From Bacillus testis (lineage in GTDB: Bacteria > Bacillota > Bacilli > Bacillales > DSM-1321): DNA of 64,000 bases. Below the pieces are notes generated by a model. The model ran no database searches. It had not been told where the DNA came from and saw only the letters and a program-made list of their open reading frames with translations. Both the position numbers and the translations under genes were made by a program. The stretch lies in the NCBI RefSeq assembly GCF_001243895.1, contig NZ_LN851186.1:1935852-1999851 (forward strand), read 5' to 3'. The stretch's first letter is position 1; every line of letters begins with the position of its first letter. Of the stretch, positions 1 through 64,000 are shown piece by piece.

Positions 1-253
1 TAAGGGCTTTTGTAATAGTTTGGGATAATAATTGATTCTTTATCTAGAAAAATAGTCGTACGAAAAAATGGTATTATTTAAAAACATTGAGTGAAAATGG
101 AAATACAAGTGAAAGTTGAATAAATGAAGGAACAAGAATTGTTGGAACAAGCTGAAACAGTAATATTTCCAGAGTTCTGGATGTATAACAAAAACGGCCA
201 CAAATGAACATTTGATTTCAAAGATCAATCATTTTAGTTGGCTACAAATAAGT
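1..253. other. Window edge, no supportable gene
   Basis: No convincing coding region is seen. On the plus strand, the frame ending with TGA at 205-207 reads for only 27 codons from an ATG at 124. It is preceded by in-frame stops and has no good ribosome binding site. It could be the decayed tail of a gene that the terminator at 254-285 once served, but this is speculation. Minus-strand reading is Phe/Tyr rich in the way random AT-rich DNA is. Confidence 0.4.
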
Positions 254-285
254 AAACTCGCTTAGTGGATAGGCGAGTTTTTTTC
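254..285 (+). terminator. Rho-independent terminator
   Basis: A hairpin with arms AACTCGC (255-261) and GCGAGTT (273-279) is followed directly by a run of T. It is oriented to end transcription coming from the left edge of the window. Confidence 0.8.
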
Positions 286-590
286 AATCTTAATAAACAA
301 ATGATTTCTTTTATAAAGGCTTTTTCTTGCAACTATCAAAGTATATTGACTAGAAACTCTGTCTATAACTAGAGCAAAGCTTGCTAAATAGTCCAATAAG
401 AAAAAGAAAATATATTCACATTGGATGATATACAAACGGAGAGATCACAGAGATTATAAATTATACTAGTTTTCTTCCTTGCTCCCGATCGATAAGGACG
501 GAGTATACAAGGAAGAAAAGAGCTATTTTAGAAGGGTCAGTCCACAATTGCAAGGCATCCACTTAAATGCAAGAAAAAATACACAGGATA

Positions 591-616
591 AAAACTTTTT
601 CAGCAGCCAAGCCGTT
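591..616 (+). promoter_or_regulatory. Possible ECF-sigma autoregulatory promoter
   Basis: AAAACTTTTT at 591-600 resembles the ECF -35 core (AAC followed by T-rich bases), and CGTT at 613-616, about 17 bases later, resembles the ECF -10 CGTC. It lies about 50 bases before the sigV-like start, where an autoregulated ECF promoter would be expected. The match is partial, and an alternative CGTC lies at 624-627. Confidence 0.35.
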
Positions 617-668
617 CATATAACGTCAGTGATTACACCAGAGAGGGATCGAGAAGGGGTTTAGCGCG

Positions 669-1166
669 ATGAAAGATCCATATATGGAAGAAATATTTAT
701 TCCTTTTGTTCTAGAGCATAAGGAAAACCTGTACCGTTTAGCGTACAGTTACGTAAAAAACAAGGAGGATGCATTGGATATTGTCCAGGATTCCATCCAT
801 AAAGGTATTGTTGCCATCCAGCATGATAAGCGGCCGGAATTCATCAAGAGTTGGCTATACCGTATCGTGGTCAATACATCGATTGATTTTCTGAGGAAAT
901 ATAAGCGAGTGGATATTATGGACTGTGAGAAGATAGAATTTCATAGCGCGTACCATCGCGATCATTATGAAAACATCGATCTGGCAAAAGCGATGGATCA
1001 GCTGCCGGAAAAATACCGAACCGTAGTTATTCTGCGGTTTTTCGAGGATTTGAAGATTGTTGAGATTGCCCAGGTACTCGATTTGAATCCAAATACGATT
1101 AAGACGAGGCTGTATAAAGCCTTAAAATGGCTGAAAATCAACTTGAAAGAAGAAGATTATGATTAG
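669..1166 (+). CDS. sigV: ECF RNA polymerase sigma factor, SigV type
   Basis: A 165-residue extracytoplasmic-function sigma factor. Region 2 covers about residues 12-80: it opens LYRLAYSYVKNKEDALDIVQ and ends in the -10 recognition helix SWLYRIVVNTSIDFLRK. Region 4 covers about 105-160 and has the typical EKYRTVVILRFFEDLKIVEIA helix-turn-helix. Length equals that of Bacillus SigV. GAGAAGGGG at 649-657 precedes the ATG. The next gene starts 13 bases after the stop and encodes a membrane anti-sigma factor of the RsiV family, so the pair is most likely a SigV/RsiV module. In B. subtilis that module responds to lysozyme and turns on peptidoglycan O-acetylation and D-alanylation genes. The SigV assignment rests mainly on the partner; a related ECF30-type sigma is the alternative. 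Confidence 0.85.
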   Translation: MKDPYMEEIFIPFVLEHKENLYRLAYSYVKNKEDALDIVQDSIHKGIVAIQHDKRPEFIKSWLYRIVVNTSIDFLRKYKRVDIMDCEKIEFHSAYHRDHYENIDLAKAMDQLPEKYRTVVILRFFEDLKIVEIAQVLDLNPNTIKTRLYKALKWLKINLKEEDYD

Positions 1167-1179
1167 GGGGAGCAAGCAA

Positions 1180-2088
1180 ATGGACCCGAAACTGGATCGT
1201 TTAAAGGAAGAATATATGAATATCTCAATCCCAAAAGAATTGGATCAAGTTGTGGCGCAAGCGCTTCACGTTGGCATCACGATAAACGGGGCACAAAAGA
1301 AGAAAAAGAAACGAAAGACATGGATGGCATATGTATGCAGTGCAATTGCAGCCGCTGCTTTATTGCTTGTATCCGTGGTCAATATTTCGCCTGCAGCAGC
1401 CAAATCATTAGCTGAGGTGCCGCTGATCGGAAAACTTGTAGAAGTATTGGCGTTTCGTGAGTACTCATATAATGATGGCCAATTTTCGGCGGATATTAAA
1501 GTCCCTTCTATTCATCATATGGAGAATAAAGGGCTTGAACACGGGTTGAACGAGAAATACTTAGCGGAAAACAAACAATTATTCAAGGATTTTAAAGAGG
1601 AAATGGAAGCGATGAAGAAGCAAGGGGGAGGCCATCTTGGTGTTGATGCCGGATATAAGGTGGTGACAGATAATGGCCAGCTGTTATCGATTGGCAGGTA
1701 TAAAGTAGTGTCGCAAGGGTCGGCCTCTACGCAAATAGAGTACGATACAATCGATCTCAAACGCCAAATCTTCATTACCTTGCCTAGCTTATTCAAAAAT
1801 GAAGGTTATGTGGAGGCGATTAGCCGCAATATCATTACACAAATGAAACATCAAATGGAAAAAGACGAAGATGTCCATTATTGGCTTGATCCGGAGAATG
1901 ATCTGCCTTATACAGGAGTCTTCACAAAGATCAAAAAAGATCAAAACTTTTATGTCAACGCCCAAAATCAATTAGTCATCTCGTTCGATGAATATGAAGT
2001 AGCGCCGGGATATATGGGAGTTTGCGAATTCACCATCCCGACCGAAGTGATAAAAAGGTTCCTTGTCAGCAATGAGTATATCAAATAG
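1180..2088 (+). CDS. rsiV: Membrane anti-sigma factor, RsiV-like (DUF3298)
   Basis: A 302-residue membrane protein. Residues 1-47 are a charged cytoplasmic sigma-binding tail ending in KKKKKRK. One membrane helix lies at about 48-70 and is followed by NISPAAAKS, which looks like a signal-peptidase site. The extracellular part runs from about 75 to 302 and carries the DUF3298-like region (about 195-225). In B. subtilis RsiV, lysozyme binds this domain, and signal peptidase then site-2 protease cleave the protein to release SigV. The ATG at 1180 is chosen because AGGGGGAG at 1165-1172 lies at the right distance. An upstream in-frame ATG at 1159 overlaps the sigma gene and has no ribosome binding site. 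Co-transcribed with the sigma gene. B. subtilis RsiV is slightly shorter (285 residues). Confidence 0.82.
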   Translation: MDPKLDRLKEEYMNISIPKELDQVVAQALHVGITINGAQKKKKKRKTWMAYVCSAIAAAALLLVSVVNISPAAAKSLAEVPLIGKLVEVLAFREYSYNDGQFSADIKVPSIHHMENKGLEHGLNEKYLAENKQLFKDFKEEMEAMKKQGGGHLGVDAGYKVVTDNGQLLSIGRYKVVSQGSASTQIEYDTIDLKRQIFITLPSLFKNEGYVEAISRNIITQMKHQMEKDEDVHYWLDPENDLPYTGVFTKIKKDQNFYVNAQNQLVISFDEYEVAPGYMGVCEFTIPTEVIKRFLVSNEYIK

Positions 2089-2097
2089 CTTCATTCG

Positions 2098-2160
2098 AGG
2101 CCCTGCTGAACCCGGTAGGGCCTTTCGGGATCAAAAAAAAGACCCGGAACTATACCGGGT
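2098..2160 (+). terminator. Two hairpins after sigV-rsiV
   Basis: A first stem pairs AGGCCCT (2098-2104) with AGGGCCT (2117-2123). A second pairs ACCCGG (2142-2147) with CCGGGT (2155-2160). T-tracts are short, so efficiency is uncertain, but the tandem position just after the rsiV stop fits a terminator region. The DNA from 2161 to 2388 shows nothing else. Confidence 0.6.
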
Positions 2161-2388
2161 TATAAAATCTATATTAATTAAGGGGGGTAACCTTATAAGA
2201 ACATCATAACGCTTAAATATTAACAATCTATGAACAACATACTAATCGTTTATTAATAATGGATAAAGAATTATAAGCTAGACCAAGTGAAGACAATGCG
2301 GAACGGGTTGATGATCTAGCTTAAAGTTCGGCAGATGCTTATGAATTCCTGTTGTACATATACCGCTGTACAGCATTTCTGGGATGCG

Positions 2389-2493
2389 TTACCCATTGGC
2401 CACTTTTTTCTTGGAGAGCGCGCTTCGTGTTTTTAATAAGAACATCTTGTCTTTCTTACTTAAAATAGTCCAAATGCCTACTTTAATATTCAT
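2389..2493 (-). CDS. Possible 34-residue basic peptide
   Basis: A short reading frame on the minus strand. It starts MNIKVGIWTILSKKDKMF and ends in a lysine-rich tail. AAAGGAGTG stands about 8 bases before the ATG, which is the main argument that it is translated. About a quarter of the residues are Lys/Arg, and the first half is amphipathic. The opening resembles the extreme N-terminus of some ABC exporters (IWxLLSKKDK), so it may be a stub of a lost transporter gene rather than a functional peptide. No neighbour on this strand suggests a role. Confidence 0.4.
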   Translation of the reverse strand: MNIKVGIWTILSKKDKMFLLKTRSALSKKKVANG

Positions 2494-2754
2494 CTTAGCC
2501 ACTCCTTTTATAGAATAATGATCACCAAGCTGTAACTCGTTTGCTGTACTCTTTAAATACCGTCATTTTTAAAAAAATAAACGTTAAATCGTTATACAAA
2601 TATCTACAATTCCTGCCAAGCATAGGAACCAAAGAAAGAGTTTTGTCTATTCTTGCCGACTGTGCGAGAGACGTATATCTTGCTCGGTTTCAACACATAG
2701 GGGATAGGGTAAAAGGATGGAAAATGCTAGTTGTTAAATAGTGGAGGGGTTTGT

Positions 2755-3081
2755 ATGGCGGATGCCTATATTGTAGCCGGTTTAAAAGAATGGCAAGAAT
2801 CATTGGAGAAAAAAAGAGATGCTTTGATTGAGTTGGATCATAAAGCGATGCAGGAATACGAATTGTTGAAAGTAAAATACAATATTGCTACGAAAGCCTG
2901 CCAGAAAGCGGAAGATTCAGAGATTTATTATGACTTATATGTTGAAAAAATAGAAACTGAAATGAAAGAGAAGGAGCAGTTAATGATTGATACCCACCAT
3001 GATAACCGTAAAGCGATCGATGATTTGAATATCTTGATTAAAAATATTGAGGATGCTGTCGAGGCTTCCGATGGGCTTTAA
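2755..3081 (+). CDS. Hypothetical coiled-coil protein, 108 residues
   Basis: Function not recognised. The protein is almost entirely helical and highly charged, with heptad-like spacing from about residue 12 to 100 (WQESLEKKRDALIELDHKAM and onward). There is no signal peptide, membrane segment or cysteine pair other than a single Cys near residue 50. The ATG at 2755 follows GGAGGGG at good distance. Upstream in-frame TTG codons would read through the ribosome binding site and are rejected. It stands alone between an RsiV-type module and a CarD-type regulator. Confidence 0.7.
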   Translation: MADAYIVAGLKEWQESLEKKRDALIELDHKAMQEYELLKVKYNIATKACQKAEDSEIYYDLYVEKIETEMKEKEQLMIDTHHDNRKAIDDLNILIKNIEDAVEASDGL

Positions 3082-3236
3082 GGATGTTCATTGATCCCAT
3101 TCTAACTGAAAAACAAGGATTTTTTCGCCTGGTCATTGAATTCAAGTAATAAAAGCGCCAAAACTGTTTGTTTGTGAGGTAAATATGTGCTTTTTTAAAC
3201 TCGATCTAATCGTTTTGTGAAAACAATTATAAATCG

Positions 3237-3302
3237 TTGACACAACAGAAAAAAGCGTGTTAAAATAAAAAATTATCTAAATCCATCTAATTATGTTATA
3301 AT
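3237..3302 (+). promoter_or_regulatory. Sigma-A promoters for the CarD-like gene
   Basis: TTGACA at 3237-3242 is followed after 18 bases by TAAAAT at 3261-3266. A second, extended -10 (TGTTATAAT, 3294-3302) lies closer to the gene. Either would give a short leader ending in GGAGGTGG at 3320-3327. Confidence 0.6.
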
Positions 3303-3332
3303 AAATAGGTAACATATTCGGAGGTGGAATTA

Positions 3333-3800
3333 TTGTTTCAAGTAGGCGACAAGGTTGTATATCCTATACACGGGGCAGGCATTATAGAAGCAATAGAGGA
3401 TAAAGAAATTTTGGGAGAACATCGTCAGTATTACATTATTCAACTTTCATTAAATGATCTGCAAATCATGTGTCCATTGGGAAATGAAGAGAAGCTGGGT
3501 TTGCGTCCTGTAACAGATGCAGAAACGATGAAAACCCTGTTGGATCGATGCCGGAAAGGTGAGACAGATCGATTGCTTCCCTCCAAGCAAAGAATTAAAG
3601 TAAATAGCGAAAAACTAAAAACGGGCAATATCCGTGAAGCGGCAGAAGTCGTTCGTGATTTGACGCGTATGCAGGAAGAAAAACCGTTGAATTCCAGTGA
3701 AAAACAGATGCTGAATAAAGCTCGGGGCATTTTATTGAGCGAACTTAAGCTGGTCAATGGCATTTCTGATATGCAAATCAAAAATTTGTCGTTGGTTTAA
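3333..3800 (+). CDS. CarD/YdeB-family transcription regulator
   Basis: A 155-residue CarD-type protein. Residues 1-60 form the Tudor-like RNA-polymerase interaction domain (FQVGDKVVYPIHGAGIIEAI), as in the transcription-repair factor Mfd. The rest is a helical DNA-binding bundle containing VVRDLTRMQEEKPLNSSEK. Mycobacterial CarD binds RNA polymerase beta and stabilises open complexes at rRNA promoters; the Bacillus counterpart is YdeB. A TTG at 3333 is taken as start because GGAGGTGG ends five bases before it and the family begins MFQVGDKV. The GTG at 3324 is part of that ribosome binding site. Monocistronic, with its own promoter and terminator. Confidence 0.85.
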   Translation: MFQVGDKVVYPIHGAGIIEAIEDKEILGEHRQYYIIQLSLNDLQIMCPLGNEEKLGLRPVTDAETMKTLLDRCRKGETDRLLPSKQRIKVNSEKLKTGNIREAAEVVRDLTRMQEEKPLNSSEKQMLNKARGILLSELKLVNGISDMQIKNLSLV

Positions 3801-3827
3801 ATAGTTGCAATTATATATGTAAAGGCC

Positions 3828-3856
3828 GCCTTTCTTTTGGAAAGGCGCTTGTTTCT
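3828..3856 (+). terminator. Terminator of the CarD-like gene
   Basis: The stem GCCTTTC (3828-3834) / GAAAGGC (3840-3846) with a 5-base loop is followed by a T-rich tract. Confidence 0.7.
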
Positions 3857-4007
3857 TGTTTAGAATATGGATTCCTTCATTCGGTTTAGAAAAGGCCGAT
3901 TTGTCGGGTCTTATGGGCAGTCTTCACTCCTCACTTTCTACCAGCCCCTACATAGTTAAATCGTTAAATGAGGGAGCTGTCCCGTAAGTAGATTTAAACG
4001 CAAAATG

Positions 4008-4047
4008 GAGAAAGGCAGAAACGTTGATCAACGTTTCTGCCTTTCTC
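4008..4047. repeat. Perfect 40-bp palindrome
   Basis: Each arm is 20 bases (GAGAAAGGCAGAAACGTTGA and its exact complement) with no loop between them, followed by a short T-rich stretch. As RNA it would form a long hairpin that could end transcription from either side, separating the plus-strand CarD-like gene from the minus-strand gene at 4148. The flanks (AGCTGTCCC at 3975-3983) recall insertion-sequence ends, so it may instead be a mobile-element remnant. The rest of 3857-4147 holds no gene. Confidence 0.75.
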
Positions 4048-4147
4048 TTTCTTATGTCTGAAGGATTTTTTCAACACTCTCAGCCTTAAAGGTAGAGGTT
4101 GTACGAACGTTACAAAGCATTTTGCGTGAGAGGTGGGAGTTCAAGGG

Positions 4148-4990
4148 TTATAGTGCTTTGCCAATAGTTATGTGCCATTCATTGCCTGTGCCGATCGTAT
4201 ATGTATCTGCAAATGATTTTTGATTTAAAGCAATCCCTAAATGATCAAGTGAATTCATATAAATGATTGCCTCTTCTAATTGACTGTCGGCAAAAGATCG
4301 GCCATAAAGAACCTCTTCCTCGTACACCACGATGCCTTCTTTCTCAATTTTCACCCATGCTTTTTCTCCCAGTGCGATATCCAATTCCTTAAACAATTCT
4401 CTCGGTATATTTGTCCACAAATTACCGAAACAAATATCGAGAATTTCTATAATGCCAATTATCTGATTTTCGCTTCGATAAGCTTCAAATAAAGGGAGCT
4501 CAATTAGGGAATCAACTGGAACTTCTGGCCCCACTTCCTCAAAATAAATTTTGCCTGAAGCTAATCTTGCTCCTGTATAGGCGTAAACATCGCGGCCGTG
4601 GAAGGTGTATGATTCTCCTGAACGCGGCAATCGGTTCACGCTTTCATCGAATAATCGTGCTTCGGCAATTCCAATTTTATTTTTAATATGGGAAAGGGTA
4701 CCATTGTCCGGTGTTACCACATAGTGTCCATCCATTGTTTTGACGACAATACTTCTGCGGTCACAGCCTACCCCCGGATCAACTACAGAAACAAACACGG
4801 TGCCCTCAGGCCAATAAGAAATGGCCTGCAATAGACGGTAGGAACCTTCCCATACATTAAATGTAGGAATGTCATGCGTGTTATTACTGATTTTTAATGT
4901 TGGGTCAACTGAAAGGGCTACTCCATACATGGCGCTGACAGCTCCATCACTTAATCCAAAATCCGATTGAAAAACTAATAACTGTTTCAT
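4148..4990 (-). CDS. SAM hydroxide adenosyltransferase (DUF62 family)
   Basis: A 280-residue member of the DUF62 family, which also includes the SAM-dependent fluorinase and chlorinase. Motifs run in order: FQSDFGLSDGAVSAM at the N-terminus, NNTHDI (about 36-41), VVDPGVG (about 69-75), TPDNGTL (about 93-99) and FHGRDVYA (about 129-136). The C-terminal half is the smaller beta domain. Characterised prokaryotic homologues outside the halogenases split S-adenosylmethionine with water into adenosine and methionine. The fluorinase's extra loop is not evident, so SAM hydrolysis is the likely reaction. The gene is preceded by a T-box leader with a Met specifier, so it is probably switched on when methionine is scarce, which fits release of methionine from SAM. 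GGTGGGG precedes the ATG. Confidence 0.88.
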   Translation of the reverse strand: MKQLLVFQSDFGLSDGAVSAMYGVALSVDPTLKISNNTHDIPTFNVWEGSYRLLQAISYWPEGTVFVSVVDPGVGCDRRSIVVKTMDGHYVVTPDNGTLSHIKNKIGIAEARLFDESVNRLPRSGESYTFHGRDVYAYTGARLASGKIYFEEVGPEVPVDSLIELPLFEAYRSENQIIGIIEILDICFGNLWTNIPRELFKELDIALGEKAWVKIEKEGIVVYEEEVLYGRSFADSQLEEAIIYMNSLDHLGIALNQKSFADTYTIGTGNEWHITIGKAL

Positions 4991-5016
4991 ATTAACCCCA
5001 CCTATCTATTTTTTAT

Positions 5017-5335
5017 TAAAAAACACCACATCCTTATCAAGCATAAGGACGTGGTGTAAATTCACGTGGTGCCACCTTAATTCGCTGTTTATTCACATAA
5101 ACAGCCTCCATAAGTGTATAAGTGCAAAAAACATACTTATTTCACTTTGTTATTGATAACGGGTACCTAATCCCGTCGGAACTTACTTGTATAGCTTACC
5201 GTATACGTTCAGCACGAGGCTCAGAGGCCATTTTCAAAACTGTATTTCACGCTTCTTTCCAGCTGCCGAAGCTCTCTTTAGAGAAATATCCAGAATTTAC
5301 TCTTCTCTTCAATGCCTTTATAATATTTTGAATTT
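5017..5335 (-). promoter_or_regulatory. T-box leader (Met specifier)
   Basis: Reading the minus strand, a stem I region holds AGAGAAGAGTA and AGAGAGCTTCGG. Next comes a specifier loop with GAAAATGGCCTCTGAGC, in which ATG followed by a purine fits the specifier position. The highly conserved T-box bulge GGTGGCACCACG lies at plus positions 5063-5076. A strong terminator follows: ACACCACGTCCTTAT pairs with ATAAGGATGTGGTGT (5023-5057) before a T-run. The competing antiterminator would use the T-box sequence. Uncharged tRNA-Met binding should permit readthrough into the SAM hydroxide adenosyltransferase gene. A shifted specifier TGG (Trp) is possible but would be followed by a C. Confidence 0.88.
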
Positions 5336-5341
5336 AGCGTT

Positions 5342-5371
5342 ATTCTAACTAGGTTTTTTTGAGGCCGTCAA
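5342..5371 (-). promoter_or_regulatory. Sigma-A promoter of the T-box leader
   Basis: On the minus strand TTGACG (plus 5366-5371) is separated by 18 bases from TAGAAT (plus 5342-5347). This places the transcription start near 5335, just ahead of stem I of the T-box. Confidence 0.75.
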
Positions 5372-5504
5372 TAGTAATTTTATCCACGGGTGGAATGTGT
5401 GATTTTAATATTAAAAAAATATTGAAGATGACCCTAATTTCTTCGATTTTCCCCTTCGGTTGAACATTTTGTTTTTTATTCTGGAAAGGCGGTTTGCTTT
5501 TTGT

Positions 5505-6695
5505 TTAAGGGAATGTCTTCTGGCCTCTATCTGTAAATATGCCGAGTTTTCCGATTCGATTGACAGCTTCCAACAAGCGTTCTTTGCTTTCAACCAGCCC
5601 GATTCGTACAAATCCTTCGCCATACGCTCCAAACCCACTGCCGGGAGCCACAGCTACATCTGCTTGCTGGAGCAGCAGGTCGGCAAATGCCTCTGAAGAG
5701 AAACCATCGGCGACAGGCATCCAGACAAAGAAAGAACCGGGCGGCGGATTGCCGTGCCAGCCTATTTGGCGGCATGCATCCATGAAAGTATTGCGTCTGT
5801 CCTCATACATGTTAACCAATTCTGCCGCATAGCCATTGCATTCGGATAGAGCGATCGAGGCTGCATCCTGGATTGCTGGGAATATACTCACATACATATG
5901 GTCCTGCAGAAGGTTGATCGCTTCGATCACATCTGAATTGCCTACAGCAAAACCAACACGCCAGCCGGCCATATTAAAGGTTTTGCTCATCGTATAGATT
6001 TCGATACCAACATCTTTGGCATGTCCAGCCTGCATAAAACTTGGCGGTTTCTGTCCGTCGAAACCGATTGCCCCATAGGCGAAATCATGGACAGGTATAA
6101 TTCCGTTCTTTGCGCAATAGGAGGCCGTTTCTTCAAAGAATGGCATTGTGGCGCATGCGCCGGTAGGATTGTTAGGATAATTCAGAAAAAGAAGCCTGGC
6201 CTTCTCAGAGATATCTGCGGGTACTGATTGGTAATCGGGTAAGTAATTCCGTTCCTTCATTAAGGGGAGAAAGTAGGGAGTTGCACTGGCCATAGCGATT
6301 CCTGATAAATAATCAGGGTAACCGGGATCAGGTACCAATACCAAATCGCCTTTGTTACAAAAACAGATTGGCAATTCAATCAGACCGCTTTTTCCACCGA
6401 AAAGGATGGCTATCTCTTTCTCCAGGTCTAAAGATACCCCATATTCGTGATGATAGAAGGTGCGGATTGCTTTTTTAAAAGAATCTTTTCCACGAAAGGG
6501 TGAATATTTGTGGCTGGCAGGATTTCTGGATGAACGGTTCAATTCATCTACTATTTTTTCAGGCGCCGGCTGATCCGGATTGCCTTGGCCAAGATTGATA
6601 ACATCCTTGCCCTCTGCTTTTGCCTTATTCACTTTATGAACCAATGAAGAAAAATATTGAGGCGGCAAACTCTGTAATGTTTTGCTGTATTGCAA
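5505..6695 (-). CDS. Class I/II aminotransferase, MtnE (YkrV)-like
   Basis: A 396-residue PLP enzyme of fold type I. Visible landmarks are INLGQGNPDQPAPEKIV (about 33-49), LNYPNNPTGA (about 170-179, substrate and cofactor contacts), HDFAYGAIGFDG (about 203-214), SKTFNMAGWRVGFAVG (PLP-binding Lys about 237) and FVRIGL near the C-terminus (substrate carboxylate Arg). The sequence is very close to Bacillus aminotransferases annotated MtnE, which convert 4-methylthio-2-oxobutyrate to methionine in methionine salvage; related enzymes use aspartate, alanine or aromatic amino acids. No S-box leader is seen upstream. Its neighbour on the same strand is a T-box(Met)-controlled SAM-cleaving enzyme, which supports a methionine-related role. 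The ATG start follows a modest, C-interrupted ribosome binding site (AGGGGGTC). Confidence 0.78.
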   Translation of the reverse strand: MQYSKTLQSLPPQYFSSLVHKVNKAKAEGKDVINLGQGNPDQPAPEKIVDELNRSSRNPASHKYSPFRGKDSFKKAIRTFYHHEYGVSLDLEKEIAILFGGKSGLIELPICFCNKGDLVLVPDPGYPDYLSGIAMASATPYFLPLMKERNYLPDYQSVPADISEKARLLFLNYPNNPTGACATMPFFEETASYCAKNGIIPVHDFAYGAIGFDGQKPPSFMQAGHAKDVGIEIYTMSKTFNMAGWRVGFAVGNSDVIEAINLLQDHMYVSIFPAIQDAASIALSECNGYAAELVNMYEDRRNTFMDACRQIGWHGNPPPGSFFVWMPVADGFSSEAFADLLLQQADVAVAPGSGFGAYGEGFVRIGLVESKERLLEAVNRIGKLGIFTDRGQKTFP

Positions 6696-6712
6696 GAAAA
6701 GACCCCCTAAAC

Positions 6713-6750
6713 AAATGAATAAAGACAGAAAATTATGTCTTTATTCATTT
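6713..6750. repeat. 15-bp inverted repeat before the aminotransferase gene
   Basis: AAATGAATAAAGACA (6713-6727) and TGTCTTTATTCATTT (6736-6750) are exact complements with an 8-base spacer. The position, 18 bases before the minus-strand start, makes it either an operator or a leader hairpin in the mRNA. Confidence 0.7.
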
Positions 6751-7618
6751 TACCGAGAGATACATTGAGAAACAATGCTTTTTTGTATGTAGGCTTTAGT
6801 CTTAGTAATTCTATGGTTCTTCCTTTCATGGAAGTGATCCGCCATTTTTTTATCTGCTCCCTGATCAGATGGATATTCACCCGAAATCATTAGGCAGAAT
6901 ATTAGTTGGTTCTACTCGGCTTCTATCATTGATTGCAGGGAAAACCAGCATGGCCAAACCCTCTGATTTATGATTCACGTATAATTTTTGTAGATTATCG
7001 TAATTGTGGAGTGAAGGTTTATTTGGTTGGCTGTATTGACAATTCGCATGATTGTCTTTATATGCACTAAAAGACTGGCTGTTACGTTAGGCTGTATAGC
7101 TTCAAATAGAGAAAGATCATTATATTCCATGTTTTTGCTATATATTGCTAGTGAACTGAAGTATAAATGTCTAGATAAAGAATATGTCTCTTTTTTCCTG
7201 TAAAATATGTCTCTTGTATCATTATTGGCTATTTCCTTATGGGAATTGTCAAAAGAAAATGAATAACAAGAGTGAATCTGCTTGTTTTTATGCCGGTTCT
7301 GCGATTGAATGAAAATTTTTTTATTTTTAGCAGGAAAAACTAAAGAAATTATTATGTTAATAAAATATTTTTGTGTGTAAGTTTTTCTTATTTGCCTTTT
7401 AGATTTTCATCATAATCTTTGGTGATTCTACTTAATCCGACATTGTTTTTAAATCTGGTTAGCTGTCCCCACATGCCTCTTAACGAACCTTTCACTTTAA
7501 GAGGCAAACCTTTGTGATCGTCCAGAAATAAATGGGCAACATGGTACAATCGTTTGAGACCTATTTTAGAAGACAAGGATCGCCGGAAGAGGAGAGACTA
7601 TTTTGATAAATACTAAAA
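6751..7618. other. Long region without a convincing gene
   Basis: About 870 AT-rich bases. A minus-strand frame at 7388-7576 (TTG start, 62 codons, basic, containing GMWGQLTRFKNNVGLSRI) has protein-like composition but no ribosome binding site. It could be a gene remnant. Another minus-strand frame of 46 codons at 6750-6890 also lacks a ribosome binding site. No RNA gene or S-box was recognised. Confidence 0.5.
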
Positions 7619-7620
7619 AA

Positions 7621-7671
7621 AATCAATATATAGTGTGTGATTTTGTGATAGAATCTATATATATGCATTAT
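7621..7671 (+). promoter_or_regulatory. Tandem NrdR-like boxes over a promoter
   Basis: CAATATATAG followed by TGT (7624-7636) matches the NrdR core CWATATATWG. A second related site, CTATATATATG, begins at 7655, 31 bases later, the three-turn spacing usual for paired NrdR boxes. TTGTGA (7643-7648) and CATTAT (7666-7671), 17 bases apart, give a plausible sigma-A promoter covered by both boxes. NrdR represses ribonucleotide reductase operons when dATP is high. Confidence 0.6.
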
Positions 7672-8037
7672 CTGTTTTTGGCAACAAAAAAATTTTTTAT
7701 TTTTTTAATCGGTAAATGATAGAGCCAATAAGACGCCAATGCTTGATAGCACGCATTTTTTTCTGTCAAGCCCCTTTTTTGCAAAGACCGTTTATCGAAA
7801 TGTCAACACATTTTTCTAATCAAAAAACTCCTAATTTGAGAGAGAAATTGATATTATAGAGAACATATGATTCATCAGAATATCTCTCTTTTCGACAAGA
7901 TGAACAAATGGCCATATTGTTGTTGGAGTGATGTTTCGTTGTGTCCATAGAGTCTTTATATTTAAAAAATGTTTATCACTAGCATGACTGTCATAAGAGA
8001 ATAGGCGCAAGTCAGTGAAGGGAGGCTGAGATAGCAG
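7672..8037 (+). other. Long leader of the nrd operon
   Basis: About 365 bases separate the proposed NrdR-controlled promoter from nrdI. It contains a stem GCTTGATAG (7741-7749) / CTGTCAAGC (7763-7771) followed by CCCC and six T, which could act as a terminator or attenuator. An extended -10 (TGATATTAT, about 7848-7856) may be a second promoter. No known riboswitch was recognised. Confidence 0.5.
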
Positions 8038-8427
8038 ATGTTGCTGGTATTTGATAGTTTAACAGGGAATGTACAGCGTTTTGTGGAAAAACTTGATTTT
8101 GAGAGAACGATCAAAATCACTGACGGACTGCTTGTCGAAGATCCTTTTGTTTTAGTGACCTATACATTCGGATTTGGCAATGTCCCCGATCGCACTGCAG
8201 CCTTCCTCAACCAGAACGGACATTTACTGCAGGGAGTGGCGGCAAGCGGCAATAAAGCTTGGGGCTCCAATTTTGCAAGGGCGGCAGACCATATTTCCGA
8301 TCAATTCCTCGTTCCGGTTTTGTTGAAATTCGAATTGAGCGGAACTAAAAATGATATCGAAGCATTTAAACAGGAGGTAGCAAGAATTGATGAAAGAACA
8401 AATTCCAAAGTGGCTCAAACTAAATAA
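8038..8427 (+). CDS. nrdI: NrdI flavodoxin-like protein
   Basis: A 129-residue flavodoxin-like protein. It provides the oxidant that assembles the dimanganese-tyrosyl cofactor of the class Ib reductase small subunit NrdF. The FMN phosphate loop is near the start (DSLTGNVQRFVEK, residues 6-18), and the family signature TYTFGFGNVP lies at about 41-50. Length is typical for Bacillus NrdI. GAAGGGAGGCTGA precedes the ATG. It is the first gene of the nrdI-nrdE-nrdF operon and its end overlaps the start of nrdE by about 40 bases, so the two are translationally coupled. Confidence 0.93.
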   Translation: MLLVFDSLTGNVQRFVEKLDFERTIKITDGLLVEDPFVLVTYTFGFGNVPDRTAAFLNQNGHLLQGVAASGNKAWGSNFARAADHISDQFLVPVLLKFELSGTKNDIEAFKQEVARIDERTNSKVAQTK

Positions 8428-10489
8428 TGAAATCATGATCAAGAAAGATGGTGTATTTCAGTTTGAAAAAGATAAAGAAGCTGCCCATAGCTACTTCGTA
8501 GATAACATAAACCAGAACACGGTCTTTTTTCATGATCTGAAGGAAAAGATCGATTACTTAATCGAAAATGATTATTATGAAAAAGAGTTTCTTGATCTGT
8601 ATACGTACGAACAGATCAAAGCGATTTTTGATCTAGCATACGAGAAAAAATTCAGATTCCCGTCCTATATGTCCGCCTTCAAATTCTATAATGACTATGC
8701 GCTGAAGACGAATGACAAGGAAAAAATCCTTGAGCGCTATGAGGATCGAATTGCCATTGTTGCCTTGTACTTAGCGGACGGTGATTTTGAAAAAGCAAAA
8801 GCACTGGCTGAAATGATGATCAACCAGGAATTCCAGCCGGCGACACCGACATTCCTGAACGCCGGAAGAAAACGGCGCGGCGAACTGGTCAGCTGCTTCC
8901 TGCTCGAGATGAATGATTCCTTGAATGATATCTCAATGGGGGAAAACATGGCGATGCAGCTTTCGAAGGTTGGCGGCGGCGTATCAACGAACCTTTCCAA
9001 AATCCGCGCTAAAGGGGAACCGATCAAAGATATCGAGAATGCCACTAAAGGCGTCGTTGGCGTGATGAAGCTATTGGACCATGCGTTTAGATATGCTGAT
9101 CAGATGGGCCAACGCCAAGGATCAGGAGCCGTCTACCTGAATATCTTCCATAAGGATATCAACGACTTCCTGGAAACCAAAAAAATCTCTGCGGATGAGG
9201 ATGTACGTGTCAAGACCCTTTCAATAGGCGTTGTCATCCCGGACAAGTTCATCGAGCTGGCTCGTGAAGATAAAGATATGTATCTGTTCTATCCATATTC
9301 AGTTTATAAAGAATACGGCGAATATTTGGATGAGATGAACATGACGGAAATGTACCAAAAGTTAGCCGAAAACCCGAATGTGCGCAAAGAAAAAATCAAT
9401 CCGAGAAGATTGCTTGAAAAGATTGCGGCCCTTCGTTTCGAGTCAGGCTATCCATATATTATGTTCCGCGACAATGTAAATAATGTACATGCCAATAACC
9501 ATATATCCGAAGTGAAGTTCAGCAATCTTTGCACGGAGGTCCTGCAGGCAAGCAAGGCTTCCTCTTATCAAGATTACGGCGTAGAGGATGAGATCGGCCT
9601 TGATATCTCATGCAATCTGGCATCACTCAATATCGTCAATGTCATGGAGAACAAGAGCATCAAGGAAACAGTCAAGCTAGGAATCGATGCTTTGACGACT
9701 GTATCCGAAAAGACATCCATCAAAAACGCGCCTGCAGTACAAAGAGGGAATGAATTGATGAGAAGTGTCGGGTTGGGTGCAATGAACCTCCATGGATATT
9801 TGGCCAAAAACCGCATCAGTTACGAAAGCGAAGAGGCAAGGGACTTCGCCAATACGTTCTTTATGATGGTTAACTTTTATTCATTGGAACGGTCTATGGA
9901 AATCGCCCGTGACACCGGCAAGAAATATTACCGCTTCGAAGAATCGACGTATGCTACCGGTGAGTATTTCGAACAATACTTAAATGAAGATTTCTCGCCT
10001 AAGAGCCCAAGAATTCAAGAGTTATTCGAAGGTATCCATATCCCGACAATCGAGGATTGGCGCAAGTTGAAAGAGGACGTTATGAAACATGGCTTAACAA
10101 ACAGCTATCGTCTTTGCATAGCGCCTACTGGTTCGATTTCATATGTACAATCGGCCACCGCTTCTGTCATGCCGATCATGGAAAGAATAGAGGAACGGAC
10201 CTACGGCAATTCAAAAACGTATTACCCAATGCCATATGTAAGCAAAGAAAACTGGTTCTTCTTTAAAGAAGCGTACGATATGGACATGTTCAAAGTTGTG
10301 GATATGATCGCCACGATCCAGAAGCATGTCGACCAAGGCATTTCCTTCACATTATTCCTGAAAGACACGATGACAACCCGTGATCTTAATAAAATCGATC
10401 TGTATGCCCACCATAAAGGCATTAAAACACTATACTATGCACGCACCAAAGACACCGGGCAAGAAGGGTGCCTGTCATGTACGATTTGA
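8390..10489 (+). CDS. nrdE: Class Ib ribonucleotide reductase, large subunit
   Basis: A 699-residue catalytic subunit that reduces ribonucleoside diphosphates to deoxy forms. Landmarks are the N-terminal family opening IPKWLKLNNEIM, the redox Cys in LVSCFLLE (about 170), the active-site segment FSNLCTEVLQ with the radical-transfer Cys and Glu (about 380-390), CNLASLNI, and the C-terminal shuttle pair in GCLSCTI. As usual for NrdE, the ATP-cone activity domain of NrdA is absent. ATG at 8390 is preferred over the TTG directly before it; AGGAGG lies at 8372-8377. It overlaps nrdI and is followed 21 bases later by nrdF. Confidence 0.97.
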   Translation: MKEQIPKWLKLNNEIMIKKDGVFQFEKDKEAAHSYFVDNINQNTVFFHDLKEKIDYLIENDYYEKEFLDLYTYEQIKAIFDLAYEKKFRFPSYMSAFKFYNDYALKTNDKEKILERYEDRIAIVALYLADGDFEKAKALAEMMINQEFQPATPTFLNAGRKRRGELVSCFLLEMNDSLNDISMGENMAMQLSKVGGGVSTNLSKIRAKGEPIKDIENATKGVVGVMKLLDHAFRYADQMGQRQGSGAVYLNIFHKDINDFLETKKISADEDVRVKTLSIGVVIPDKFIELAREDKDMYLFYPYSVYKEYGEYLDEMNMTEMYQKLAENPNVRKEKINPRRLLEKIAALRFESGYPYIMFRDNVNNVHANNHISEVKFSNLCTEVLQASKASSYQDYGVEDEIGLDISCNLASLNIVNVMENKSIKETVKLGIDALTTVSEKTSIKNAPAVQRGNELMRSVGLGAMNLHGYLAKNRISYESEEARDFANTFFMMVNFYSLERSMEIARDTGKKYYRFEESTYATGEYFEQYLNEDFSPKSPRIQELFEGIHIPTIEDWRKLKEDVMKHGLTNSYRLCIAPTGSISYVQSATASVMPIMERIEERTYGNSKTYYPMPYVSKENWFFFKEAYDMDMFKVVDMIATIQKHVDQGISFTLFLKDTMTTRDLNKIDLYAHHKGIKTLYYARTKDTGQEGCLSCTI

Positions 10490-10510
10490 TTTAAAGAGGG
10501 GAGCAACAAA

Positions 10511-11491
10511 ATGACTAAAGTATTTGATGCAGCAGATTGGTCCAAGCAAGAAGATAATTTTACGCAGTTATTCTATAACCAGAATACAAAGCAATTCTGG
10601 CTTCCGGAGGAAATCAGTCTGAACGGCGACCTTCTGACGTGGAAGTTCCTGAGCGATGCTGAAAAAGACACGTACAAGAAAGTCCTGGGCGGATTGACTC
10701 TCCTGGATACGGAACAAGGAAATACGGGCATGCCGAAAATCGCCGAACAAATCCATGGACATCAACGCAAAGCGGTTCTGAACTTCATGGCCATGATGGA
10801 GAACGCCGTCCATGCCAAGTCTTATTCCAATATCTTTCTGACACTCGCATCGACAGAAGAAATCAATGAAATCTTCAAATGGGTGACAGAGAATAAATTC
10901 CTGCAGAACAAAGCCAATATCATCGTGGGCATTTATGAAGATATCAAACCAGGCGACCGCCTGAGCCTATATAAAGCGATGGTGGCTTCCGTCTTCCTGG
11001 AAAGCTTCCTTTTCTACAGCGGTTTTTATTATCCATTGTATTTTTATGGACAAGGGAAGCTGATGCAGAGCGGGGAAATCATCAATTTGATTATCCGTGA
11101 CGAAGCCATCCATGGCGTCTATATCGGTCTGTTGGCCCAAGAGATCTATAATGATCAGGATGAAGAAACCAAAGCGGTACTTAAGGATTTCGCCTACAGT
11201 TTGCTTTTAGAGCTTTATGAGAATGAAGTGCTTTATACGGAAGATCTTTATGACCAAGTGGACCTTGCATCGGATGTTAAGAAATTTGTCCGCTATAACG
11301 CCAATAAAGCCATGCAGAATCTTGGTTTCCCTCCTTATTTTGAGGAAGAAGAAGTCAATCCGGTCGTCCTGAACGGCTTGGACACCAAAACAAAATCCCA
11401 TGATTTCTTCTCGATGAAAGGCAACGGCTATAAAAAAGCGTTAGTGGAACATCTGAAGGATGAAGACTTTTATTTTGACGATCAGCAATAA
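10511..11491 (+). CDS. nrdF: Class Ib ribonucleotide reductase, small subunit
   Basis: A 326-residue radical-generating subunit of the ferritin-like fold. Metal ligands fall in LLDTEQGN (Asp about 65), the [10 protein letters not shown] segment (Glu about 97, His about 101 and the tyrosyl-radical Tyr about 105), [13 protein letters not shown] (Glu about 159) and IIRDEAIHG (Glu about 193, His about 196). This is the full ligand set. The C-terminal tail [10 protein letters not shown] is the peptide that docks on NrdE. AAAGAGGGG precedes the ATG. NrdF works with the NrdI-provided oxidant to form a dimanganese-tyrosyl cofactor. Confidence 0.96.
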
Positions 11492-11506
11492 GGAGACAGA
11501 CAAACC

Positions 11507-11941
11507 GTGCCTAAACAAATTAAAGTGAAATATTTCAATCAAAATATAGAAAAAATCAACAAGATTGCCATTGGGGACTGGATCGACCTGCGGGCTGCCG
11601 AGACTGTAACGATGAAGCAGTTTGATTTTCAGCTCATTCCCCTGGGAGTCGGCATGAAATTGCCTGAAGGATACGAGGCAAATGTCGTTCCACGTTCAAG
11701 TACGTTCAAGAACTTTGGCATATTGCAAACCAATTCGTTCGGTGTAGTAGATGAATCCTATTGCGGCAATGACGATCAATGGTTCTTCGCGGCTCTTGCC
11801 ATGAGAGATACGGTGATTGAAGAAGGCGACCGCATTTGCCAATTCCGCATCAACAAAAAGATGGAAAGCGTCGAAATACTGGAAGTAAGTGAATTGGAAG
11901 AACAATCCCGCGGCGGTTTCGGAAGCACCGGAAAGAAATAA
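11507..11941 (+). CDS. dUTPase-like nucleotide hydrolase
   Basis: A 144-residue trimeric-dUTPase-fold protein. Motif 1 is DWIDLRAAE (about 24-32), motif 2 [10 protein letters not shown] (about 62-71), motif 3 [14 protein letters not shown] (about 79-92), motif 4 GDRICQFRI (about 107-115), and motif 5 the flexible C-terminal [10 protein letters not shown]. All five are present. It resembles the YncF/YosS type of Bacillus dUTPase, which splits dUTP to dUMP and pyrophosphate and keeps uracil out of DNA. The GTG start follows AAGGAGA. Its place as last gene of the nrd operon, 15 bases after nrdF, couples dNTP supply with removal of dUTP. dUTPase versus dCTP deaminase-like activity cannot be proved from sequence, but motif 5 favours dUTPase. 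Confidence 0.88.
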
Positions 11942-11945
11942 TAGG

Positions 11946-11985
11946 AAAAATCCCTTCTCCACCTCATGTGGCAGAAGGGATTTTT
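11946..11985. terminator. Bidirectional terminator after the nrd operon
   Basis: A long stem pairs AAAAATCCCTTCT (11946-11958 region) with AGAAGGGATTTTT (11973-11985), plus inner CCAC/GTGG. With A-run and T-run flanks it can end transcription of the nrd operon and of the converging SDR gene. Confidence 0.85.
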
Positions 11986-12006
11986 AGTATTCGGAACCGT
12001 ATACGT

Positions 12007-12933
12007 TTACCGGCTTGCCAGGCTTTTAAGTGTCTCGGCAATTCCTTTTTCATACGGTGTTTTGGGAAGGGGGCCTATCTCTCTTTCATATTTTGAACCG
12101 CTTAGGATGTGAGGTTTTTCGTATAAATAGAAGAGTTCCTTGACCTCCCTTAATTGGGAACTGAATAAACCTGCCAGACTTAACATTCGTCTATTGATTG
12201 TGGCGACGGAGCGCTCATAGGAGAAGGATTTCCTGGCGATTTCGATTATGTCATGGCCGGTAATTGTGCCGGCACCAGGGATATTCCAATGCTGATTGTA
12301 ACACTTTGGAGATAATGCCAGATGAACCAATGCTTCGGCTCCATCCGGTGTATAAATGAACTCTCTGGCAAGTGCCGGATCGCCTACATATTGCGCCCGT
12401 TTATTTTTTGCTATTTTTTCAAGCGTCAAATGCAAAACAGTATTATAGGCATGGGGGCCATAAAAATCAGGGAAATGAGCGATAAGATAAGGCACTTCTG
12501 CTTCATGCAATCGGTTAATCATATCCACTCGAATTTTTCCTTTTTTTGTAGAAGGCCTCATCGGTGTCTCTTCTGTCAGGAGGGCTTCTTTTTGTTCTCC
12601 ATAGCAGTAAATATTATCGACTAAAATCAGAGATAAGTTTTCTTTTCGAGCGGTTTCAATTATATTACTGAACAGGATGGGAAGACCTGTCCGCCAATTT
12701 CCATATGGAATATTTAGGGCCATGAAAAGATGGGTACACCCTTGGGCGCAATCCTGCAACTCATTAAGCAAAAAGGCATCGCAGCTCTTTGTTTCAACAT
12801 CCAAGTTTGAAAAAAGGGTTGTTAATTGATCTTCATTGCGTGCAGCCGCTACCGTGGCGATCCCCCTTTTATGTAATTCCTTGACAATCGCGACGCCCAT
12901 ACTGCCGCTGGCACCAAGCACGAATGCTTTCAT
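12007..12933 (-). CDS. NAD-dependent epimerase/dehydratase-family protein (SDR)
   Basis: A 308-residue extended/atypical short-chain dehydrogenase. The N-terminal nucleotide-binding motif is VLGASGSMG (about 6-14). A mid-region VDNIYCYGEQ resembles the SDR Ser/Thr-x-x-Tyr zone, but the catalytic YxxxK spacing is not clear (YCYGEQK), so catalysis is uncertain. HFPDFYGP and the C-terminal YEKGIAETL fit NAD(P)H-binding epimerase-like proteins. ATG at 12933 has AAGGAG eight bases before it; the GTG at 12942 would sit inside that site. It is the second gene after a TetR regulator, 20 bases apart, so the regulator probably controls it. Substrate unknown. Confidence 0.8.
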   Translation of the reverse strand: MKAFVLGASGSMGVAIVKELHKRGIATVAAARNEDQLTTLFSNLDVETKSCDAFLLNELQDCAQGCTHLFMALNIPYGNWRTGLPILFSNIIETARKENLSLILVDNIYCYGEQKEALLTEETPMRPSTKKGKIRVDMINRLHEAEVPYLIAHFPDFYGPHAYNTVLHLTLEKIAKNKRAQYVGDPALAREFIYTPDGAEALVHLALSPKCYNQHWNIPGAGTITGHDIIEIARKSFSYERSVATINRRMLSLAGLFSSQLREVKELFYLYEKPHILSGSKYEREIGPLPKTPYEKGIAETLKSLASR

Positions 12934-12952
12934 CTGGGTCACTCCTTTTTAA

Positions 12953-13531
12953 TTAGGTTACATCCTTTAATAAAAATGCAATATGCCTCTTGGAAAATCC
13001 TTCTACTGCTTTATAAGACAGGTCTGTCTGTATAAAATGCAAGATAAATCCTTCTAATGATAGATAGAGGGAAAAGACCATATGGACATTGGCTCTGTTG
13101 GGAAATAAAGCTTGAATCTGAGAGGAAAACAAGGCATAACAGTTATTGGAGATGCCTGCTATACTGGGATCATCCTTCCATTTTGTCTGAAACATCATGA
13201 GATAACGGGTTTTGTTGTTAAAAGCAAATTGGATAAAAGATAGGCATAATGCTTGTGCTTGTTCCTGAGGAGATGGAAAGGGAGTTTCCGCGACTTCATT
13301 GATCTTTTTTTCTAAGGAAGCGAAATCATGTTTCATTACCTCATGCAGCAATTCGCTTTTGTTGCGAAAATGATAGTAAATGGCTCCATGGCTATAACCT
13401 AATAGATTGGCAATTTGCCGAATTGATAGTTGTTCATAGCCGTTCCGAACAAAAAGTTCCCTTGCTGCATCTACTATTCTTTGGCGTGTTAATTCTTTTT
13501 CAACTACTTTTCTTGCTGAGATGGAAACCAC
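12953..13531 (-). CDS. TetR/AcrR-family regulator
   Basis: A TetR repressor of about 190 residues. The N-terminal helix-turn-helix is clear: RQRIVDAARELFVRNGYEQL, then SIRQIANLLGYSHGAIYYHF and NKSELL. The C-terminal ligand domain is helical, with a terminal FSKRHIAFLLKDVT. The start is uncertain. A TTG at 13558 lies inside the operator and at or before the likely transcription start. GTG at 13531 abuts AAAGGAG. The codon at ideal distance (eight bases) is ATC at 13522-13520, so a rare ATC start is possible. It forms an operon with the SDR gene and probably represses itself through the palindrome at 13539-13563. Confidence 0.87.
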   Translation of the reverse strand: MVSISARKVVEKELTRQRIVDAARELFVRNGYEQLSIRQIANLLGYSHGAIYYHFRNKSELLHEVMKHDFASLEKKINEVAETPFPSPQEQAQALCLSFIQFAFNNKTRYLMMFQTKWKDDPSIAGISNNCYALFSSQIQALFPNRANVHMVFSLYLSLEGFILHFIQTDLSYKAVEGFSKRHIAFLLKDVT

Positions 13532-13538
13532 TCCTTTG

Positions 13539-13591
13539 TTTAATTGACCACTGTTCAATTAAATAATACAGATCATCCTAAAAATTGTAAA
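13539..13591 (-). promoter_or_regulatory. Promoter and TetR operator
   Basis: On the minus strand TTTACA (plus 13586-13591) and TATTAT (plus 13563-13568) are 17 bases apart. Directly downstream, TTTAATTGA (13539-13547) and TCAATTAAA (13555-13563) form a perfect 9-bp inverted repeat with a 7-base centre. A 25-bp palindrome over the start of transcription of a TetR gene is the usual form of an autoregulatory operator. Confidence 0.75.
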
Positions 13592-13682
13592 TAAAAATAT
13601 TTTTCCCATTTGTTAGCAGGAAATTCTATTATCTACTATAATTGAGGTAAATAGATCATGAATGCTTTAAAGGAGAAACACC

Positions 13683-14324
13683 ATGACAAATCAGAAGTTT
13701 ATACATAAGGTCAGTAAAGTAACCGGCAAGAATTTCAGGGCGACCATCATGCTTGATATGGATGACGTACTGGCGCAGTTGGGGGCTGCCTGGATCGATA
13801 TATATAATGAGAGGTACGAAGATCAATTGACCACTCAGCATATGACTGAATGGGACACCTCATTAATCGTGAAGCCGGAGTGTGGAAAGAAAGTATATGA
13901 ATTGCTAAGGGAACCAGGAATGTTCCGTTATTTGCAGCCGACGCCGTATTCTCAGGAAGTAGTCCGGCGTCTTGTTGAACGCCAATATAATATATTGATT
14001 GTTTCGGATGCGCCAAGAGGGCATGCCCATTGCGAATTTAAAGCAAACCCGGATTTTGTGGCCAATCCAGCAGACGATAAGCGGGCTTGGCTGCTCGAGC
14101 ATTTTCCAATGATCCCGCAGGAAAATGTGTTCTTCGGCAGCCAAAAATACTATGTACGCGGGGACATCCTGGTTGATGACAAACCAGCTACCCATGACAT
14201 GTTTACGGCACTTGGATTGCCTGTCATTCTGATGGACCAACCATATAACCAACATATAAAAGCAAAATGGAGAGCTAAAAATATGCTGGAAGCAGAGGAA
14301 ATGATCTATAGAGTTTTGCCTTAA
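13683..14324 (+). CDS. 5'(3')-deoxyribonucleotidase-like HAD phosphatase
   Basis: A 213-residue HAD-superfamily phosphatase of the NT5C type. The catalytic motif LDMDDVLAQL (about 24-33) has the nucleophile and acid Asp. Motif II is IVSDAPRG (about 102-109). Motif III/IV is GDILVDDKPATH (about 160-171). Enzymes of this family dephosphorylate deoxyribonucleoside 5'-monophosphates such as dUMP and dTMP. AAAGGAG precedes the ATG. The next gene, a MutT-like hydrolase, is 58 bases downstream, and the nrd operon lies 1.7 kb upstream, so the region is rich in nucleotide-pool enzymes. Substrate preference cannot be read from the sequence. Confidence 0.82.
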   Translation: MTNQKFIHKVSKVTGKNFRATIMLDMDDVLAQLGAAWIDIYNERYEDQLTTQHMTEWDTSLIVKPECGKKVYELLREPGMFRYLQPTPYSQEVVRRLVERQYNILIVSDAPRGHAHCEFKANPDFVANPADDKRAWLLEHFPMIPQENVFFGSQKYYVRGDILVDDKPATHDMFTALGLPVILMDQPYNQHIKAKWRAKNMLEAEEMIYRVLP

Positions 14325-14382
14325 TATGCAGGGTGTGACTGAAGATCAAGCGAAAAGATTTTTTGATAAAAGGAGTAAAACA

Positions 14383-14883
14383 ATGCTACCTTATACCATT
14401 TGCTTTATACAAAGCGGCTCAAAGATTTTGCTGTTAAACCGCAATAAAGCTCCTAATATGGGGCTATGGAACGGCGTAGGCGGCAAAATCGAAGCCGGTG
14501 AATCAATCGAAGATAGCATAAAACGTGAAATCCTTGAAGAAACCGGATTAGATCTCGACAATGTGGAATACAGAGGAAAGGTCATTTGGCGAAGCGAACG
14601 TGGAGAATCAGGCATGTATATGTTCGTCTGCTGCTTGGATCATCCTGTTGCCGAAGACGTTGCTGTTCAGACGAGGGAAGGTATATTGTCCTGGAAGGAG
14701 CTCGACTGGATATTGGACAAAGAAAATAAAGGGGTCGTTTCCAATATCCCCTATTATTTAGGCTGTGCTTTACAGGAAACGGGGATATATGAACATAGGT
14801 TCACATACAAAAATGGGATGATCATGGAGTACAGCAAGCAGGGATTGGCTGAAGAACACGCTCCGCTAAGTGAAATGGTTTAA
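14383..14883 (+). CDS. NUDIX hydrolase, 8-oxo-dGTP diphosphatase type
   Basis: A 166-residue NUDIX protein. The nudix box runs from GKIEAGE through REILEETGLDL (about 44-68) and matches GX5EX7REUXEEXGU exactly. NKAPNMGLWNGVGGKIEAGE upstream is typical of MutT/YtkD-like enzymes that hydrolyse oxidised dGTP. ATG at 14383 follows AAAAGGAG; an upstream in-frame ATG at 14326 has no ribosome binding site. It is likely co-transcribed with the deoxyribonucleotidase, and together they suggest nucleotide-pool cleaning. Confidence 0.85.
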   Translation: MLPYTICFIQSGSKILLLNRNKAPNMGLWNGVGGKIEAGESIEDSIKREILEETGLDLDNVEYRGKVIWRSERGESGMYMFVCCLDHPVAEDVAVQTREGILSWKELDWILDKENKGVVSNIPYYLGCALQETGIYEHRFTYKNGMIMEYSKQGLAEEHAPLSEMV

Positions 14884-14888
14884 AGTTG

Positions 14889-14918
14889 AAGATATGGCCG
14901 CTTGTTTGGCCATATCTT
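14889..14918 (+). terminator. Terminator after the NUDIX gene
   Basis: AAGATATGGCC (14889-14899) pairs with GGCCATATCTT (14908-14918) and is followed by T residues. Confidence 0.85.
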
Positions 14919-14954
14919 TTATTGTGCTCTATAGAGGACAGGGGAAGCAGGTAT

Positions 14955-15140
14955 TTACGGAATTTTAGGGCTGTGCTTTTCCTTCATTCGTTTACGGAAT
15001 TTTTCTTTTTTCTCTTTGAATGCTTGTTTGGCTTTAGAGTCTTTTTTGCTGGCCGGCCAGCCGTCATATTGTTCACGTTCCAAAAACATTTCATCAATCA
15101 ATTCTTGTTCATATCGTTTGTCTAGATCTTGTGGTTTCAT
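14955..15140 (-). CDS. Small charged hypothetical protein, 61 residues
   Basis: Function not recognised. The ORF opens MKPQDLDKRYEQELIDEMFL and has an extremely Lys-rich second half with KEKKEKFRKRMKEK. It is soluble and probably helical. AAGGCGGTGG precedes the ATG by four bases, which supports translation. It converges on the NUDIX gene terminator. Confidence 0.6.
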   Translation of the reverse strand: MKPQDLDKRYEQELIDEMFLEREQYDGWPASKKDSKAKQAFKEKKEKFRKRMKEKHSPKIP

Positions 15141-15246
15141 ATTCCACCGCCTTTTTAAATGATGGAGATATTATTTATTTACCCCAAAATCCATTCTTAT
15201 TACTGATGATTAAGAACAAACTAGTAATTTTAATATTGCGAAATCG

Positions 15247-15284
15247 ATCAAACAAGGCCCAATTCTCAGTCCTTGTTTGATTTT
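15247..15284 (+). terminator. Terminator-like hairpin
   Basis: ATCAAACAAGG (15247-15257) and CCTTGTTTGAT (15271-15281) pair perfectly and are followed by TTTT. No plus-strand gene stands immediately upstream, so it may be left over from a rearrangement or insulate against readthrough. Confidence 0.6.
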
Positions 15285-15348
15285 CGTATGTAACTAGTAT
15301 GTTAGGGTAGTATGCAGATTTTTTGGTTATTGATATTTCTGTATATAA

Positions 15349-15378
15349 AAAAGCACTCCGGCTATTCGGAGGCTTTCT
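15349..15378 (-). terminator. Terminator of the 107-residue gene
   Basis: On the minus strand AAGCCTCCG and CGGAGTGCTT form a stem (plus CTCCG 15356-15360 / CGGAG 15367-15371 core) followed by a T-run. It ends the gene at 15454-15777. Confidence 0.7.
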
Positions 15379-15453
15379 GCCAAGGCTTTGAGGAAATGGA
15401 CCGAATTCCAAGTCATTTGCTATCTTAGCATTAATCATAACTCCAAAGGCAAT

Positions 15454-15777
15454 TTACACCCAATATTTCCTCTCTTCCATATGTGCCCATACCCCGTGTT
15501 CATTTTCATAGCTGTACAAATCAAATGGAATCGCCTCGGTGTTGTACCCGTATCGTTTCAGCCACACTTCCGCAATGGTCATTAATTTTTCTTTGCCGGC
15601 CGGGCTGGCATCGGCGGTTAACACTTGGCATTCAACCATTGAAATGTTACCTTTCAGATAGAGCTGTGCCTTCCAGCCGGACACCATTGAATGTAAAATG
15701 ACGTATACATTTCCATTTTCATTTTTATATTGATTGCTGAGGCGATCATAATACCAGTCTCTTCTGGTAGAACCCAT
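15454..15777 (-). CDS. Hypothetical protein, 107 residues
   Basis: Not recognised. It starts MGSTRRDWYYDRLSNQYKNE and has a mixed alpha/beta pattern rich in Trp and Tyr (WLKRYGYNTEAIPFDLYSYE). There is no signal peptide or membrane segment. GGAGG lies eight bases before the ATG, and a terminator follows, so it appears to be a real single-gene unit. Its promoter would lie in the 160 bases shared with the divergent gene at 15935. Confidence 0.7.
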   Translation of the reverse strand: MGSTRRDWYYDRLSNQYKNENGNVYVILHSMVSGWKAQLYLKGNISMVECQVLTADASPAGKEKLMTIAEVWLKRYGYNTEAIPFDLYSYENEHGVWAHMEERKYWV

Positions 15778-15934
15778 TGGAAAATCCTCCGTTATTCTGT
15801 AATATCTATATTATAGCATCATATATAACAAGCGATATAGTAGTATAAGAGAATACATATAGATGGTACTTTGATTAAAAAGGCCTCGTTCAAAAATGGT
15901 TCACAATCCAGTAATCAGGTAAGGAAGTGTACTT

Positions 15935-16525
15935 ATGGAAAAATATCAATCAATGACATTAACAAGAGGAAATCTGCAAGTGTCCTTTAAACACCTTAAC
16001 GAAGGCTACTATGGAGAATATAATCCATCCAATATACTCGATTGTCGATTATTGCGGTTCTTTGTGCTTACATACGATGAAGGCTCAGGGAAGTTTGAAG
16101 AGATTAAACATACATCGCACTTAACTTTTTTGCGTGTATCCACCCCTGATGTGTTGCTGAAAAAGGCTTTGGAAATGATCATGGATGCGGTTGTGATGAA
16201 TATGAAGGAAGGGAATCCGATAGAAGGGGTTTGCAAGGCTATGTCCTTTATCAATACATTGGAACTTGAAGAAGCATTGACTCCGGTCGATTATCAAATG
16301 AAGCCGAGACGGATTGGATTTGCGGAAATTTTTCAGACAACGGATCCTGAATTGGCACAGCATAATGGGAAAGCATTCGAAATCCTCCGGCCATTGGCTG
16401 GAGATGAATCAGAAAGCGGCATCTCCGAAAGACGGTATGAAATCATTCTGGAAACCAATGAGACGCTTATAGTGCCGGAAGAGGAGATTTCCACTTTCGA
16501 ATCATTTGAACTAGCGTATCTATAA
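15935..16525 (+). CDS. Hypothetical protein, 196 residues
   Basis: Not recognised. A soluble alpha/beta protein. The first half (about 1-60) is beta-rich, with GEYNPSNILDCRLLRFFVLT. The middle (about 75-115) is helical: LLKKALEMIMDAVVMNMKEG. The C-terminus is acidic with VPEEEISTFESFELAYL. AAGGAAG precedes the ATG. A small gene follows 120 bases later and may be in the same transcript. It stands divergent from the 107-residue gene. Confidence 0.72.
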   Translation: MEKYQSMTLTRGNLQVSFKHLNEGYYGEYNPSNILDCRLLRFFVLTYDEGSGKFEEIKHTSHLTFLRVSTPDVLLKKALEMIMDAVVMNMKEGNPIEGVCKAMSFINTLELEEALTPVDYQMKPRRIGFAEIFQTTDPELAQHNGKAFEILRPLAGDESESGISERRYEIILETNETLIVPEEEISTFESFELAYL

Positions 16526-16645
16526 AAGTGTGCTTTCCAATAGGCAATAAAACAGCAACAGATGTTTTGTTGCACGTATTTTGGATAAACAGAAGATATA
16601 CGTACAAAGCGTCACTTAAAAAAAGGAGAAAGCAGGTAGCAAACG

Positions 16646-16894
16646 ATGAAAGAGAACAACTACGATGTGCACCATGCAGAAGAGAAAAGCGAGTACAAGC
16701 CGAATATTGCTTATATTTCTGAGCTGGCAGGCTTTTTGAAAAAACGGGCAGGTTCCGTCTTTACGGAAGAGGATTACCAATCTGCTTATTTGCTGCTGGA
16801 AAAAATGAATCAAAATGAGGCTGGAAATCGTTCGATAATCGCTAGGTTTATGAAGGAGTTAGACCAAATGCAGGGGGAACGGAACTCGCATTAA
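16646..16894 (+). CDS. Hypothetical protein, 82 residues
   Basis: Not recognised. An acidic, probably helical protein containing YISELAGFLKKRAGSVFTEE and ending DQMQGERNSH. The nearest strong ribosome binding site, AAAAGGAG, is about 18 bases before the ATG, with a weaker AGGTAG closer by, so the start may be imprecise. A strong terminator follows. Probably co-transcribed with the 196-residue gene. Confidence 0.6.
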   Translation: MKENNYDVHHAEEKSEYKPNIAYISELAGFLKKRAGSVFTEEDYQSAYLLLEKMNQNEAGNRSIIARFMKELDQMQGERNSH

Positions 16895-16936
16895 GTATAT
16901 GGACTCCTGATAGGCATGTGCCGCCACAAGAAAAAA

Positions 16937-16979
16937 GCGGGCCTGTGCAAGTATATGATGGGCAGGCCCGCCTGATTTT
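16937..16979 (+). terminator. Strong G+C-rich terminator
   Basis: GCGGGCCTG (16937-16945) pairs with CAGGCCCGC (16963-16971) and is followed by a T-run. Confidence 0.85.
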
Positions 16980-17445
16980 TTGAAAAGTAAAGATTATATC
17001 ATACATACGGATGAACAGCGATCAATCCCCAGTAAACTTTCCCCACCCTAATGAATTGTCCGGATAACAGTTCCAAGCGTTTTCCTTCATAAAAACAAAC
17101 TCCCTATGATTATACAGAAAGTCAATAGTCCGGTCCGCTACAGCAAACAAATAACGTATTCACTTTAGGGCAAGATGATCTAAAGGTTATATACATAAAT
17201 GGAAATTTTGATCGGTGCAAGTCCCATGATCAGTAGTTGAACCAATCGGATTCTCACTTTCTCTTACTCCTCCGCCGTTTTGCCTATCAATGGAAACGGG
17301 ATTCTTAACGTTAATCGGAATGGAATAAAAATGAAAAAAAGGTTAAAAATAATGCATAGCACTATGTATCTAAAACGAAGGGCACCGTATTTCTGAAATC
17401 GAATTCTTGTTAGTTGGAAGAACTGGGGCAATAGAGGTGAATACG
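16980..17445. other. Intergenic, nothing recognised
   Basis: About 460 bases without a coding frame that has a ribosome binding site, apart from the upstream part of the DedA gene's leader. No riboswitch or repeat was recognised. Confidence 0.5.
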
Positions 17446-18033
17446 ATGATCGGACAGCTTACTTTACATGCCTTAACGGAAAATATAGACTCCGTTTTAG
17501 TTTCCTATAAAGGGCTTGGACTGGTGAAAATCAGCGCCCTTTTGTTTATGGAAGCTTTTTTTCCTTTGATCCCTATTTGCGGACTGGTTATTTTGAACGC
17601 GGCTGCCTATGGCTTTACGGAAGGATTGCTCCTTTCCTATATCGGTTCGTTAGCTGGAAATTGGGCGCTTTATGCGATTTTCTATTATTTTGGGCATTTT
17701 TCCTTTTTTACAAAGCTCAAGCAAAAAGAGAAAATCAAAACATACGCCGGCTGGATGGAGAAAAGGGGAGTCGGATTAATCGCTTTATGTTGTTTGATCC
17801 CCATTATTATCAATTCGATTGTCGCTATGCTTGCCGGAATCAATCGGATTCCTTTCGGCAAGTTCGCCTTTGCTTCGGCCCTCGGGATTTTTGGGTTGTT
17901 TTTAATCCTGTCTTATATAGGGGCAAGTTTGACTGCCATGTCGGTAAACTATTGGGAAATCGGCATCATCTTGTCCGTTGTCGCCTTCCTTGCCTGGCTT
18001 GGCTGGAGGATCCAGCACCAGTTGTCAAGTTAA
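17446..18033 (+). CDS. DedA-family membrane protein
   Basis: A 195-residue integral membrane protein of the DedA/VTT (SNARE-associated) family. It shows the family arrangement: a re-entrant N-terminal segment with FMEAFFPLIPICGLVILNAA (about 30-50, including the conserved E and the F/P-x-x-P motif), a glycine-rich helix with YIGSLAGNWALYAIFYYFG, and three further helices. Members act as lipid scramblases or flippases, for undecaprenyl phosphate or phosphatidylethanolamine, and support membrane potential and antibiotic resistance. ATG at 17446 follows AGAGGTGA; earlier in-frame ATG codons lack a ribosome binding site. Confidence 0.82.
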   Translation: MIGQLTLHALTENIDSVLVSYKGLGLVKISALLFMEAFFPLIPICGLVILNAAAYGFTEGLLLSYIGSLAGNWALYAIFYYFGHFSFFTKLKQKEKIKTYAGWMEKRGVGLIALCCLIPIIINSIVAMLAGINRIPFGKFAFASALGIFGLFLILSYIGASLTAMSVNYWEIGIILSVVAFLAWLGWRIQHQLSS

Positions 18034-18176
18034 TCTAAAGGGCGGGCATCGCTTCGTTGATAGGCGCCATACTCTCTAAGATTTCGCACTCATTGCATGA
18101 ATATATAGCGCCTCCGGGAATACACTTTTCTAGAATGCAAGTTCCTTCAAAAACTCTTTCTGGGAGGCAGCCGAAT

Positions 18177-20225
18177 ATGGATAAAGACAGAGGCACGAAA
18201 GCCAATCGGAAAAGCGAGCAGCTTGAAGCTTTCCGTAAGCAATCGCAGGGAAAGGTAATGACCACTAACCAGGGCGTAAAGGTCAACGATGACGAAAATA
18301 CATTAAAAGCAGGCAAACGAGGTCCAACTTTGTTTGAGGATTTTCATTTCCGTGAAAAATTGGCGCATTTTGATAGAGAGCGGATTCCGGAAAGGGTTGT
18401 ACATGCAAGGGGATATGGCGTACACGGCGATTTTCAGGTATATCAGTGCATGAAAGAATGGACAAAAGCTTCTTTTTTACAGGATCCGTCTGTAAAGACC
18501 CCGGTTTTCGTCCGTTTTTCCGAAGTTTCCGGTTCAAAAGGAGCGTATGAGACCAATCGGGATGTCCGCGGCTTCGCGGTTAAATTTTATACCGATGAAG
18601 GCGTATTCGATCTGGTGGGCAATAATATCCCTATTTTTTTTATTCAGGATAGCATAAAGTTTCCAGATTTGATACATGCATTAAAGCCGGAACCACATAA
18701 TGAAATACCGCAAGGACAGTCCGCGCATGATACGTTTTGGGATTTTATCGCCAATAATCAAGAATCTGCCGCTATGATGATGTGGCTGATGTCAGACAGG
18801 ACAGTGCCAAGAAGCTTTCGCATGATGGAAGGTTTCGGAGTACATACATTCAGGATGGTTAATGAGGCGGGGGTATCCCGGTTCGTTAAGTTCCACTGGA
18901 AGCCTGTACTCGGCGTCCACTCGCTCCTTTTTAAAGAAGCGCAGCAAATAGGCGGTTATGACCCTGATTTTCACCGGCGTGACTTATGGAGCAATATTGA
19001 AATGGGGAATTATGCCGAATTTGAATTGGGCGTCCAGATGATTCCTGAAGAAGATGAAATGATGTTTGGTTTCGATATCCTCGATTCCACTAAATTATGG
19101 CCGGAAGAGGATGTGCCGGTCACAATTATCGGTAAAATGACATTAAACCGCAATGTTGATAATGTGTTTGCCGAAACCGAGCAAGTGGCCCTGCATCCCG
19201 GCAATATTGTTCCCGGCATTGATTTCACGTCCGACCCGCTCTTGCAGGGACGTTTGTTTTCTTACACGGATACGCAGTTGTATAGAGTAGGCACCAATTA
19301 TAAGGAACTGCCTATTAACCGGCCTTTATGCCCTTTCCACAACAACCAGAGAGACGGGGCGGCACGGATATCCATCGACTTGGGACAGGTAGCTTACCAT
19401 AATAATTCCTTGGCGAATAATACGCCGGTCACAGTTAGCGGCGAGGACGGCGGATTCGTGTCGTACCCTGAACAATTGGGAGGAACGAAAACAAGAGAAA
19501 CCGGGGAGCTATTCAGCGACCATTTTTCACAAGCACGCTTATTCTGGAACAGCATGAGTGATATCGAAAAAATGCATATCACAGAAGCCTTTAGTTTTGA
19601 GCTGGGCAAAGTGAAAAGTCTTTCGGTCAGGGAACAGGTAGTCGATATGATTGCCCGCATATCCACTTCTCTCGCGGAAAGTGTAGCGCGGAATATCGGC
19701 GTCGAGGTACCGTGTGAGTGCAAACAGATCGAAGTAAGCAAATCCTCCCCGGCGTTGAGCCAGGCTAATACCGTCTTTTTACCGTACACGTTAAGAGTTG
19801 GCGTGATCGTAGCAGAAGGATTTGATGGGCAGATGCTGGGGGCCGTTCTAGCCTACTTCAAGAAATACGGCCTTCAGCCTGTCATTCTATCAAAACAACT
19901 CGGGCGCATAACTGGCAATAACGGGATGGAATTGGACGTGGATGATTCATTTATCACAGGCGCCCCCGTATTGTATGACTCGTTGTATGTGATTGGCGGG
20001 GAAGGGCAATGCCCTTATTTTGTCGGGAAAGCGCAGGAATTTGTCCGCGAATCATTTAAACACTATAAACCGATCGGTGCAAGCGGTCCGGGGATTGGAA
20101 TTATCCAATCTTTAGGGATTGAGCAGGAGGATGGCGTCATTATTGGCCAAGGAGCGGCCGAATTTGCCGGCAGGTTCATACCTGCAGCCGCCCAAAGAAG
20201 GTTTTTTGGCAGAAGTATTATGTAA
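18177..20225 (+). CDS. katE: Large-subunit catalase KatE (clade II)
   Basis: A 682-residue monofunctional haem catalase. The catalytic His lies in ERVVHARGYG (about 73-82), the catalytic Asn in FDLVGNNIPIFFIQD (about 143-157), and the proximal haem-ligand Tyr in RLFSYTDTQLYRVG (about 356-369). The C-terminal 150 residues form the extra flavodoxin/class I amidotransferase-like domain of HPII-type catalases (RVGVIVAEGFDGQMLGAV). Bacillus KatE has the same size and is a general-stress enzyme that destroys hydrogen peroxide in stationary cells or spores. ATG at 18177 follows TGGGAGGC; upstream in-frame starts lack a site. A sigma-B promoter was looked for but only weak matches were found. Confidence 0.93.
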   Translation: MDKDRGTKANRKSEQLEAFRKQSQGKVMTTNQGVKVNDDENTLKAGKRGPTLFEDFHFREKLAHFDRERIPERVVHARGYGVHGDFQVYQCMKEWTKASFLQDPSVKTPVFVRFSEVSGSKGAYETNRDVRGFAVKFYTDEGVFDLVGNNIPIFFIQDSIKFPDLIHALKPEPHNEIPQGQSAHDTFWDFIANNQESAAMMMWLMSDRTVPRSFRMMEGFGVHTFRMVNEAGVSRFVKFHWKPVLGVHSLLFKEAQQIGGYDPDFHRRDLWSNIEMGNYAEFELGVQMIPEEDEMMFGFDILDSTKLWPEEDVPVTIIGKMTLNRNVDNVFAETEQVALHPGNIVPGIDFTSDPLLQGRLFSYTDTQLYRVGTNYKELPINRPLCPFHNNQRDGAARISIDLGQVAYHNNSLANNTPVTVSGEDGGFVSYPEQLGGTKTRETGELFSDHFSQARLFWNSMSDIEKMHITEAFSFELGKVKSLSVREQVVDMIARISTSLAESVARNIGVEVPCECKQIEVSKSSPALSQANTVFLPYTLRVGVIVAEGFDGQMLGAVLAYFKKYGLQPVILSKQLGRITGNNGMELDVDDSFITGAPVLYDSLYVIGGEGQCPYFVGKAQEFVRESFKHYKPIGASGPGIGIIQSLGIEQEDGVIIGQGAAEFAGRFIPAAAQRRFFGRSIM

Positions 20226-20234
20226 ACCACAACA

Positions 20235-20276
20235 AGGGATACAGACAGGGCTTAGCTCCTCTGTATCCCTTTTTTA
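20235..20276 (+). terminator. Terminator of katE
   Basis: AAGGGATACAGA pairs with TCTGTATCCCTT around a 14-base loop and is followed by T residues. Confidence 0.9.
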
Positions 20277-20306
20277 TATGTAATCTTTTCCTTTTGAAAG
20301 GAACAG

Positions 20307-20331
20307 GTTTTACGGAAAGAAAAGAGGGAAA
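20307..20331 (+). promoter_or_regulatory. Sigma-B-like promoter before wrbA
   Basis: GTTTTA (20307-20312) and GGGAAA (20326-20331) are separated by 13 bases, close to the general-stress consensus GTTTAA-N13-GGGWAW. The transcript would start near 20339, about 100 bases before the gene. Confidence 0.5.
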
Positions 20332-20439
20332 CGAAAAATAGAGTGCACAAGTAAAGGTCGATTGTCTGATTACTGTCACATAGATGAGGGCATGGCCGAT
20401 CGATATATAGACTAATATAGTGAGAAGGAGAGAAGATAA

Positions 20440-21057
20440 ATGACGAATACAAAAGTTGCAGTCATCTATTATAGTTCAACAGGTACGAATCATAAAATGG
20501 CCGTTTGGGCGGCTGAAGCAGCAAAAGAAACAGGAGCTGAGGTTAAATTAGTGAAAATTCCTGAATCGGCCCCGGACTCCGCCATTGATAGCAATCCGGC
20601 TTGGCGCGCACATGTGGAAGCGACCAAAGATGTACCGGAAGTTACACTTTCAGACCTCGAATGGGCTGATGCCTATATCTTCAGCATTCCGACTCGTTTC
20701 GGCAATGTACCGGGCCAAGTAAAACAGTTCATTGATACAGCCGGCGGTCTATGGGCGCAAGGAAAAACAGTGAACAAAGTGGTAAGCGCTATGTCATCGG
20801 CCCAAAATGCGCATGGCGGCCAGGAACAGACCATCCTTTCCTTATATACGACCATGCACCATTGGGGAGCAATCGTAGTAGCCCCTGGTTATGCGGATCC
20901 TTCATCATATGCTGCCGGCGGCAATCCCTATGGCACAAGTGTAACAGTTCCTAAGCCGGGTGAAATGAATGAAGATGTGGAAGAAGCAGTGAAATTCCAA
21001 GCAAAACGTACCGCTACAGTAGCGCAATGGGTAAAAGCAGGCAAGGAAGCCAATTAA
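20440..21057 (+). CDS. wrbA: NAD(P)H:quinone oxidoreductase, WrbA type
   Basis: A 205-residue flavodoxin-fold protein. The FMN phosphate loop is YYSSTGTNHKMA (about 10-21). The isoalloxazine-binding SIPTRFGNVPGQVKQFID (about 86-103) and the GQE segment (about 126-128) are diagnostic of WrbA. These tetramers reduce quinones by two electrons using NAD(P)H and limit redox cycling. GAAGGAGAGAAG precedes the ATG. A sigma-B-like promoter and the adjacent catalase suggest an oxidative/general stress role. Confidence 0.93.
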   Translation: MTNTKVAVIYYSSTGTNHKMAVWAAEAAKETGAEVKLVKIPESAPDSAIDSNPAWRAHVEATKDVPEVTLSDLEWADAYIFSIPTRFGNVPGQVKQFIDTAGGLWAQGKTVNKVVSAMSSAQNAHGGQEQTILSLYTTMHHWGAIVVAPGYADPSSYAAGGNPYGTSVTVPKPGEMNEDVEEAVKFQAKRTATVAQWVKAGKEAN

Positions 21058-21245
21058 CAGCCATTATCTTTTTAAGAGGGTTCTATAGAAAAATGGAATC
21101 TGTAATCTTGCTGCCATCGGATTTTCCAGCATCCATGAGCAGAGCAGTCGTGCCCTCAACAGAACAGACCGGGAACGTAATTGGCAAAAGCAGATTGCGG
21201 TATATGCCAAATAGTTAATCCGAATATTTAGGGAAATCCTATATA

Positions 21246-21284
21246 AAAACAGAACAATGTTTCTTTTTACGTTGTTCTGTTTTT
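21246..21284 (+). terminator. Terminator of wrbA
   Basis: AAAACAGAACAA (21246-21257) pairs with TTGTTCTGTTTT (21272-21283), followed by T. Confidence 0.85.
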
Positions 21285-21545
21285 ATTTGTTAAAATGGCA
21301 GAAATGAAGTGGATAGACTAGAAGATTGATAGGCAGCCTGAATTTAATCAAGGAGAAGGAGGCAATACATATAATTAACCTTCAATTGTTCTTAACAAAT
21401 TATGTTCCAAATTATCAACAGAAATTTATACTGCTGAATTAATTAATAAAACCAATTAGTAAATAATGGAAAAATGAAGTATAATTAGGAAATAAACCTA
21501 GTTGCGATGAATTTAAGAAGAATAGATTTCTTAGGAGGAACATAG

Positions 21546-21752
21546 ATGGAAGGTGTAATAGTATGTGTTTTGATTTTCTCTGTGCCTTTAATTAGAATCG
21601 TTACCAGCCACCTTCAGAAAACACAGGAAATGAAACGAGATATGATTCGGGATCAAGTGGAACTAGAAAAACTGCGCAACGAAAATTTCATCTTGGAAAC
21701 GGAAAAATGACGTTTAGAATTAGACCAATCCACAAAAAAACTTTTGCCATAA
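21546..21752 (+). pseudogene. Small membrane/coiled-coil protein with internal stop
   Basis: A paralogue of the gene at 22731-22958. It has AGGAGG before the ATG and an N-terminal membrane helix (VIVCVLIFSVPLIRIVTSHL), then a charged helix ending NENFILETEK. At residue 55 TGA (21708-21710) interrupts the frame. The same frame continues RLELDQSTKKLLP to TAA at 21750-21752. The intact copy reads on through the equivalent of this stop (AETEKLKLELKK). So this copy is either a recent nonsense pseudogene or a functional 54-residue short form. It would have been co-transcribed with the following genes; TATAAT near 21480 may be part of its promoter. Confidence 0.7.
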
Positions 21753-21972
21753 TCCATTTGCGTACATATGATATTTTAAGTTGAAGAACAAGCAACAGTA
21801 AGAAATAAGGGTGATTCCTCTAAAAAGATGAAAGGGAATGAAGGAAATCACCTACCGATCGAAGCTCCACTTTATCTACCTGCCAGAGTGCCGGACAGGA
21901 TTTTTTTCTTCATCTCTTTGGGCAGTCAATGAACATGATGTTTGCTGAATTGAAGGAAACAGGAGGTTCATA

Positions 21973-22713
21973 ATGGATAATAGCATTTTCGCCGTCAGCG
22001 ATATCCACGGCCAATATACAGCGTTTCAACATTTGCTGAGGAATTGGGATCCAGCTATGCCGTTGGTGATTTTAGGCGATTGCATCGACCGCGGCAAGGA
22101 CTCGCCGAAAGTGATCAGTAAAATCATTGAGCTTCAGCATAAATACGAAAACAAGGTGGTCGTTTTAAGAGGAAACCATGAGGATATGTTACTTACATTT
22201 TTGGACAACCCCACAGAGACCACTGGACTGCACTACTTCCGCAATGGTGGCGATTTGACCATCAAACAATTCACGGAGCAGGCAGATTTATCGGAAATGT
22301 GTTTTCCTGAAATAGCAGAACAAATGAAAGCGGCATTGCATGGCTTTCAGTCCTACTTTGATCAGCTGAAAGCTTATTATGAGTTCGGTGATCTTCTGTT
22401 CATACACGCCGGTATCGACCATACGTTGGCAGATTGGCGGGAAACGGATCCCTATCAAATGGTTTGGATCAGGGAAGGGTGGCTTCATGAAAATAAAACC
22501 GGTAAAATCATCGTCTTCGGCCATACACCTACCAGGATTATCCATAGAAGTGAGAGCAATGATGTTTGGATAAGTGAAAACGGGTCTTATATCGGTATAG
22601 ATGGAGGTTCCGTGTATGGAGGGCAATTGAACGGAGTGGTTTTGACGGACAAAGGAAGAATCGTGCAGTGTTTTGCCGAAAAAGCAGATTCGCCCTACGG
22701 GGATGTACAGTAA
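21973..22713 (+). CDS. Calcineurin-like metallophosphatase (PPP family)
   Basis: A 246-residue metallophosphatase. All PPP motifs are present: SDIHGQY (about 9-15), LGDCIDRG (about 35-42), LRGNHED (about 64-70), IHAG (about 146-149) and FGHTP (about 184-188). Such bacterial proteins act as Ser/Thr/Tyr phosphatases or as diadenosine tetraphosphatases (PrpE type). Sequence alone does not separate these. AGGAGG precedes the ATG. It is flanked on both sides by paralogous small membrane-anchored coiled-coil genes, the second only 17 bases downstream, which suggests that those peptides work with it. Confidence 0.85.
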   Translation: MDNSIFAVSDIHGQYTAFQHLLRNWDPAMPLVILGDCIDRGKDSPKVISKIIELQHKYENKVVVLRGNHEDMLLTFLDNPTETTGLHYFRNGGDLTIKQFTEQADLSEMCFPEIAEQMKAALHGFQSYFDQLKAYYEFGDLLFIHAGIDHTLADWRETDPYQMVWIREGWLHENKTGKIIVFGHTPTRIIHRSESNDVWISENGSYIGIDGGSVYGGQLNGVVLTDKGRIVQCFAEKADSPYGDVQ

Positions 22714-22730
22714 GGAAGGAGGCTGAGACA

Positions 22731-22958
22731 ATGACTATAGGAATAATAACGGTTGTGATGATCTTTTCCGTACCCATTATCGCCGTTATTTCCAGCCATT
22801 TTGAGAAGCAATCAAAGTTAAAAAATGAACATATTAAAGATCAAATAGAACTTGAAAAATTAAAACAGGAAAACTTTATCGCTGAAACGGAAAAATTGAA
22901 ATTGGAACTTAAAAAGCTGGAATTACAGCAGCCGAATGACTTGGACCTATTTAAATAA
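22731..22958 (+). CDS. Small single-pass membrane protein with coiled coil
   Basis: A 75-residue protein. Residues 3-20 are one hydrophobic helix (IGIITVVMIFSVPIIAVI), followed by a heptad-rich cytoplasmic helix from about 25 to 68 with IELEKLKQEN and KLELKKLELQ. No enzymatic motif. GAAGGAGG precedes the ATG at 22731. Probably an accessory of the metallophosphatase directly upstream. A paralogue with a premature stop lies upstream of that gene. Function otherwise unknown. Confidence 0.75.
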   Translation: MTIGIITVVMIFSVPIIAVISSHFEKQSKLKNEHIKDQIELEKLKQENFIAETEKLKLELKKLELQQPNDLDLFK

Positions 22959-22980
22959 CGGGGCACTTAATCTTGAGCAG

Positions 22981-23015
22981 CACTTAATCTATTTGAAAGG
23001 ATTAAGTGTTTTTTT
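22981..23015 (+). terminator. Terminator
   Basis: CACTTAATC (22981-22989) pairs with GATTAAGTG (23000-23008), followed by seven T. A further copy of CACTTAATC lies just upstream. Confidence 0.88.
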
Positions 23016-23036
23016 ATTGTCAATTTTTTGAAATTT

Positions 23037-23069
23037 ATATTTGACAAATATATGTCTGGATACTAACCT
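23037..23069 (+). promoter_or_regulatory. Promoter with palindromic operator before paaK
   Basis: ATATTTGACAAATAT (23037-23051) is a perfect 15-bp palindrome that contains the -35 TTGACA (23041-23046). The -10 17 bases later (TAACCT) is weak, as expected for a regulated promoter. The half-site ATATTTG recurs at 24555-24561, upstream of paaA. PaaX is the obvious candidate regulator, but this pairing is inferred. Confidence 0.5.
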
Positions 23070-23137
23070 AAACATATAACATAAAAATAAGTCTTCGTTC
23101 TTAAAGTGTAATTATGATTGCAGGGGAGGTTGGTTGA

Positions 23138-24472
23138 TTGATCTATAATCTCGATATGGAGACGATGGAACGAGGCGCCCTGAAAAAGCTGCAATATCGG
23201 AGGCTAATGAACACATTGCGAAGGGTGATCGGCTCTGTTGGGCATTACCGGCTGAAGATGGTGCAAGCGGATGTCGGCATTGAGGACATCCAATCGCTCG
23301 ATGACATTTCCAAGCTTCCGTTCACCACGAAAGACGATTTGCGGGATACGTATCCGTTTGGAATGTTTGCTGTACCTCAACATGAAGTGATCCGGATCCA
23401 CGGTTCTTCCGGAACAAGCGGCAAGCCGACAATAGTTGGCTATACGGAAAAGGATATCGGATGTTGGTCGGAAATCGTCGCCAGATCGATTGCCGCAGCT
23501 GGAGGCAAGAAAGGCGATCTCTTCCACATTGCCTATGGTTATGGATTATTCACAGGAGGCCTCGGTCTTCATTACGGTGCAGAACAGCTGGGAATGACTG
23601 CGATTCCCATGTCTGCCGGGAATACAGACCGGCAAATCACTGTGATTAATGATTTGCAGCCGCAAGGAATTTGTGGAACCCCTTCCTATATGCTCAATTT
23701 AGCAGAAAGAATGGAGGAAAAAGGCTTCAATCCACGCCAATCGAATCTGGCATACGGCATTTTTGGCGCAGAACCTTGGTCTGAAGAAATGCGGGCGATC
23801 CTCGAGGATAAATGGGGAATTACAGCTGTCGATATTTACGGATTGAGCGAAGTGATGGGCCCTGGGGTGGCAGTCGAATGCCAAGAGGAACAAAACGGCT
23901 TGCATATCGCAGAAGACCATTTTATTGCGGAAATCATTGATCCTTCAACCCTATTGCCAGTAGAGGAAGGAAAAGAAGGAGAGCTTGTCTTTACAAGCCT
24001 TACGAAGGAAGCGCTTCCAATCATCCGTTACAGGACGGGCGATATCGCCAGCCTATCAAGCGTCCCCTGTTCATGCGGCAGAACCAGTATAAAAATGTCC
24101 CGAATCAAAGGCCGTACCGACGATATGATGATTATCCGCGGAGTCAATGTTTTCCCTTCCGAAATAGAACGGCTATTGTTGCAATATAAAGAACTGGTGC
24201 CACATTATCAAATCCACCTGAAGACAAAAGGCTCAATGGATGAAATCAACTTGCATATTGAATTACAAGATGACTTGTATAACCATCTCGGCCAAAACCT
24301 CGCACATGAAAACCTGTCCCGATTAAAATCAGATATCAAACATACCATTAAAGCGAATTGCTTGGTCAACACGGAGATCACGATCTGCCGGCCAAAGGAG
24401 ATTGCCAGATCAGAAGGAAAGGCCATCAGAGTCATAGACTGGAAAAAACAGCAAAGTAATCTTTTCAGTTAA
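23138..24472 (+). CDS. paaK: Phenylacetate-CoA ligase
   Basis: A 444-residue adenylate-forming enzyme that activates phenylacetate to phenylacetyl-CoA with ATP, the first step of the aerobic hybrid pathway. Landmarks: the P-loop-like IHGSSGTSGKPTIVGYT (about 87-103), YGLSEVMGPGVAVEC (about 235-249), YRTGDI (about 298-303) and the hinge/C-terminal DDMMIIRGVNVFPSEIE (about 331-347). A TTG start at 23138 is supported by GGGGAGGT seven bases before it and by the family opening MIYN. It is separated from paaA by 140 bases, which may hold a second promoter. Confidence 0.95.
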   Translation: MIYNLDMETMERGALKKLQYRRLMNTLRRVIGSVGHYRLKMVQADVGIEDIQSLDDISKLPFTTKDDLRDTYPFGMFAVPQHEVIRIHGSSGTSGKPTIVGYTEKDIGCWSEIVARSIAAAGGKKGDLFHIAYGYGLFTGGLGLHYGAEQLGMTAIPMSAGNTDRQITVINDLQPQGICGTPSYMLNLAERMEEKGFNPRQSNLAYGIFGAEPWSEEMRAILEDKWGITAVDIYGLSEVMGPGVAVECQEEQNGLHIAEDHFIAEIIDPSTLLPVEEGKEGELVFTSLTKEALPIIRYRTGDIASLSSVPCSCGRTSIKMSRIKGRTDDMMIIRGVNVFPSEIERLLLQYKELVPHYQIHLKTKGSMDEINLHIELQDDLYNHLGQNLAHENLSRLKSDIKHTIKANCLVNTEITICRPKEIARSEGKAIRVIDWKKQQSNLFS

Positions 24473-24616
24473 CTTATTACAATTCAAATCCTCACTTCCT
24501 TTTCATACACCATAATCCTATAAATATACAATGACATCAAATCTATTATTCCTATATTTGTATAACACTTTTTTGTTCATCCGGGTGGCTACTGTTATAA
24601 CCAAGGAGGGATGTGC

Positions 24617-25576
24617 ATGGACATGCATGCATTGAGCGAAGAAGAGAAACAGCATGTTTTTATGGAGCGAATCATTAATAATGAGAAAATCGAAGCCGAC
24701 GATTGGATGCCCACTGAGTATCGCGATACGTTGATCAAATTGATTTCCATGCACGGTATTTCTGAAATAATGGGCGCTTTGCCCGAAAAAGAATGGGTGC
24801 CGAGAGCTCCTTCGCTGCAAAGGAAGCTGAGCATCATGGCAAAAGTCCAAGATGAGATGGGCCATGGCCAATTATTGCTGCGCGTAACGGAAGATTTGCT
24901 GAAACCCTATGGAAAAGACCGCCAGGATATTATGGAAGACCTATTCTCCGGCAGGCTTAAGTTTCATAATGTTTTCCACATGCCGACAAAAACGTGGGCC
25001 GATGCCGGCATGATTGCCTGGCTGGTGGATGGCGCTGCCATCATGACGCAAACGAATATGTTAAATGCCTCATACGGTCCTTATGCCCGAGCGCTTCACC
25101 GCATCTGTGCGGAAGAAGTTTTCCACGCCCAGCACGGCGAGTCCATTGTTATGGCGATGGCGGAGGGAACTGTCGCCCAGAAGGAAATGCTGCAGGATTC
25201 CTTAAATCGTTGGTGGGAATCTTTGCTGATGTTTTTTGGGCCGGCAACCAAGGAGACTACCGGAACATCGAAGCAGGATATCACCATTAAATACAAGATT
25301 CGCAGCAAGACCAATGAAGAGCTCCGGCAGAAATTCCTGACCAAGTATATCCCCAGAATCCAAGCTTTAGGCCTGATCATCCCAGATCCTGCTCTGGCAT
25401 TCAATGAAGCGGAGGGCATATGGGAATATACCCAGCCTGATTGGAAGAAGTTCAAAGAAATTATTTCGAACAAAGGGCCGCGTTCCCAAGAGCGCCTCCG
25501 TCTCAGAAAAATTTCATACAGTGAAAATGCCTGGGTCCGGAAAGCCTTGCAAGAATCGTTTACGCCATCTTCTTAA
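24617..25576 (+). CDS. paaA: 1,2-phenylacetyl-CoA epoxidase, catalytic subunit A
   Basis: A 319-residue ferritin-like diiron subunit of the multicomponent monooxygenase that epoxidises the ring of phenylacetyl-CoA. Diiron ligand motifs are VQDEMGHGQ (about 80-88) and EEVFHAQHGE (about 170-179). The ring of conserved residues around PRAPSLQRKLSIMAKVQDEM is typical of PaaA. ATG at 24617 lies six bases after AAGGAGGG; the ATG at 24611 directly abuts that site. It is the first of paaABCD, and the next gene begins 16 bases after its stop. Length matches the family. Confidence 0.95.
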   Translation: MDMHALSEEEKQHVFMERIINNEKIEADDWMPTEYRDTLIKLISMHGISEIMGALPEKEWVPRAPSLQRKLSIMAKVQDEMGHGQLLLRVTEDLLKPYGKDRQDIMEDLFSGRLKFHNVFHMPTKTWADAGMIAWLVDGAAIMTQTNMLNASYGPYARALHRICAEEVFHAQHGESIVMAMAEGTVAQKEMLQDSLNRWWESLLMFFGPATKETTGTSKQDITIKYKIRSKTNEELRQKFLTKYIPRIQALGLIIPDPALAFNEAEGIWEYTQPDWKKFKEIISNKGPRSQERLRLRKISYSENAWVRKALQESFTPSS

Positions 25577-25592
25577 GGAAGGATCGGATGTT

Positions 25593-25943
25593 ATGGGAAA
25601 AGTTGATACATTCTATCGGGAATATGAAGTATTCAGCAAAAAAACAATGGATGGACCGTTTCAGCATCAATTCAGCCTTTTGGCGCCCAATCAGGACATG
25701 GCTTTAATCATGGCCCAGGAAAATTTCATGCGGCGTGAAGCGGTGGCGGATATTTGGATTGTGGAGCGGTCGGCCATCAAGGGATTGGAGCCGGAAGAAA
25801 AAAGAATGCTGAAGCGCCTCGATAACAAGTCGTATAGGACAACAAAGGGCTACGGCCATCTGCGGGTTAAGTGGCGGCAGTATGAGCAGAAGCAATTGGA
25901 CGAAAAAGAAATCATGTCATGGGGGGAAGACAAAACTCAATGA
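25593..25943 (+). CDS. paaB: 1,2-phenylacetyl-CoA epoxidase, subunit B
   Basis: A 116-residue small subunit that bridges PaaAC dimers in the epoxidase. YREYEVFSKKTMDGPFQHQF near the start, and LAPNQDMALIMAQENFMRRE, match PaaB, whose members have this short alpha/beta form. The ATG at 25593 follows AAGGAAGG; the long upstream extension of this frame overlaps paaA and is not coding. Its last codons overlap paaC in an ATGA arrangement. Confidence 0.92.
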   Translation: MGKVDTFYREYEVFSKKTMDGPFQHQFSLLAPNQDMALIMAQENFMRREAVADIWIVERSAIKGLEPEEKRMLKRLDNKSYRTTKGYGHLRVKWRQYEQKQLDEKEIMSWGEDKTQ

Positions 25944-26731
25944 ATGAAGCGTGTAAGAATGCACTAATAGATCTCTTGTTCCAATTGGCCGATGATGATT
26001 TTTTGTATGCGTTCAGAGGGTCTGAATGGTTAGGGTTGGTGCCGCATATCGAAGAAGACGTGGCTTCGGCATCCATCACCCAGGATAGCATGGGCCACTC
26101 GTCCATGTACTACTCCTTGCTTGAAGAGCTTGGTCTTGGCCCGGTCGATGTGTTATCGCATGCCCGCAAAGCAGAAGAACGGAAGAACTGCGTACTGGTT
26201 GAAAAAGCGAACGGGAGCGGCCATTATATGGAAGAACCCCATTACGACTGGGCATATGCTGTCTGCCGCAATTATCTCTATACGGTTGCCAAGAAAGTGA
26301 AAGTGGCCGCCTTGAAAAAAAGCGCTTATCAGCCTTTAGCGCATATTGCAGCTAAAGTGGAAATGGAATTGTATTACCACGAGGCCCACTGGCGGACTTG
26401 GTTCACTCAATTGGCCTGTTCGAACCAAGAAGCGGCCGAGCGGATGAAAAAGGCGCTGCAGCGTGTCATGGATGATTGGCACGATGTATTCTCTTTAGGT
26501 GCCCACAGCGAAAAGATTGTTTCCTGCGGGTTTCTTGTTTCCGAGAAAGAATTGCAAGCGAATTGGGAAGCAATCGTGCTGCCTCTCTTTAGCAAGTGCC
26601 GCCTCCATCTGCCCGCATCAGCCAATCCTCATCCGTTAAATGGAAGATTGGGTGAACATTCTGCTGATTTGAATATAGCATTGGCTATTTTAAGCGAAGT
26701 ATATCTGGCAGACCAGCAAGCCATCTGGTAA
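25940..26731 (+). CDS. paaC: 1,2-phenylacetyl-CoA epoxidase, structural subunit C
   Basis: A 263-residue ferritin-like partner of PaaA, which pairs with it to form the catalytic heterodimer. EEDVASASITQDSMGHSSMY (about 40-59) and MELYYHEAHWRTWF (about 142-155) are PaaC landmarks. The start ATG at 25940 overlaps the paaB stop by one base pair unit (ATGA), the usual coupling; the upstream ATG at 25919 is less likely. PaaC lacks a full diiron site in characterised homologues. Confidence 0.93.
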   Translation: MNEACKNALIDLLFQLADDDFLYAFRGSEWLGLVPHIEEDVASASITQDSMGHSSMYYSLLEELGLGPVDVLSHARKAEERKNCVLVEKANGSGHYMEEPHYDWAYAVCRNYLYTVAKKVKVAALKKSAYQPLAHIAAKVEMELYYHEAHWRTWFTQLACSNQEAAERMKKALQRVMDDWHDVFSLGAHSEKIVSCGFLVSEKELQANWEAIVLPLFSKCRLHLPASANPHPLNGRLGEHSADLNIALAILSEVYLADQQAIW

Positions 26732-26747
26732 GGAGGCGAATCAAGAC

Positions 26748-27254
26748 ATGTCCTTCACAAAGTTGCAGAATCAGGTAGCGGAAGGATTGCAACAGATAAT
26801 GGACCCCGAAATCAACACAGTTTCGATTGTTGACCTTGGCATGGTCGAGAAGATTGAAATCGGACAGCGCGAGGACGGTTACACTGTAAACGTCATTTTG
26901 CTGCCAACGTTTCTTGGCTGTCCGGCATTAGGGATTATAAAGGGCAACATCATCAAATCATTGTTCGCGCTGCCGGAGATTGCTTCGGCAACCGTACAAT
27001 ATGCCTATCATCCTCCTTGGACTTCGGACCGGATCACGCCTCAGGGCTTGCAGGGATTGAAAGCATTCGGCATTTCTGCTCCGCCGTCCATCAATGAAGA
27101 GGACGGTTCATGGGAAGCGGAATGCCCTTACTGCAGCTCCATGTATGTCACGGTGGACAATTTGTTCGGTCCGACGGCATGCCGAAGCATCCTGTACTGC
27201 AAGAATTGCAAAAATCCATTTGAAGTAATGAAGCCTATATCAAATTTAATGTAG
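26748..27254 (+). CDS. paaD: PaaD, Fe-S maturation-type accessory protein
   Basis: A 168-residue protein. The N-terminal MIP18/DUF59 domain (about 8-90) contains LQQIMDPEINTVSIVDLGMV. A C-terminal zinc-ribbon-like part has Cys126, Cys129, Cys145, Cys151 and Cys154. PaaD is needed for epoxidase activity in vivo, probably by helping insert or maintain metal clusters. AAGGAGG precedes the ATG. In proteobacteria PaaD is followed by the reductase PaaE. Here an EthD-like gene follows instead. Confidence 0.93.
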   Translation: MSFTKLQNQVAEGLQQIMDPEINTVSIVDLGMVEKIEIGQREDGYTVNVILLPTFLGCPALGIIKGNIIKSLFALPEIASATVQYAYHPPWTSDRITPQGLQGLKAFGISAPPSINEEDGSWEAECPYCSSMYVTVDNLFGPTACRSILYCKNCKNPFEVMKPISNLM

Positions 27255-27268
27255 AGGAGATAACCAAT

Positions 27269-27571
27269 ATGGTAAAACTGATTGCTTTATATAAACATCC
27301 CGAAAACAAAGAGGCTTTTGACGAGCATTATTTTAACGTACATGGACCGATTACTTCGAAGATTCCTGGATTGAAAGAAATGAAAGTCACAAAAATCGTC
27401 GGTTCTCCAATGGGCGGCGAAGGGAAGTATTATTTAATGTGCGAAATGATGTATGACAGCCATGAAGCATTGAAAGAGGGCATACGGTCGGTGGAAGGAA
27501 AAGCTTCCGGGAAAGACCTGATGGGATTTGCAGGAGATCTGGTCACCCTTATGATCGGTGAAGATGTGTAA
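27269..27571 (+). CDS. EthD-family dimeric alpha/beta-barrel protein
   Basis: A 100-residue protein of the EthD/YciI-like ferredoxin-fold group. It has YKHPENKEAFDEHYFNVHGP at the N-terminus, including the conserved His of the NVHGPI motif, and PGLKEMKVTK. EthD itself is an accessory of a P450 ether-degradation system; paralogues occur in aromatic catabolic operons. The gene sits in the slot where paaE stands in proteobacteria, but it has no flavin or Fe-S motif, so it cannot be the reductase. Role probably accessory or in handling a reactive intermediate. AGAGGAGA precedes the ATG, and the next gene starts at its stop. Confidence 0.8.
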   Translation: MVKLIALYKHPENKEAFDEHYFNVHGPITSKIPGLKEMKVTKIVGSPMGGEGKYYLMCEMMYDSHEALKEGIRSVEGKASGKDLMGFAGDLVTLMIGEDV

Positions 27572-28344
27572 TGGACTACCAATATATCGAGCATAAAGTC
27601 GAACAATCCATCGGGTTTCTTACACTGAACCGGCCGGAAAAACATAATGCATTGAACCGGGCGATGGTGGACGAGATTGTCCACTGTGCAGAAGCATTTG
27701 ACAGGGATAGCGGTGTTCGATGCATTTTTCTGTCAGCCAATGGAAGGTCTTTTTCAGCTGGGGCCGATATTGCGGAAATGCTCCATGACAATCCGATTGA
27801 TTTGGAACTTAGGAACCAATTTGCACAGTGGGACCGCTTGGAAGCTGTAAAGAAACCGATGATTGGCGCCGTAAAAGGGTTCGTCTTCGGCGGCGGTTTT
27901 GAACTTGCTCTCTGCTGCGATATCTTAATGGCCGCTTCGGGAACCGAGTTTGCTTTTCCGGAAGTGAATCTTGGGGTCATGCCAGGGGCGGGCGGCACCC
28001 AGCGGCTCACAAAATTGGTCGGTAAAAACAAAGCATTGGAATGGTTATGGACGGGAGAAAGAATCAGTGTGGAAACTGCTCATCGATATGGAATCGTCAA
28101 TCGAATCATTTCGCCTGAATTGCTGGAAGAAGAATCACTGCGCTGGTTAACGGCATTGACGGAAAAGCCGCCTCTTTCTCTAAGGTTCATTAAGGATGCT
28201 GTTCAAAAGGGGGCGGATGCCCCGCTGATGGAAGGCATGCAGCATGAGCGCAAGAATTTTTATTTGCTGTTTTCTTCGGAAGACCAAAAAGAAGGGATGA
28301 ACGCATTCCTGGAAAAAAGAAAAGCTCATTTTAAAGGGAAATAG
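27571..28344 (+). CDS. paaF: Enoyl-CoA hydratase, PaaF-like
   Basis: A 257-residue crotonase. Both catalytic Glu positions of a hydratase are present: in VFGGGFELALCCDI (about 105-118) and FPEVNLGVMPGAGGTQRL (about 130-147), which also carries the oxyanion-hole glycine. In the paa pathway the matching step is hydration of 2,3-dehydroadipyl-CoA. The start ATG overlaps the stop of the EthD-like gene. Assignment to PaaF rather than a general hydratase rests on the operon and on the presence of both Glu residues, in contrast to the next gene. Confidence 0.85.
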   Translation: MDYQYIEHKVEQSIGFLTLNRPEKHNALNRAMVDEIVHCAEAFDRDSGVRCIFLSANGRSFSAGADIAEMLHDNPIDLELRNQFAQWDRLEAVKKPMIGAVKGFVFGGGFELALCCDILMAASGTEFAFPEVNLGVMPGAGGTQRLTKLVGKNKALEWLWTGERISVETAHRYGIVNRIISPELLEEESLRWLTALTEKPPLSLRFIKDAVQKGADAPLMEGMQHERKNFYLLFSSEDQKEGMNAFLEKRKAHFKGK

Positions 28345-28355
28345 AGGTGACTTTA

Positions 28356-29129
28356 ATGTTCGAAACGATCCAATATGAACTGGATTGCCATACGGCTCGA
28401 ATCGTGTTGAACAGGCCCCAAGCATTGAATGCTTTTACAGCGGATATGAATAGGGAAATTGCAGAAGCAGTCAGGCTGGCTTCGCGCGATGAACAAGTAC
28501 GCTGTTTGATGATCACTGGCGCGGGGCGCGCTTTTTCTTCAGGCCAGGATCTTTCCCAAGTGGATGAAACGATGGATCACGGACAGGTGCTGAGGGATCA
28601 TTATGGACCGATGGTCAAAGAATTAATGAATTGCCAAAAGCCGATTGTGGCGGCAGTAAACGGGGTGGCGGCGGGAGCGGGTTTCAGCCTGGCACTTGCC
28701 TGTGATTTTCGGCTGCTGTCAGAGAGAGGTTCGTTTCTGAATGCGTTTATTAATGTGGGCCTTATTCCGGACTCGGGCAACTTGTACTATTTAAATAAAT
28801 TAGTAGGCCCTGCAAAAGCATTGGAAATGTCCGTATTGGGAGAAAAAATCTATGCTGAAGAGGCTTTAAGGCTGGGATTGGCCACCAAGGTGATCGCCGA
28901 GGAGGCGTGGCAGGAGGAAACGAAAGCGTTTTGTGACAGAATGGCTTTCCTCCCGACGAAAGCCATTGGACTAATAAAAAGGTCACTGAAGATGGCCGAT
29001 TCTCTTGGATTGGAGGATTATCTGTCAATGGAAGCGGAAGCGCAAAGAATCGCCGGGAAAACGGTCGACCATCAAGAAGGGGTGGCTGCTTTCATGGCAA
29101 AAAGAAAAGCAGTGTGGATCGGAAAATAA
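28356..29129 (+). CDS. paaG: 1,2-epoxyphenylacetyl-CoA isomerase, PaaG-like
   Basis: A 257-residue crotonase. The second acidic residue is an Asp in NVGLIPDSGNLYYL (about 130-143), and the first catalytic Glu of hydratases is replaced (GAGFSLALACDF). This pattern is typical of PaaG, the isomerase that expands the epoxide ring to oxepin-CoA. ATG at 28356 lies nine bases after GAGGTGA; the GTG at 28347 is part of that site. It is the last gene before a strong terminator-like hairpin. Confidence 0.88.
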   Translation: MFETIQYELDCHTARIVLNRPQALNAFTADMNREIAEAVRLASRDEQVRCLMITGAGRAFSSGQDLSQVDETMDHGQVLRDHYGPMVKELMNCQKPIVAAVNGVAAGAGFSLALACDFRLLSERGSFLNAFINVGLIPDSGNLYYLNKLVGPAKALEMSVLGEKIYAEEALRLGLATKVIAEEAWQEETKAFCDRMAFLPTKAIGLIKRSLKMADSLGLEDYLSMEAEAQRIAGKTVDHQEGVAAFMAKRKAVWIGK

Positions 29130-29153
29130 AGGGGCGAGGGCCGTCATAAGCCA

Positions 29154-29192
29154 AAAAATACGGACATGATGACGCTCGCTGTCCGTATTTTT
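29154..29192 (+). terminator. Internal terminator in the paa cluster
   Basis: AAAATACGGACA pairs with TGTCCGTATTTT (29154-29192 overall) and is followed by T. It splits paaABCD-F-G from paaH-J. Confidence 0.8.
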
Positions 29193-29210
29193 AATGAGGT
29201 TGGTTCAACG

Positions 29211-29244
29211 ATTGATTGGTGGAGGATGAACTCCACCAATCAAT
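29211..29244. repeat. 14-bp-arm palindrome, copy A of a dispersed repeat
   Basis: ATTGATTGGTGGAG (29211-29224) and CTCCACCAATCAAT (29231-29244) are exact complements around GATGAA, preceded by TTGGTTCAAC. Related but diverged copies lie near 48938-48990 and 57187-57235. In RNA it would form a strong hairpin ahead of paaH. Confidence 0.7.
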
Positions 29245-29278
29245 TAGGGAGAATTTATTTAGGGAAGGAATTGGGTAT

Positions 29279-30154
29279 ATGGTTAAAACCATCGTAGTCA
29301 TCGGAGCCGGCGTTATGGGCAGGGGGATTGCTTATGCATCTGCTTTAGGCGGATATGAGGTCTTCTTGACCGACGTGGATAGGAAGTCGTTGGACAAAGC
29401 GAGGCAGGAGATTGATAGCATCATTGAGCAATCGGTCGAACGGATAAAGATTACTCCTTCACAAGGCAAGGAAATCGAACAAAAGCTAGTTTACAGCATG
29501 GACCTCCGGCAGTGCCTTGCCACTGCAGATTTGGTGATCGAAGCAGTCCCGGAAAAGAAGAATATCAAACAAAGAGTGTTTCAGGAAATGGAACGATATG
29601 CCCCTGGCCATTGCCTGTTCGCAACCAATACGAGTACGATGAGCCCGACAGAGATCGGCTCATATGGCAAAAGGCCGCATAAGACAATTGCGATGCATTT
29701 CTTTAATCCCGTCCACAAAATAAATTTTATAGAAATCATTAAAGGATTGGAAACCGACGATGCAACAGTCGAAGAAGTGATTGGGGTAGCGAAGAGAATG
29801 GGAAAAGAAACAGCCGTGGTCAATGAATTTCCCGGTTTTATCACTAGCCGGATATCTGCACTTGTCGGCAATGAAGCATTTTATATGTTACAGGAAGGCC
29901 TGGGAACGCCTCAAGAAATCGACAAAGCGATCAAATTGGGCCTGAAATACCCGATGGGTCCCTTTGAATTGGTGGACCTCGTCGGTTTGGATGCCAGGCT
30001 TAACAATTTACTCTATTTGTATGAAAAACTAGGCGAAAAATACCGTCCAGCCCCGCTGCTGGAGCAATATGTAAAAGCAGGCCGGCTCGGCAGGAAAACG
30101 GGAAAAGGCGTATATGACTATTCGCAGGAGAATGAAAGAGGCGTCCACCTATGA
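29279..30154 (+). CDS. paaH: 3-hydroxyadipyl-CoA dehydrogenase
   Basis: A 291-residue 3-hydroxyacyl-CoA dehydrogenase. The Rossmann motif is VVIGAGVMGRGIA (about 6-18). The catalytic region is ATNTSTMSPTEI with AMHFFNPVHKINFIEI (catalytic His/Glu about 140-152). The C-terminal helical dimerisation domain ends GRKTGKGVYDYS. It oxidises 3-hydroxyadipyl-CoA to 3-oxoadipyl-CoA with NAD. ATG at 29279 follows AGGGAAGGAA. The longer frame from 29216 runs through the palindromic repeat and is not accepted. It overlaps paaJ by 4 bases. Confidence 0.92.
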   Translation: MVKTIVVIGAGVMGRGIAYASALGGYEVFLTDVDRKSLDKARQEIDSIIEQSVERIKITPSQGKEIEQKLVYSMDLRQCLATADLVIEAVPEKKNIKQRVFQEMERYAPGHCLFATNTSTMSPTEIGSYGKRPHKTIAMHFFNPVHKINFIEIIKGLETDDATVEEVIGVAKRMGKETAVVNEFPGFITSRISALVGNEAFYMLQEGLGTPQEIDKAIKLGLKYPMGPFELVDLVGLDARLNNLLYLYEKLGEKYRPAPLLEQYVKAGRLGRKTGKGVYDYSQENERGVHL

Positions 30155-31350
30155 AGGAAGTTGTGATCGTGGATGCTGTCCGGACACCGATCGGCCGCTA
30201 TAACGGCGCCTTGAAAAATGTCCGCCCCGATGATTTGGCGGCAGGAGCTATTAAAGCTCTTTTGAACAGAAATACGTCTGTACCGCTGGATCAAATCGAG
30301 GAAGTGGTGCTGGGCAATGCCAACCAAGCCGGTGAAGATAACCGCAATGTTGCCAGAATGACTTCTTTATTGGCAGGGCTTCCTGTTTCCGTTGCCGGAA
30401 CGACCATTAATCGCCTCTGCGGCTCCGGAATGGATGCCGTCATGTACTGTGCCCGGGCCATTGCGATGGGGGAAGGGGATATCTTTATAGCGGGCGGCAC
30501 TGAAAGCATGACGCGCGCCCCTTTAGTAACAAGCAAACCTCATCAAGCTTTTCCAAGGGGCAATATGGAACTGATCGATACCACATTAGGCTGGAGATTC
30601 ATCAATCCCCAATTGGATAGACAATACGGCACTGATTCAATGGCCAGTACAGCGCAAAAGGTCGCCGACCGTTACGGCATCAGCAGAGAAGAACAGGATG
30701 AGTATGCCTTCCTTAGCCAGCAAAGAGTTCAAGCTGCCTTGAGAAAAAATAGCTTCCATCCAGAAATCGTTCCTGTGGAATATACAGACCGGAAAGGCAA
30801 CCAAATGATCGTGGATCAAGATGAACACCCACGCCCGGAAACAAATCTGGAAAAACTCGCGCAGCTAAAACCGTTGATGGAAGGAGGCACTGTGACAGCC
30901 GGCAATTCTTCAGGAATCAATGACGGCGCATCCGTGCTACTTCTTATGAGCAGGGAGAAAGCAATTGAATTGGGCTTAAAGCCATTGGCGCGCTATGCAG
31001 GAGGGGCAGTCTCAGGTGTTGAACCTGCCATAATGGGAATCGGCCCTGTTTATTCAACCCGTAAATTATTGGCACGCACAGGAATAAGCATACCGGAAAT
31101 CGGCTTGATTGAATTGAACGAAGCGTTTGCTTCCCAGACGATTGCCTGCATGAAGCAGCTGGAATTGGATCCTGAAAAGGTGAACGTGAATGGAGGCAGC
31201 ATCGCTCTTGGCCATCCATTGGGAGCAAGCGGCGCAAGGCTTCTCACCACTCTCGTCCATCAAATGCATGCGGGCAGCATCAAGTATGGCCTTGCCACCA
31301 TGTGTGTCGGCGTCGGCCAAGGTGTTTCAGTATTGCTGCAGCAACCATAA
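30151..31350 (+). CDS. paaJ: 3-oxoadipyl-CoA thiolase
   Basis: A 399-residue thiolase II. The nucleophile Cys is in NRLCGSGMDAVMYC (about 86-99), the catalytic His in NVNGGSIALGHPLGASGAR (about 345-363), and the second Cys in GLATMCVGVGQGVS (about 379-392). VRTPIGRYNGALKNVRPDDL at the start fits the PaaJ/PcaF branch. It splits 3-oxoadipyl-CoA to succinyl-CoA and acetyl-CoA and also cleaves 3-oxo-5,6-dehydrosuberyl-CoA earlier in the pathway. The ATGA overlap with paaH gives translational coupling. Confidence 0.93.
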   Translation: MKEVVIVDAVRTPIGRYNGALKNVRPDDLAAGAIKALLNRNTSVPLDQIEEVVLGNANQAGEDNRNVARMTSLLAGLPVSVAGTTINRLCGSGMDAVMYCARAIAMGEGDIFIAGGTESMTRAPLVTSKPHQAFPRGNMELIDTTLGWRFINPQLDRQYGTDSMASTAQKVADRYGISREEQDEYAFLSQQRVQAALRKNSFHPEIVPVEYTDRKGNQMIVDQDEHPRPETNLEKLAQLKPLMEGGTVTAGNSSGINDGASVLLLMSREKAIELGLKPLARYAGGAVSGVEPAIMGIGPVYSTRKLLARTGISIPEIGLIELNEAFASQTIACMKQLELDPEKVNVNGGSIALGHPLGASGARLLTTLVHQMHAGSIKYGLATMCVGVGQGVSVLLQQP

Positions 31351-31459
31351 AAGACGAGGAAAAATAGGTTTATTTGCACCTCGGGAATCGATATAATGAA
31401 AGGTAACTTCCGTTATATCAGGAAAATATAGGTTATTCGTACCGGAAAGAGTGAAAAGG

Positions 31460-32341
31460 ATGGGCGCCAATACGCAATCAATGATTTTTACTATATATGG
31501 AGAGTATGTCCGTCATTATGGCAATAAAATTTGGATCGGAAGCTTAATTTCCTTACTGAAGGAATTCGGGCATAATGAACAAGGCGTCAGAGTCGCTATA
31601 TCACGGATGGTGAAACAGGGATGGCTGCAATCGGAAAAGCAAGGGAATAAAAGCAATTACTTTTTGACCGAACAAGGAATAGGGAGAATGGAAGAGGCGG
31701 CTAAGAGGATTTATAAACTGGCTCCCCAAAAGTGGGATGGCAAGTGGCGCATTTTGATGTATACCATTCCTGAAGAGAAACGCCAAATCCGCGACGAACT
31801 AAGAAAAGAATTATTGTGGAGCGGCTTTGGCAGCTTTTCGAATGCATGTTGGATTTCGCCCAACCATCTGGAAAAAGAAGTGCGGCTATTAATCCAGAAA
31901 TATCATATTGAAGAATATACCGATTTTTTTATCTCTGACTATATGGGTCCAAGAAATCCGTTGGAATTGGTGGAAAAAAGCTGGCCCCTTGATGAAATTG
32001 AAGAAAAATATGAAGCTTTCATTGCAACATACAGTCCACAGTATATCATTCACCAAAGCTCCATCCAGCGCGGGGAAATGTCCGATGGCGAATGCTTTGT
32101 GGAACTGACAAATCTTGTGCATGAATACCGCAAATTTCTGTTTATCGATCCCGGCCTGCCGAAAGAATTGCTTCGTTCCAGATGGAGCGGTAACCATGCT
32201 GCTCTATTGTTCAGCGAATATTATAAAATACTTGCAGGGCCGGCAAATCGCTTTTTCGAACAAATCTTCAGAGAAGGAAACGATCTCGGCCAGAAAGAAG
32301 ATTCTTACAATGCGGCCGAGCATCCTCTGATCGTTGAGTAA
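31460..32341 (+). CDS. paaX: PaaX-family transcription regulator
   Basis: A 293-residue PaaX-like repressor. The N-terminal winged helix covers about 5-75 with MIFTIYGEYV and GVRVAISRMVKQGWL. The PaaX central domain has KWRILMYTIPEEKR, and the C-terminal domain has FLFIDPGLPKELLRSRW. PaaX represses paa promoters and is released by phenylacetyl-CoA. The start could be GTG at 31451 or ATG at 31460; the latter has better spacing from GGAAAG. Candidate targets in this window are the palindrome at 23037 and the related half-site before paaA. Confidence 0.92.
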   Translation: MGANTQSMIFTIYGEYVRHYGNKIWIGSLISLLKEFGHNEQGVRVAISRMVKQGWLQSEKQGNKSNYFLTEQGIGRMEEAAKRIYKLAPQKWDGKWRILMYTIPEEKRQIRDELRKELLWSGFGSFSNACWISPNHLEKEVRLLIQKYHIEEYTDFFISDYMGPRNPLELVEKSWPLDEIEEKYEAFIATYSPQYIIHQSSIQRGEMSDGECFVELTNLVHEYRKFLFIDPGLPKELLRSRWSGNHAALLFSEYYKILAGPANRFFEQIFREGNDLGQKEDSYNAAEHPLIVE

Positions 32342-32390
32342 TAGACATAAAGCCTGTTCTATGAGGATTATTTAAAGGAGCAAAAAAGAG

Positions 32391-33356
32391 ATGAAAAGAA
32401 TAATAGAGCTATTGAAGATCAGCCGCCCGATCATCCAGGGAGGCATGGGCAATATCAGCAATGCTGCTCTCGCCGCTGCTGTATCCAATGCAGGAGGGCT
32501 TGGTACAATCGGTTGCGGTACTTTGCATCCCGACGTTGTGGAACAGATCATCCTTGAAACGAAGAATTTGACTGAAAAGCCCTTTGCAATAAATATTGCT
32601 ATTGGCGTAACCGATTACAGCAAGGAATTGGCAAGGCTTGCTATCAAGCACGAGGTGCCGGTTGTAACACTATCAGCCGGCAATCCCGGGCCGTTTGTTC
32701 CGTTCCTGCAGGAGCAGGGCATTACCGTCATGGCAGTCGTAGCCTCTGTCAAACATGCCAAAAAAGCGGAGCAGGCTGGAGTCGACATTTTGGTGGCTGA
32801 AGGCTATGAAGCTGCCGGCATTAATTCCAATTTGGAATTAACAACCTTCACACTGATTCCGCAAATCGTCGACCACGTCGATCTTCCGGTAGTAGCAGCC
32901 GGCGGAATAGGCGATGGAAGAGGGTTGGCAGCTGCCCTCATGCTTGGAGCTGAAGGGGTTCAATTGGGAACCAGGTTGATCGCCACGAAAGAAGCACCTT
33001 TTCATGATACATATAAGCAAGCGTTAATACGGGCACAAGGGGAAGAAGCCATTATTGTCGGCCGATCGGTTGGCAGGATAAGAAGAATTCTGCGCAATCC
33101 ATACGCAGAGGAATTGATGCTGGCTGAAAAGAATGGCATTTCGCTCCCTGATTTCAACCTGATGACAACCGAAAGCCAACATATCCTCGGCGCCATCCAA
33201 GGAGAAATGGATAAAGGATTCATCAATGGAGGCCAGGTCAGTGGGCTGATTTCAACTGTGCCTTCGGTAAAAGAACTGTTTGGAAGCATGATGGAGGAAG
33301 CTGAAAAGCAAATCAAAACGGTTTCCTGCGAGTGGGAGGAAATGGTCTCTGAATAG
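32391..33356 (+). CDS. Nitronate monooxygenase-like FMN protein (NPD/FabK family)
   Basis: A 321-residue TIM-barrel flavoprotein. It contains RPIIQGGMGNISNAALAAAV at the N-terminus, the FMN phosphate motifs VVAAGGIGDGRGLAAALMLG (about 165-184) and GAEGVQLGTRL. The nitronate-monooxygenase His in the barrel is not obvious here (GYEAAGINSN replaces the usual EAGGHxG), so substrate is uncertain: FabK-like enoyl-ACP reductases and other NPD enzymes share the fold. AAAGGAG precedes the ATG. Position, 50 bases after paaX, suggests co-transcription, but its link to phenylacetate catabolism is inferred. Confidence 0.82.
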   Translation: MKRIIELLKISRPIIQGGMGNISNAALAAAVSNAGGLGTIGCGTLHPDVVEQIILETKNLTEKPFAINIAIGVTDYSKELARLAIKHEVPVVTLSAGNPGPFVPFLQEQGITVMAVVASVKHAKKAEQAGVDILVAEGYEAAGINSNLELTTFTLIPQIVDHVDLPVVAAGGIGDGRGLAAALMLGAEGVQLGTRLIATKEAPFHDTYKQALIRAQGEEAIIVGRSVGRIRRILRNPYAEELMLAEKNGISLPDFNLMTTESQHILGAIQGEMDKGFINGGQVSGLISTVPSVKELFGSMMEEAEKQIKTVSCEWEEMVSE

Positions 33357-33787
33357 ATGTGATTGGGGCAGCAACAAACAAGGAAAAAGGATGGTGCAAC
33401 AATTGCTATAAAAGCTTAAAATGAACTATTCAGGAGGATGGAATTTGCGGAATTTATATAGAGGGTCCAATCGGCGTATTGCTTGGTAGGCGGTTCTGTT
33501 TTGTTTCTTGCTTTTGCTGTGTGTTTTACCAAGGAGAAAAAAGAAAACGAGTGTGAAACTGTAATGGTTTTATACTCGTTTTTTTGTAAAGCTTTCTGCT
33601 TTTTTTAGCGTGTGAGGAATTAAATCGTTTATCAAATTATTAGGTATTGACATAAGATGGCTTGACATTGGAAAAAACGTAACATTTGAAAACCAAGTGA
33701 AGCTAATGCTTATTTAAGCTTGTCAAAAATCCAATAACACTACCGTTGAAATGCTAAGAAGTGCATAAAAAAACTTCACTCAAAGTC
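33357..33787. other. Intergenic with terminator and possible peptide remnant
   Basis: AAAACGAGT (33544-33552) and ACTCGTTTTTTT (33574-33585) form a plus-strand terminator. AGGAGG at 33432-33437 precedes a TTG that opens only 14 codons (MRNLYRGSNRRIAW). Past the stop, hydrophobic codons continue in two frames, so this may be a frameshifted small membrane protein. Support is weak. Confidence 0.45.
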
Positions 33788-34249
33788 TTAATTAAAACGA
33801 GATTCAACTAATTCAATCAATTTATCTGTCATATCACTTGAAACAGTATAGATGGTATTTGTATCTTCTGTTTTCATAAATGTGCTTCTTTGCCCCTTTT
33901 CGCCTAGCCATAAGAATAAACTTTGTTGACTGGCTTTATCGTAAACAATATCCATATAGAATTCAGGAGCAGCTATATCAACTATGCCATCCTCTTTTAC
34001 TGCACTTGAGAAGATGTCCTGAAAGGCTTTAAGTGATTCTTTATCATCAAAAGTAATTTTATTGAATCCTTTTGGTTTTGAAATGCTTACGCTTGTAAAA
34101 TGATTGTCTATTGAAAGTTGGTTATTGTTTTCTGATAAAGATGGCGAATTTACATTTGTTGCGGTAGAAATGTTCTCTTTCGATTGACAACCAAAAAGAA
34201 ACAAAAACATAAAAGCTAAAGATAAAGCTACAAATGTGATTTTTTTCAA
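33788..34249 (-). CDS. Predicted lipoprotein, 153 residues
   Basis: The sequence starts MKKITFVALSLAFMFLFLFG and the lipobox LFGC places the lipidated Cys at residue 21. The mature part begins with a Ser/Asn-rich linker, then a small alpha/beta domain of about 100 residues (ITFDDKESLKAFQDIFSSAV and a TIYTVSSDM near the end). No recognised family. The start is a TTG at 34249 with AGGAGGT eight bases before it. Probably anchored on the outer face of the membrane. It stands alone. Confidence 0.8.
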   Translation of the reverse strand: MKKITFVALSLAFMFLFLFGCQSKENISTATNVNSPSLSENNNQLSIDNHFTSVSISKPKGFNKITFDDKESLKAFQDIFSSAVKEDGIVDIAAPEFYMDIVYDKASQQSLFLWLGEKGQRSTFMKTEDTNTIYTVSSDMTDKLIELVESRFN

Positions 34250-34439
34250 ATCTGTTACCTCCTAATACTTATTACTATTATTCTTATTAGACGAGTAATT
34301 GCTTCTTGTAGTTTCTAAATTAGCAAAGAAAACATAATAATCAAAAACAATAATCCTTACGAAAACAGCCTTAATTTATCAATAAGACCATAAAATGTAT
34401 TTATCGTACAAATAACATTGAATACAAGGAGCTATGTGG

Positions 34440-34520
34440 ATGGAAATCAGACAATATCAAGTTGAAGATGAAATAGGTTGGGTTAGATGTAGAGTCCTAT
34501 CTTTTTTAGATACTGCTTAA
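34440..34520 (+). pseudogene. Truncated GNAT acetyltransferase N-terminus
   Basis: AAGGAG precedes an ATG, and the frame reads 26 residues (MEIRQYQVEDEIGWVRCRVL then SFLDTA) before TAA. This is the typical opening of a GNAT N-acetyltransferase of about 160 residues; the rest is missing. The break is followed directly by unrelated AT-rich DNA, so it appears to be a deletion remnant. Confidence 0.6.
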
Positions 34521-34590
34521 TGTTAAAATAAATGGCTTTTGTACAACATTAAAATTTGTAATTGTTTGTAAATAGAATCATCAACCGTAC

Positions 34591-34640
34591 AAAAAAGGAT
34601 AGAAAGAGCAAAACTGATCTTGCTTTTCTATCCTTTTTAA
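34591..34640. terminator. Bidirectional terminator
   Basis: AAAAAGGATAGAAAGAGCAA and TTGCTTTTCTATCCTTTTT pair almost perfectly around 34612-34620. It ends the minus-strand dehydrogenase operon. Confidence 0.85.
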
Positions 34641-34702
34641 TATTATTTAAGATTTCAAGGTTTATTGTACAGATGGTCCTGAAAATCTCCACGATCAAAC
34701 TC

Positions 34703-36124
34703 TTATTTATACGCATATGTTTGTTTCTGTGGAGGGATATGGATGGCTTGGCCTATGAGCCCTTCAACGGATTCCAGCAGGCTTTCCCCTATGCTTGGAT
34801 GCGCATAAAATAGATCCTGGAGATCGGTTGTTTTTGCGGCCATTTCCAGGGTTTGGGCAAATGTGGAGGATAATTCAACAGCACCGTTCCCGACCATATG
34901 CAAGCCGAGTATGATGTCTGTTTGCTCATCAGCTATGATTTTCACCAGGCCTGAAGATTGGCCCATAATGGCTGACATTCCATTTGCAGCCAACGGAAAT
35001 GTTGATGTTTTGATTTGACAGCCGCTTTCTTTGGCTTCCTGTTCACTCAACCCGGCATAAGCAATGGGCGGAATGCTGTGGACTACTTGGGGCATACAGG
35101 CGGTATTAATCTCTACTGGCTGCCCCGCCAAATACTCAGCTACTGCTTTTCCTTGTTTCAACGCTTTGCTGGCGAGCATAGGGCCGCCAGTTACATCTCC
35201 AATAGCAAAAATGGTTGGAATCGATGTCTGCATGCAGTGGTTCGTCGAGATGAATCCGTCGGTGCTTAATGCGATTCCCAATCTGTCTATGCCGAGTGCC
35301 TCAATCGCAGGGACTCGTTTTTCTTCTAGATACAAATGGGACCCTTTCAATGTAAAAGGCTCGCCGCCATAGGTTGAAAAGGCGGCAGTGACGCTGTTTT
35401 CGCCGCTTGAAATATCTTCTAGCTGCGAAGGGGAGTATAATTTGATTTTGCTTTTTTTCAGTAATCGTGTCAATTCGTTGCCTACTTCAGCATCCAGCTG
35501 GAAAGGGGCATCCAATACTAACGAGATTTTGGAGCCAAAGGTGGAATAGCTCATGGCTGCTTCGATTGCTAAATAGCCATGCCCGAATATGAGTAAATGT
35601 TCAGGAATTGTATCGGGCTGGAATACATCCTGTGAGTTCCAGACGTTTTGCTGTTCAGGATAGGAAGGAGCTGAGTGGCTGCCCGTTGCGATAATGGCTT
35701 TCTGGAAACGGAATACCTCGAAGGCATGGCCTTTTTCGACGCCAATCCGGTCATCCGACAAAAAACTAGCTTCACCGGCGATTACTTCGATTTTATTCGC
35801 TTTGCAAAGCTTCTCGACTCCTGCTCTTAATTGAGCGGTCACTTTTTCCTGATAGTTGCGCAAGGTGGAAAGGTTGAAAGAATGCTGGGGTATTTCCAGC
35901 CCGATGTTTATTAAGTGCTGTAACCCGCTTATGGATTTGGCGGCATGTGTGACGATTTTGGATGGTATGCACCCATTGTTCAGGCAAGTTCCGCCCATAC
36001 GGTCTTTTTCAATCAGAGTGACGGATAAGCCAAGCTGGGCGGCGCGGATGGCAGCGTTATAGCCGCCGGGTCCGCCTCCGATGATGATGACCTCTTTTTC
36101 CTGGACCAATTCTCCTACAACCAT
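34703..36124 (-). CDS. Dihydrolipoamide dehydrogenase (E3)
   Basis: A 473-residue FAD disulfide oxidoreductase. FAD motif VIIIGGGPGGYNAA (about 12-25), the redox disulfide in GGTCLNNGCIPSK (about 44-56), the central NAD domain, IFAIGDVTGGPMLASKA (about 307-323), and the C-terminal His/Glu pair in YAHPSIGESLLE. It reoxidises dihydrolipoyl E2 with NAD. It is the last gene of a minus-strand operon E1alpha-E1beta-E2-E3, directly adjacent to E2. The set is distinct from a typical housekeeping pdh operon by its thioesterase head gene and catabolite control. Confidence 0.92.
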   Translation of the reverse strand: MVVGELVQEKEVIIIGGGPGGYNAAIRAAQLGLSVTLIEKDRMGGTCLNNGCIPSKIVTHAAKSISGLQHLINIGLEIPQHSFNLSTLRNYQEKVTAQLRAGVEKLCKANKIEVIAGEASFLSDDRIGVEKGHAFEVFRFQKAIIATGSHSAPSYPEQQNVWNSQDVFQPDTIPEHLLIFGHGYLAIEAAMSYSTFGSKISLVLDAPFQLDAEVGNELTRLLKKSKIKLYSPSQLEDISSGENSVTAAFSTYGGEPFTLKGSHLYLEEKRVPAIEALGIDRLGIALSTDGFISTNHCMQTSIPTIFAIGDVTGGPMLASKALKQGKAVAEYLAGQPVEINTACMPQVVHSIPPIAYAGLSEQEAKESGCQIKTSTFPLAANGMSAIMGQSSGLVKIIADEQTDIILGLHMVGNGAVELSSTFAQTLEMAAKTTDLQDLFYAHPSIGESLLESVEGLIGQAIHIPPQKQTYAYK

Positions 36125-37318
36125 CTAAATCAACTCCATCATCAATCTATTAGGTTTTTCTATCAATTCTTTGAACAGATTGGTAAACGCGATGGCCGTT
36201 GCGCCGTCGGCAATCCGATGGTCAAATGACATCGATAGATTCATCATATAACCGATGGCGATTTCATCCTGTTCTGTGACGATCGGCATTTTTCTCGTTT
36301 TGTGGAAAGCGATAATGGCCGTCTGCGGGAAATGGATGATCGGTGTTGCAGCTATACTGCCAAGAGGGCCGACGTTACTGACAGTAAAGGTTCCTTTTTG
36401 GCAATCCTTAGCTGTAATTTGGCCGTCTTTCGCTTTTTGGTTCCATCCGGCCGCCTCAGCCGACAATGCCCGCAGTGATTTATGGCCGGCATCCTTGATG
36501 ACCGGCACAAAAAGGCCTTTGTCGGTATTGGCCGCCAAGCCGATATGATGGTCGGGATGAAGGATTATTTTTTCATTTTCGACATCTAACGAACTATTGA
36601 ATATCGGAAATTCCTTCAGGCAAATGACCAGCGCTTTCAGGAAGAATGCGGTGATGGAGATGGATAAGCCGTCTGCTTTCAGATTTTCTTTAAAGGCTTT
36701 CAATCTGGTCATATTTATTTCTTCAAAATGGGTGACATGGGGGATCGTAAACATCGATTCTGTCATTTTATTCGCCGTTTGCTTCCGTACGCCTGTAAAA
36801 GGCACAAAATCAGCATGCTGAGGTGAGGTGAAGTTTGGTGTAACATTTTTAGCAGGTTGTTTTGGCTGTTGTCCGTTTTCTTGTTTACTCTTGATGGCCG
36901 CATACACTTCTTCTTCGGTGATTCTGCCGGAGGGGTCAGTAGGTGTAAGTTCCTCCAGGTTGATGCCATTTTCTCTGGCGATTTTTCGTGTATAAGGGGT
37001 AGCGAGTATGCGGCGCGGCAGTATGGCTGTCGCCGTTTGCCTTTTTTCCTCGCCTGAAGATATTTCTTTATTCGGAACGGGCGCTTCCGTATCGAGGTAT
37101 AGAAGTGTGGTTCCGACCGGAATCGTGCTCCCGACCGGGTACAGGATCTGCTTGACAAACCCGGTAATAGGGGAGGGCAGTTCAGCCACCATTTTATCCG
37201 TCTGCACTTCCACCAATGGTTCATCCGCTTTAACGCTGTCTCCTTCTTTGATGAAGTAGGAAGTGATTTCGCCTTCTGTCATACCTTCGCCGATATCGTG
37301 CAATTTCAATTCAATCAT
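36125..37318 (-). CDS. 2-oxoacid dehydrogenase E2, dihydrolipoyl acyltransferase
   Basis: A 397-residue E2. One lipoyl domain lies at 1-80 with the lipoylated Lys in VQTDKMVAEL (about 43). A peripheral-subunit-binding domain follows at about 115-155 (ATPYTRKIARENGINLEELT). The catalytic domain ends with SMSFDHRIADGATA (His and Asp). ATG at 37318 follows AAGGAGG at good distance; upstream in-frame codons overlap the E1beta gene. The acyl group transferred (acetyl, branched chain, acetoin-derived or arylacetyl) cannot be told from the sequence. Confidence 0.92.
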   Translation of the reverse strand: MIELKLHDIGEGMTEGEITSYFIKEGDSVKADEPLVEVQTDKMVAELPSPITGFVKQILYPVGSTIPVGTTLLYLDTEAPVPNKEISSGEEKRQTATAILPRRILATPYTRKIARENGINLEELTPTDPSGRITEEEVYAAIKSKQENGQQPKQPAKNVTPNFTSPQHADFVPFTGVRKQTANKMTESMFTIPHVTHFEEINMTRLKAFKENLKADGLSISITAFFLKALVICLKEFPIFNSSLDVENEKIILHPDHHIGLAANTDKGLFVPVIKDAGHKSLRALSAEAAGWNQKAKDGQITAKDCQKGTFTVSNVGPLGSIAATPIIHFPQTAIIAFHKTRKMPIVTEQDEIAIGYMMNLSMSFDHRIADGATAIAFTNLFKELIEKPNRLMMELI

Positions 37319-37328
37319 AGAGACCTCC

Positions 37329-38327
37329 TTAGAAAGACATAACGTCAGTAATCGCATGCAAAATACGTTCGGGTGTTGGAAGAAAGTAATCTTCAAGTGA
37401 GAAAAAAGGAACAGGCACATCAAATCCGGTCACCCGCGCGATAGGGGCCTTCAAATATAAGAAAGAGGTATCGTTGATGATGCCTATAAGGTCATTGCCG
37501 AGTCCTCCGTTCGCTTGGGCTTCATGGACAATGACACCTCGCCCTGTCTTTTGGATCGATTGTGCAATCAAATCGGAATCAATCGGCGACAAGGTGAGCA
37601 GGTCGACGATTTCGCAGGAAATTCCGATTTTCTCTGCCATGGAAGCAGCTGTTGTGACGATTGGAAGCATGGCTCCCCAGGCGATGAGCGTTACGTCGCT
37701 GCCTTCTTTCCGGATGCGCCCTTTACCGATTTGCAGTGTGTATTTTTCGACTGGCACATCCATGCGGGAAGAGCGATAAGTGCGCATTGGCTCAAGGAAG
37801 AGGACAGGGTCCGGGTCTTCGGCGGCAGCAATCAGCAGCCCTTTGGCGTCATATGGTGTGGAAGGACAGACTACCTTGATGCCAGGCATATGGGTAAACA
37901 AGGCTTCTGTGCTGTCGGAATGGATTTCCGGCGCGCGGACGCCTGCCCCGTAAGGAGCCCTTATGACCATTGGAGCCGTATAATGGCCCATTGATTTTGA
38001 ACGGATCCGCGAGACATGTGTCATGATTTGTTCATAGGCCGGATAGATGAAGCCAAGGAACTGGATTTCTACGATTGGCTTGAGGCCGGCCACTGCCAAG
38101 CCGAATGCGGTGCCGACTATGCCGGATTCGCTGAGGGGCGTATCGATGACCCGATCCTCGCCAAATGCTGCTTGAAGGCCGTCAGTAGCCCGGAAAACGC
38201 CGCCGTTTTTTCCAACATCCTCACCCATGATCAATGCCGAAGGATCATCGGACAGAATCGTGTGCAGGGCATCTTTGACCGCTTGCACCAACGTAAGCGA
38301 ATGGGTTTTCTTTTCAGTGATGTTCAT
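37329..38327 (-). CDS. 2-oxoacid dehydrogenase E1 beta subunit
   Basis: A 332-residue TPP-dependent subunit. LVQAVKDALHTILSDDPSAL and GEDVGKNGGVFRATDGL open the pyrimidine domain. FLGFIYPAYEQIMTHVSRIR and the C-terminal transketolase-like domain with IGKGRIRKEGSDVTLIAWG follow. ATG at 38327 is preceded by GAGGTG. It overlaps the E1alpha gene end by 14 bases, so the two subunits are made together. Confidence 0.92.
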   Translation of the reverse strand: MNITEKKTHSLTLVQAVKDALHTILSDDPSALIMGEDVGKNGGVFRATDGLQAAFGEDRVIDTPLSESGIVGTAFGLAVAGLKPIVEIQFLGFIYPAYEQIMTHVSRIRSKSMGHYTAPMVIRAPYGAGVRAPEIHSDSTEALFTHMPGIKVVCPSTPYDAKGLLIAAAEDPDPVLFLEPMRTYRSSRMDVPVEKYTLQIGKGRIRKEGSDVTLIAWGAMLPIVTTAASMAEKIGISCEIVDLLTLSPIDSDLIAQSIQKTGRGVIVHEAQANGGLGNDLIGIINDTSFLYLKAPIARVTGFDVPVPFFSLEDYFLPTPERILHAITDVMSF

Positions 38328-39384
38328 AGTTAACACCTCTCAAAAAGTCTTTGAATTGCTGTTTTTGGCGGGAAAGGGAATCAGGCAAATGGTGGTAGGT
38401 ATAGTCAAAAAGATCATCCACAGAAGGCGGAGCAGCCTTTTCCATTTTCATCACGGCTGTTTCAATTTCAGTTTCGATTTCTTTATTCATTAGGGTAATA
38501 GCGTGTTCATCCCAATAGCCAGCATGCTTCATGCATTTTTCTACACGTTCGATCGGATCCGGCTTTTCCCGGGATTTATCTTGGTCGCGGTAACGTGAAG
38601 GGTCGTCGGCTGTCGTATGCGCACCATATCTCCACGTGACAGCTTCGATCAGTGTCGGACCATTTCCCTGTCTGGCTGCTGTCAGCGCTTTTTTCGTTTC
38701 GAAATAAACACAGAAAGCATCATTGCCGTCGATGCGGACGCTCGGAATCTCATAGGCGATGCCTTTTTGGGCGATTGTTTTGCTGTTCATTTGTTTTTCA
38801 ATCGGCACAGATATCGCAATTTGGTTATTTTGGTTGAAAAGGACTAGAGGCACTTGGAAAACACTCGCAAAATTCAATCCTTCATGAAAATCTCCTTCCG
38901 ATGTGGCGCCATCTCCGAAATAGACAATAGCTGCGGCTGAACTGTTTTTCTTTTTTTCAGCCCAGGCAGCCCCTGCAGCGTGGGGGATTTGAGTGGCAAT
39001 TGGCACGGCCGGCGGGAAAATGCGCTTATTGTCCGGGGGCACCAGTCCTTCGAGCCTACCTTGCCAGTATAAGAACAGACGATGCATATCAATTCCGAAC
39101 GTAAGGGTGGCTCCGTGGTCGCGGTAAGTGGGGAAGAGCCAATCATGGTCTTTCAGTGCCAGAGCGCTTCCGACCTGTGCGGCTTCCTGCCCTTCAAAAG
39201 GCGGGTATGTCCCCAGCCTTCCTTGACGCTGCAAGGAAATGGCTTTGCGGTCGAACATGCGGATCCGCTTCATATTTCTGTATAGGGAGAGGGCCAATTC
39301 TTTTGTGATTTGTTCTTTATAAGAATGGTTTACAATGTTGCCTTCTTCATCGATTATTTGTTGCAAAGGAAATTCGGCTAACAT
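38314..39384 (-). CDS. 2-oxoacid dehydrogenase E1 alpha subunit
   Basis: A 356-residue TPP-binding subunit. The TPP motif runs GDGATSEGDFHEGLNFAS through NQNNQIAIS (about 162-200). RYRDQDKSREKPDP follows the phosphorylation-loop equivalent (TTADDPSRYR). The N-terminus IRMFDRKAISLQRQGRLGTY is closest in style to PdhA of Bacillus, but substrate cannot be fixed. GAGGTG precedes the ATG. Operon order is thioesterase, E1alpha, E1beta, E2, E3. Confidence 0.92.
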   Translation of the reverse strand: MLAEFPLQQIIDEEGNIVNHSYKEQITKELALSLYRNMKRIRMFDRKAISLQRQGRLGTYPPFEGQEAAQVGSALALKDHDWLFPTYRDHGATLTFGIDMHRLFLYWQGRLEGLVPPDNKRIFPPAVPIATQIPHAAGAAWAEKKKNSSAAAIVYFGDGATSEGDFHEGLNFASVFQVPLVLFNQNNQIAISVPIEKQMNSKTIAQKGIAYEIPSVRIDGNDAFCVYFETKKALTAARQGNGPTLIEAVTWRYGAHTTADDPSRYRDQDKSREKPDPIERVEKCMKHAGYWDEHAITLMNKEIETEIETAVMKMEKAAPPSVDDLFDYTYHHLPDSLSRQKQQFKDFLRGVNYEHH

Positions 39385-39462
39385 AGGATTTCACCTCAGG
39401 TCTCATGTTTTTGTAAACGATTGAGTTGGTTACCACAATGCGAATCGTACAATTGCTGTCAT

Positions 39463-39870
39463 TTAATCCATTACTGTTCCTTTCGTTTGGGCAAGCTTTG
39501 CTTTAATTTCTTTTTTATCCAAGATGATTTGTGTGACCGTGCCTACGCCGATCATTTCTTTCTCGTTGCGCACTTCCAAATCGGTAACAACTATGTTTTT
39601 GCGGATTTGTGATACGGTGGCTTTGATGGTGATATGCGAATCCACAGGCGACATGCCCATATGCTTGATTTGGACAGAGGCGCCCAATCCTTCTTCATGG
39701 GGTTCTAGATAAGGGAGAATGATTTTCCGTGATGCCCATTCCATGTGGTACACCATGGATACGGTCGAATAGGCCGGATGAATGATTTCACCGCCGAAGC
39801 GGGCGAACATCTCTGGTGTAACAACGGTTTCGATGGTTTCCGAGTGGCCGATGCGTAAGCCTTGTTTCAT
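39463..39870 (-). CDS. FlK-like hotdog-fold acyl-CoA thioesterase
   Basis: A 135-residue hotdog thioesterase. The catalytic triad of fluoroacetyl-CoA thioesterase FlK (Thr, Glu, His) is matched by position: STVSMVYHMEWA has Thr eight residues before Glu, and LGASVQIKHMG carries the His. PYLEPHEEGLG is also shared. FlK-family proteins outside fluoroacetate producers act on other short acyl- or aryl-acyl-CoAs. AAAGGAGGC precedes the ATG. As the first gene of the oxoacid dehydrogenase operon, it may free CoA from the complex's product. Confidence 0.85.
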   Translation of the reverse strand: MKQGLRIGHSETIETVVTPEMFARFGGEIIHPAYSTVSMVYHMEWASRKIILPYLEPHEEGLGASVQIKHMGMSPVDSHITIKATVSQIRKNIVVTDLEVRNEKEMIGVGTVTQIILDKKEIKAKLAQTKGTVMD

Positions 39871-40014
39871 ATAACGCCTCCTTTATAACGGAAATAAAAC
39901 GGGTAGTGTAAAAATGTTTATAGAGTGTAGATCGAATGCAGGGAGTGTTGAATCACTTGAGTAAAGCGTTGCAGTAGAAGTGATAGATGAAGGTATAAAC
40001 GGTACTGAGATGTA

Positions 40015-40028
40015 TGTAAGCGTATACA
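40015..40028 (-). promoter_or_regulatory. cre-like site in the dehydrogenase operon leader
   Basis: TGTAAGCGTATACA matches the CcpA consensus TGWAANCGNTNWCA at 13 of 14 positions. It lies about 25-38 bases downstream of the expected transcription start, where CcpA acts as a roadblock. Confidence 0.6.
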
Positions 40029-40059
40029 TTTTGGAATTGTATAACAGACTTATAACGAA

Positions 40060-40088
40060 ATTTTAGCAAGTTGTAACAAAACGGTCAA
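40060..40088 (-). promoter_or_regulatory. Sigma-A promoter of the thioesterase/oxoacid dehydrogenase operon
   Basis: On the minus strand TTGACC (plus 40083-40088) and TAAAAT (plus 40060-40065) are exactly 17 bases apart, giving a start near 40053, about 180 bases before the thioesterase gene. Confidence 0.75.
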
Positions 40089-40111
40089 CTAATAAAGTGA
40101 AAGTTTATCGA

Positions 40112-40195
40112 ATTCTTACTGGCGCTGGATCTCCCAATTGCACGTTTGTATTTTTACTACCATGTTGAAGTGGGGGCCTTAGCGCCAGTTAGAAT
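40112..40195. repeat. Imperfect 84-bp inverted repeat
   Basis: The outer 15-base arms (ATTCTTACTGGCGCT at 40112 and the complement of ATTCTAACTGGCGCT ending 40195) differ at one base; pairing inside is partial. It lies between a minus-strand hypothetical gene and the promoter of the next operon. It may be a terminator without a clear T-run or a small miniature-element-like insertion. Confidence 0.6.
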
Positions 40196-40245
40196 GGGAT
40201 GAATGAAAAATCAACGTGAAGATCAACACCATTCACTTTGACTTT

Positions 40246-40509
40246 TTAACGCGCATAGGCTTTTAATCGGGGCAGGATGGGCAACAAAATTTCTGCTGCG
40301 ATATAATCCATGTCCAATCCTATAAGATGCTTTCCCTCGAATTCAACGGAACGCGCTTTTTCAGGGTCATTACAGAAAGTAAAAGAGAGGATGCCTTCTT
40401 CTTCATGCATGGATACATATTGGAAATAAAGATTGTGCTCTGACAAAAAAGATTCAAACGAAGAACGCAAGTATTCAAGATTATTCGGATCGATTGACGC
40501 AAAAACCAT
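40246..40509 (-). CDS. Hypothetical protein, 87 residues
   Basis: Not recognised. Small soluble protein beginning MVFASIDPNNLEYLRSSFES, with a hydrophobic strand and a C-terminal helix (AAEILLPILPRLKAYAR). AAAAGGGGTG precedes the ATG. Lies directly after pncB's terminator on the same strand and appears to be its own unit. Confidence 0.7.
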   Translation of the reverse strand: MVFASIDPNNLEYLRSSFESFLSEHNLYFQYVSMHEEEGILSFTFCNDPEKARSVEFEGKHLIGLDMDYIAAEILLPILPRLKAYAR

Positions 40510-40566
40510 ATCATTTCACCCCTTTTACGTATATGGTAGCAAAAAGTCCGGCAAAGCCAAAGGAAA

Positions 40567-40590
40567 GGGACTGCCAAAGCAGTCCCAGTA
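40567..40590 (-). terminator. Terminator of pncB
   Basis: GGGACTGC and GCAGTCCC form a perfect stem with a 4-base loop; on the minus strand it is followed by TTTCCTTT. Confidence 0.75.
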
Positions 40591-40595
40591 TCAGC

Positions 40596-42083
40596 TTATT
40601 CAGTAAAATTGTGTTTTGTTTGCAGTACCATTTGCTTAACCGCATTCTGGACTTCTTCAATATTGAGCATTTTGTTTTCCCAGCATTTTCTGCTTAGATC
40701 GACTGGGTATTCTTGCGGCCTCGAAATGCGCAAATACTCATCCCAAAGCAATGAAAGATTTTCTTTAGCGAAATTCTGGATGCTTTGAAGCGATGGTGTT
40801 TCGTATTTCAATTCGCCTTTATCAAAGATTAGATGATGCAGGTCAACAGCCTCAAAATTGGTTACAAATTTTGAGATATGTGTATGGACCGGGTGGAACA
40901 TATTCAAATGATCTTCTTCCTGAGGGTTTTCGTCTTCCATGGTAATATAATCGCCCTCGGATTTATGGTTGTACTTATTGATGATCCGGTATACTTTCTT
41001 CAAACCAGGTGTAGTGACTTTTTCGGGATTAGCGCTTATCTTGATGGTATCCACCAGCTCGCCGTTTTCATCCTCGATAGCCACCATTTTATAGACCGCT
41101 CCGAGTGCCGGCTGGTCAAAAGCAGTGATCAGCTTAGTGCCGACGCCCCATGAATCAATTTTGGCTCCTTGATTTTTTAAGTTCAAAATCGTATTTTCAT
41201 CTAAGTCATTGGAGGCAATGATTTTGGCATCTTTAAAACCGGCATCGTCCAGCATCTTTCTGGCTTGTTTAGACAAATAGGCCAGGTCGCCGCTGTCCAA
41301 ACGGATGCCCACGAAATTAATTTGGTCGCCGAGTTCCTTGGCCACTTTGATTGCGTTCGGTACGCCTGAACGCAATGTATCATACGTATCGACCAAGAAC
41401 ACGCAATCTTTGTGGCGGCGTGCATATTTATGGAAAGCGGTGTATTCATCCTTGTATGCCTGCACCAACGCGTGGGCATGGGTTCCGGAAACTGGGATGC
41501 CGAATAATTTACCTGCCCGTACATTGGAAGTAGCGTCAAAACCGCCGATATAGGCAGCGCGTGTGCCCCAGATCGCTGCATCGAATTCCTGTGCCCGCCG
41601 TGTGCCGAATTCCATAGCGATTTCATCGCCGACCACATGTTTGATCCGTGAGGCTTTTGTGGCAATCAATGTTTGGTAATTCACAATGTTCAAAAGGGCT
41701 GTTTCGATGATCTGCGCCTGAATAAGCGGGGCGTCAATACGGATCAATGGCTCGTTACCGAAAGCGAGCTCGCCTTCCCTCATGGATAAGACTGTACCTG
41801 TAAAACGGAAATCCTTCAGATAAGCCAAGAAATCATCTTGGTAGCCAAGATTTCGTAAATACTCAAGATCCGATTCAGAAAACCGTAAATCTTTTAGATA
41901 GGAGATGATTTTTTCTAAGCCGGCAAAAATCGCATATCCGTTATCGAATGGAAGTCTGCGGAAATACACTTCGAAAATAGAACGTTTCTCATGAATGCCG
42001 TCCTCCCAGTATGTTTCGGCCATATTGATTTGATAAAGATCGGTGTGTAATGCAAAGCTGTCGTCTTTATAGTGGGTATTCAT
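40596..42083 (-). CDS. pncB: Nicotinate phosphoribosyltransferase
   Basis: A 495-residue enzyme that converts nicotinate and PRPP to nicotinate mononucleotide in NAD salvage. It carries HTDLYQINMAETYWEDG (about 14-30), MEFGTRRAQEFDAA (about 161-174), SGTHAHALVQAYKDE (about 200-214, with the active-site His) and GIRLDSGDLAYLS. The size and all conserved blocks match the Bacillus enzyme. ATG at 42083 follows GGAGGAG; the upstream TTG-initiated extension is not needed. Confidence 0.95.
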   Translation of the reverse strand: MNTHYKDDSFALHTDLYQINMAETYWEDGIHEKRSIFEVYFRRLPFDNGYAIFAGLEKIISYLKDLRFSESDLEYLRNLGYQDDFLAYLKDFRFTGTVLSMREGELAFGNEPLIRIDAPLIQAQIIETALLNIVNYQTLIATKASRIKHVVGDEIAMEFGTRRAQEFDAAIWGTRAAYIGGFDATSNVRAGKLFGIPVSGTHAHALVQAYKDEYTAFHKYARRHKDCVFLVDTYDTLRSGVPNAIKVAKELGDQINFVGIRLDSGDLAYLSKQARKMLDDAGFKDAKIIASNDLDENTILNLKNQGAKIDSWGVGTKLITAFDQPALGAVYKMVAIEDENGELVDTIKISANPEKVTTPGLKKVYRIINKYNHKSEGDYITMEDENPQEEDHLNMFHPVHTHISKFVTNFEAVDLHHLIFDKGELKYETPSLQSIQNFAKENLSLLWDEYLRISRPQEYPVDLSRKCWENKMLNIEEVQNAVKQMVLQTKHNFTE

Positions 42084-42827
42084 TTTTAGCTCCTCCAGCA
42101 AGTGTTAGTCTAGACTATGCATATAGCAAATTGTATGTATGGGGCGGTGCGCCCGGTCCCGGACAGCCAATTGTCCAATTGTCGTTTTAAATTCTTGGCA
42201 GTATAGATCGGTTTTAGGACGTCACTATTGCTTTTTTGTTTTATTGGGTTGGCTTCTTGGAATTTCTGGTTGTTGTTTGCTTTTTTTCAGCTTTAATGAC
42301 CGGAAATGATCTCATTTTCGCGCGAGAAAATTCCGTATGATCGGTAACGGCAATCCATTAAGCTGTAGGCAGAAAGTTTCCTTGCCGTGATAGTGTAAGA
42401 TTTTTTATCGCCATATTATATTGAAATGATTCATAGATCCATGTGTAACGCCGGTTCCCTCTTTCAGTTCGCCCTCGGCTGTCCAGGGTTTTATCCTTAT
42501 GGGCAATTAGATAGGGAACTTATTGATTAGAAGCAATGCTTTAGCATCCTTATCTTATATAATACTATGTCCAACTATTAATTAACAAACTGTTAATTGC
42601 TAGGTCAACTATACCTTATTCGCATAAAAAATCAACCTAACACATTTTATTTTATTTGGAAAACTTTTTACCCCAAAAATCATCCAACTATTGTCATGAA
42701 TGCCTGATTTCTAAAAGGGGTATAGAAACCGTATCAGGCAAAGCATACGAAAAGCAGGCGTAAGCAAACTGTTTGTTGTAATTGAACTTAAAATAGTACG
42801 ATGTATCATAAGATGGAGGAAGATTTA
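42084..42827. other. Long divergent intergenic region
   Basis: About 740 bases between divergent pncB and the OYE gene. It holds the palindrome described at 42580-42598 and TATAAT at 42558-42563. The remaining AT-rich sequence shows no gene with a ribosome binding site and no recognised riboswitch. Confidence 0.5.
42558..42598 (+). promoter_or_regulatory. Promoter and palindromic operator of the OYE gene
   Basis: TATAAT at 42558-42563 is followed by AATTAACA (42580-42587) and TGTTAATT (42591-42598), a perfect 8-bp inverted repeat with a 3-base centre. Its position about +10 to +30 suggests a repressor site of MarR or TetR type. The -35 is poor and the regulator is not in the window. Confidence 0.5.
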
Positions 42828-43955
42828 ATGAAAAAACAATATAAACTTTTATTTGAACCATACATATTAGCTAACGGAGCCGAGTTGAAAAATCGGTATG
42901 TGATTGCTCCGATGACCACTTATTCAGGGGCGCCGGATGGCAGCGTCTCTGATCAGGAAATGGATTACTATAATAGAAGGGCCGCTGAACCAGGCATGTT
43001 CATCACAGCCTGCATTGCTGTTTCGAAAAATGGTCTATGTTTCCCCGGCCAATTCATCGGGTATCGCGATGACATCATCCCACGTTTGCGGGAACTCGCC
43101 CAGACCATCAAACAACAAGGGGCCAAAGCCATCCTGCAGATCCAGCATGGCGGCAGGGAGTGCCAGACCGATTTGTTGGAAGACGGCACGCCTGTAAGCG
43201 CAAGTGCTGTACCTTCGCCGAATACAGGAGTTACGCCGCGGGAATTGAGCAATGATGAAATTGAACAAATTATTGCCGACTTTGGCCAAACAACCCGGAG
43301 AGCAATCGAAGCTGGATTTGACGGCGTTGAAATCCATGGAGCGAACGGTTACTTGATCCATCAGTTTTTCTCGCCGCACTCCAATAGACGCGATGACCGA
43401 TGGGGAGGTTCGCTGGAAAAACGAATGGCATTCCCGCTTGCCGTCATTGAAGAAGTCAAACGGATACGCGACTTGTACAGTGACCAGTCCTTTATCATCG
43501 GCTATCGTTTTTCACCGGAGGAAGCAAGTGAGCCCGGCATCAGAATGGATGATACGTATACATTCGTCGACAAACTTGCCAATCAGGGGTTAGCTTATCT
43601 CCATGCTTCATTAATGGACGTGGAATCAAAGCCAAGAAGCGGAAGCAGAATGAATGTGACCCGGGCGGAAGCCTTAAGAGACGTAATCGGAGACCGAACT
43701 TCCTTTATTGCCCTCGGATCCATCCATACACCGGATGAAGCGTTGGCTGTATTAGAGAAAGGCATCCCATTATTCGCATTGGGCAGGGAAGCATTGATGG
43801 AGCCTGACTGGCTGGCAAAAGTGGCAGAAGGGAAAGAAGACACAATCAGAACCCAATTGCCTTTAGACAGCCAGGAAGAATTGATCATTCCGGATGGCAT
43901 GTGGCATGCGATCACATCAAGAAAAGGCTGGCTTCCTGTAGTGGATGCCAAATAA
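42828..43955 (+). CDS. Old-yellow-enzyme family NADH:flavin oxidoreductase, YqiG-like
   Basis: A 375-residue FMN TIM-barrel enzyme. FMN/substrate motifs are [16 protein letters not shown] (about 24-39), [11 protein letters not shown] (about 103-113), [21 protein letters not shown] (catalytic His/Asn pair about 167-187; only part of the motif quoted in bases) and [13 protein letters not shown]. It is closest to YqiG of B. subtilis, a homologue of YqjM; these reduce activated C=C bonds of enals and enones and of nitro compounds. ATG at 42828 follows GATGGAGGA. It has its own terminator. It probably responds to electrophile stress. Confidence 0.88.
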
Positions 43956-43956
43956 A

Positions 43957-43989
43957 CAAAAGACTGTCCTCCAAAAGGACAGTCTTTTG
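43957..43989. terminator. Bidirectional terminator
   Basis: CAAAAGACTGTCCT pairs with AGGACAGTCTTTTG around 5 bases and is flanked by A- and T-rich DNA. It serves the OYE gene and the converging small gene at 44046. Confidence 0.85.
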
Positions 43990-44045
43990 TTTTGTAGTTC
44001 CTCCTTTTAAATCTGCTCCAAAAAAAGAAACCACTTGTTGTAGAT

Positions 44046-44291
44046 CTATTGAACTTCATGCTCGCTCAGTCGAAACTGTTCTTTGGCCGCTTCCGTAATG
44101 AATCGGCTATCTTTTTTAGAATGATAATTGAATCCATTTTTTGTCATAACAGCATAAAGATTCGATATATATGAATATACGTCACGTTCTAAATAGGCAT
44201 TCAAGGCCCAATCATCATTAAAAGCTGTGTGCAGATGAATGAAATCGCTTCCTTTATTGGGTGTCAAGACTTTCTTCAGATCGACCTCCAT
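44046..44291 (-). CDS. Hypothetical protein, 81 residues
   Basis: Not recognised. Soluble, begins MEVDLKKVLTPNKGSDFIHL and contains NDDWALNAYLERDVYSYISN. Composition is normal for a cytoplasmic protein. The ATG has only AAAGG before it, so start and expression are less sure. It runs convergent to the OYE gene. Confidence 0.6.
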   Translation of the reverse strand: MEVDLKKVLTPNKGSDFIHLHTAFNDDWALNAYLERDVYSYISNLYAVMTKNGFNYHSKKDSRFITEAAKEQFRLSEHEVQ

Positions 44292-44373
44292 GATGCCTTT
44301 AAGGTAGTTCGATCACTATAGTTGGAAGAAAAACCATGTATGTATACTAGCCAAGTGAAAGGAGAAGACTGTT

Positions 44374-45534
44374 GTGATTCCATTGAACAAGCAGGAGATC
44401 AAGGAAATAAAGCAGCACTTTTTGCATTTGCATACTCATCCGGAAATCAGCTGGAAGGAAATTGAAACAACACGCTATTTATATCGCATTGCGGCAAACC
44501 TGGGGTGCAGTGTTCGGACATTCGACGGTTGTACAGGCCTGATCGCTGAAATAGGGACAGGAAAACCGGTCGTTGCCGTGCGTTCCGATATCGATGCACT
44601 TTGGCAGGAAGTGGACGGCAAGTATCAGGCGCACCACTCCTGCGGGCATGATGCCCATATGGCAATTGTTCTTGGGTCTATGATCAAACTTCAGAAACAA
44701 GCAAAAATCCAGGGAACAATCCGCTTTATCTTTCAGCCGGCGGAAGAAAAAGGGGCCGGAGCCTTAGCAATGATCAAAAAAGGAGCCATGGATGGCGTGG
44801 ATTATCTCTTTGGCGTCCATCTGCGGCCGGATTCCGAAACGCCAGACGGAAGGGCGGCTCCGGCTATTTTAAACGGAGCGAGCACGACCTTTGAAGGAAC
44901 CATCCTCGGAGAAGAAGCCCATGCGGCAAGGCCGCATCTCGGCATCAACAGCATAGAAGTTGCCGCTGCCCTTGTGAATAGGCTGGCCTTCATCCACCTT
45001 GATCCGATGGTCCCTTATTCTGTTAAAATGACCAGCATCCAAGCAGGAGGGGAAAGTTCCAATATCATTCCGGCAAAAACAGTATTCAGCCTGGATGTCC
45101 GAGCGCAAACCAATGATACCATGGATGAACTAAGGAAACACATCCATGCTGTTTGCAAAGCCGTTGGCCAATCGTTTGGCGCCACTATCCAGCTGACGGA
45201 AGGCCATTGCATTCCTGCGACCAGCTATAATGAAGAAGCAGCCGCTATTATGAAAGAAGCAATCGTTGCCGTTTTGGGAGCGGATTATGCCTCCCCTCCA
45301 ATCGTTTCGCCTGGCGGGGAGGATTTTCACTTCTATTCAAAGGCATTTCCGGAAATGAAAGCGACCATGCTCGGATTAGGCTGCGGGCTGAAGCCTGGGC
45401 TGCATCACCCTGATATGTCCTTTAATGAAGACGCGATTATAACTGGGGTTGATATTATGGCAGAAGCGGTATGGAGGGTGGTTGGGAAAATGCAGGTGAA
45501 GAATACAAATGGTGGGGGAAGTTTGTTTTTATAA
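44374..45534 (+). CDS. amhX: M20-family amidohydrolase AmhX
   Basis: A 386-residue zinc amidohydrolase of the M20D type. Metal-binding blocks are HTHPEISWKE (about 20-29), SCGHDAHMAIVLG (Cys/His ligands about 89-101), FQPAEEKGAGAL (Glu ligands about 119-130), LFGVHLRP (about 150-157) and HHPDMSFN near the end. Members remove acyl groups from N-acyl amino acids; Bacillus AmhX is the best match, with similar length and RSDIDALWQEVDGKYQAHHS almost identical in character. GTG start, AAAGGAGA upstream. Confidence 0.9.
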   Translation: MIPLNKQEIKEIKQHFLHLHTHPEISWKEIETTRYLYRIAANLGCSVRTFDGCTGLIAEIGTGKPVVAVRSDIDALWQEVDGKYQAHHSCGHDAHMAIVLGSMIKLQKQAKIQGTIRFIFQPAEEKGAGALAMIKKGAMDGVDYLFGVHLRPDSETPDGRAAPAILNGASTTFEGTILGEEAHAARPHLGINSIEVAAALVNRLAFIHLDPMVPYSVKMTSIQAGGESSNIIPAKTVFSLDVRAQTNDTMDELRKHIHAVCKAVGQSFGATIQLTEGHCIPATSYNEEAAAIMKEAIVAVLGADYASPPIVSPGGEDFHFYSKAFPEMKATMLGLGCGLKPGLHHPDMSFNEDAIITGVDIMAEAVWRVVGKMQVKNTNGGGSLFL

Positions 45535-45544
45535 ACCTTATTTA

Positions 45545-45573
45545 AATGAGCCGATATTGGCTTATTTTTTTAT
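45545..45573 (+). terminator. Weak terminator of amhX
   Basis: GAGCC and GGCTT pair around GATATT and are followed by a T-run. Confidence 0.55.
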
Positions 45574-45637
45574 GTAACAAATGAAGAGGAGAACAAAATG
45601 GAAATAAAAAGAATAAAGGCCTGTTTTTTTAGTTATT

Positions 45638-45685
45638 ATTAGAAAATTATTCTAATTAGACATGCTAAAGAATATTATATATAAA
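45638..45685 (+). promoter_or_regulatory. Promoter and operator-like repeat before the exopolysaccharide operon
   Basis: TAGACA (45657-45662) and TATAAA (45680-45685) are 17 bases apart. Just upstream ATTAGAA (45638-45644) and TTCTAAT (45650-45656) are exact inverted repeats with a 5-base spacer. Such a site abutting the -35 could bind an activator or repressor of the polysaccharide operon. Confidence 0.55.
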
Positions 45686-45777
45686 ATCGAAACTAAAATT
45701 GTTATCTTACACCTATATTGATAGGAAAATACATTTTGTTAGAACATTTTATATGCTATTGGTGGTTTGGAGGAGAA

Positions 45778-46521
45778 ATGGAAGAGACTATTAGTTTAAA
45801 AGACCTGTTCATTATTTTTCGTAAAAGAGTAAAACTAATTGGGGGACTGGCAGTTATTGCTGTATTTGCAAGTGGAATCATCAGTTATTTTTTTCTGACA
45901 CCAATTTACCAGTCAACCACACAGCTATTAGTAAACCAAAGTAAAAACAAGGAATCAGTGTATAACTACAATGAAGTACAAACGAATTTACAATTGATTG
46001 ATACATACAATGTCATCATTAAGAGCCGGGCTATATTGGATTTAGTTAGAGACCGATTGAACCTTAATCTTTCTTCAAAAGAACTGGAACAAAAGATTTC
46101 AGTTACTAACGAGAATAATTCACAAGTTGTAAATATAACGGTTAATGACGAAAGCCCTAAAATCGCTACGAATATTGCTAATACAACAGCTGAAGTGTTT
46201 CAGAAGGGAATCGTAAAAATTATGAACGTGGATAATGTTACTATTTTAACGAAAGCCGAATCTTCTTCGTATCCTTCGCCGGTAAAACCACAGCCGTTGC
46301 TTAACATGGCAATTGCACTCGTAATCGGATTGATGGCTGGTGTAGGTTTGGCTATTATAATTGAGTATTTTGATAACTCAATCAAAACAGAACGGGATAT
46401 TGAGCAGCAATTAGGAATTCCTGTATTAGGAGTCATTAAGGTGATCGACAGCAAGAACGAAGCCAAAGGGAGAAAGGCAATGAAGAATGCCGGAGTAAGA
46501 GGAGAAGTTCAAGATGTATAA
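45778..46521 (+). CDS. Wzz-like chain-length determinant / tyrosine kinase modulator
   Basis: A 247-residue protein of the CpsC/CapA/YwqC type. Two membrane helices at about 20-40 (LIGGLAVIAVFASGIISYFF) and about 172-195 (MAIALVIGLMAGVGLAIIIE) flank an extracellular part with the Wzz domain and the proline-rich PSPVKPQPLLN before helix 2. The C-terminal tail contacts the cytoplasmic kinase encoded next. GGAGGAGAA precedes the ATG at 45778. It overlaps the kinase gene by 8 bases. Controls chain length and activates the kinase. Confidence 0.88.
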   Translation: MEETISLKDLFIIFRKRVKLIGGLAVIAVFASGIISYFFLTPIYQSTTQLLVNQSKNKESVYNYNEVQTNLQLIDTYNVIIKSRAILDLVRDRLNLNLSSKELEQKISVTNENNSQVVNITVNDESPKIATNIANTTAEVFQKGIVKIMNVDNVTILTKAESSSYPSPVKPQPLLNMAIALVIGLMAGVGLAIIIEYFDNSIKTERDIEQQLGIPVLGVIKVIDSKNEAKGRKAMKNAGVRGEVQDV

Positions 46522-47209
46522 GAAAAAAGACAAAAGCCAGCTAAATAATAAAAGAAGTTTGGTGACGAAATGGAATTCAAAATCGCCCATTTCTGAACAA
46601 TACCGAACAATCCGCACCAATATTCAATTTTCAGCTGTAGATGCCGAAATTAAAACACTGCTGGTCACCTCTTCTTCGGCAGGAGAAGGGAAATCGACTA
46701 CTGCTGCCAACCTAGCAGTGGTCTTTGCTCAGCAAGGGAATAAAGTATTGCTCGTCGATGCGGATTTGAGAAAGCCGACTATTCATCATACATTTAACGT
46801 TCAGAATGCAATCGGTTTAACAAGTATTTTGACAAAGAAAAAGGAATTGTTTGAGGCGATTTCTGAGACGGAAGTGAAGTCACTTTTTGTTTTGTCGAGC
46901 GGCCCCATTCCGCCAAATCCAGCTGAATTAATCTCTTCCGAGAGTATGAAAGTGCTATTGGAATGTTTGAAGGTGGAGTTTGACACCATTATTTTCGATA
47001 CTCCGCCAATCCTAGCTGTAGCAGATGCCCACATATTGGCGAATAGATGCGATGGCTCCATATTAGTCATTTTAAGCGGACATACGGAGAACAAGAATGC
47101 CAGCAAAGCAAAGGAAGTGCTAGAAAGTTCTTCATCTAATTTACTTGGAGCTGTTCTAAATAAGAAAAAGGCAAAGGCAGACGAGGATTACTATTATTAC
47201 AGCAAATAG
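46514..47209 (+). CDS. Bacterial tyrosine kinase, CpsD/CapB/YwqD type
   Basis: A 231-residue BY-kinase. Walker A is SSSAGEGKSTTAANLA (about 52-67), Walker A' VLLVDADLRKP (about 79-89), and Walker B TIIFDTPPI (about 155-163). The C-terminal tail has a cluster of five Tyr (EDYYYYSK) as the autophosphorylation site. It works with the Wzz-like activator upstream. Phosphorylation steers polysaccharide length and export, and in Bacillus also modifies UDP-glucose dehydrogenase and single-strand binding proteins. Confidence 0.92.
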   Translation: MYKKKDKSQLNNKRSLVTKWNSKSPISEQYRTIRTNIQFSAVDAEIKTLLVTSSSAGEGKSTTAANLAVVFAQQGNKVLLVDADLRKPTIHHTFNVQNAIGLTSILTKKKELFEAISETEVKSLFVLSSGPIPPNPAELISSESMKVLLECLKVEFDTIIFDTPPILAVADAHILANRCDGSILVILSGHTENKNASKAKEVLESSSSNLLGAVLNKKKAKADEDYYYYSK

Positions 47210-47257
47210 AATGCGATTTAGCTAATGAAGGGTGTTTAAAGAAAGGGGGAGCTTGCA

Positions 47258-48034
47258 ATGATTGATATACATTCTCATATTTTATCAGGAATAGATGACG
47301 GAGCAAGGCATATGGATGAAAGCATCTTACTGGCGAAAATGGCCATTAATGAAGGAATCCATACAATCATTGCAACGCCACACCATAAAAATGGCCGTTA
47401 TGAAAACCCGAAGGATAAGATTCTCAGGAAAGTGGAGGATTTAAATACAGCTTTAAAAAAAGAAGGAATACCTCTAACTGTTCTTCCAGGTCAGGAAGTA
47501 CGGATTTTTGGTGAGTTAATAAAGGATTATTTTGATGATCAGATTGTCAGTCTGAATAATCAAGGAAAATATATCTTTGTGGAATTTCCTGCTGATCACA
47601 TACCCCAGTACGCTGAACACTTATTTTATGACATACAATGTGAAGGGCTGATACCGATCATTGTCCATCCGGAAAGGAACCAGGAATTGATCGATAATCC
47701 ATATAAGCTGTATAACTTTGTGGAAAAAGGAAATCTAACGCAAATTACAGCGGGAAGTATTGTAGGGAAGTTCGGCAAGAAAGCACAGAAATTTTCCTAT
47801 CAAATCATTGAACACCATTTGACCCATTTCATTGCTTCGGACGCCCATAATACTGAGAATAGAATGTTTTATATGTCTGATGCTCAATCCTTTGTGCAAA
47901 AGGAGTTCGGTGAAAAAATGCTCGACTTATTTATGTATAATGCAGAGCAATTGGTCGCCGGACAATCCCTTTATATTGAAATGCCGCAAAAAATTCAACA
48001 GAAAAAATTATCAAGATTCTTTGGTTGGATATGA
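47258..48034 (+). CDS. Tyrosine-protein phosphatase, PHP type (CpsB/CapC/YwqE)
   Basis: A 258-residue metal-dependent phosphatase of the PHP superfamily. MIDIHSHILSGIDDGA starts with the DxHxH metal motif, followed by ATPHHKNGRY (about 40-49), LPGQEVRI (about 75-82), IIVHPERN (about 132-139) and FIASDAHN (about 191-198). It reverses phosphorylation of the kinase encoded upstream. AAGGGGGAG precedes the ATG. Third gene of the standard Gram-positive polysaccharide control trio. Confidence 0.92.
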   Translation: MIDIHSHILSGIDDGARHMDESILLAKMAINEGIHTIIATPHHKNGRYENPKDKILRKVEDLNTALKKEGIPLTVLPGQEVRIFGELIKDYFDDQIVSLNNQGKYIFVEFPADHIPQYAEHLFYDIQCEGLIPIIVHPERNQELIDNPYKLYNFVEKGNLTQITAGSIVGKFGKKAQKFSYQIIEHHLTHFIASDAHNTENRMFYMSDAQSFVQKEFGEKMLDLFMYNAEQLVAGQSLYIEMPQKIQQKKLSRFFGWI

Positions 48035-48228
48035 TTGGAAATGATCCCTGTTCCGTTATCATTGGAAGCACTCGGCCATCAAGGTTATTTTTTCGTTTCA
48101 TTAAAAGAAGCTACAGTTACAGTGTATTAATTATAATCTCTCTTTCAGATTATCTTATTTCGAATACTTATGTGTAATGCCAAATTAAGTTGTAATATTT
48201 ATAAATCAAGAGGAGTGAGAATGCATAG

Positions 48229-48894
48229 ATGGATAAGTTGAAGAATGGTTATTCTAAATCGATAACAACATCAGTTATTTATTTTGCTAATTCTTCAAAA
48301 ATGACTTTCAATGAGAAGCTTTTTTTATTTTTAAAGAGGTTATTTGATATATGTTGTTCTGCAATATTAATTGTTTTTCTTTCTCCCTTGTTATTACCAA
48401 TCAGTCTTTTAATTAAAATAGATTCTCCTGGAAAAGTATTTTATCTTCAAGAAAGAATAGGATATAGAGGAAAGGAGTTCAATATAATAAAATTTCGTAC
48501 TATGATTACTAATGCAGAAAAGAACGGACCCCAATGGGCTAATAAAAACGATGAACGTATAACAAGAGTAGGGAGAGTTTTAAGGAAAATAAGAGGGGAT
48601 GAACTTCCTCAATTGCTAAATATTATAAAAGGAGAAATGTCATTTGTTGGACCAAGACCTGAACGATTGTATTTTATTGTAGAGTTCACAAAAAAATATC
48701 CTCAGTTTTGTGAAAGGTTACAGGTGAAACCAGGTCTCACAGGTTGGGCTCAGGTTAATGGGGGATACGAAATAAGTGTAGAGAATAAATTAAAATTAGA
48801 TTTATTTTATTTGAAAAATAAAAGTCTATTATTTGATTTATTCATTCTTCTAAGGACTATAAAAGTTTGTATTACTGGGAATGGAGCCAGATAA
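48229..48894 (+). CDS. Initiating sugar transferase (undecaprenyl-phosphate sugar phosphotransferase)
   Basis: A 221-residue polyprenyl-phosphate hexose-1-phosphate transferase. It has an N-terminal re-entrant helix with RLFDICCSAILIVFLSPLLL (about 38-57), then KIDSPGKVFYLQERIGYRG, IIKFRTM (about 85-91), RGDELPQLLNIIKGEMSFVG and VKPGLTGWAQVNGGY. It adds the first sugar phosphate to the lipid carrier at the membrane. The base composition from here to about 54.4 kb is much more AT-rich than the control genes. A stretch of 194 bases separates it from the phosphatase gene. AAGAGGAGTG precedes the ATG. Confidence 0.92.
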   Translation: MDKLKNGYSKSITTSVIYFANSSKMTFNEKLFLFLKRLFDICCSAILIVFLSPLLLPISLLIKIDSPGKVFYLQERIGYRGKEFNIIKFRTMITNAEKNGPQWANKNDERITRVGRVLRKIRGDELPQLLNIIKGEMSFVGPRPERLYFIVEFTKKYPQFCERLQVKPGLTGWAQVNGGYEISVENKLKLDLFYLKNKSLLFDLFILLRTIKVCITGNGAR

Positions 48895-49435
48895 TTATAG
48901 TCTAAGTGGGAGATCAAGCGCCTGTAAGAATCCGATTGGTTCAACTAATAACCGGGGGATGAATAAACCCCCCACAGATTAAAGTTTCCCTTTTTTGGTT
49001 CGTATATTTTTGAACTCTAATTAATGAAGAATATTTTGTGAGTATTGTTGATAATTTTTCTAACAGAAACATATTATATTTCACAGAGGTTTTTTTATAA
49101 CGTTTAGATAGAAGATACGCTTGAAGCATGTTATAACTCTTCAGTATTTCATCGCTATGTATACATGTATTTTGATGCGCCAATATACCGTGTCTAAAAA
49201 ATAGTATATATCACTCGTTACACGTTGCCATAATCGTTTTAATCAGGTCCAAGCAGTACTAGAAGCATTGTTAGAACCATTCCACGAGACGAAAAAGTAG
49301 TGTGCGCATCCTGCTCAATCCTTCGAACACGTGTATTTTTACAAACAGAGTAACGATCTATCTAAAAAGGTTTTAAACTGATCTACCGCAAAAATACTGC
49401 AGCCTATAACAGAATATTGAAAATGAAGGGGGAGA
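48895..49435. other. Intergenic with repeat copy B and a possible transposase tail
   Basis: At 48934-48990 lies a diverged copy of the palindromic repeat (GGTTCAACTAATAACCGG ... GGGGGATGAATAAACCCCCC). A minus-strand frame at 48941-49183 (TTG start, 80 codons, HSDEILKSYNMLQAYLL and a C-terminus inside the repeat) has protein-like composition and could be the C-terminal end of a decayed transposase, but the family is not recognised. The rest, to 49435, shows nothing. Confidence 0.4.
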
Positions 49436-50761
49436 GTGATTCCATTAATTATGGAATGCGCTATCAAACAATTAGTAAATAAAATATATATCCTATCTAG
49501 AGTAATAACAGTGAACATAAAAAAAAGTAGAGAAGGTTACTGGAATTTTTCTTGGGCTTTTTTTGGCAACGCAATATATGCTATTTCTCAGTGGCTAATA
49601 ATGGTTTTTTTTACGAAAATAGGAGATAGTAATATGCTAGGCCAATTTTCATTAGGTTTAGCTATAAGTTCCCCAATATATATGTTAACAAATTTACAAT
49701 TACAACCCATTTTTGTAACGGATAAAACCTATTCTTATTCATTCAATGATTATTTAAAAATGCGTGGATTATCAACGATCACTGCTCTTTTGATCATTTT
49801 TATTCTTGCAATATCTAGTGGATACAAAGATTATACCTTGGTCACAATTTTTATCATTAGTATTGTTAAAGCTATAGATTCAATAAGTGATCTTATTTAT
49901 GGTTTATTTATTAAAAATTTTAAAATGAAGTTTATGTCTATCTCTTTAATTTTAAAGGGAGCTTTATCAATTATACTTATCTCACTGGGGCTTTTATATA
50001 GTAAAAACATTATATTAATAGTTAGCATGTTATTAATTTCTTCGTTAATCGTTTTAGTAATATATGATATACCTAGAATTAAATATTTTGAAGAATTATC
50101 AAAAAATAAAAACAAAAAGAATTACTTTTCGTTGATAAAGTTAGGTGTCCCAATGGGGATTGGAATGTTGCTAATATCGTTAAATACTAATATACCTAAA
50201 TATTTTATAGAAAAATATTTAGGCATAGAAACATTAGGTTATTTTTCAGCCATATCATATATTATGGTAGCAGGTTCTATGGTAATCAATGCAATTGGAC
50301 AGTCTACATCTCCTCGATTATCTGAGTTTTGTGTTAATAAAAATTACATAGACTTCAAGAAATTAATAAACAAGTTGCTGTTTTTTGGATTTTTGATAGG
50401 CTTTATTGGTCTTATTACTGTAATGATTTTTGGAAGGGATATTTTAGAAATTATGTATAACAATGAATATAAAAAATATTATTTTTTATTCATTCTTTTA
50501 ATGGTTAATGGTTTAGTTGGATATCTGGCTTCTTTGTTCGGATTTGCTATGACTTCTGCTAGGATTTTTAATAGTCAACCAGTGTTATTTGGAATTGTAA
50601 TTTTAATCACTACCAGTTTCTGTTTCTTTTTAGTGAATCGTTGGGACATTTATGGAATAGCTGTTTCAATGATCATCGGCACTTCGGTACAGTTATTGGG
50701 TAGTTCTTTGATCATTTATTCTGTATTAAGGAAGTTGAAAAAAAATGTGCAAACCAATTAG
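49436..50761 (+). CDS. Polysaccharide flippase, Wzx (MOP superfamily)
   Basis: A 441-residue membrane protein with about 12-14 helices. NFSWAFFGNAIYAISQWLIM (about 37-56) and the C-terminal half with GYLASLFGFAMTSARIFNSQ match oligosaccharide flippases. It moves the lipid-linked repeat unit across the membrane. A GTG start follows AAGGGGGAGA. It overlaps the next glycosyltransferase gene by 17 bases. Strongly AT-rich. Confidence 0.85.
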   Translation: MIPLIMECAIKQLVNKIYILSRVITVNIKKSREGYWNFSWAFFGNAIYAISQWLIMVFFTKIGDSNMLGQFSLGLAISSPIYMLTNLQLQPIFVTDKTYSYSFNDYLKMRGLSTITALLIIFILAISSGYKDYTLVTIFIISIVKAIDSISDLIYGLFIKNFKMKFMSISLILKGALSIILISLGLLYSKNIILIVSMLLISSLIVLVIYDIPRIKYFEELSKNKNKKNYFSLIKLGVPMGIGMLLISLNTNIPKYFIEKYLGIETLGYFSAISYIMVAGSMVINAIGQSTSPRLSEFCVNKNYIDFKKLINKLLFFGFLIGFIGLITVMIFGRDILEIMYNNEYKKYYFLFILLMVNGLVGYLASLFGFAMTSARIFNSQPVLFGIVILITTSFCFFLVNRWDIYGIAVSMIIGTSVQLLGSSLIIYSVLRKLKKNVQTN

Positions 50762-51875
50762 AGTTCTTCATGTATTTGGTGTGATGAATCGTGGTGGGGC
50801 AGAAACATTTATTATGAACATATATAGAAATCTAGATCGAAAAAAAATTCAATTTGATTTTGCAGTAGAATCAGGTTTTCAAGGTGATTACGACGATGAA
50901 ATAAGACAATTAGGAGGCAATATTTATGTTGTTTCTAAACCAGATAGAAAAAATGTAACAAAGTATTATTTTGCTTTAGAAAACATCTTGATCAATAAAG
51001 GCCCATTTGCGGCAATTCATAGTCATGTTCATTTTTTTAGTGGAATTGTACTTGCTATTGCCAAAAAAAATAACGTTCCTATAAGAATTGCACATAGTCA
51101 TACTACTAAAGATGATAGAAAAACTTCTTTTCCAAGATGGCTCTATAAATATACAATGAGAAAGCTAATAAGCTTTAATTCGACAGAAATGGTAGGATGC
51201 TCTAAACCTAGCTGTATTTCATTATATGGTGGAAAAAATGTAACTAAAGGTAATACCAGAATTATTCCCAATGGAATAGAAATAAAGAAATATAATATCG
51301 AAGAAGAAAAAATTCGATTTATTAAATCAAAAATAGGAATTTCGGAAGATGCAATCGTTTTTGGTCATATAGGAAGGTTTGAAAAAGTGAAAAACCACAA
51401 ATTTATTTTAAAGGTATTTATGGAAATTAAGAGAAAAATGCCAAAAAGCATTCTTTTGTTGGTAGGTAAAGGAAATTTAAAAGGGGAAATAGAAACATTT
51501 GTTAAAATCAATAATCTAGGGGAAAGTGTACTGTTTTTAGGATTAAGGGATGATATTCCAGAAATAATAAATGTGTTTGATGTTTTTCTCTTTCCCTCGC
51601 TATATGAAGGGTTAGGGATTGTATTAATTGAAGCCCAAGCTGCAGGTATTCCTTCTATCTGTTCAGATACTGTTCCCTTAGAAGTTGATTTAAACTTAGG
51701 GTTATTGAGGTTCATAAGTTTAAATTGTCCAGTGGAAGATTGGTGTAATGGTATATTGAGTCAAATAAATTCAAAAAAAATATCATGGACTGAAAGAAGT
51801 AAAGCGCTACAAAACGAAGGATACGATATCTCAAAATCTAAAACTATTTTACATAGTATTTATTTAGGTTCATAA
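50745..51875 (+). CDS. Glycosyltransferase family 4
   Basis: A 376-residue GT-B enzyme. The N-terminal acceptor domain carries HVFGVMNRGGAETFIMNIYR (about 9-28), and the donor domain has IPNGIEIKKY (about 174-183), FGHIGRFEKVKNH and the EX7E-type FLFPSLYEGLGIVLIEAQAA (about 281-300). Similar to EpsF-like enzymes of Bacillus. Adds one sugar to the repeat unit; donor unknown. AT-rich; overlaps the flippase gene. Confidence 0.9.
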   Translation: MCKPIRVLHVFGVMNRGGAETFIMNIYRNLDRKKIQFDFAVESGFQGDYDDEIRQLGGNIYVVSKPDRKNVTKYYFALENILINKGPFAAIHSHVHFFSGIVLAIAKKNNVPIRIAHSHTTKDDRKTSFPRWLYKYTMRKLISFNSTEMVGCSKPSCISLYGGKNVTKGNTRIIPNGIEIKKYNIEEEKIRFIKSKIGISEDAIVFGHIGRFEKVKNHKFILKVFMEIKRKMPKSILLLVGKGNLKGEIETFVKINNLGESVLFLGLRDDIPEIINVFDVFLFPSLYEGLGIVLIEAQAAGIPSICSDTVPLEVDLNLGLLRFISLNCPVEDWCNGILSQINSKKISWTERSKALQNEGYDISKSKTILHSIYLGS

Positions 51876-51932
51876 ATATTGATTTTTTTGATTATTAGTT
51901 ATTTTTATAATACTATTTTGGAGATAAATTTA

Positions 51933-53303
51933 ATGATCAGACAAAATAAATTGAATATTTTAGGATTTTTTCTATTAACATTGGTTATTGGTATCCTAAG
52001 TGTCATTTCAGGAAGTTTTTTTGTAGAAAATATATCTATTTTTTTACTGATATTGTCTTTTGTCATGAATTTATTATTCCTAGTATATTACGTAATTCAG
52101 TTTAAAGGAAAAAATAAAAATCTAAATCCATATAGCGATGTTGCGATCATAACTATTATCAGTACATTTTTGTACTTTTATTCATATCCGATCGATTTTT
52201 CACTGAAAATCCTGAATGATATTTCTACAAATGTTTATTATAAAACACTTGCAACTACGATAGTTGCGAATATTTCTTTATTAATTGGAATTTTTATAGG
52301 CATCCATATCTCACCATTAAATATCAATACTTTAAAAAAAGAAAAACATAATAATTCAGGTAAAGTCGCATTGTTTTTTGTTTTTTTGGGAATTTGTTTG
52401 ATGATTTACGATTTATACCGACTAGGTGGTTTAAGTGTGTTAGGAATCAAAAACAGATTGCATTTTTTTGAAATACAGAGAAATACAGGGGATACAATGA
52501 TGTCCCTACCATGGCATGATATCATCACTGCTGGGTTATTAGTTTATGCAATGTCTATTCGAAATAGAGTGGAAGCAGTTAGACTTTTAATTGGATTAAT
52601 AGTATTATCATTATTTTTCTTTTTTTGTTTGGGAAGTAGGACATATATTCTTTTTGTTTGCTTTCCTATTCTAGGTGTTTTAATTGATAAAGATTTTATA
52701 AAAATCAATAAAAAAACCGGGATATTATTAGGAATCGCTATATTACTTTTGGTCTCACCTTTTTTTACTATCTATAGAGATTCATTGATATCAGATCAAC
52801 CTATAAATTTTAAAAATAAACAAGAATGGGCTTTTTCAAGTGGCGAAACAGGAACTGCTTTCAAAATAACAAGTGATATTATTAACAGTGAATACTATCC
52901 TGATGCTGATCCAAGTTATTTAACTTCAATTTTATATGCGTTACCATCCGTTATATTTGAATTTATAACTGGATCTAATAAGCCGTTAAATATTGCTGAT
53001 TGGTATACAGTTAAGTATTATCCTTATATGTATAAATCTGGCGGTGGGTTTGGTTTTTCACCTATTGCCCAAGCATGGATGAATGGCGGATTAAAGGTAG
53101 TTATTGGTGTTTTTTTGATTTTCGGCATATTTATTGCTTGTTTGAATAATACTAAAAAATACAAATATTTGTTATTAGCTCTTGTTATATGGTTCCAAAG
53201 AGGATCTTTTCAATCAGTATTCACAGAATTTATTTATATATTGTCAATAATGTTGATTATATTTTTTGTTTCCAAAATATTAAATCCAAGTAAAAGAGGT
53301 TGA
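51933..53303 (+). CDS. Polysaccharide polymerase, Wzy-like
   Basis: A 456-residue protein with about 12 membrane helices and a large extracellular loop (about 300-390) that contains FSSGETGTAFKITSDIINSE. This loop pattern is usual for O-antigen/exopolysaccharide polymerases, which show little sequence conservation. ATG at 51933 follows GGAGAT; a TTG at 51879 is possible but without a site. Its place between glycosyltransferases and a flippase supports Wzy. Confidence 0.78.
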   Translation: MIRQNKLNILGFFLLTLVIGILSVISGSFFVENISIFLLILSFVMNLLFLVYYVIQFKGKNKNLNPYSDVAIITIISTFLYFYSYPIDFSLKILNDISTNVYYKTLATTIVANISLLIGIFIGIHISPLNINTLKKEKHNNSGKVALFFVFLGICLMIYDLYRLGGLSVLGIKNRLHFFEIQRNTGDTMMSLPWHDIITAGLLVYAMSIRNRVEAVRLLIGLIVLSLFFFFCLGSRTYILFVCFPILGVLIDKDFIKINKKTGILLGIAILLLVSPFFTIYRDSLISDQPINFKNKQEWAFSSGETGTAFKITSDIINSEYYPDADPSYLTSILYALPSVIFEFITGSNKPLNIADWYTVKYYPYMYKSGGGFGFSPIAQAWMNGGLKVVIGVFLIFGIFIACLNNTKKYKYLLLALVIWFQRGSFQSVFTEFIYILSIMLIIFFVSKILNPSKRG

Positions 53304-53308
53304 TCCAT

Positions 53309-54373
53309 ATGCAGACCGTATTATTTATTATTTTAAACTCATCATATGGTGGAGCTGAAAAACATGTATATGACCTAATTGAAAACTTGGATAAAGATAA
53401 ATATAGAATTTCACTAATTGCTGCAAAAAATTCAAAGCTAAGTAGTATGTTAAAAAAACGGATAAACATAATAGAAATAAACACTAGTCTTTGGAATGTA
53501 GGTAATTTGAGAAAGGTGATTACTCAACAAAACCCTGATATCATTCATATACATAGTCCAAGAGCCTCCTTTTTAAGTTATATTTCCATGGCGGGTAAAA
53601 AAAAACATAAGAAGATTTTAGTTACTGCCCACGGGTGGATTCCAGAAAGATTTAAATTCAGTAAAGTTTTTGAATTTTTATATATCTTATCACTAAGAAA
53701 TGTTAATAAAATAATTGCTGTATCAACTCAAGTTAAAAATCTATTAATAGAGAAGGGCGTTGAACATCAAAAAATTAGTGTTATTCCTAATGGAATTGAA
53801 CTGCTTCAAGAATTACCTGTTGTTGATTGTCAAATCAATAAACCAAAATTTGTGTTTGTAGGAAGGTTTGTCGAAGAAAAAGGATTATTCTATTTGCTAG
53901 AAGCTATAAAAAAATTGAATAATAAGTATTTTAATCAGTACAGTTTGGATATATATGGTTCTGGTCCGTTAGAAAATCAGATTTTAAAATTTATCAATGA
54001 AAATAAACTTAACAATGTTAAATTGAAAGGATTTGTCCAACCAGAAAAAGTAAGTGAAGTATTATTGTTATATGATGTTTTTTTATTACCATCAGTACAA
54101 GAAGGTTTTCCTTATACTTTGATTGAATCTTTATCAAGAGGATTAGTCGTGCTAGGATCAGATGTTGGTGGAATATCAGAGGTTTTAAAAGATCAGTTTA
54201 ATGGATTTTTACTAACCCCCAAAAATAGTGAAGATATTTATATGAAAATGGAAATGATCATAAATATGAAGAAAGATGATTTAACTTTAATGAAGACCAA
54301 TGCTTTTAATAGTAGTAAACCCTATAATTTGAAAAATATGATTGAGAGTATTGATTACTTATATAATGAATAA
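53309..54373 (+). CDS. Glycosyltransferase family 4
   Basis: A 354-residue GT-B enzyme. It opens QTVLFIILNSSYGGAEKHVY, with IIHIHSPRASFLSY (about 78-91), VISVIPNGIELLQ-type linker, FVFVGRFVEEKGLFYLLEAI and VFLLPSVQEGFPYTLIESLS with the EX7E motif. ATG at 53309 follows AAGAGG. It overlaps the polymerase region by no more than a few bases. Last gene of the AT-rich cassette and followed by a terminator. Confidence 0.9.
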   Translation: MQTVLFIILNSSYGGAEKHVYDLIENLDKDKYRISLIAAKNSKLSSMLKKRINIIEINTSLWNVGNLRKVITQQNPDIIHIHSPRASFLSYISMAGKKKHKKILVTAHGWIPERFKFSKVFEFLYILSLRNVNKIIAVSTQVKNLLIEKGVEHQKISVIPNGIELLQELPVVDCQINKPKFVFVGRFVEEKGLFYLLEAIKKLNNKYFNQYSLDIYGSGPLENQILKFINENKLNNVKLKGFVQPEKVSEVLLLYDVFLLPSVQEGFPYTLIESLSRGLVVLGSDVGGISEVLKDQFNGFLLTPKNSEDIYMKMEMIINMKKDDLTLMKTNAFNSSKPYNLKNMIESIDYLYNE

Positions 54374-54566
54374 TATAAATTTTCAATATATGATATTGTG
54401 AAGGAAGAAAAAGAACGATTCATAGTGATATTACAATACGCCTACCATATAGAAACTGTAGTACAGAAAACGGAAGAGGAAAATATTGCAAATATTATTT
54501 TTTAATCTTCTCAAATTCCTCAACTAAGTGAAACATCCTATAAAACCTCATATTATTGTAAATGAC

Positions 54567-54615
54567 AAATAGACCTAAAGATGTCATCAAATTGATTTTT
54601 TAGGTCTATTTTTAT
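54567..54615 (+). terminator. Terminator of the first exopolysaccharide operon
   Basis: AAATAGACCTAAA (54567-54579) pairs with TTTAGGTCTATTT (54599-54611), with T-rich flank. A 19-base loop separates the arms. Confidence 0.75.
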
Positions 54616-54667
54616 TCTTTCATTTAGTATGGCTAGGCACCCTGAATATGGAGGGCAGGTCCTGTGA

Positions 54668-54850
54668 TCACGGAAGAATGCGATCAATTTCCTCTGTGAT
54701 GTATAGAAGACCTTCCACATATTTTTGTGTCATGATATAAGCCATAATCGACGGAGAAGCGATGCTTTTTGGAAAGGCGGAGGCCGGCATTTTCGCTGTG
54801 ACAATCGGTGTGGATTGTTCATCTGCTTCACATTTACGGCTAGTGTCCAC
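54668..54850 (-). pseudogene. IS66-type transposase (TnpC) fragment
   Basis: Sixty codons on the minus strand read STPIVTAKMPASAFPKSIAS and then PSIMAYIMTQKYVEG, a stretch typical of the IS66 transposase between its zinc-finger region and catalytic core. The frame breaks immediately after, so only a relic remains. Upstream bases to about 54890 may extend it. Confidence 0.65.
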
Positions 54851-54956
54851 CCGATTCTTCCACTAGATTGATTGATTGATCTATTTTAGCCATAAAAATA
54901 TCTCCTTTCCGCATGTACGTAAGGAGATTATGACATGAACTCATTCTATTGGTAGG

Positions 54957-55435
54957 TGGGGACAGTTTGACGCTTACATATTATTTCGGTCTCTTAGTAG
55001 AATCACATCTCCTATCCTCGAAACAAATGTTAGATTCATTCACCGAAATCACGGCTTATTTTCACACTTCTGTCAGAACGATCATACGGCGTTTTGAGAC
55101 CGTCTCTTCCCCAAGTGATTAAGGGAGATACGATCTTGCCAAAGTGTTTGCGATTGATGAATTCAAGAGGGATTCAGAACAAGAAAAAATACCAACTGAT
55201 CATTGCCAATGCAGCGACCCGCGAATCAATCAGATACCCTGCTAAAAAGGCGGAAAGCCACGTTGAAAGAGCACTTTCGGAAACATGGGGTAATGGGTGG
55301 AATGGCCCGTCATGGGTGTGAGCCACGCTTTCACCAACAGCTTTGTGGAAGGGTTAAGGCCAGGAAATGGATTGCCTTTGGTTTCAGGAACTTCACTCGT
55401 TTTACGGAGTGAATCCTCCTGCATTCTCTACTATA
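54957..55435 (+). pseudogene. Decayed ISL3-type transposase
   Basis: Fragments of one protein appear in different frames. KVFAIDEFKRDSEQEK (from about 55140) holds the first catalytic Asp region. YQLIIANAATRES, LPKRRKATLKEHFRKHG, AFTNSFVEGL and GFRNFTRF follow. Frameshifts and a stop (near 55410) break the reading frame. This order is that of ISL3-family transposases. No intact end repeats were identified. Confidence 0.65.
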
Positions 55436-55548
55436 AATCAAAAGATAGATAATTCATTAGGTAAAGGTGCAAAAAACGTACCTTAGCTCAACATTTGAAA
55501 AAGAACTTTTATTCAACTAGACAATTATTCATAAAAACATCCCTTAAA

Positions 55549-55709
55549 AGGTAGAATAACTGTCTAACTTTTTAAGGGATCATTCACTTTCTATTGTTCT
55601 TGTAATTAGTCTATATTGCTAAATGTTCTTTCAATACCTTGTGAAGCCGGTCTTTCTCCTGGTCGGAAACCAAATAGTAATAAATGCCGTTCATTTTGGT
55701 ACTTTTTCC
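55549..55709 (-). pseudogene. Detached 3' end of an LCP-family gene, with its terminator
   Basis: On the minus strand GKSTKMNGIYYYLVSDQEKD and RLHKVLKEHLAI, ending at a stop at 55611-55613, match the last residues of the LCP protein at 63136-63999 (GEGTKINKIYYYLVSDQEKA onward). The hairpin that follows (TCCCTTAAAA ... TTTTTAAGGGA, 55549-55580) resembles the terminator after that gene. Upstream coding sequence is missing, so it is a fragment. Confidence 0.8.
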
Positions 55710-56009
55710 ATGCAATTGTCAGTTATCTGGAGGTTATCCTATAAGCGGATTAAATTAATTAAGTTAAATTTTTAAAAAGATCATAAAGTTAGATTGTTTA
55801 TCATATTATTCTTTAGAAAGAACGAAAATGTTGATGGCATTGATTAATCGTGTATAAAACTCGACTTTATTGAAATTGCAAAATTATCATATCCAATCTT
55901 TTTACTTTTTCGGTTCTTAATAATGGAAATATTTCTTAGGATTTAAAAAGATTATCATAATTGCACAGATGTATGGGTTTCTATTCTTTTAGGAAAAGGG
56001 AGTAAAGAG
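55710..56009. other. AT-rich leader of the epimerase gene
   Basis: About 300 bases with no recognised gene. It probably contains the promoter of the epimerase gene; no single pair of -35/-10 elements stands out. Confidence 0.45.
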
Positions 56010-56939
56010 ATGAGAGTATTAATCACTGGTGGATATGGTTTTATCGGTTCTTCTGTAGCCGAAAAGTTTCATTCTGAAGGCCATGAAATCTATATCTTGG
56101 ACAATATATTTGCAGGTAAAAAATCAAATGTATCCTTTGAACACATCGCTCTGATTGAAGATATCCAAAGCGAAAAATGCGAGCTTTTTTTTAAGGAAAA
56201 TTCGTTTGATGCCGTTATTCATTTGGCTGCCCAGACACTTGTCCAACATTCAATCAATCAACCTGTCATCGACTGTGATATCAACATAAAAGGTTTATGT
56301 AACATTTTAGATCTCTCCGCAAAATATGGAGTTAAACAATTTGTTTTTGCATCCTCAGCTGCTGTATACGGAAATAATGCTCAATCTCCGCTTTCTGAAA
56401 CAGCTGTATGTGAACCGGCTTCCCCGTACGGCCTGAATAAATGGGTAGGTGAACAATACTGTCAGCTATGGGAAACTTTATTCGGATTAAAAAGCATTGT
56501 TTTAAGGTTTTCCAATGTATATGGACCAAAGAATACGGAAAACAATGAGGGGAGTGTAATTCCGTTATTCATGAATCAATTGCTTCGCGGTGACCATTTA
56601 TGGGTATATGGGGACGGAGAACAAACGAGGGATTTCATCTTTGTGGAAGATGTGAGTGAAGCTATTTACCGGTTTTTGATGGCAGAAGTCTCAGGTATAT
56701 TCAATCTATCCACTTTTGAGTCTTGCAGCATAAATGGCCTCATACAGTCTCTTCAGTCATTTATACCGGATGTGGATGTAATCTATCTTCCAGCCCGTGA
56801 AGGAGATATTCGCCATTCCTTGTTGGAGAACCACAAATTAACAGAGACACTTGGATGGCATCCTCAATATAAGCTAATTGATGGCCTAAAAAAGACATAT
56901 GAAGGATTAAACGGAATCCCTATCAATTTGGTGCATTAA
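56010..56939 (+). CDS. NAD-dependent sugar epimerase/dehydratase
   Basis: A 309-residue extended SDR. VLITGGYGFIGSSVAEKF (about 3-20) is the NAD loop, HLAAQTLVQHS (about 71-81) and the catalytic FASSAAVYGN with YGLNKWVGE (Tyr/Lys about 145-149). Length and motifs fit UDP-glucose 4-epimerase-like enzymes that supply nucleotide sugars. AAAGGGAGT precedes the ATG. It starts the second polysaccharide module, between LCP fragments. Confidence 0.88.
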   Translation: MRVLITGGYGFIGSSVAEKFHSEGHEIYILDNIFAGKKSNVSFEHIALIEDIQSEKCELFFKENSFDAVIHLAAQTLVQHSINQPVIDCDINIKGLCNILDLSAKYGVKQFVFASSAAVYGNNAQSPLSETAVCEPASPYGLNKWVGEQYCQLWETLFGLKSIVLRFSNVYGPKNTENNEGSVIPLFMNQLLRGDHLWVYGDGEQTRDFIFVEDVSEAIYRFLMAEVSGIFNLSTFESCSINGLIQSLQSFIPDVDVIYLPAREGDIRHSLLENHKLTETLGWHPQYKLIDGLKKTYEGLNGIPINLVH

Positions 56940-57460
56940 TGGGCTGAACAATCATCTTATAATTTTTTGTGTTTTTTGTGAAGGATATCGGCGGAAGCAT
57001 ACAGTTTTATGACTCTAACAATCTATCTATTTAATCGTCTCTTGGTTCTTCTTTGTCGGAATCTCGCATAGGTTCGGTACGACTTTGTTTTTTTAACCCG
57101 ACTATTTTCGGTCCATTTAGATTCTTTTTACTGATTTAAGCATACATGAGGGAAAAGAAATTTCTTTATAATAAGTTTTATCCTTTTAATGATTGGTGGA
57201 GGTGAATGAAAACTTCTACCGATCAAAGTTTTACTTTATCTAAAAGCGTGACGTGGGTTTAATGGCATTATTGGCCTTTATGGGGATTAGACTGTCTCAA
57301 AGATTTAGAAATAGCATTGTTTCCAAACCACTAACAGCAGATTATATGTAGTTATTTTTGGAATTGCGTTTTATCGCTTTTTATCAATACGCTTCATTGT
57401 TGCTATTATCGATGGCATGGTTCAAAGGAGAAGATTCTGACACCATTAAGGAGGCTTCAG
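56940..57460. other. Intergenic with repeat copy C and a possible membrane-protein relic
   Basis: At 57187-57235 lies a third, diverged copy of the palindromic repeat (GATTGGTGGAGG ... CTTCTACCGATC). Between about 57250 and 57450 hydrophobic codons in one plus-strand frame with a stop (FYQYASLLLLSMAWFKGED) read like the end of a membrane protein, perhaps a lost polymerase or ligase. No intact gene. Confidence 0.4.
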
Positions 57461-58561
57461 ATGAAAATAGTTCAGTTAATTACACGGATGGATGAAGCTG
57501 GAGGTGCTCAGATGCATGTGGAAGAAGTTAGTAAATACCTGAACAGGACGGGCCATTCCGTCACCATCATGTCAGGGAGCATAGCACCTTACAATCCTTC
57601 CTTAACTGATTATGCAGATTCTTACATAGCAATTCGTTCATTGGAACGATCTATTAACCCTTTGCAGGATTTCAAAGCGTTCCTCATAATCAGAAAAAAA
57701 TTGAAAGAAATCAGGCCGGACGTGTTGGCCACCCATTCATCTAAAGCAGGAATTGTAGGCAGATTGGCTGGATGGTCTTTGGGAATTCCTACGGTGTTCA
57801 CTGCCCATGGGTGGGCATTTACTGGTGGCGTCTCCAAACGTAAACAGTTGCTCTATCGTTCAATCGAAAAGCTGGCCGGTTATTTGACAACGCGGGTTAT
57901 TACCGTCTCATACTATGATTATGATCTTGCTGATAACAAGCGGATCGTTCCAAGGCGAAAAATGGCCGTTATCCAAAATGGTGTTTCAGATACATCAGAA
58001 GACTCAATGGCCAATCCCTTCTTGGAGCCGATTAATATTATTATGGTCGCGCGGTTTGCTGAACCGAAAGACCAACTAGTTCTCCTAAAAGCTCTTCATT
58101 TATTAAATAATGATAAGTGGCGGTTGCGTTTCGTAGGAGAGGGGCCTTTACTTCAAGAAGCTGAAGAGCTGGTCCGTCTTCTTGGCATGGAAGATCAAGT
58201 TGAATTCCTTGGCAGCAGGAGGGATATACCAGAACTCCTTAAACAATCACAGTTATTCATTCTCACCTCCAATTGGGAGGGATTGCCTCTCTGTATATTG
58301 GAAGCGATGAGGAGCGGGCTCCCCATCATCGCAACGGACGTAGGCGGCATAAAAGAAGTGGTAATACCTGGCAAAAACGGATATCTTGTACCTCGGAAAA
58401 ATGAAGCAGCGCTAGCAGAAAAATGTAAGATTCTTTTGCATAACCCCTTTTTACGGAAGCAAATGGGGGAAAGATCCAGACGGTTATATGAGCAACATTT
58501 CAAGGCAGAGAGGATGTTGCAAGAAACTGAGGCCGTTTATGAAAGAGCCGCCAACAAATAG
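57461..58561 (+). CDS. Glycosyltransferase family 4
   Basis: A 366-residue GT-B enzyme with QLITRMDEAGGAQMHVEEVS at the start, ATHSSKAGIVGRLAG, FTAHGWAFTGG, IQNGVSD, MVARFAEPKDQLVLLKAL and the EX7E motif in TSNWEGLPLCILEAMRSGLP. AAGGAGG precedes the ATG. Base composition is closer to the genome average than the 48-54 kb cassette. It resembles glycosyltransferases that add to undecaprenyl-linked repeat units. Confidence 0.9.
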   Translation: MKIVQLITRMDEAGGAQMHVEEVSKYLNRTGHSVTIMSGSIAPYNPSLTDYADSYIAIRSLERSINPLQDFKAFLIIRKKLKEIRPDVLATHSSKAGIVGRLAGWSLGIPTVFTAHGWAFTGGVSKRKQLLYRSIEKLAGYLTTRVITVSYYDYDLADNKRIVPRRKMAVIQNGVSDTSEDSMANPFLEPINIIMVARFAEPKDQLVLLKALHLLNNDKWRLRFVGEGPLLQEAEELVRLLGMEDQVEFLGSRRDIPELLKQSQLFILTSNWEGLPLCILEAMRSGLPIIATDVGGIKEVVIPGKNGYLVPRKNEAALAEKCKILLHNPFLRKQMGERSRRLYEQHFKAERMLQETEAVYERAANK

Positions 58562-58603
58562 TGATACTTTATTCATTTAAGAAAGGGATTGGAGGGTGTT
58601 GCG

Positions 58604-60307
58604 TTGAATTTTGAAGAAATCGACTCATTAGAGAAATTGAAGTCATTGCGGAATGAATGGAACAATATTCTCATAAAAATGAACAATGATATTCCCTTTC
58701 TTGAATTCAGCTGGATTGAAAAATGGTGGGAAGTTTTTGGCTTTGGCTTTGAAATGTACGTTGTGGCATTAAAGGACAAAAGCAGCTATCAAGCTTTTTT
58801 GCCGCTGATGAAAAAAAGGGGATTCACGAAGCAAACCATTTATATGATCGGCCAAGGTCAAAGCAATTATATGGACATCGTCGTCAATCCGACAATGAAG
58901 AATGAAGCATTAAACAAACTTGTACCATATGTAATAGATAGGAACCGCCAGGCAATTTTTATATGGTCAGGCCTACTAGAAAGCAGTGGGACTGCAGATG
59001 TCCTGCAATTACTCCTCGAAAACAATGGATACGATTACTCATCCACTAAAACGTTTTCACCTTATATTTCTTTTCAGGAACCGGATATGCCGGCTTTTAT
59101 AAAAAAAAGAAAGAAGCACCATGGAGTCGACCGGAAAGAAAAAAGAGTAAAGAAATTGGCGGATATTTCGATCCGGCGCATAGAAGAAGAACATCTGGAT
59201 GATATGTTTTCTCTCCATAAAAAAAGGTGGAATCTAAAATGGGATACGAGCTATTTTTCGGAAGAGCCAGGCCGCACGTTTTTCAAGAAAATGGCCAAGC
59301 TGCATGGCGAAGCATTAAAACCTGTTAGCCATGGATTATTTATCGAAGGCCGTATGATTGCCTTTCTTTTTGGATTTCTATGCAGGGGACGCTATCTGTT
59401 CTACCTGTTGGGGCATGATGATGATTTTGGGGTTTTTAGTCCGGGCAAGATGATATTTAATTCATCCATCGCTGAGCATTTCAACAATGGTGCATTTATA
59501 TATGATATGACGATAGGAGATGAGCCATACAAAAGGGAGTGGAAGACAGCAGACGACTATGCCCATCTGTACCTTTTCGCAGGGAAAGGTACCAATTCAC
59601 TTTCATATTTACTTTTGAAATGGAAATTCAGGATTAATGCCGTTCTTAAACAATACCGTCCGATTATTTTGTTCAAGAGAAACACGCTGGGGAAGTGGAG
59701 GAAGCTTATATCCGACCGAAAATTATTCGTCAAGGTTGGAAAGAAAAAACTGCGAATGCTGAGTCATAAAATCTTCTTCACTGAACGTTGTTTCATCTAC
59801 AAGAAAAGGTTGCCAGATGTAAAGAATGACGGGCAGGGTTCAGTGATTTTTCCTGTAGCGCTAAAGGACCTTATCAAAAAAAAAGACTTTCAGGGGGAGA
59901 ATCTGAGGACCGCAGTAACGAAGCTTTTCAAAGGCGAAAAAGGTTATTCGTTTAAGGAAGATCATAACTTTCAAAAGGTTTCTTGGACCAGCACACAAGA
60001 AATGAGACTAGGGGAAGAAGGGCTAAAAGTAAAATTAAACCCACATACCGCCGTAATCAACGAATTATCTACAAACGGGCATATTGAAGGCATAGAACAG
60101 AGCCTGTCGGTGGAAAATCCAGAATTGAAGGAGATTTATCTTGTACAGCATTACAGGGACAGTACAGTTGAATCGTTTGGATATACGCTCAATCGCATCT
60201 GTCGTATCCGTACTATAGTAGGGCACACTTCCATAAAAAACCTTATAAATAAAAATAAGACAAATAGATGCATAGTAGAGGAGACTCGGTATGATGTTAA
60301 TCACTAG
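58604..60307 (+). CDS. CelD/BcsL-type acetyltransferase with extra C-terminal domain
   Basis: A 567-residue protein. The N-terminal part to about residue 375 is a GNAT of the CelD/BcsL group: FLEFSWIEKWWEVFG (about 31-45), the HHGVDRKEKRVKKL linker, and IYDMTIGDEPYKREWKTADD (about 303-322), the diagnostic C-terminal motif. Such enzymes modify exopolysaccharides. The last ~180 residues (from about 385, containing FPVALKDLIKKKDFQG and AVINELSTNGHIEGIEQSLS) match no family I recognise and may be a second domain. TTG at 58604 has GGAGG nine bases before it; an earlier TTG at 58589 is part of the site. It overlaps the following 61-residue gene by 17 bases. Confidence 0.82.
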   Translation: MNFEEIDSLEKLKSLRNEWNNILIKMNNDIPFLEFSWIEKWWEVFGFGFEMYVVALKDKSSYQAFLPLMKKRGFTKQTIYMIGQGQSNYMDIVVNPTMKNEALNKLVPYVIDRNRQAIFIWSGLLESSGTADVLQLLLENNGYDYSSTKTFSPYISFQEPDMPAFIKKRKKHHGVDRKEKRVKKLADISIRRIEEEHLDDMFSLHKKRWNLKWDTSYFSEEPGRTFFKKMAKLHGEALKPVSHGLFIEGRMIAFLFGFLCRGRYLFYLLGHDDDFGVFSPGKMIFNSSIAEHFNNGAFIYDMTIGDEPYKREWKTADDYAHLYLFAGKGTNSLSYLLLKWKFRINAVLKQYRPIILFKRNTLGKWRKLISDRKLFVKVGKKKLRMLSHKIFFTERCFIYKKRLPDVKNDGQGSVIFPVALKDLIKKKDFQGENLRTAVTKLFKGEKGYSFKEDHNFQKVSWTSTQEMRLGEEGLKVKLNPHTAVINELSTNGHIEGIEQSLSVENPELKEIYLVQHYRDSTVESFGYTLNRICRIRTIVGHTSIKNLINKNKTNRCIVEETRYDVNH

Positions 60308-60476
60308 AAGGATCTTAGGGATCAAAAACACCTATATTCCGGATTCTTTCATCAGCAAGTTCAAATTGGAATCTAGTGAAAAAGTGGGGTTAATTTTACT
60401 TCAGGAATTTGAAAATGAAAAAGAGGAGAGAAAGCATAGTGGATCACGGAGCAATGATCATCTCGCTAGACTGTGA
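60291..60476 (+). CDS. 61-residue orphan, coupled between two polysaccharide genes
   Basis: Opens MMLITRRILGIKNTYIPDSF with AGGAGA before the ATG at good distance. Its start overlaps the acetyltransferase gene by 17 bases, and its end overlaps the deacetylase gene by 38 bases. The tail (KEERKHSGSRSNDHLARL) reads in a different frame through the deacetylase ribosome binding site. It may be a real small protein, or a coupling frame that brings ribosomes to the next gene. Not recognised. Confidence 0.5.
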   Translation: MMLITRRILGIKNTYIPDSFISKFKLESSEKVGLILLQEFENEKEERKHSGSRSNDHLARL

Positions 60477-61479
60477 ATTATACTGGGGAATACATGATGT
60501 CATGGACATTGCGGATTACCAAAATAACCTGCTGGGAGTCCGTCAAGTCGTACCACGAATGCTTGATCTATTTAAAAGTCTGGATATCCATGTAACTTGG
60601 GCGACGGTTGGTTTTTTGTTTTACAGCGACAAGCAAAAACTGCTAGCCAATTTGCCGGATAAGAAACCTGGATACTCCGACAAAGGATTGTCCCCTTATC
60701 CGAAAATAAAGAATATCGGAGAGGGTGAAACGACTGATCCTTTCCATTATGCTTCTTCTTTAATTGATATAATAAAGAAAGTCCCTTTTCAAGAAATCGG
60801 CACGCATACATTTTCCCATTATTATTGTTTGGAAGAAGGGCAAAATGGCGATGATTTCGAAGCAGACTTAAAAGCGGCTGTTCATGCAGGAGTCCATAAA
60901 GACGTTAATATTAAATCAATTGTATTCCCAAGAAACCAGATCAATGAGCAGTATCTACATATATGCCAAAAGCACGGATTGTCGACTTACCGTGGAAACG
61001 AGCAATCATTTTTATACAATCCTGATTGTCATAAAAAAAATCAATCAGTATATAAAAGAGCCCTTCGGTTGCTGGATACATATATTAATATTACTGGAGA
61101 CCATATTTATTCATTAGAAGAGAAACATCAATTATCAGTGATTAATCTGCCATCCAGCAAATTCCTTCGACCATATAATCACCACCTAAGATGGGCTGAA
61201 CCGTTAAAATTAAATCGCATTAAAAAGAGTATGACGAAAGCGGCTAAAGAAAAGAAAATCTATCATTTATGGTGGCATCCTCATAATTTTGGCATTCACA
61301 TTGAAGAGAATTGCCGGTTATTAAAGAATATCTTAGAACATTTCAAAGAACTTCAGCATAAATATGGAATGCAATCGATGAATATGGGAGAAGTAGGATC
61401 TTTCATTAATGATGCCCATAATAAAAGTGATGGGGAGTTGCTTCAGAATACCCATGTTAAGAAAAACTATATTATCTGA
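60439..61479 (+). CDS. Polysaccharide deacetylase-like protein (NodB fold)
   Basis: A 346-residue protein of the carbohydrate esterase 4 / NodB-like group. The catalytic acid region is IISLDCELYWG (about 7-17, Asp), the metal-binding GTHTFSHYYC (about 116-125), and FPRNQIN. The C-terminal HLWWHPHNFGIH (about 279-290) supplies the final His. Start is a GTG at 60439 with AGAGGAGAG nine bases before it. It probably removes acetyl groups from the polysaccharide built by the neighbouring enzymes. Confidence 0.82.
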   Translation: MDHGAMIISLDCELYWGIHDVMDIADYQNNLLGVRQVVPRMLDLFKSLDIHVTWATVGFLFYSDKQKLLANLPDKKPGYSDKGLSPYPKIKNIGEGETTDPFHYASSLIDIIKKVPFQEIGTHTFSHYYCLEEGQNGDDFEADLKAAVHAGVHKDVNIKSIVFPRNQINEQYLHICQKHGLSTYRGNEQSFLYNPDCHKKNQSVYKRALRLLDTYINITGDHIYSLEEKHQLSVINLPSSKFLRPYNHHLRWAEPLKLNRIKKSMTKAAKEKKIYHLWWHPHNFGIHIEENCRLLKNILEHFKELQHKYGMQSMNMGEVGSFINDAHNKSDGELLQNTHVKKNYII

Positions 61480-62433
61480 ACGAACGGAGCTAAAAAAGCA
61501 GATAACTGATGTAACTACTATAGTGAATGCTAATGGGTGTCCAATAACAAGTTAGGCATTATCACCTTAGGGGAATTTTAAGATAGGTTATTAAGACATA
61601 AAGAGACTTTCATAAAAGTAAAGCATTATAGAAATTTTTTGCAATCAAGAAGCTGCTATTCCTTAAACTTACATACTTATCCAAACTGATAGGGACGGTT
61701 AAAAGAAGAAAACATTTTTATAGACAATTAATGGTGATTACTTAATCAACTCAAGCTGTGATTAAGTAAATTAATAATAATGATATAAAAAAGAGTGGAA
61801 GCTCCCACTCTTTTTTACGTTGAAAATAATAGTGAGACTCCTAATCAATCAGAATAGGGTTTTTTTGATTCCACAAATTTTATTTATGTGTTAAAACGTT
61901 TTATCGTAGTAATCTCTACGGTGAATACGCAACCTATTTTATACGTTAAACTTACCATGCACTCTACTGTGCTTGATTTTAATTTGGTGCGTAGGGGTTG
62001 CTAGAACGAAGGAAATTTTACGTGACAGATGTTTTTCCTGGCATAACCCTGTATCTTTCGTTTTGAAGGAACAACTTACAACTATAGTAGTATAGCGTGA
62101 TTGTTCTGATAAATGAACCATTTATGCTTGCACCTACCGATATTTACTTCTTGCCTATCGTTGGGATATAGTCTGAACACAATTGAAGAGGGAATCTTCT
62201 GTCGTAAAATGAAAAAAATGCTGATCAATCCAAAAGTAAACGAAGTGGTATTTTCCAAGATAGAGGACAATATCATTATATTTATATACTTTTAGCTAAA
62301 TATATAATATTATATAAATTGTAAATGAAGAGCAATTGGATATGTAGGAGGTTTTCTGAATATTTACTATTGTGTTTCTCCAGAAGTCTTGAATGATTTA
62401 AGTAACAACGAGTGGAGGCAGTTGTGTTAAGAC
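61480..62433. other. Long AT-rich intergenic region
   Basis: No supportable gene in about 950 bases. A bidirectional terminator with arms AAAAAAGAGTGG (61787-61798) and CCACTCTTTTTT (61805-61816) lies near its middle. Short frames at 61939-62295 lack ribosome binding sites and family matches. Confidence 0.5.
61787..61816. terminator. Bidirectional terminator
   Basis: A perfect stem with AGAGTGG/CCACTCT and A- and T-runs on either side. Confidence 0.85.
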
Positions 62434-62934
62434 ATGAAGAAGCATAGAAATTGGCTATTTATAATAGGAGTCTTACTTGTCATGGGGGTGATTTTTTATT
62501 CGTCATCTCAACCCTACGGTGATCAGGATATGCGGTCAGAAATAGGGCAAGTGTTTAACCGGCCGTTTTGGGAAAAGGCTTTGTCTTTCATTTCATTTAC
62601 ATATGCAGGCAGTGAAGTGAGTGTCGAGGCAATAGGGGTACCGGGTGTGATTGAATTCTTTATGCGCAAGTTTGCCCATTTGTTTGTATTCTTCTGTCTC
62701 GGTTTCTTTACGGTTGGTTCCTTAAAGCTTTTATGGAAAACGGCTAGATTTATTGGCCTTTATGCCTTTTTATTTGTTGTTTTGTATGCATCTCTTGATG
62801 AATTGCATCAGTACTTTACAGGAGACCGCACACCGCTCGTGCAGGATGTCATGATTGATAGTGTAGGAGGAGCACTTGGTATTTTCTTCTTTCTTCGGAT
62901 AATCCAAAGGAGCAATAGTCGGAAGCAAGATTAG
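62434..62934 (+). CDS. VanZ-like family membrane protein
   Basis: A 166-residue protein with four membrane helices. Diagnostic features are FYSSSQP near the N-terminus, FMRKFAHLFVFFCLGF (about 72-87), and the VanZ signature LDELHQYFTGDRTPLVQDVM followed by IDSVGGALG (about 128-156). VanZ itself lowers teicoplanin binding; the wider family is of unknown function and often sits near cell-envelope genes. GGAGG is 16 bases before the ATG, rather far, but an in-frame stop just upstream excludes a longer form. Confidence 0.85.
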   Translation: MKKHRNWLFIIGVLLVMGVIFYSSSQPYGDQDMRSEIGQVFNRPFWEKALSFISFTYAGSEVSVEAIGVPGVIEFFMRKFAHLFVFFCLGFFTVGSLKLLWKTARFIGLYAFLFVVLYASLDELHQYFTGDRTPLVQDVMIDSVGGALGIFFFLRIIQRSNSRKQD

Positions 62935-62956
62935 ACAGTTTCGTTAAGACTTCGAT

Positions 62957-62996
62957 GACCTGAGTTCAGTATTCGACTGGGTTCAGGTCTTTTTTC
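62957..62996 (+). terminator. Terminator of the VanZ-like gene
   Basis: GACCTGA (62957-62963) pairs with TCAGGTC (62983-62989) and is followed by T residues. Confidence 0.8.
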
Positions 62997-63089
62997 TATG
63001 CGTGTATGATTATAGGTCTCAGCTATATCGCGAAAACTTTAACTTTTATTCAGATTCGATAGACAGAGCTTTATTTATACATAAAATGT

Positions 63090-63125
63090 CCCCTTTAAAA
63101 ACAGTTGTCTATCTTTAAAGGGGGC
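63090..63125 (-). terminator. Terminator of the LCP gene
   Basis: On the minus strand CCCCTTTAAA pairs with TTTAAAGGGG, followed by a short T-run. A diverged copy lies at 55549-55580. Confidence 0.7.
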
Positions 63126-63135
63126 ATTCACTTTT

Positions 63136-63999
63136 TTAATCTATATCCAAATGTTCCTGTAATTCCTTATGAAGCCGCGCTTTCTCTTGATCAGAAACTA
63201 AATAATAATAAATTTTGTTTATTTTGGTTCCTTCTCCTTCGACGGACATTTCTTCAATTTTTCCTGTTGCGTCCCTGTAATTTTTTTGGATATCCATCAT
63301 TTCATCAAAAGAGAGATTGGTTTGGATATTGCTTCCTAGTGAATTGAAGATTTCACGGTAATTTGTTAGAGAAGAAAGGCTTGCCCCTTTTGAAAGGATG
63401 CCTTCAATAATTTGCCGTTGGCGAGCTTGTCTTCCAAAATCTCCTCGTGGATCCTCGTATCTCATTCTAGTGTATTTTAACGCTTCATCTCCGTCCAAGG
63501 TGATTGTTCCTTTTTTGAAGTGGGAGCCGTCTATAGTGAAATCCAAATCATTCTGAACGGTGATTCCGCCGACTGCGTCGACGATTTCCTTGAAGCTTTC
63601 CATATTGATTTTGATATAGTAGTCAATCGGGATGTCCAGGAAGTTTTCTACTGTATCCATCGCCATTTCTGCTCCACCGAATGCATAGGCATGATTGATT
63701 TTATCTTGTTTATTCTTGCCGATGATTTCTGTCCGTGTATCGCGCGGGATGCTGAGCATTTTTACCGACTTTTCATTCGGATTCACCGTCAGGACGATAA
63801 TTGAATCTGATCGGCCTGAGTCGTTTTTCCGTTCATCGACCCCTAATAATAAAACGGAAAATGGTTCTTTTTCCGTAAGTGTAACTGTATCATTCCGTTT
63901 ATCGGATGTCCGGTCTAAGGGCGTATACATAGAATCGACGGATTTAGAAAGTGAATGCCATATCGAATAGGCCCAACTGCCTCCTATAAGAATCAGCAA
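63136..63999 (-). CDS. LytR-CpsA-Psr (LCP) family transferase, partial
   Basis: At least 287 residues; the 5' end runs into the window edge. A short hydrophobic anchor opens the visible part (MLILIGGSWAYSIWHSL). The LCP domain has VLLLGVDERKNDSGRSDSII (about 49-68), SIPRDTRTEI (about 83-92), INHAYAFGGAEMAMDTVENF (about 101-120) and the Arg motif YTRMRYEDPRGDFGRQARQR. These enzymes attach wall teichoic acid or capsular polymers to peptidoglycan on the outside of the membrane (TagU-like in Bacillus). Its location at the end of an exopolysaccharide locus fits a polymer-attachment role. Its last 33 codons recur as a fragment near 55.6 kb. Confidence 0.9.
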   Translation of the reverse strand: MLILIGGSWAYSIWHSLSKSVDSMYTPLDRTSDKRNDTVTLTEKEPFSVLLLGVDERKNDSGRSDSIIVLTVNPNEKSVKMLSIPRDTRTEIIGKNKQDKINHAYAFGGAEMAMDTVENFLDIPIDYYIKINMESFKEIVDAVGGITVQNDLDFTIDGSHFKKGTITLDGDEALKYTRMRYEDPRGDFGRQARQRQIIEGILSKGASLSSLTNYREIFNSLGSNIQTNLSFDEMMDIQKNYRDATGKIEEMSVEGEGTKINKIYYYLVSDQEKARLHKELQEHLDID

Positions 64000-64000
64000 T

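Follow-up and report, generated by a model that had tools for sequence, protein, structure and literature searches.

The window, a stretch of 64,000 nucleotides from Bacillus testis, contains an intact gene of the DUF62 (SAM hydroxide adenosyltransferase) family preceded by a T-box leader RNA. The features of the locus are listed in Table 1. A preliminary description made from the letters alone had placed a full T-box leader with an ATG specifier and a downstream DUF62 gene at positions 4148-5371, and had named the Rfam covariance model RF00230 as a check. The model was run and matched positions 5042-5321 of the reverse strand over its full length (1-219) with a score of 111.2 bits (E 9.7e-24), compared to a curated cut-off of 93 bits. 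Together with the promoter-like site, the 7-nt bulge and the terminator, this result confirmed that the leader is real and a complete T-box, and that the coordinates were right. Sub-threshold Rfam matches, such as rli56 at 3983-4072, were put down to chance.

Table 1 Features of the T-box-DUF62 locus and its surroundings (positions within the window).
Feature	Position	Strand	Details
Inverted repeat and probable terminator where the DUF62 and CarD-like genes converge	4007..4048		19 pairs
DUF62 / SAM hydroxide adenosyltransferase gene, intact	4148..4990	-	280 aa; Pfam PF01887 1e-47, PF20257 1.9e-18
Intrinsic terminator, competes with antiterminator	5023..5057	-	15 pairs then T run; z -8.1
T-box leader RNA, stem I through antiterminator	5042..5321	-	RF00230, 111.2 bits
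T-box motif AAGGUGGCACCACG	5065..5078	-	C5071 at the variable position of UGGN
Specifier codon, AUG (Met) favoured, in GAA-A-AUG-G	5229..5231	-	Frame calibrated on own-genome leaders
Predicted sigma-70-type promoter of the leader	5342..5371	-	TTGACG-18-TAGAAT; consensus match 10/12
MtnE/YkrV-type aminotransferase gene, judged outside the DUF62 unit	5505..6695	-	NF005977, 621.8 bits vs cut-off 494

The antiterminator, with its 7-nt bulge UGGCACC, and the terminator are mutually exclusive, and both lie 5' of the DUF62 gene. By folding, the terminator hairpin (-23.9 kcal/mol) is far more stable than shuffled sequences. The T-box segment has the antiterminator as its minimum-energy fold, with a z of -0.5 that is not better than shuffles, and stem I folded from the single sequence was also no better than shuffles. 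The transcript of the DUF62 gene looks monocistronic.

The encoded protein matches both SAM_HAT domains of Pfam (SAM_HAT_N and SAM_HAT_C). Residues D71, R78 and H131, which we take to be the conserved Asp/Arg/His set that activates water in DUF62 enzymes, are kept and are present in 76, 76 and 75 of 76 homologues, respectively. Both Pfam domains and the D, R and H positions are held in common with the DUF62 protein of S. tropica, PH0463 of P. horikoshii and the fluorinases. Two substitutions, R187C and G239E, depart from residues that are invariant in all 76 homologues. The best NCBIfam models for the protein are (R)-SAM hydrolases, with scores far below the equivalog cut-offs (NF058624, 124.9 bits against 350). 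The fluorinase model TIGR04507 gave 91.5 bits against a cut-off of 400. Sequence matches in the PDB are 2zbu, 2wr8 and 2q6o, along with the homologue 7ccg. In the DUF62 protein of one surveyed locus (L034), TFFGRD stands in place of TFHGRD, so that the conserved histidine is lost, and the Met T-box is kept.

The MtnE-like aminotransferase gene upstream had been proposed to form a small methionine-recovery group with the DUF62 gene. As such a group would have it, the aminotransferase belongs to the MtnE type (PRK08068) and is encoded on the same strand, but its gene and the DUF62 start codon are separated by 514 nt, and the gap holds the promoter and leader of the DUF62 gene. Moreover, mtnK and mtnW, by which MTA salvage was judged, are absent from the genome, and MtnE-like genes are not among the recurrent neighbours of DUF62 in the loci of relatives. 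A shared methionine-salvage group is thus highly improbable, and this part of the preliminary description was dropped. Upstream of the aminotransferase, the ~1.3 kb at 6696-8037 that separates it from an NrdI-like gene contains no ORF of at least 70 aa and no Rfam match at the gathering score.

Specifier codon and discriminator base

The specifier loop reads GAA-A-AUG-G-CCUCU-GAGC, which contains both AUG and, one base on, UGG; the frame therefore had to be calibrated. Leaders of the same genome, which has 24 T-boxes at E <= 0.001, served for this where they precede genes of known amino-acid specificity, with gene names read from the ORFs. The spacing from the codon to GAG(C/U) is 6 nt in 11 of these leaders (serS, valS, trpS, trpE, tyrS, leuS, ilvB, cysS, glyQ, ileS and alaS) and 7 nt in those of pheS and proI. 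In the window leader, the spacing to GAGC is 6 nt if the codon is AUG and 5 nt if it is UGG. The base 3' of the codon is a purine in 12/13 calibrators; in the window, a G follows AUG and a pyrimidine follows UGG. AUGG is also present in 38/38 homologous Bacilli leaders found in the survey described below. Calibration and homologous leaders together support AUG (Met) over UGG as the specifier, in agreement with the ATG of the preliminary description.

The alternative that the leader has drifted from the Met type in this species, reads the UGG contained within AUGG and senses tRNA-Trp (G73) was weighed against this assignment. The specifier helix of the window leader, AGAG:CUCU, is fully paired in the UGG register only. 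However, an identical A.C mismatch tops the helix of the own pheS leader, whose codon is undoubtedly UUC, and among the compared leaders the helix register fits AUG only in 8, UGG only in 20 and both in 13. The register is therefore ambiguous alone, and the AUG call rests on the codon-to-GAGC spacing and the purine rule, both of which argue against UGG.

The main support for tRNA-Trp, and the main doubt about tRNA-Met sensing, comes from the variable position of UGGN, a point overlooked in the preliminary description. Of 45 compared leaders, 38 have U here and 5 have A; the window leader is the only one with C, and one degraded leader was left unscored. The tRNAs with anticodon CAU found in the genome have A73, as sampled by a pattern search that could miss a rare gene, and are mismatched with the UGGC of the window. 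A C would pair with G73, and the own trpS and trpE leaders likewise have C. The published TBDB rule, which takes adjacent frames into account and draws on the discriminator match (PMC7778990), could therefore call the leader Trp. Pairing between UGGN and the discriminator is a usual feature of T-boxes but not an absolute one (PMC7778990). The U of 38/45 leaders pairs with A73, although U also wobbles with G73, and tryptophan has no known link to DUF62. Drift to tRNA-Trp was accordingly regarded as very unlikely. Sensing of tRNA-Met by the window leader may be weakened, or tRNA-Trp may be recognised instead. Four other Met-type DUF62 leaders (L085, L088, L094 and L134) have A at the variable base, which would also be a mismatch if their tRNA-Met has the usual A73.

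Conservation of the leader and the ECF operon of relatives

The link between T-box and DUF62 is conserved across Bacilli. A homologous leader was found before 38/80 named DUF62 loci, comprising 38/53 in Bacilli and 0/27 in Clostridia, in a set ranked by similarity to the window and assigned to the two classes from names. Among 300 Bacilli genomes sampled evenly, DUF62 was present in 36 and the leader was found at 14/33 parsed loci. The laboratory strain B. subtilis 168, used as a control, has no PF01887 gene. The specifier is AUG in the 13 sample leaders that could be parsed by script, and L173 shows GAUGGUCCCGGAGC in its sequence. An Rfam scan confirmed the leaders of five first-round relatives and five sample loci; the other sample leaders rest on an nhmmer profile combined with the T-box motif, and several of the enterococcus-like leaders scored below the Rfam cut-off when scanned. 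No SAM riboswitch or other Rfam regulator was found before the T-box-less DUF62 genes of 16 loci. One relative has a SAM riboswitch 3' of both the T-box and the DUF62 gene (L175:2052-2153).

In 27/38 T-box loci, the DUF62 gene is followed by genes for the S, A and T components of an ECF transporter. The S gene adjoins DUF62 in 25/33 loci of the Bacilli sample. At loci lacking the T-box, ECF genes were found in 2/14 parsed Bacilli loci and 16/24 parsed Clostridia loci. These operon counts cover related species and do not represent independent events. The S component matches PF07155 and NF010182, where "riboflavin" is a family-level annotation, and the A components match the ECF ATPase models TIGR04520/04521. 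The neighbours of solo DUF62 genes are unrelated to each other. Two DUF62 paralogues lie in or near one locus in L100, L112, L118 and G072:C5:329369-331233, with ECF genes in three Clostridia.

A streptococcus-like locus carries TrkA, DUF62, S, A and T genes side by side. Without methionine, S. pneumoniae D39 upregulates spd-0431 and its neighbours, and spd-0431 is activated by CmhR; it adjoins Trk genes and is followed by a hypothetical gene and then an ABC ATPase gene (PMC5359408). This gene order, set beside the TrkA-DUF62-S-A-T locus, suggests that spd-0431 is a DUF62 orthologue. In S. suis, the S gene is annotated as MtsA of a methionine-regulated ECF transporter, and the gene before it, SSUSC84_0347, is named "RNA polymerase subunit delta" (PMC9423846). 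Since PDB chain 7ccg bears the same delta name and yet is homologous to the window DUF62 protein, the name "DNA-directed RNA polymerase subunit delta" on streptococcal DUF62 proteins is probably a propagated annotation error.

The window locus is without ECF genes. A partner was sought elsewhere in the genome, and its PF07155 matches were not orthologous to the partner S protein of relatives. The better of these matches was rejected as a partner; its gene adjoins a PdxK-like gene, and it has only short, weak matches to the partner S protein. The window copy would, in our reading, be a solo, diverged remnant of the ancestral unit. A rival reading is that of decay at the locus in this species, with a leaky or dead switch and a relic gene. 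The C at UGGN unique to the window leader, the R187C and G239E substitutions and the loss of the ECF genes all point in this direction. So does G009, whose DUF62 is the closest (72% identity) among the ten proteins first compared and which has a terminator-like hairpin only, with no T-box. In contrast, the reading frame and all three of D71, R78 and H131 are intact, the divergence from L026 combines a moderate dN of 0.20 with saturated dS, and the predicted promoter and the terminator of the leader are preserved. Decay was therefore considered unlikely.

Proposed substrate and role of the DUF62 enzyme

The reading that best joins these data, and that is considered likely, is an AUG T-box attenuator that places DUF62 under methionine control in the service of methionine supply. 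The CCA end of uncharged tRNA-Met would stabilise the antiterminator so that the DUF62 gene is read, and with charged tRNA-Met the terminator would form. The enzyme is predicted to be a water-using SAM adenosyltransferase; as its products would be methionine and adenosine, it would serve methionine supply and not SAM supply. A tRNA-Met sensor also fits this role better than an S-box, which would turn a SAM-consuming enzyme on at low SAM. Judging from gene names, the S-boxes of this genome precede metNPQ-type transporters, Cys/Met enzymes and metK. In the ancestral setting, kept by most relatives, DUF62 would be the first gene of an operon with the S, A and T genes of an ECF importer. In this species, the importer has gone from the locus, and control may be weaker given the unusual substitutions in switch and enzyme.

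The preliminary description had gone further in proposing that the cell splits SAM to recover methionine when tRNA-Met is uncharged. The T-box, the AUG codon, the DUF62 assignment and the conservation of their link held up, but the splitting of the cell's own SAM is one reading only and, like the MtnE group, was not supported. Hydrolysis of SAM that the cell has just made from methionine would be a futile loop with no methionine gain, and methionine obtained in this way would be costly. Both this loop and the importer in the operons of relatives make SAM that is imported or damaged, or a close relative of SAM, a more likely substrate than fresh SAM. The task of the ancestral unit is probably to take up a SAM-like compound and hydrolyse it. 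A more specific version, offered tentatively, is that T-box, DUF62 and ECF importer form a SAM-scavenging system for methionine shortage. The importer would take up SAM, its epimer or a close sulfonium relative, DUF62 would split it to methionine and adenosine, and the window species would retain the switch and hydrolase only. If this is true, DUF62 would gain a physiological role and MtsABC its substrate, which would reveal what is carried by an orphan ECF transporter annotated by default as a riboflavin importer.

The natural role of DUF62 enzymes, the ancestors of fluorinases, was described as unresolved in a 2025 study, whose authors doubt SAM hydrolysis as the physiological role and note that it looks wasteful (PMC12120602). 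The S. tropica DUF62 enzyme favours (R,S)-SAM, an off-pathway epimer (PMC12120602), a further point against own-SAM splitting. From this preference, and from the (R)-SAM hydrolases being the best NCBIfam models for the window protein, DUF62 could instead be a repair enzyme that clears (R,S)-SAM, with the link to methionine amounting to recycling of the methionine moiety. Repair, however, would not require induction by methionine shortage or a neighbouring importer, and the epimer load would track SAM and not uncharged tRNA-Met. A repair role was judged possible, though doubtful, and it is compatible with the preferred reading of a methionine-supply enzyme if the epimer is the substrate.

T-box, DUF62 and ECF transporter are each already known, and no paper linking a T-box with a SAM hydroxide adenosyltransferase was found in the open-access literature. 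The Met T-box of staphylococcal metICFE-mdh resembles the DUF62 leader in its AUG specifier and transcriptional control of methionine supply (PMC3771891). It differs in that it controls biosynthesis and binds initiator tRNA by experiment (PMC3771891), whereas the DUF62 leader is predicted to regulate a SAM-consuming enzyme. In Listeria, a Met T-box before lmo2587 was listed in 2008 as "Met related cytosolic hypothetical", with no function assigned to the protein (Wels 2008, PMC2494555), and may represent the same association. The S component of streptococcal MtsABC adjoins a gene that is probably DUF62, in what is probably the operon induced without methionine in S. pneumoniae (PMC9423846, PMC5359408). 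That system is under CmhR and not a T-box, and its transporter is missing from the window locus. The same switch before DUF62 and a transporter in relatives hints at a methionine-salvage job for DUF62, and a Met T-box and a methionine-regulated ECF importer in one operon would be the first concrete physiological context found for the family.

Additional T-box leaders in the genome

A second AUG T-box leader, similar in sequence to the DUF62 leaders and with UGGA, lies on the forward strand at G000:C9:1424050-1424298 (L011). It is followed by a short ORF remnant and, 183 nt on, by a PF03417 (AAT) acyltransferase gene, and looks like an orphan Met leader. Tandem T-boxes (L002 and L009) precede trpE on the reverse strand at G000:C9:3837122-3837661, the upstream one with specifier UGG. 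Another leader, L014 (G000:C9:2856572-2856838, reverse strand), precedes an MFS transporter gene; its specifier is ambiguous, and CAA at the usual spacing would be Gln.
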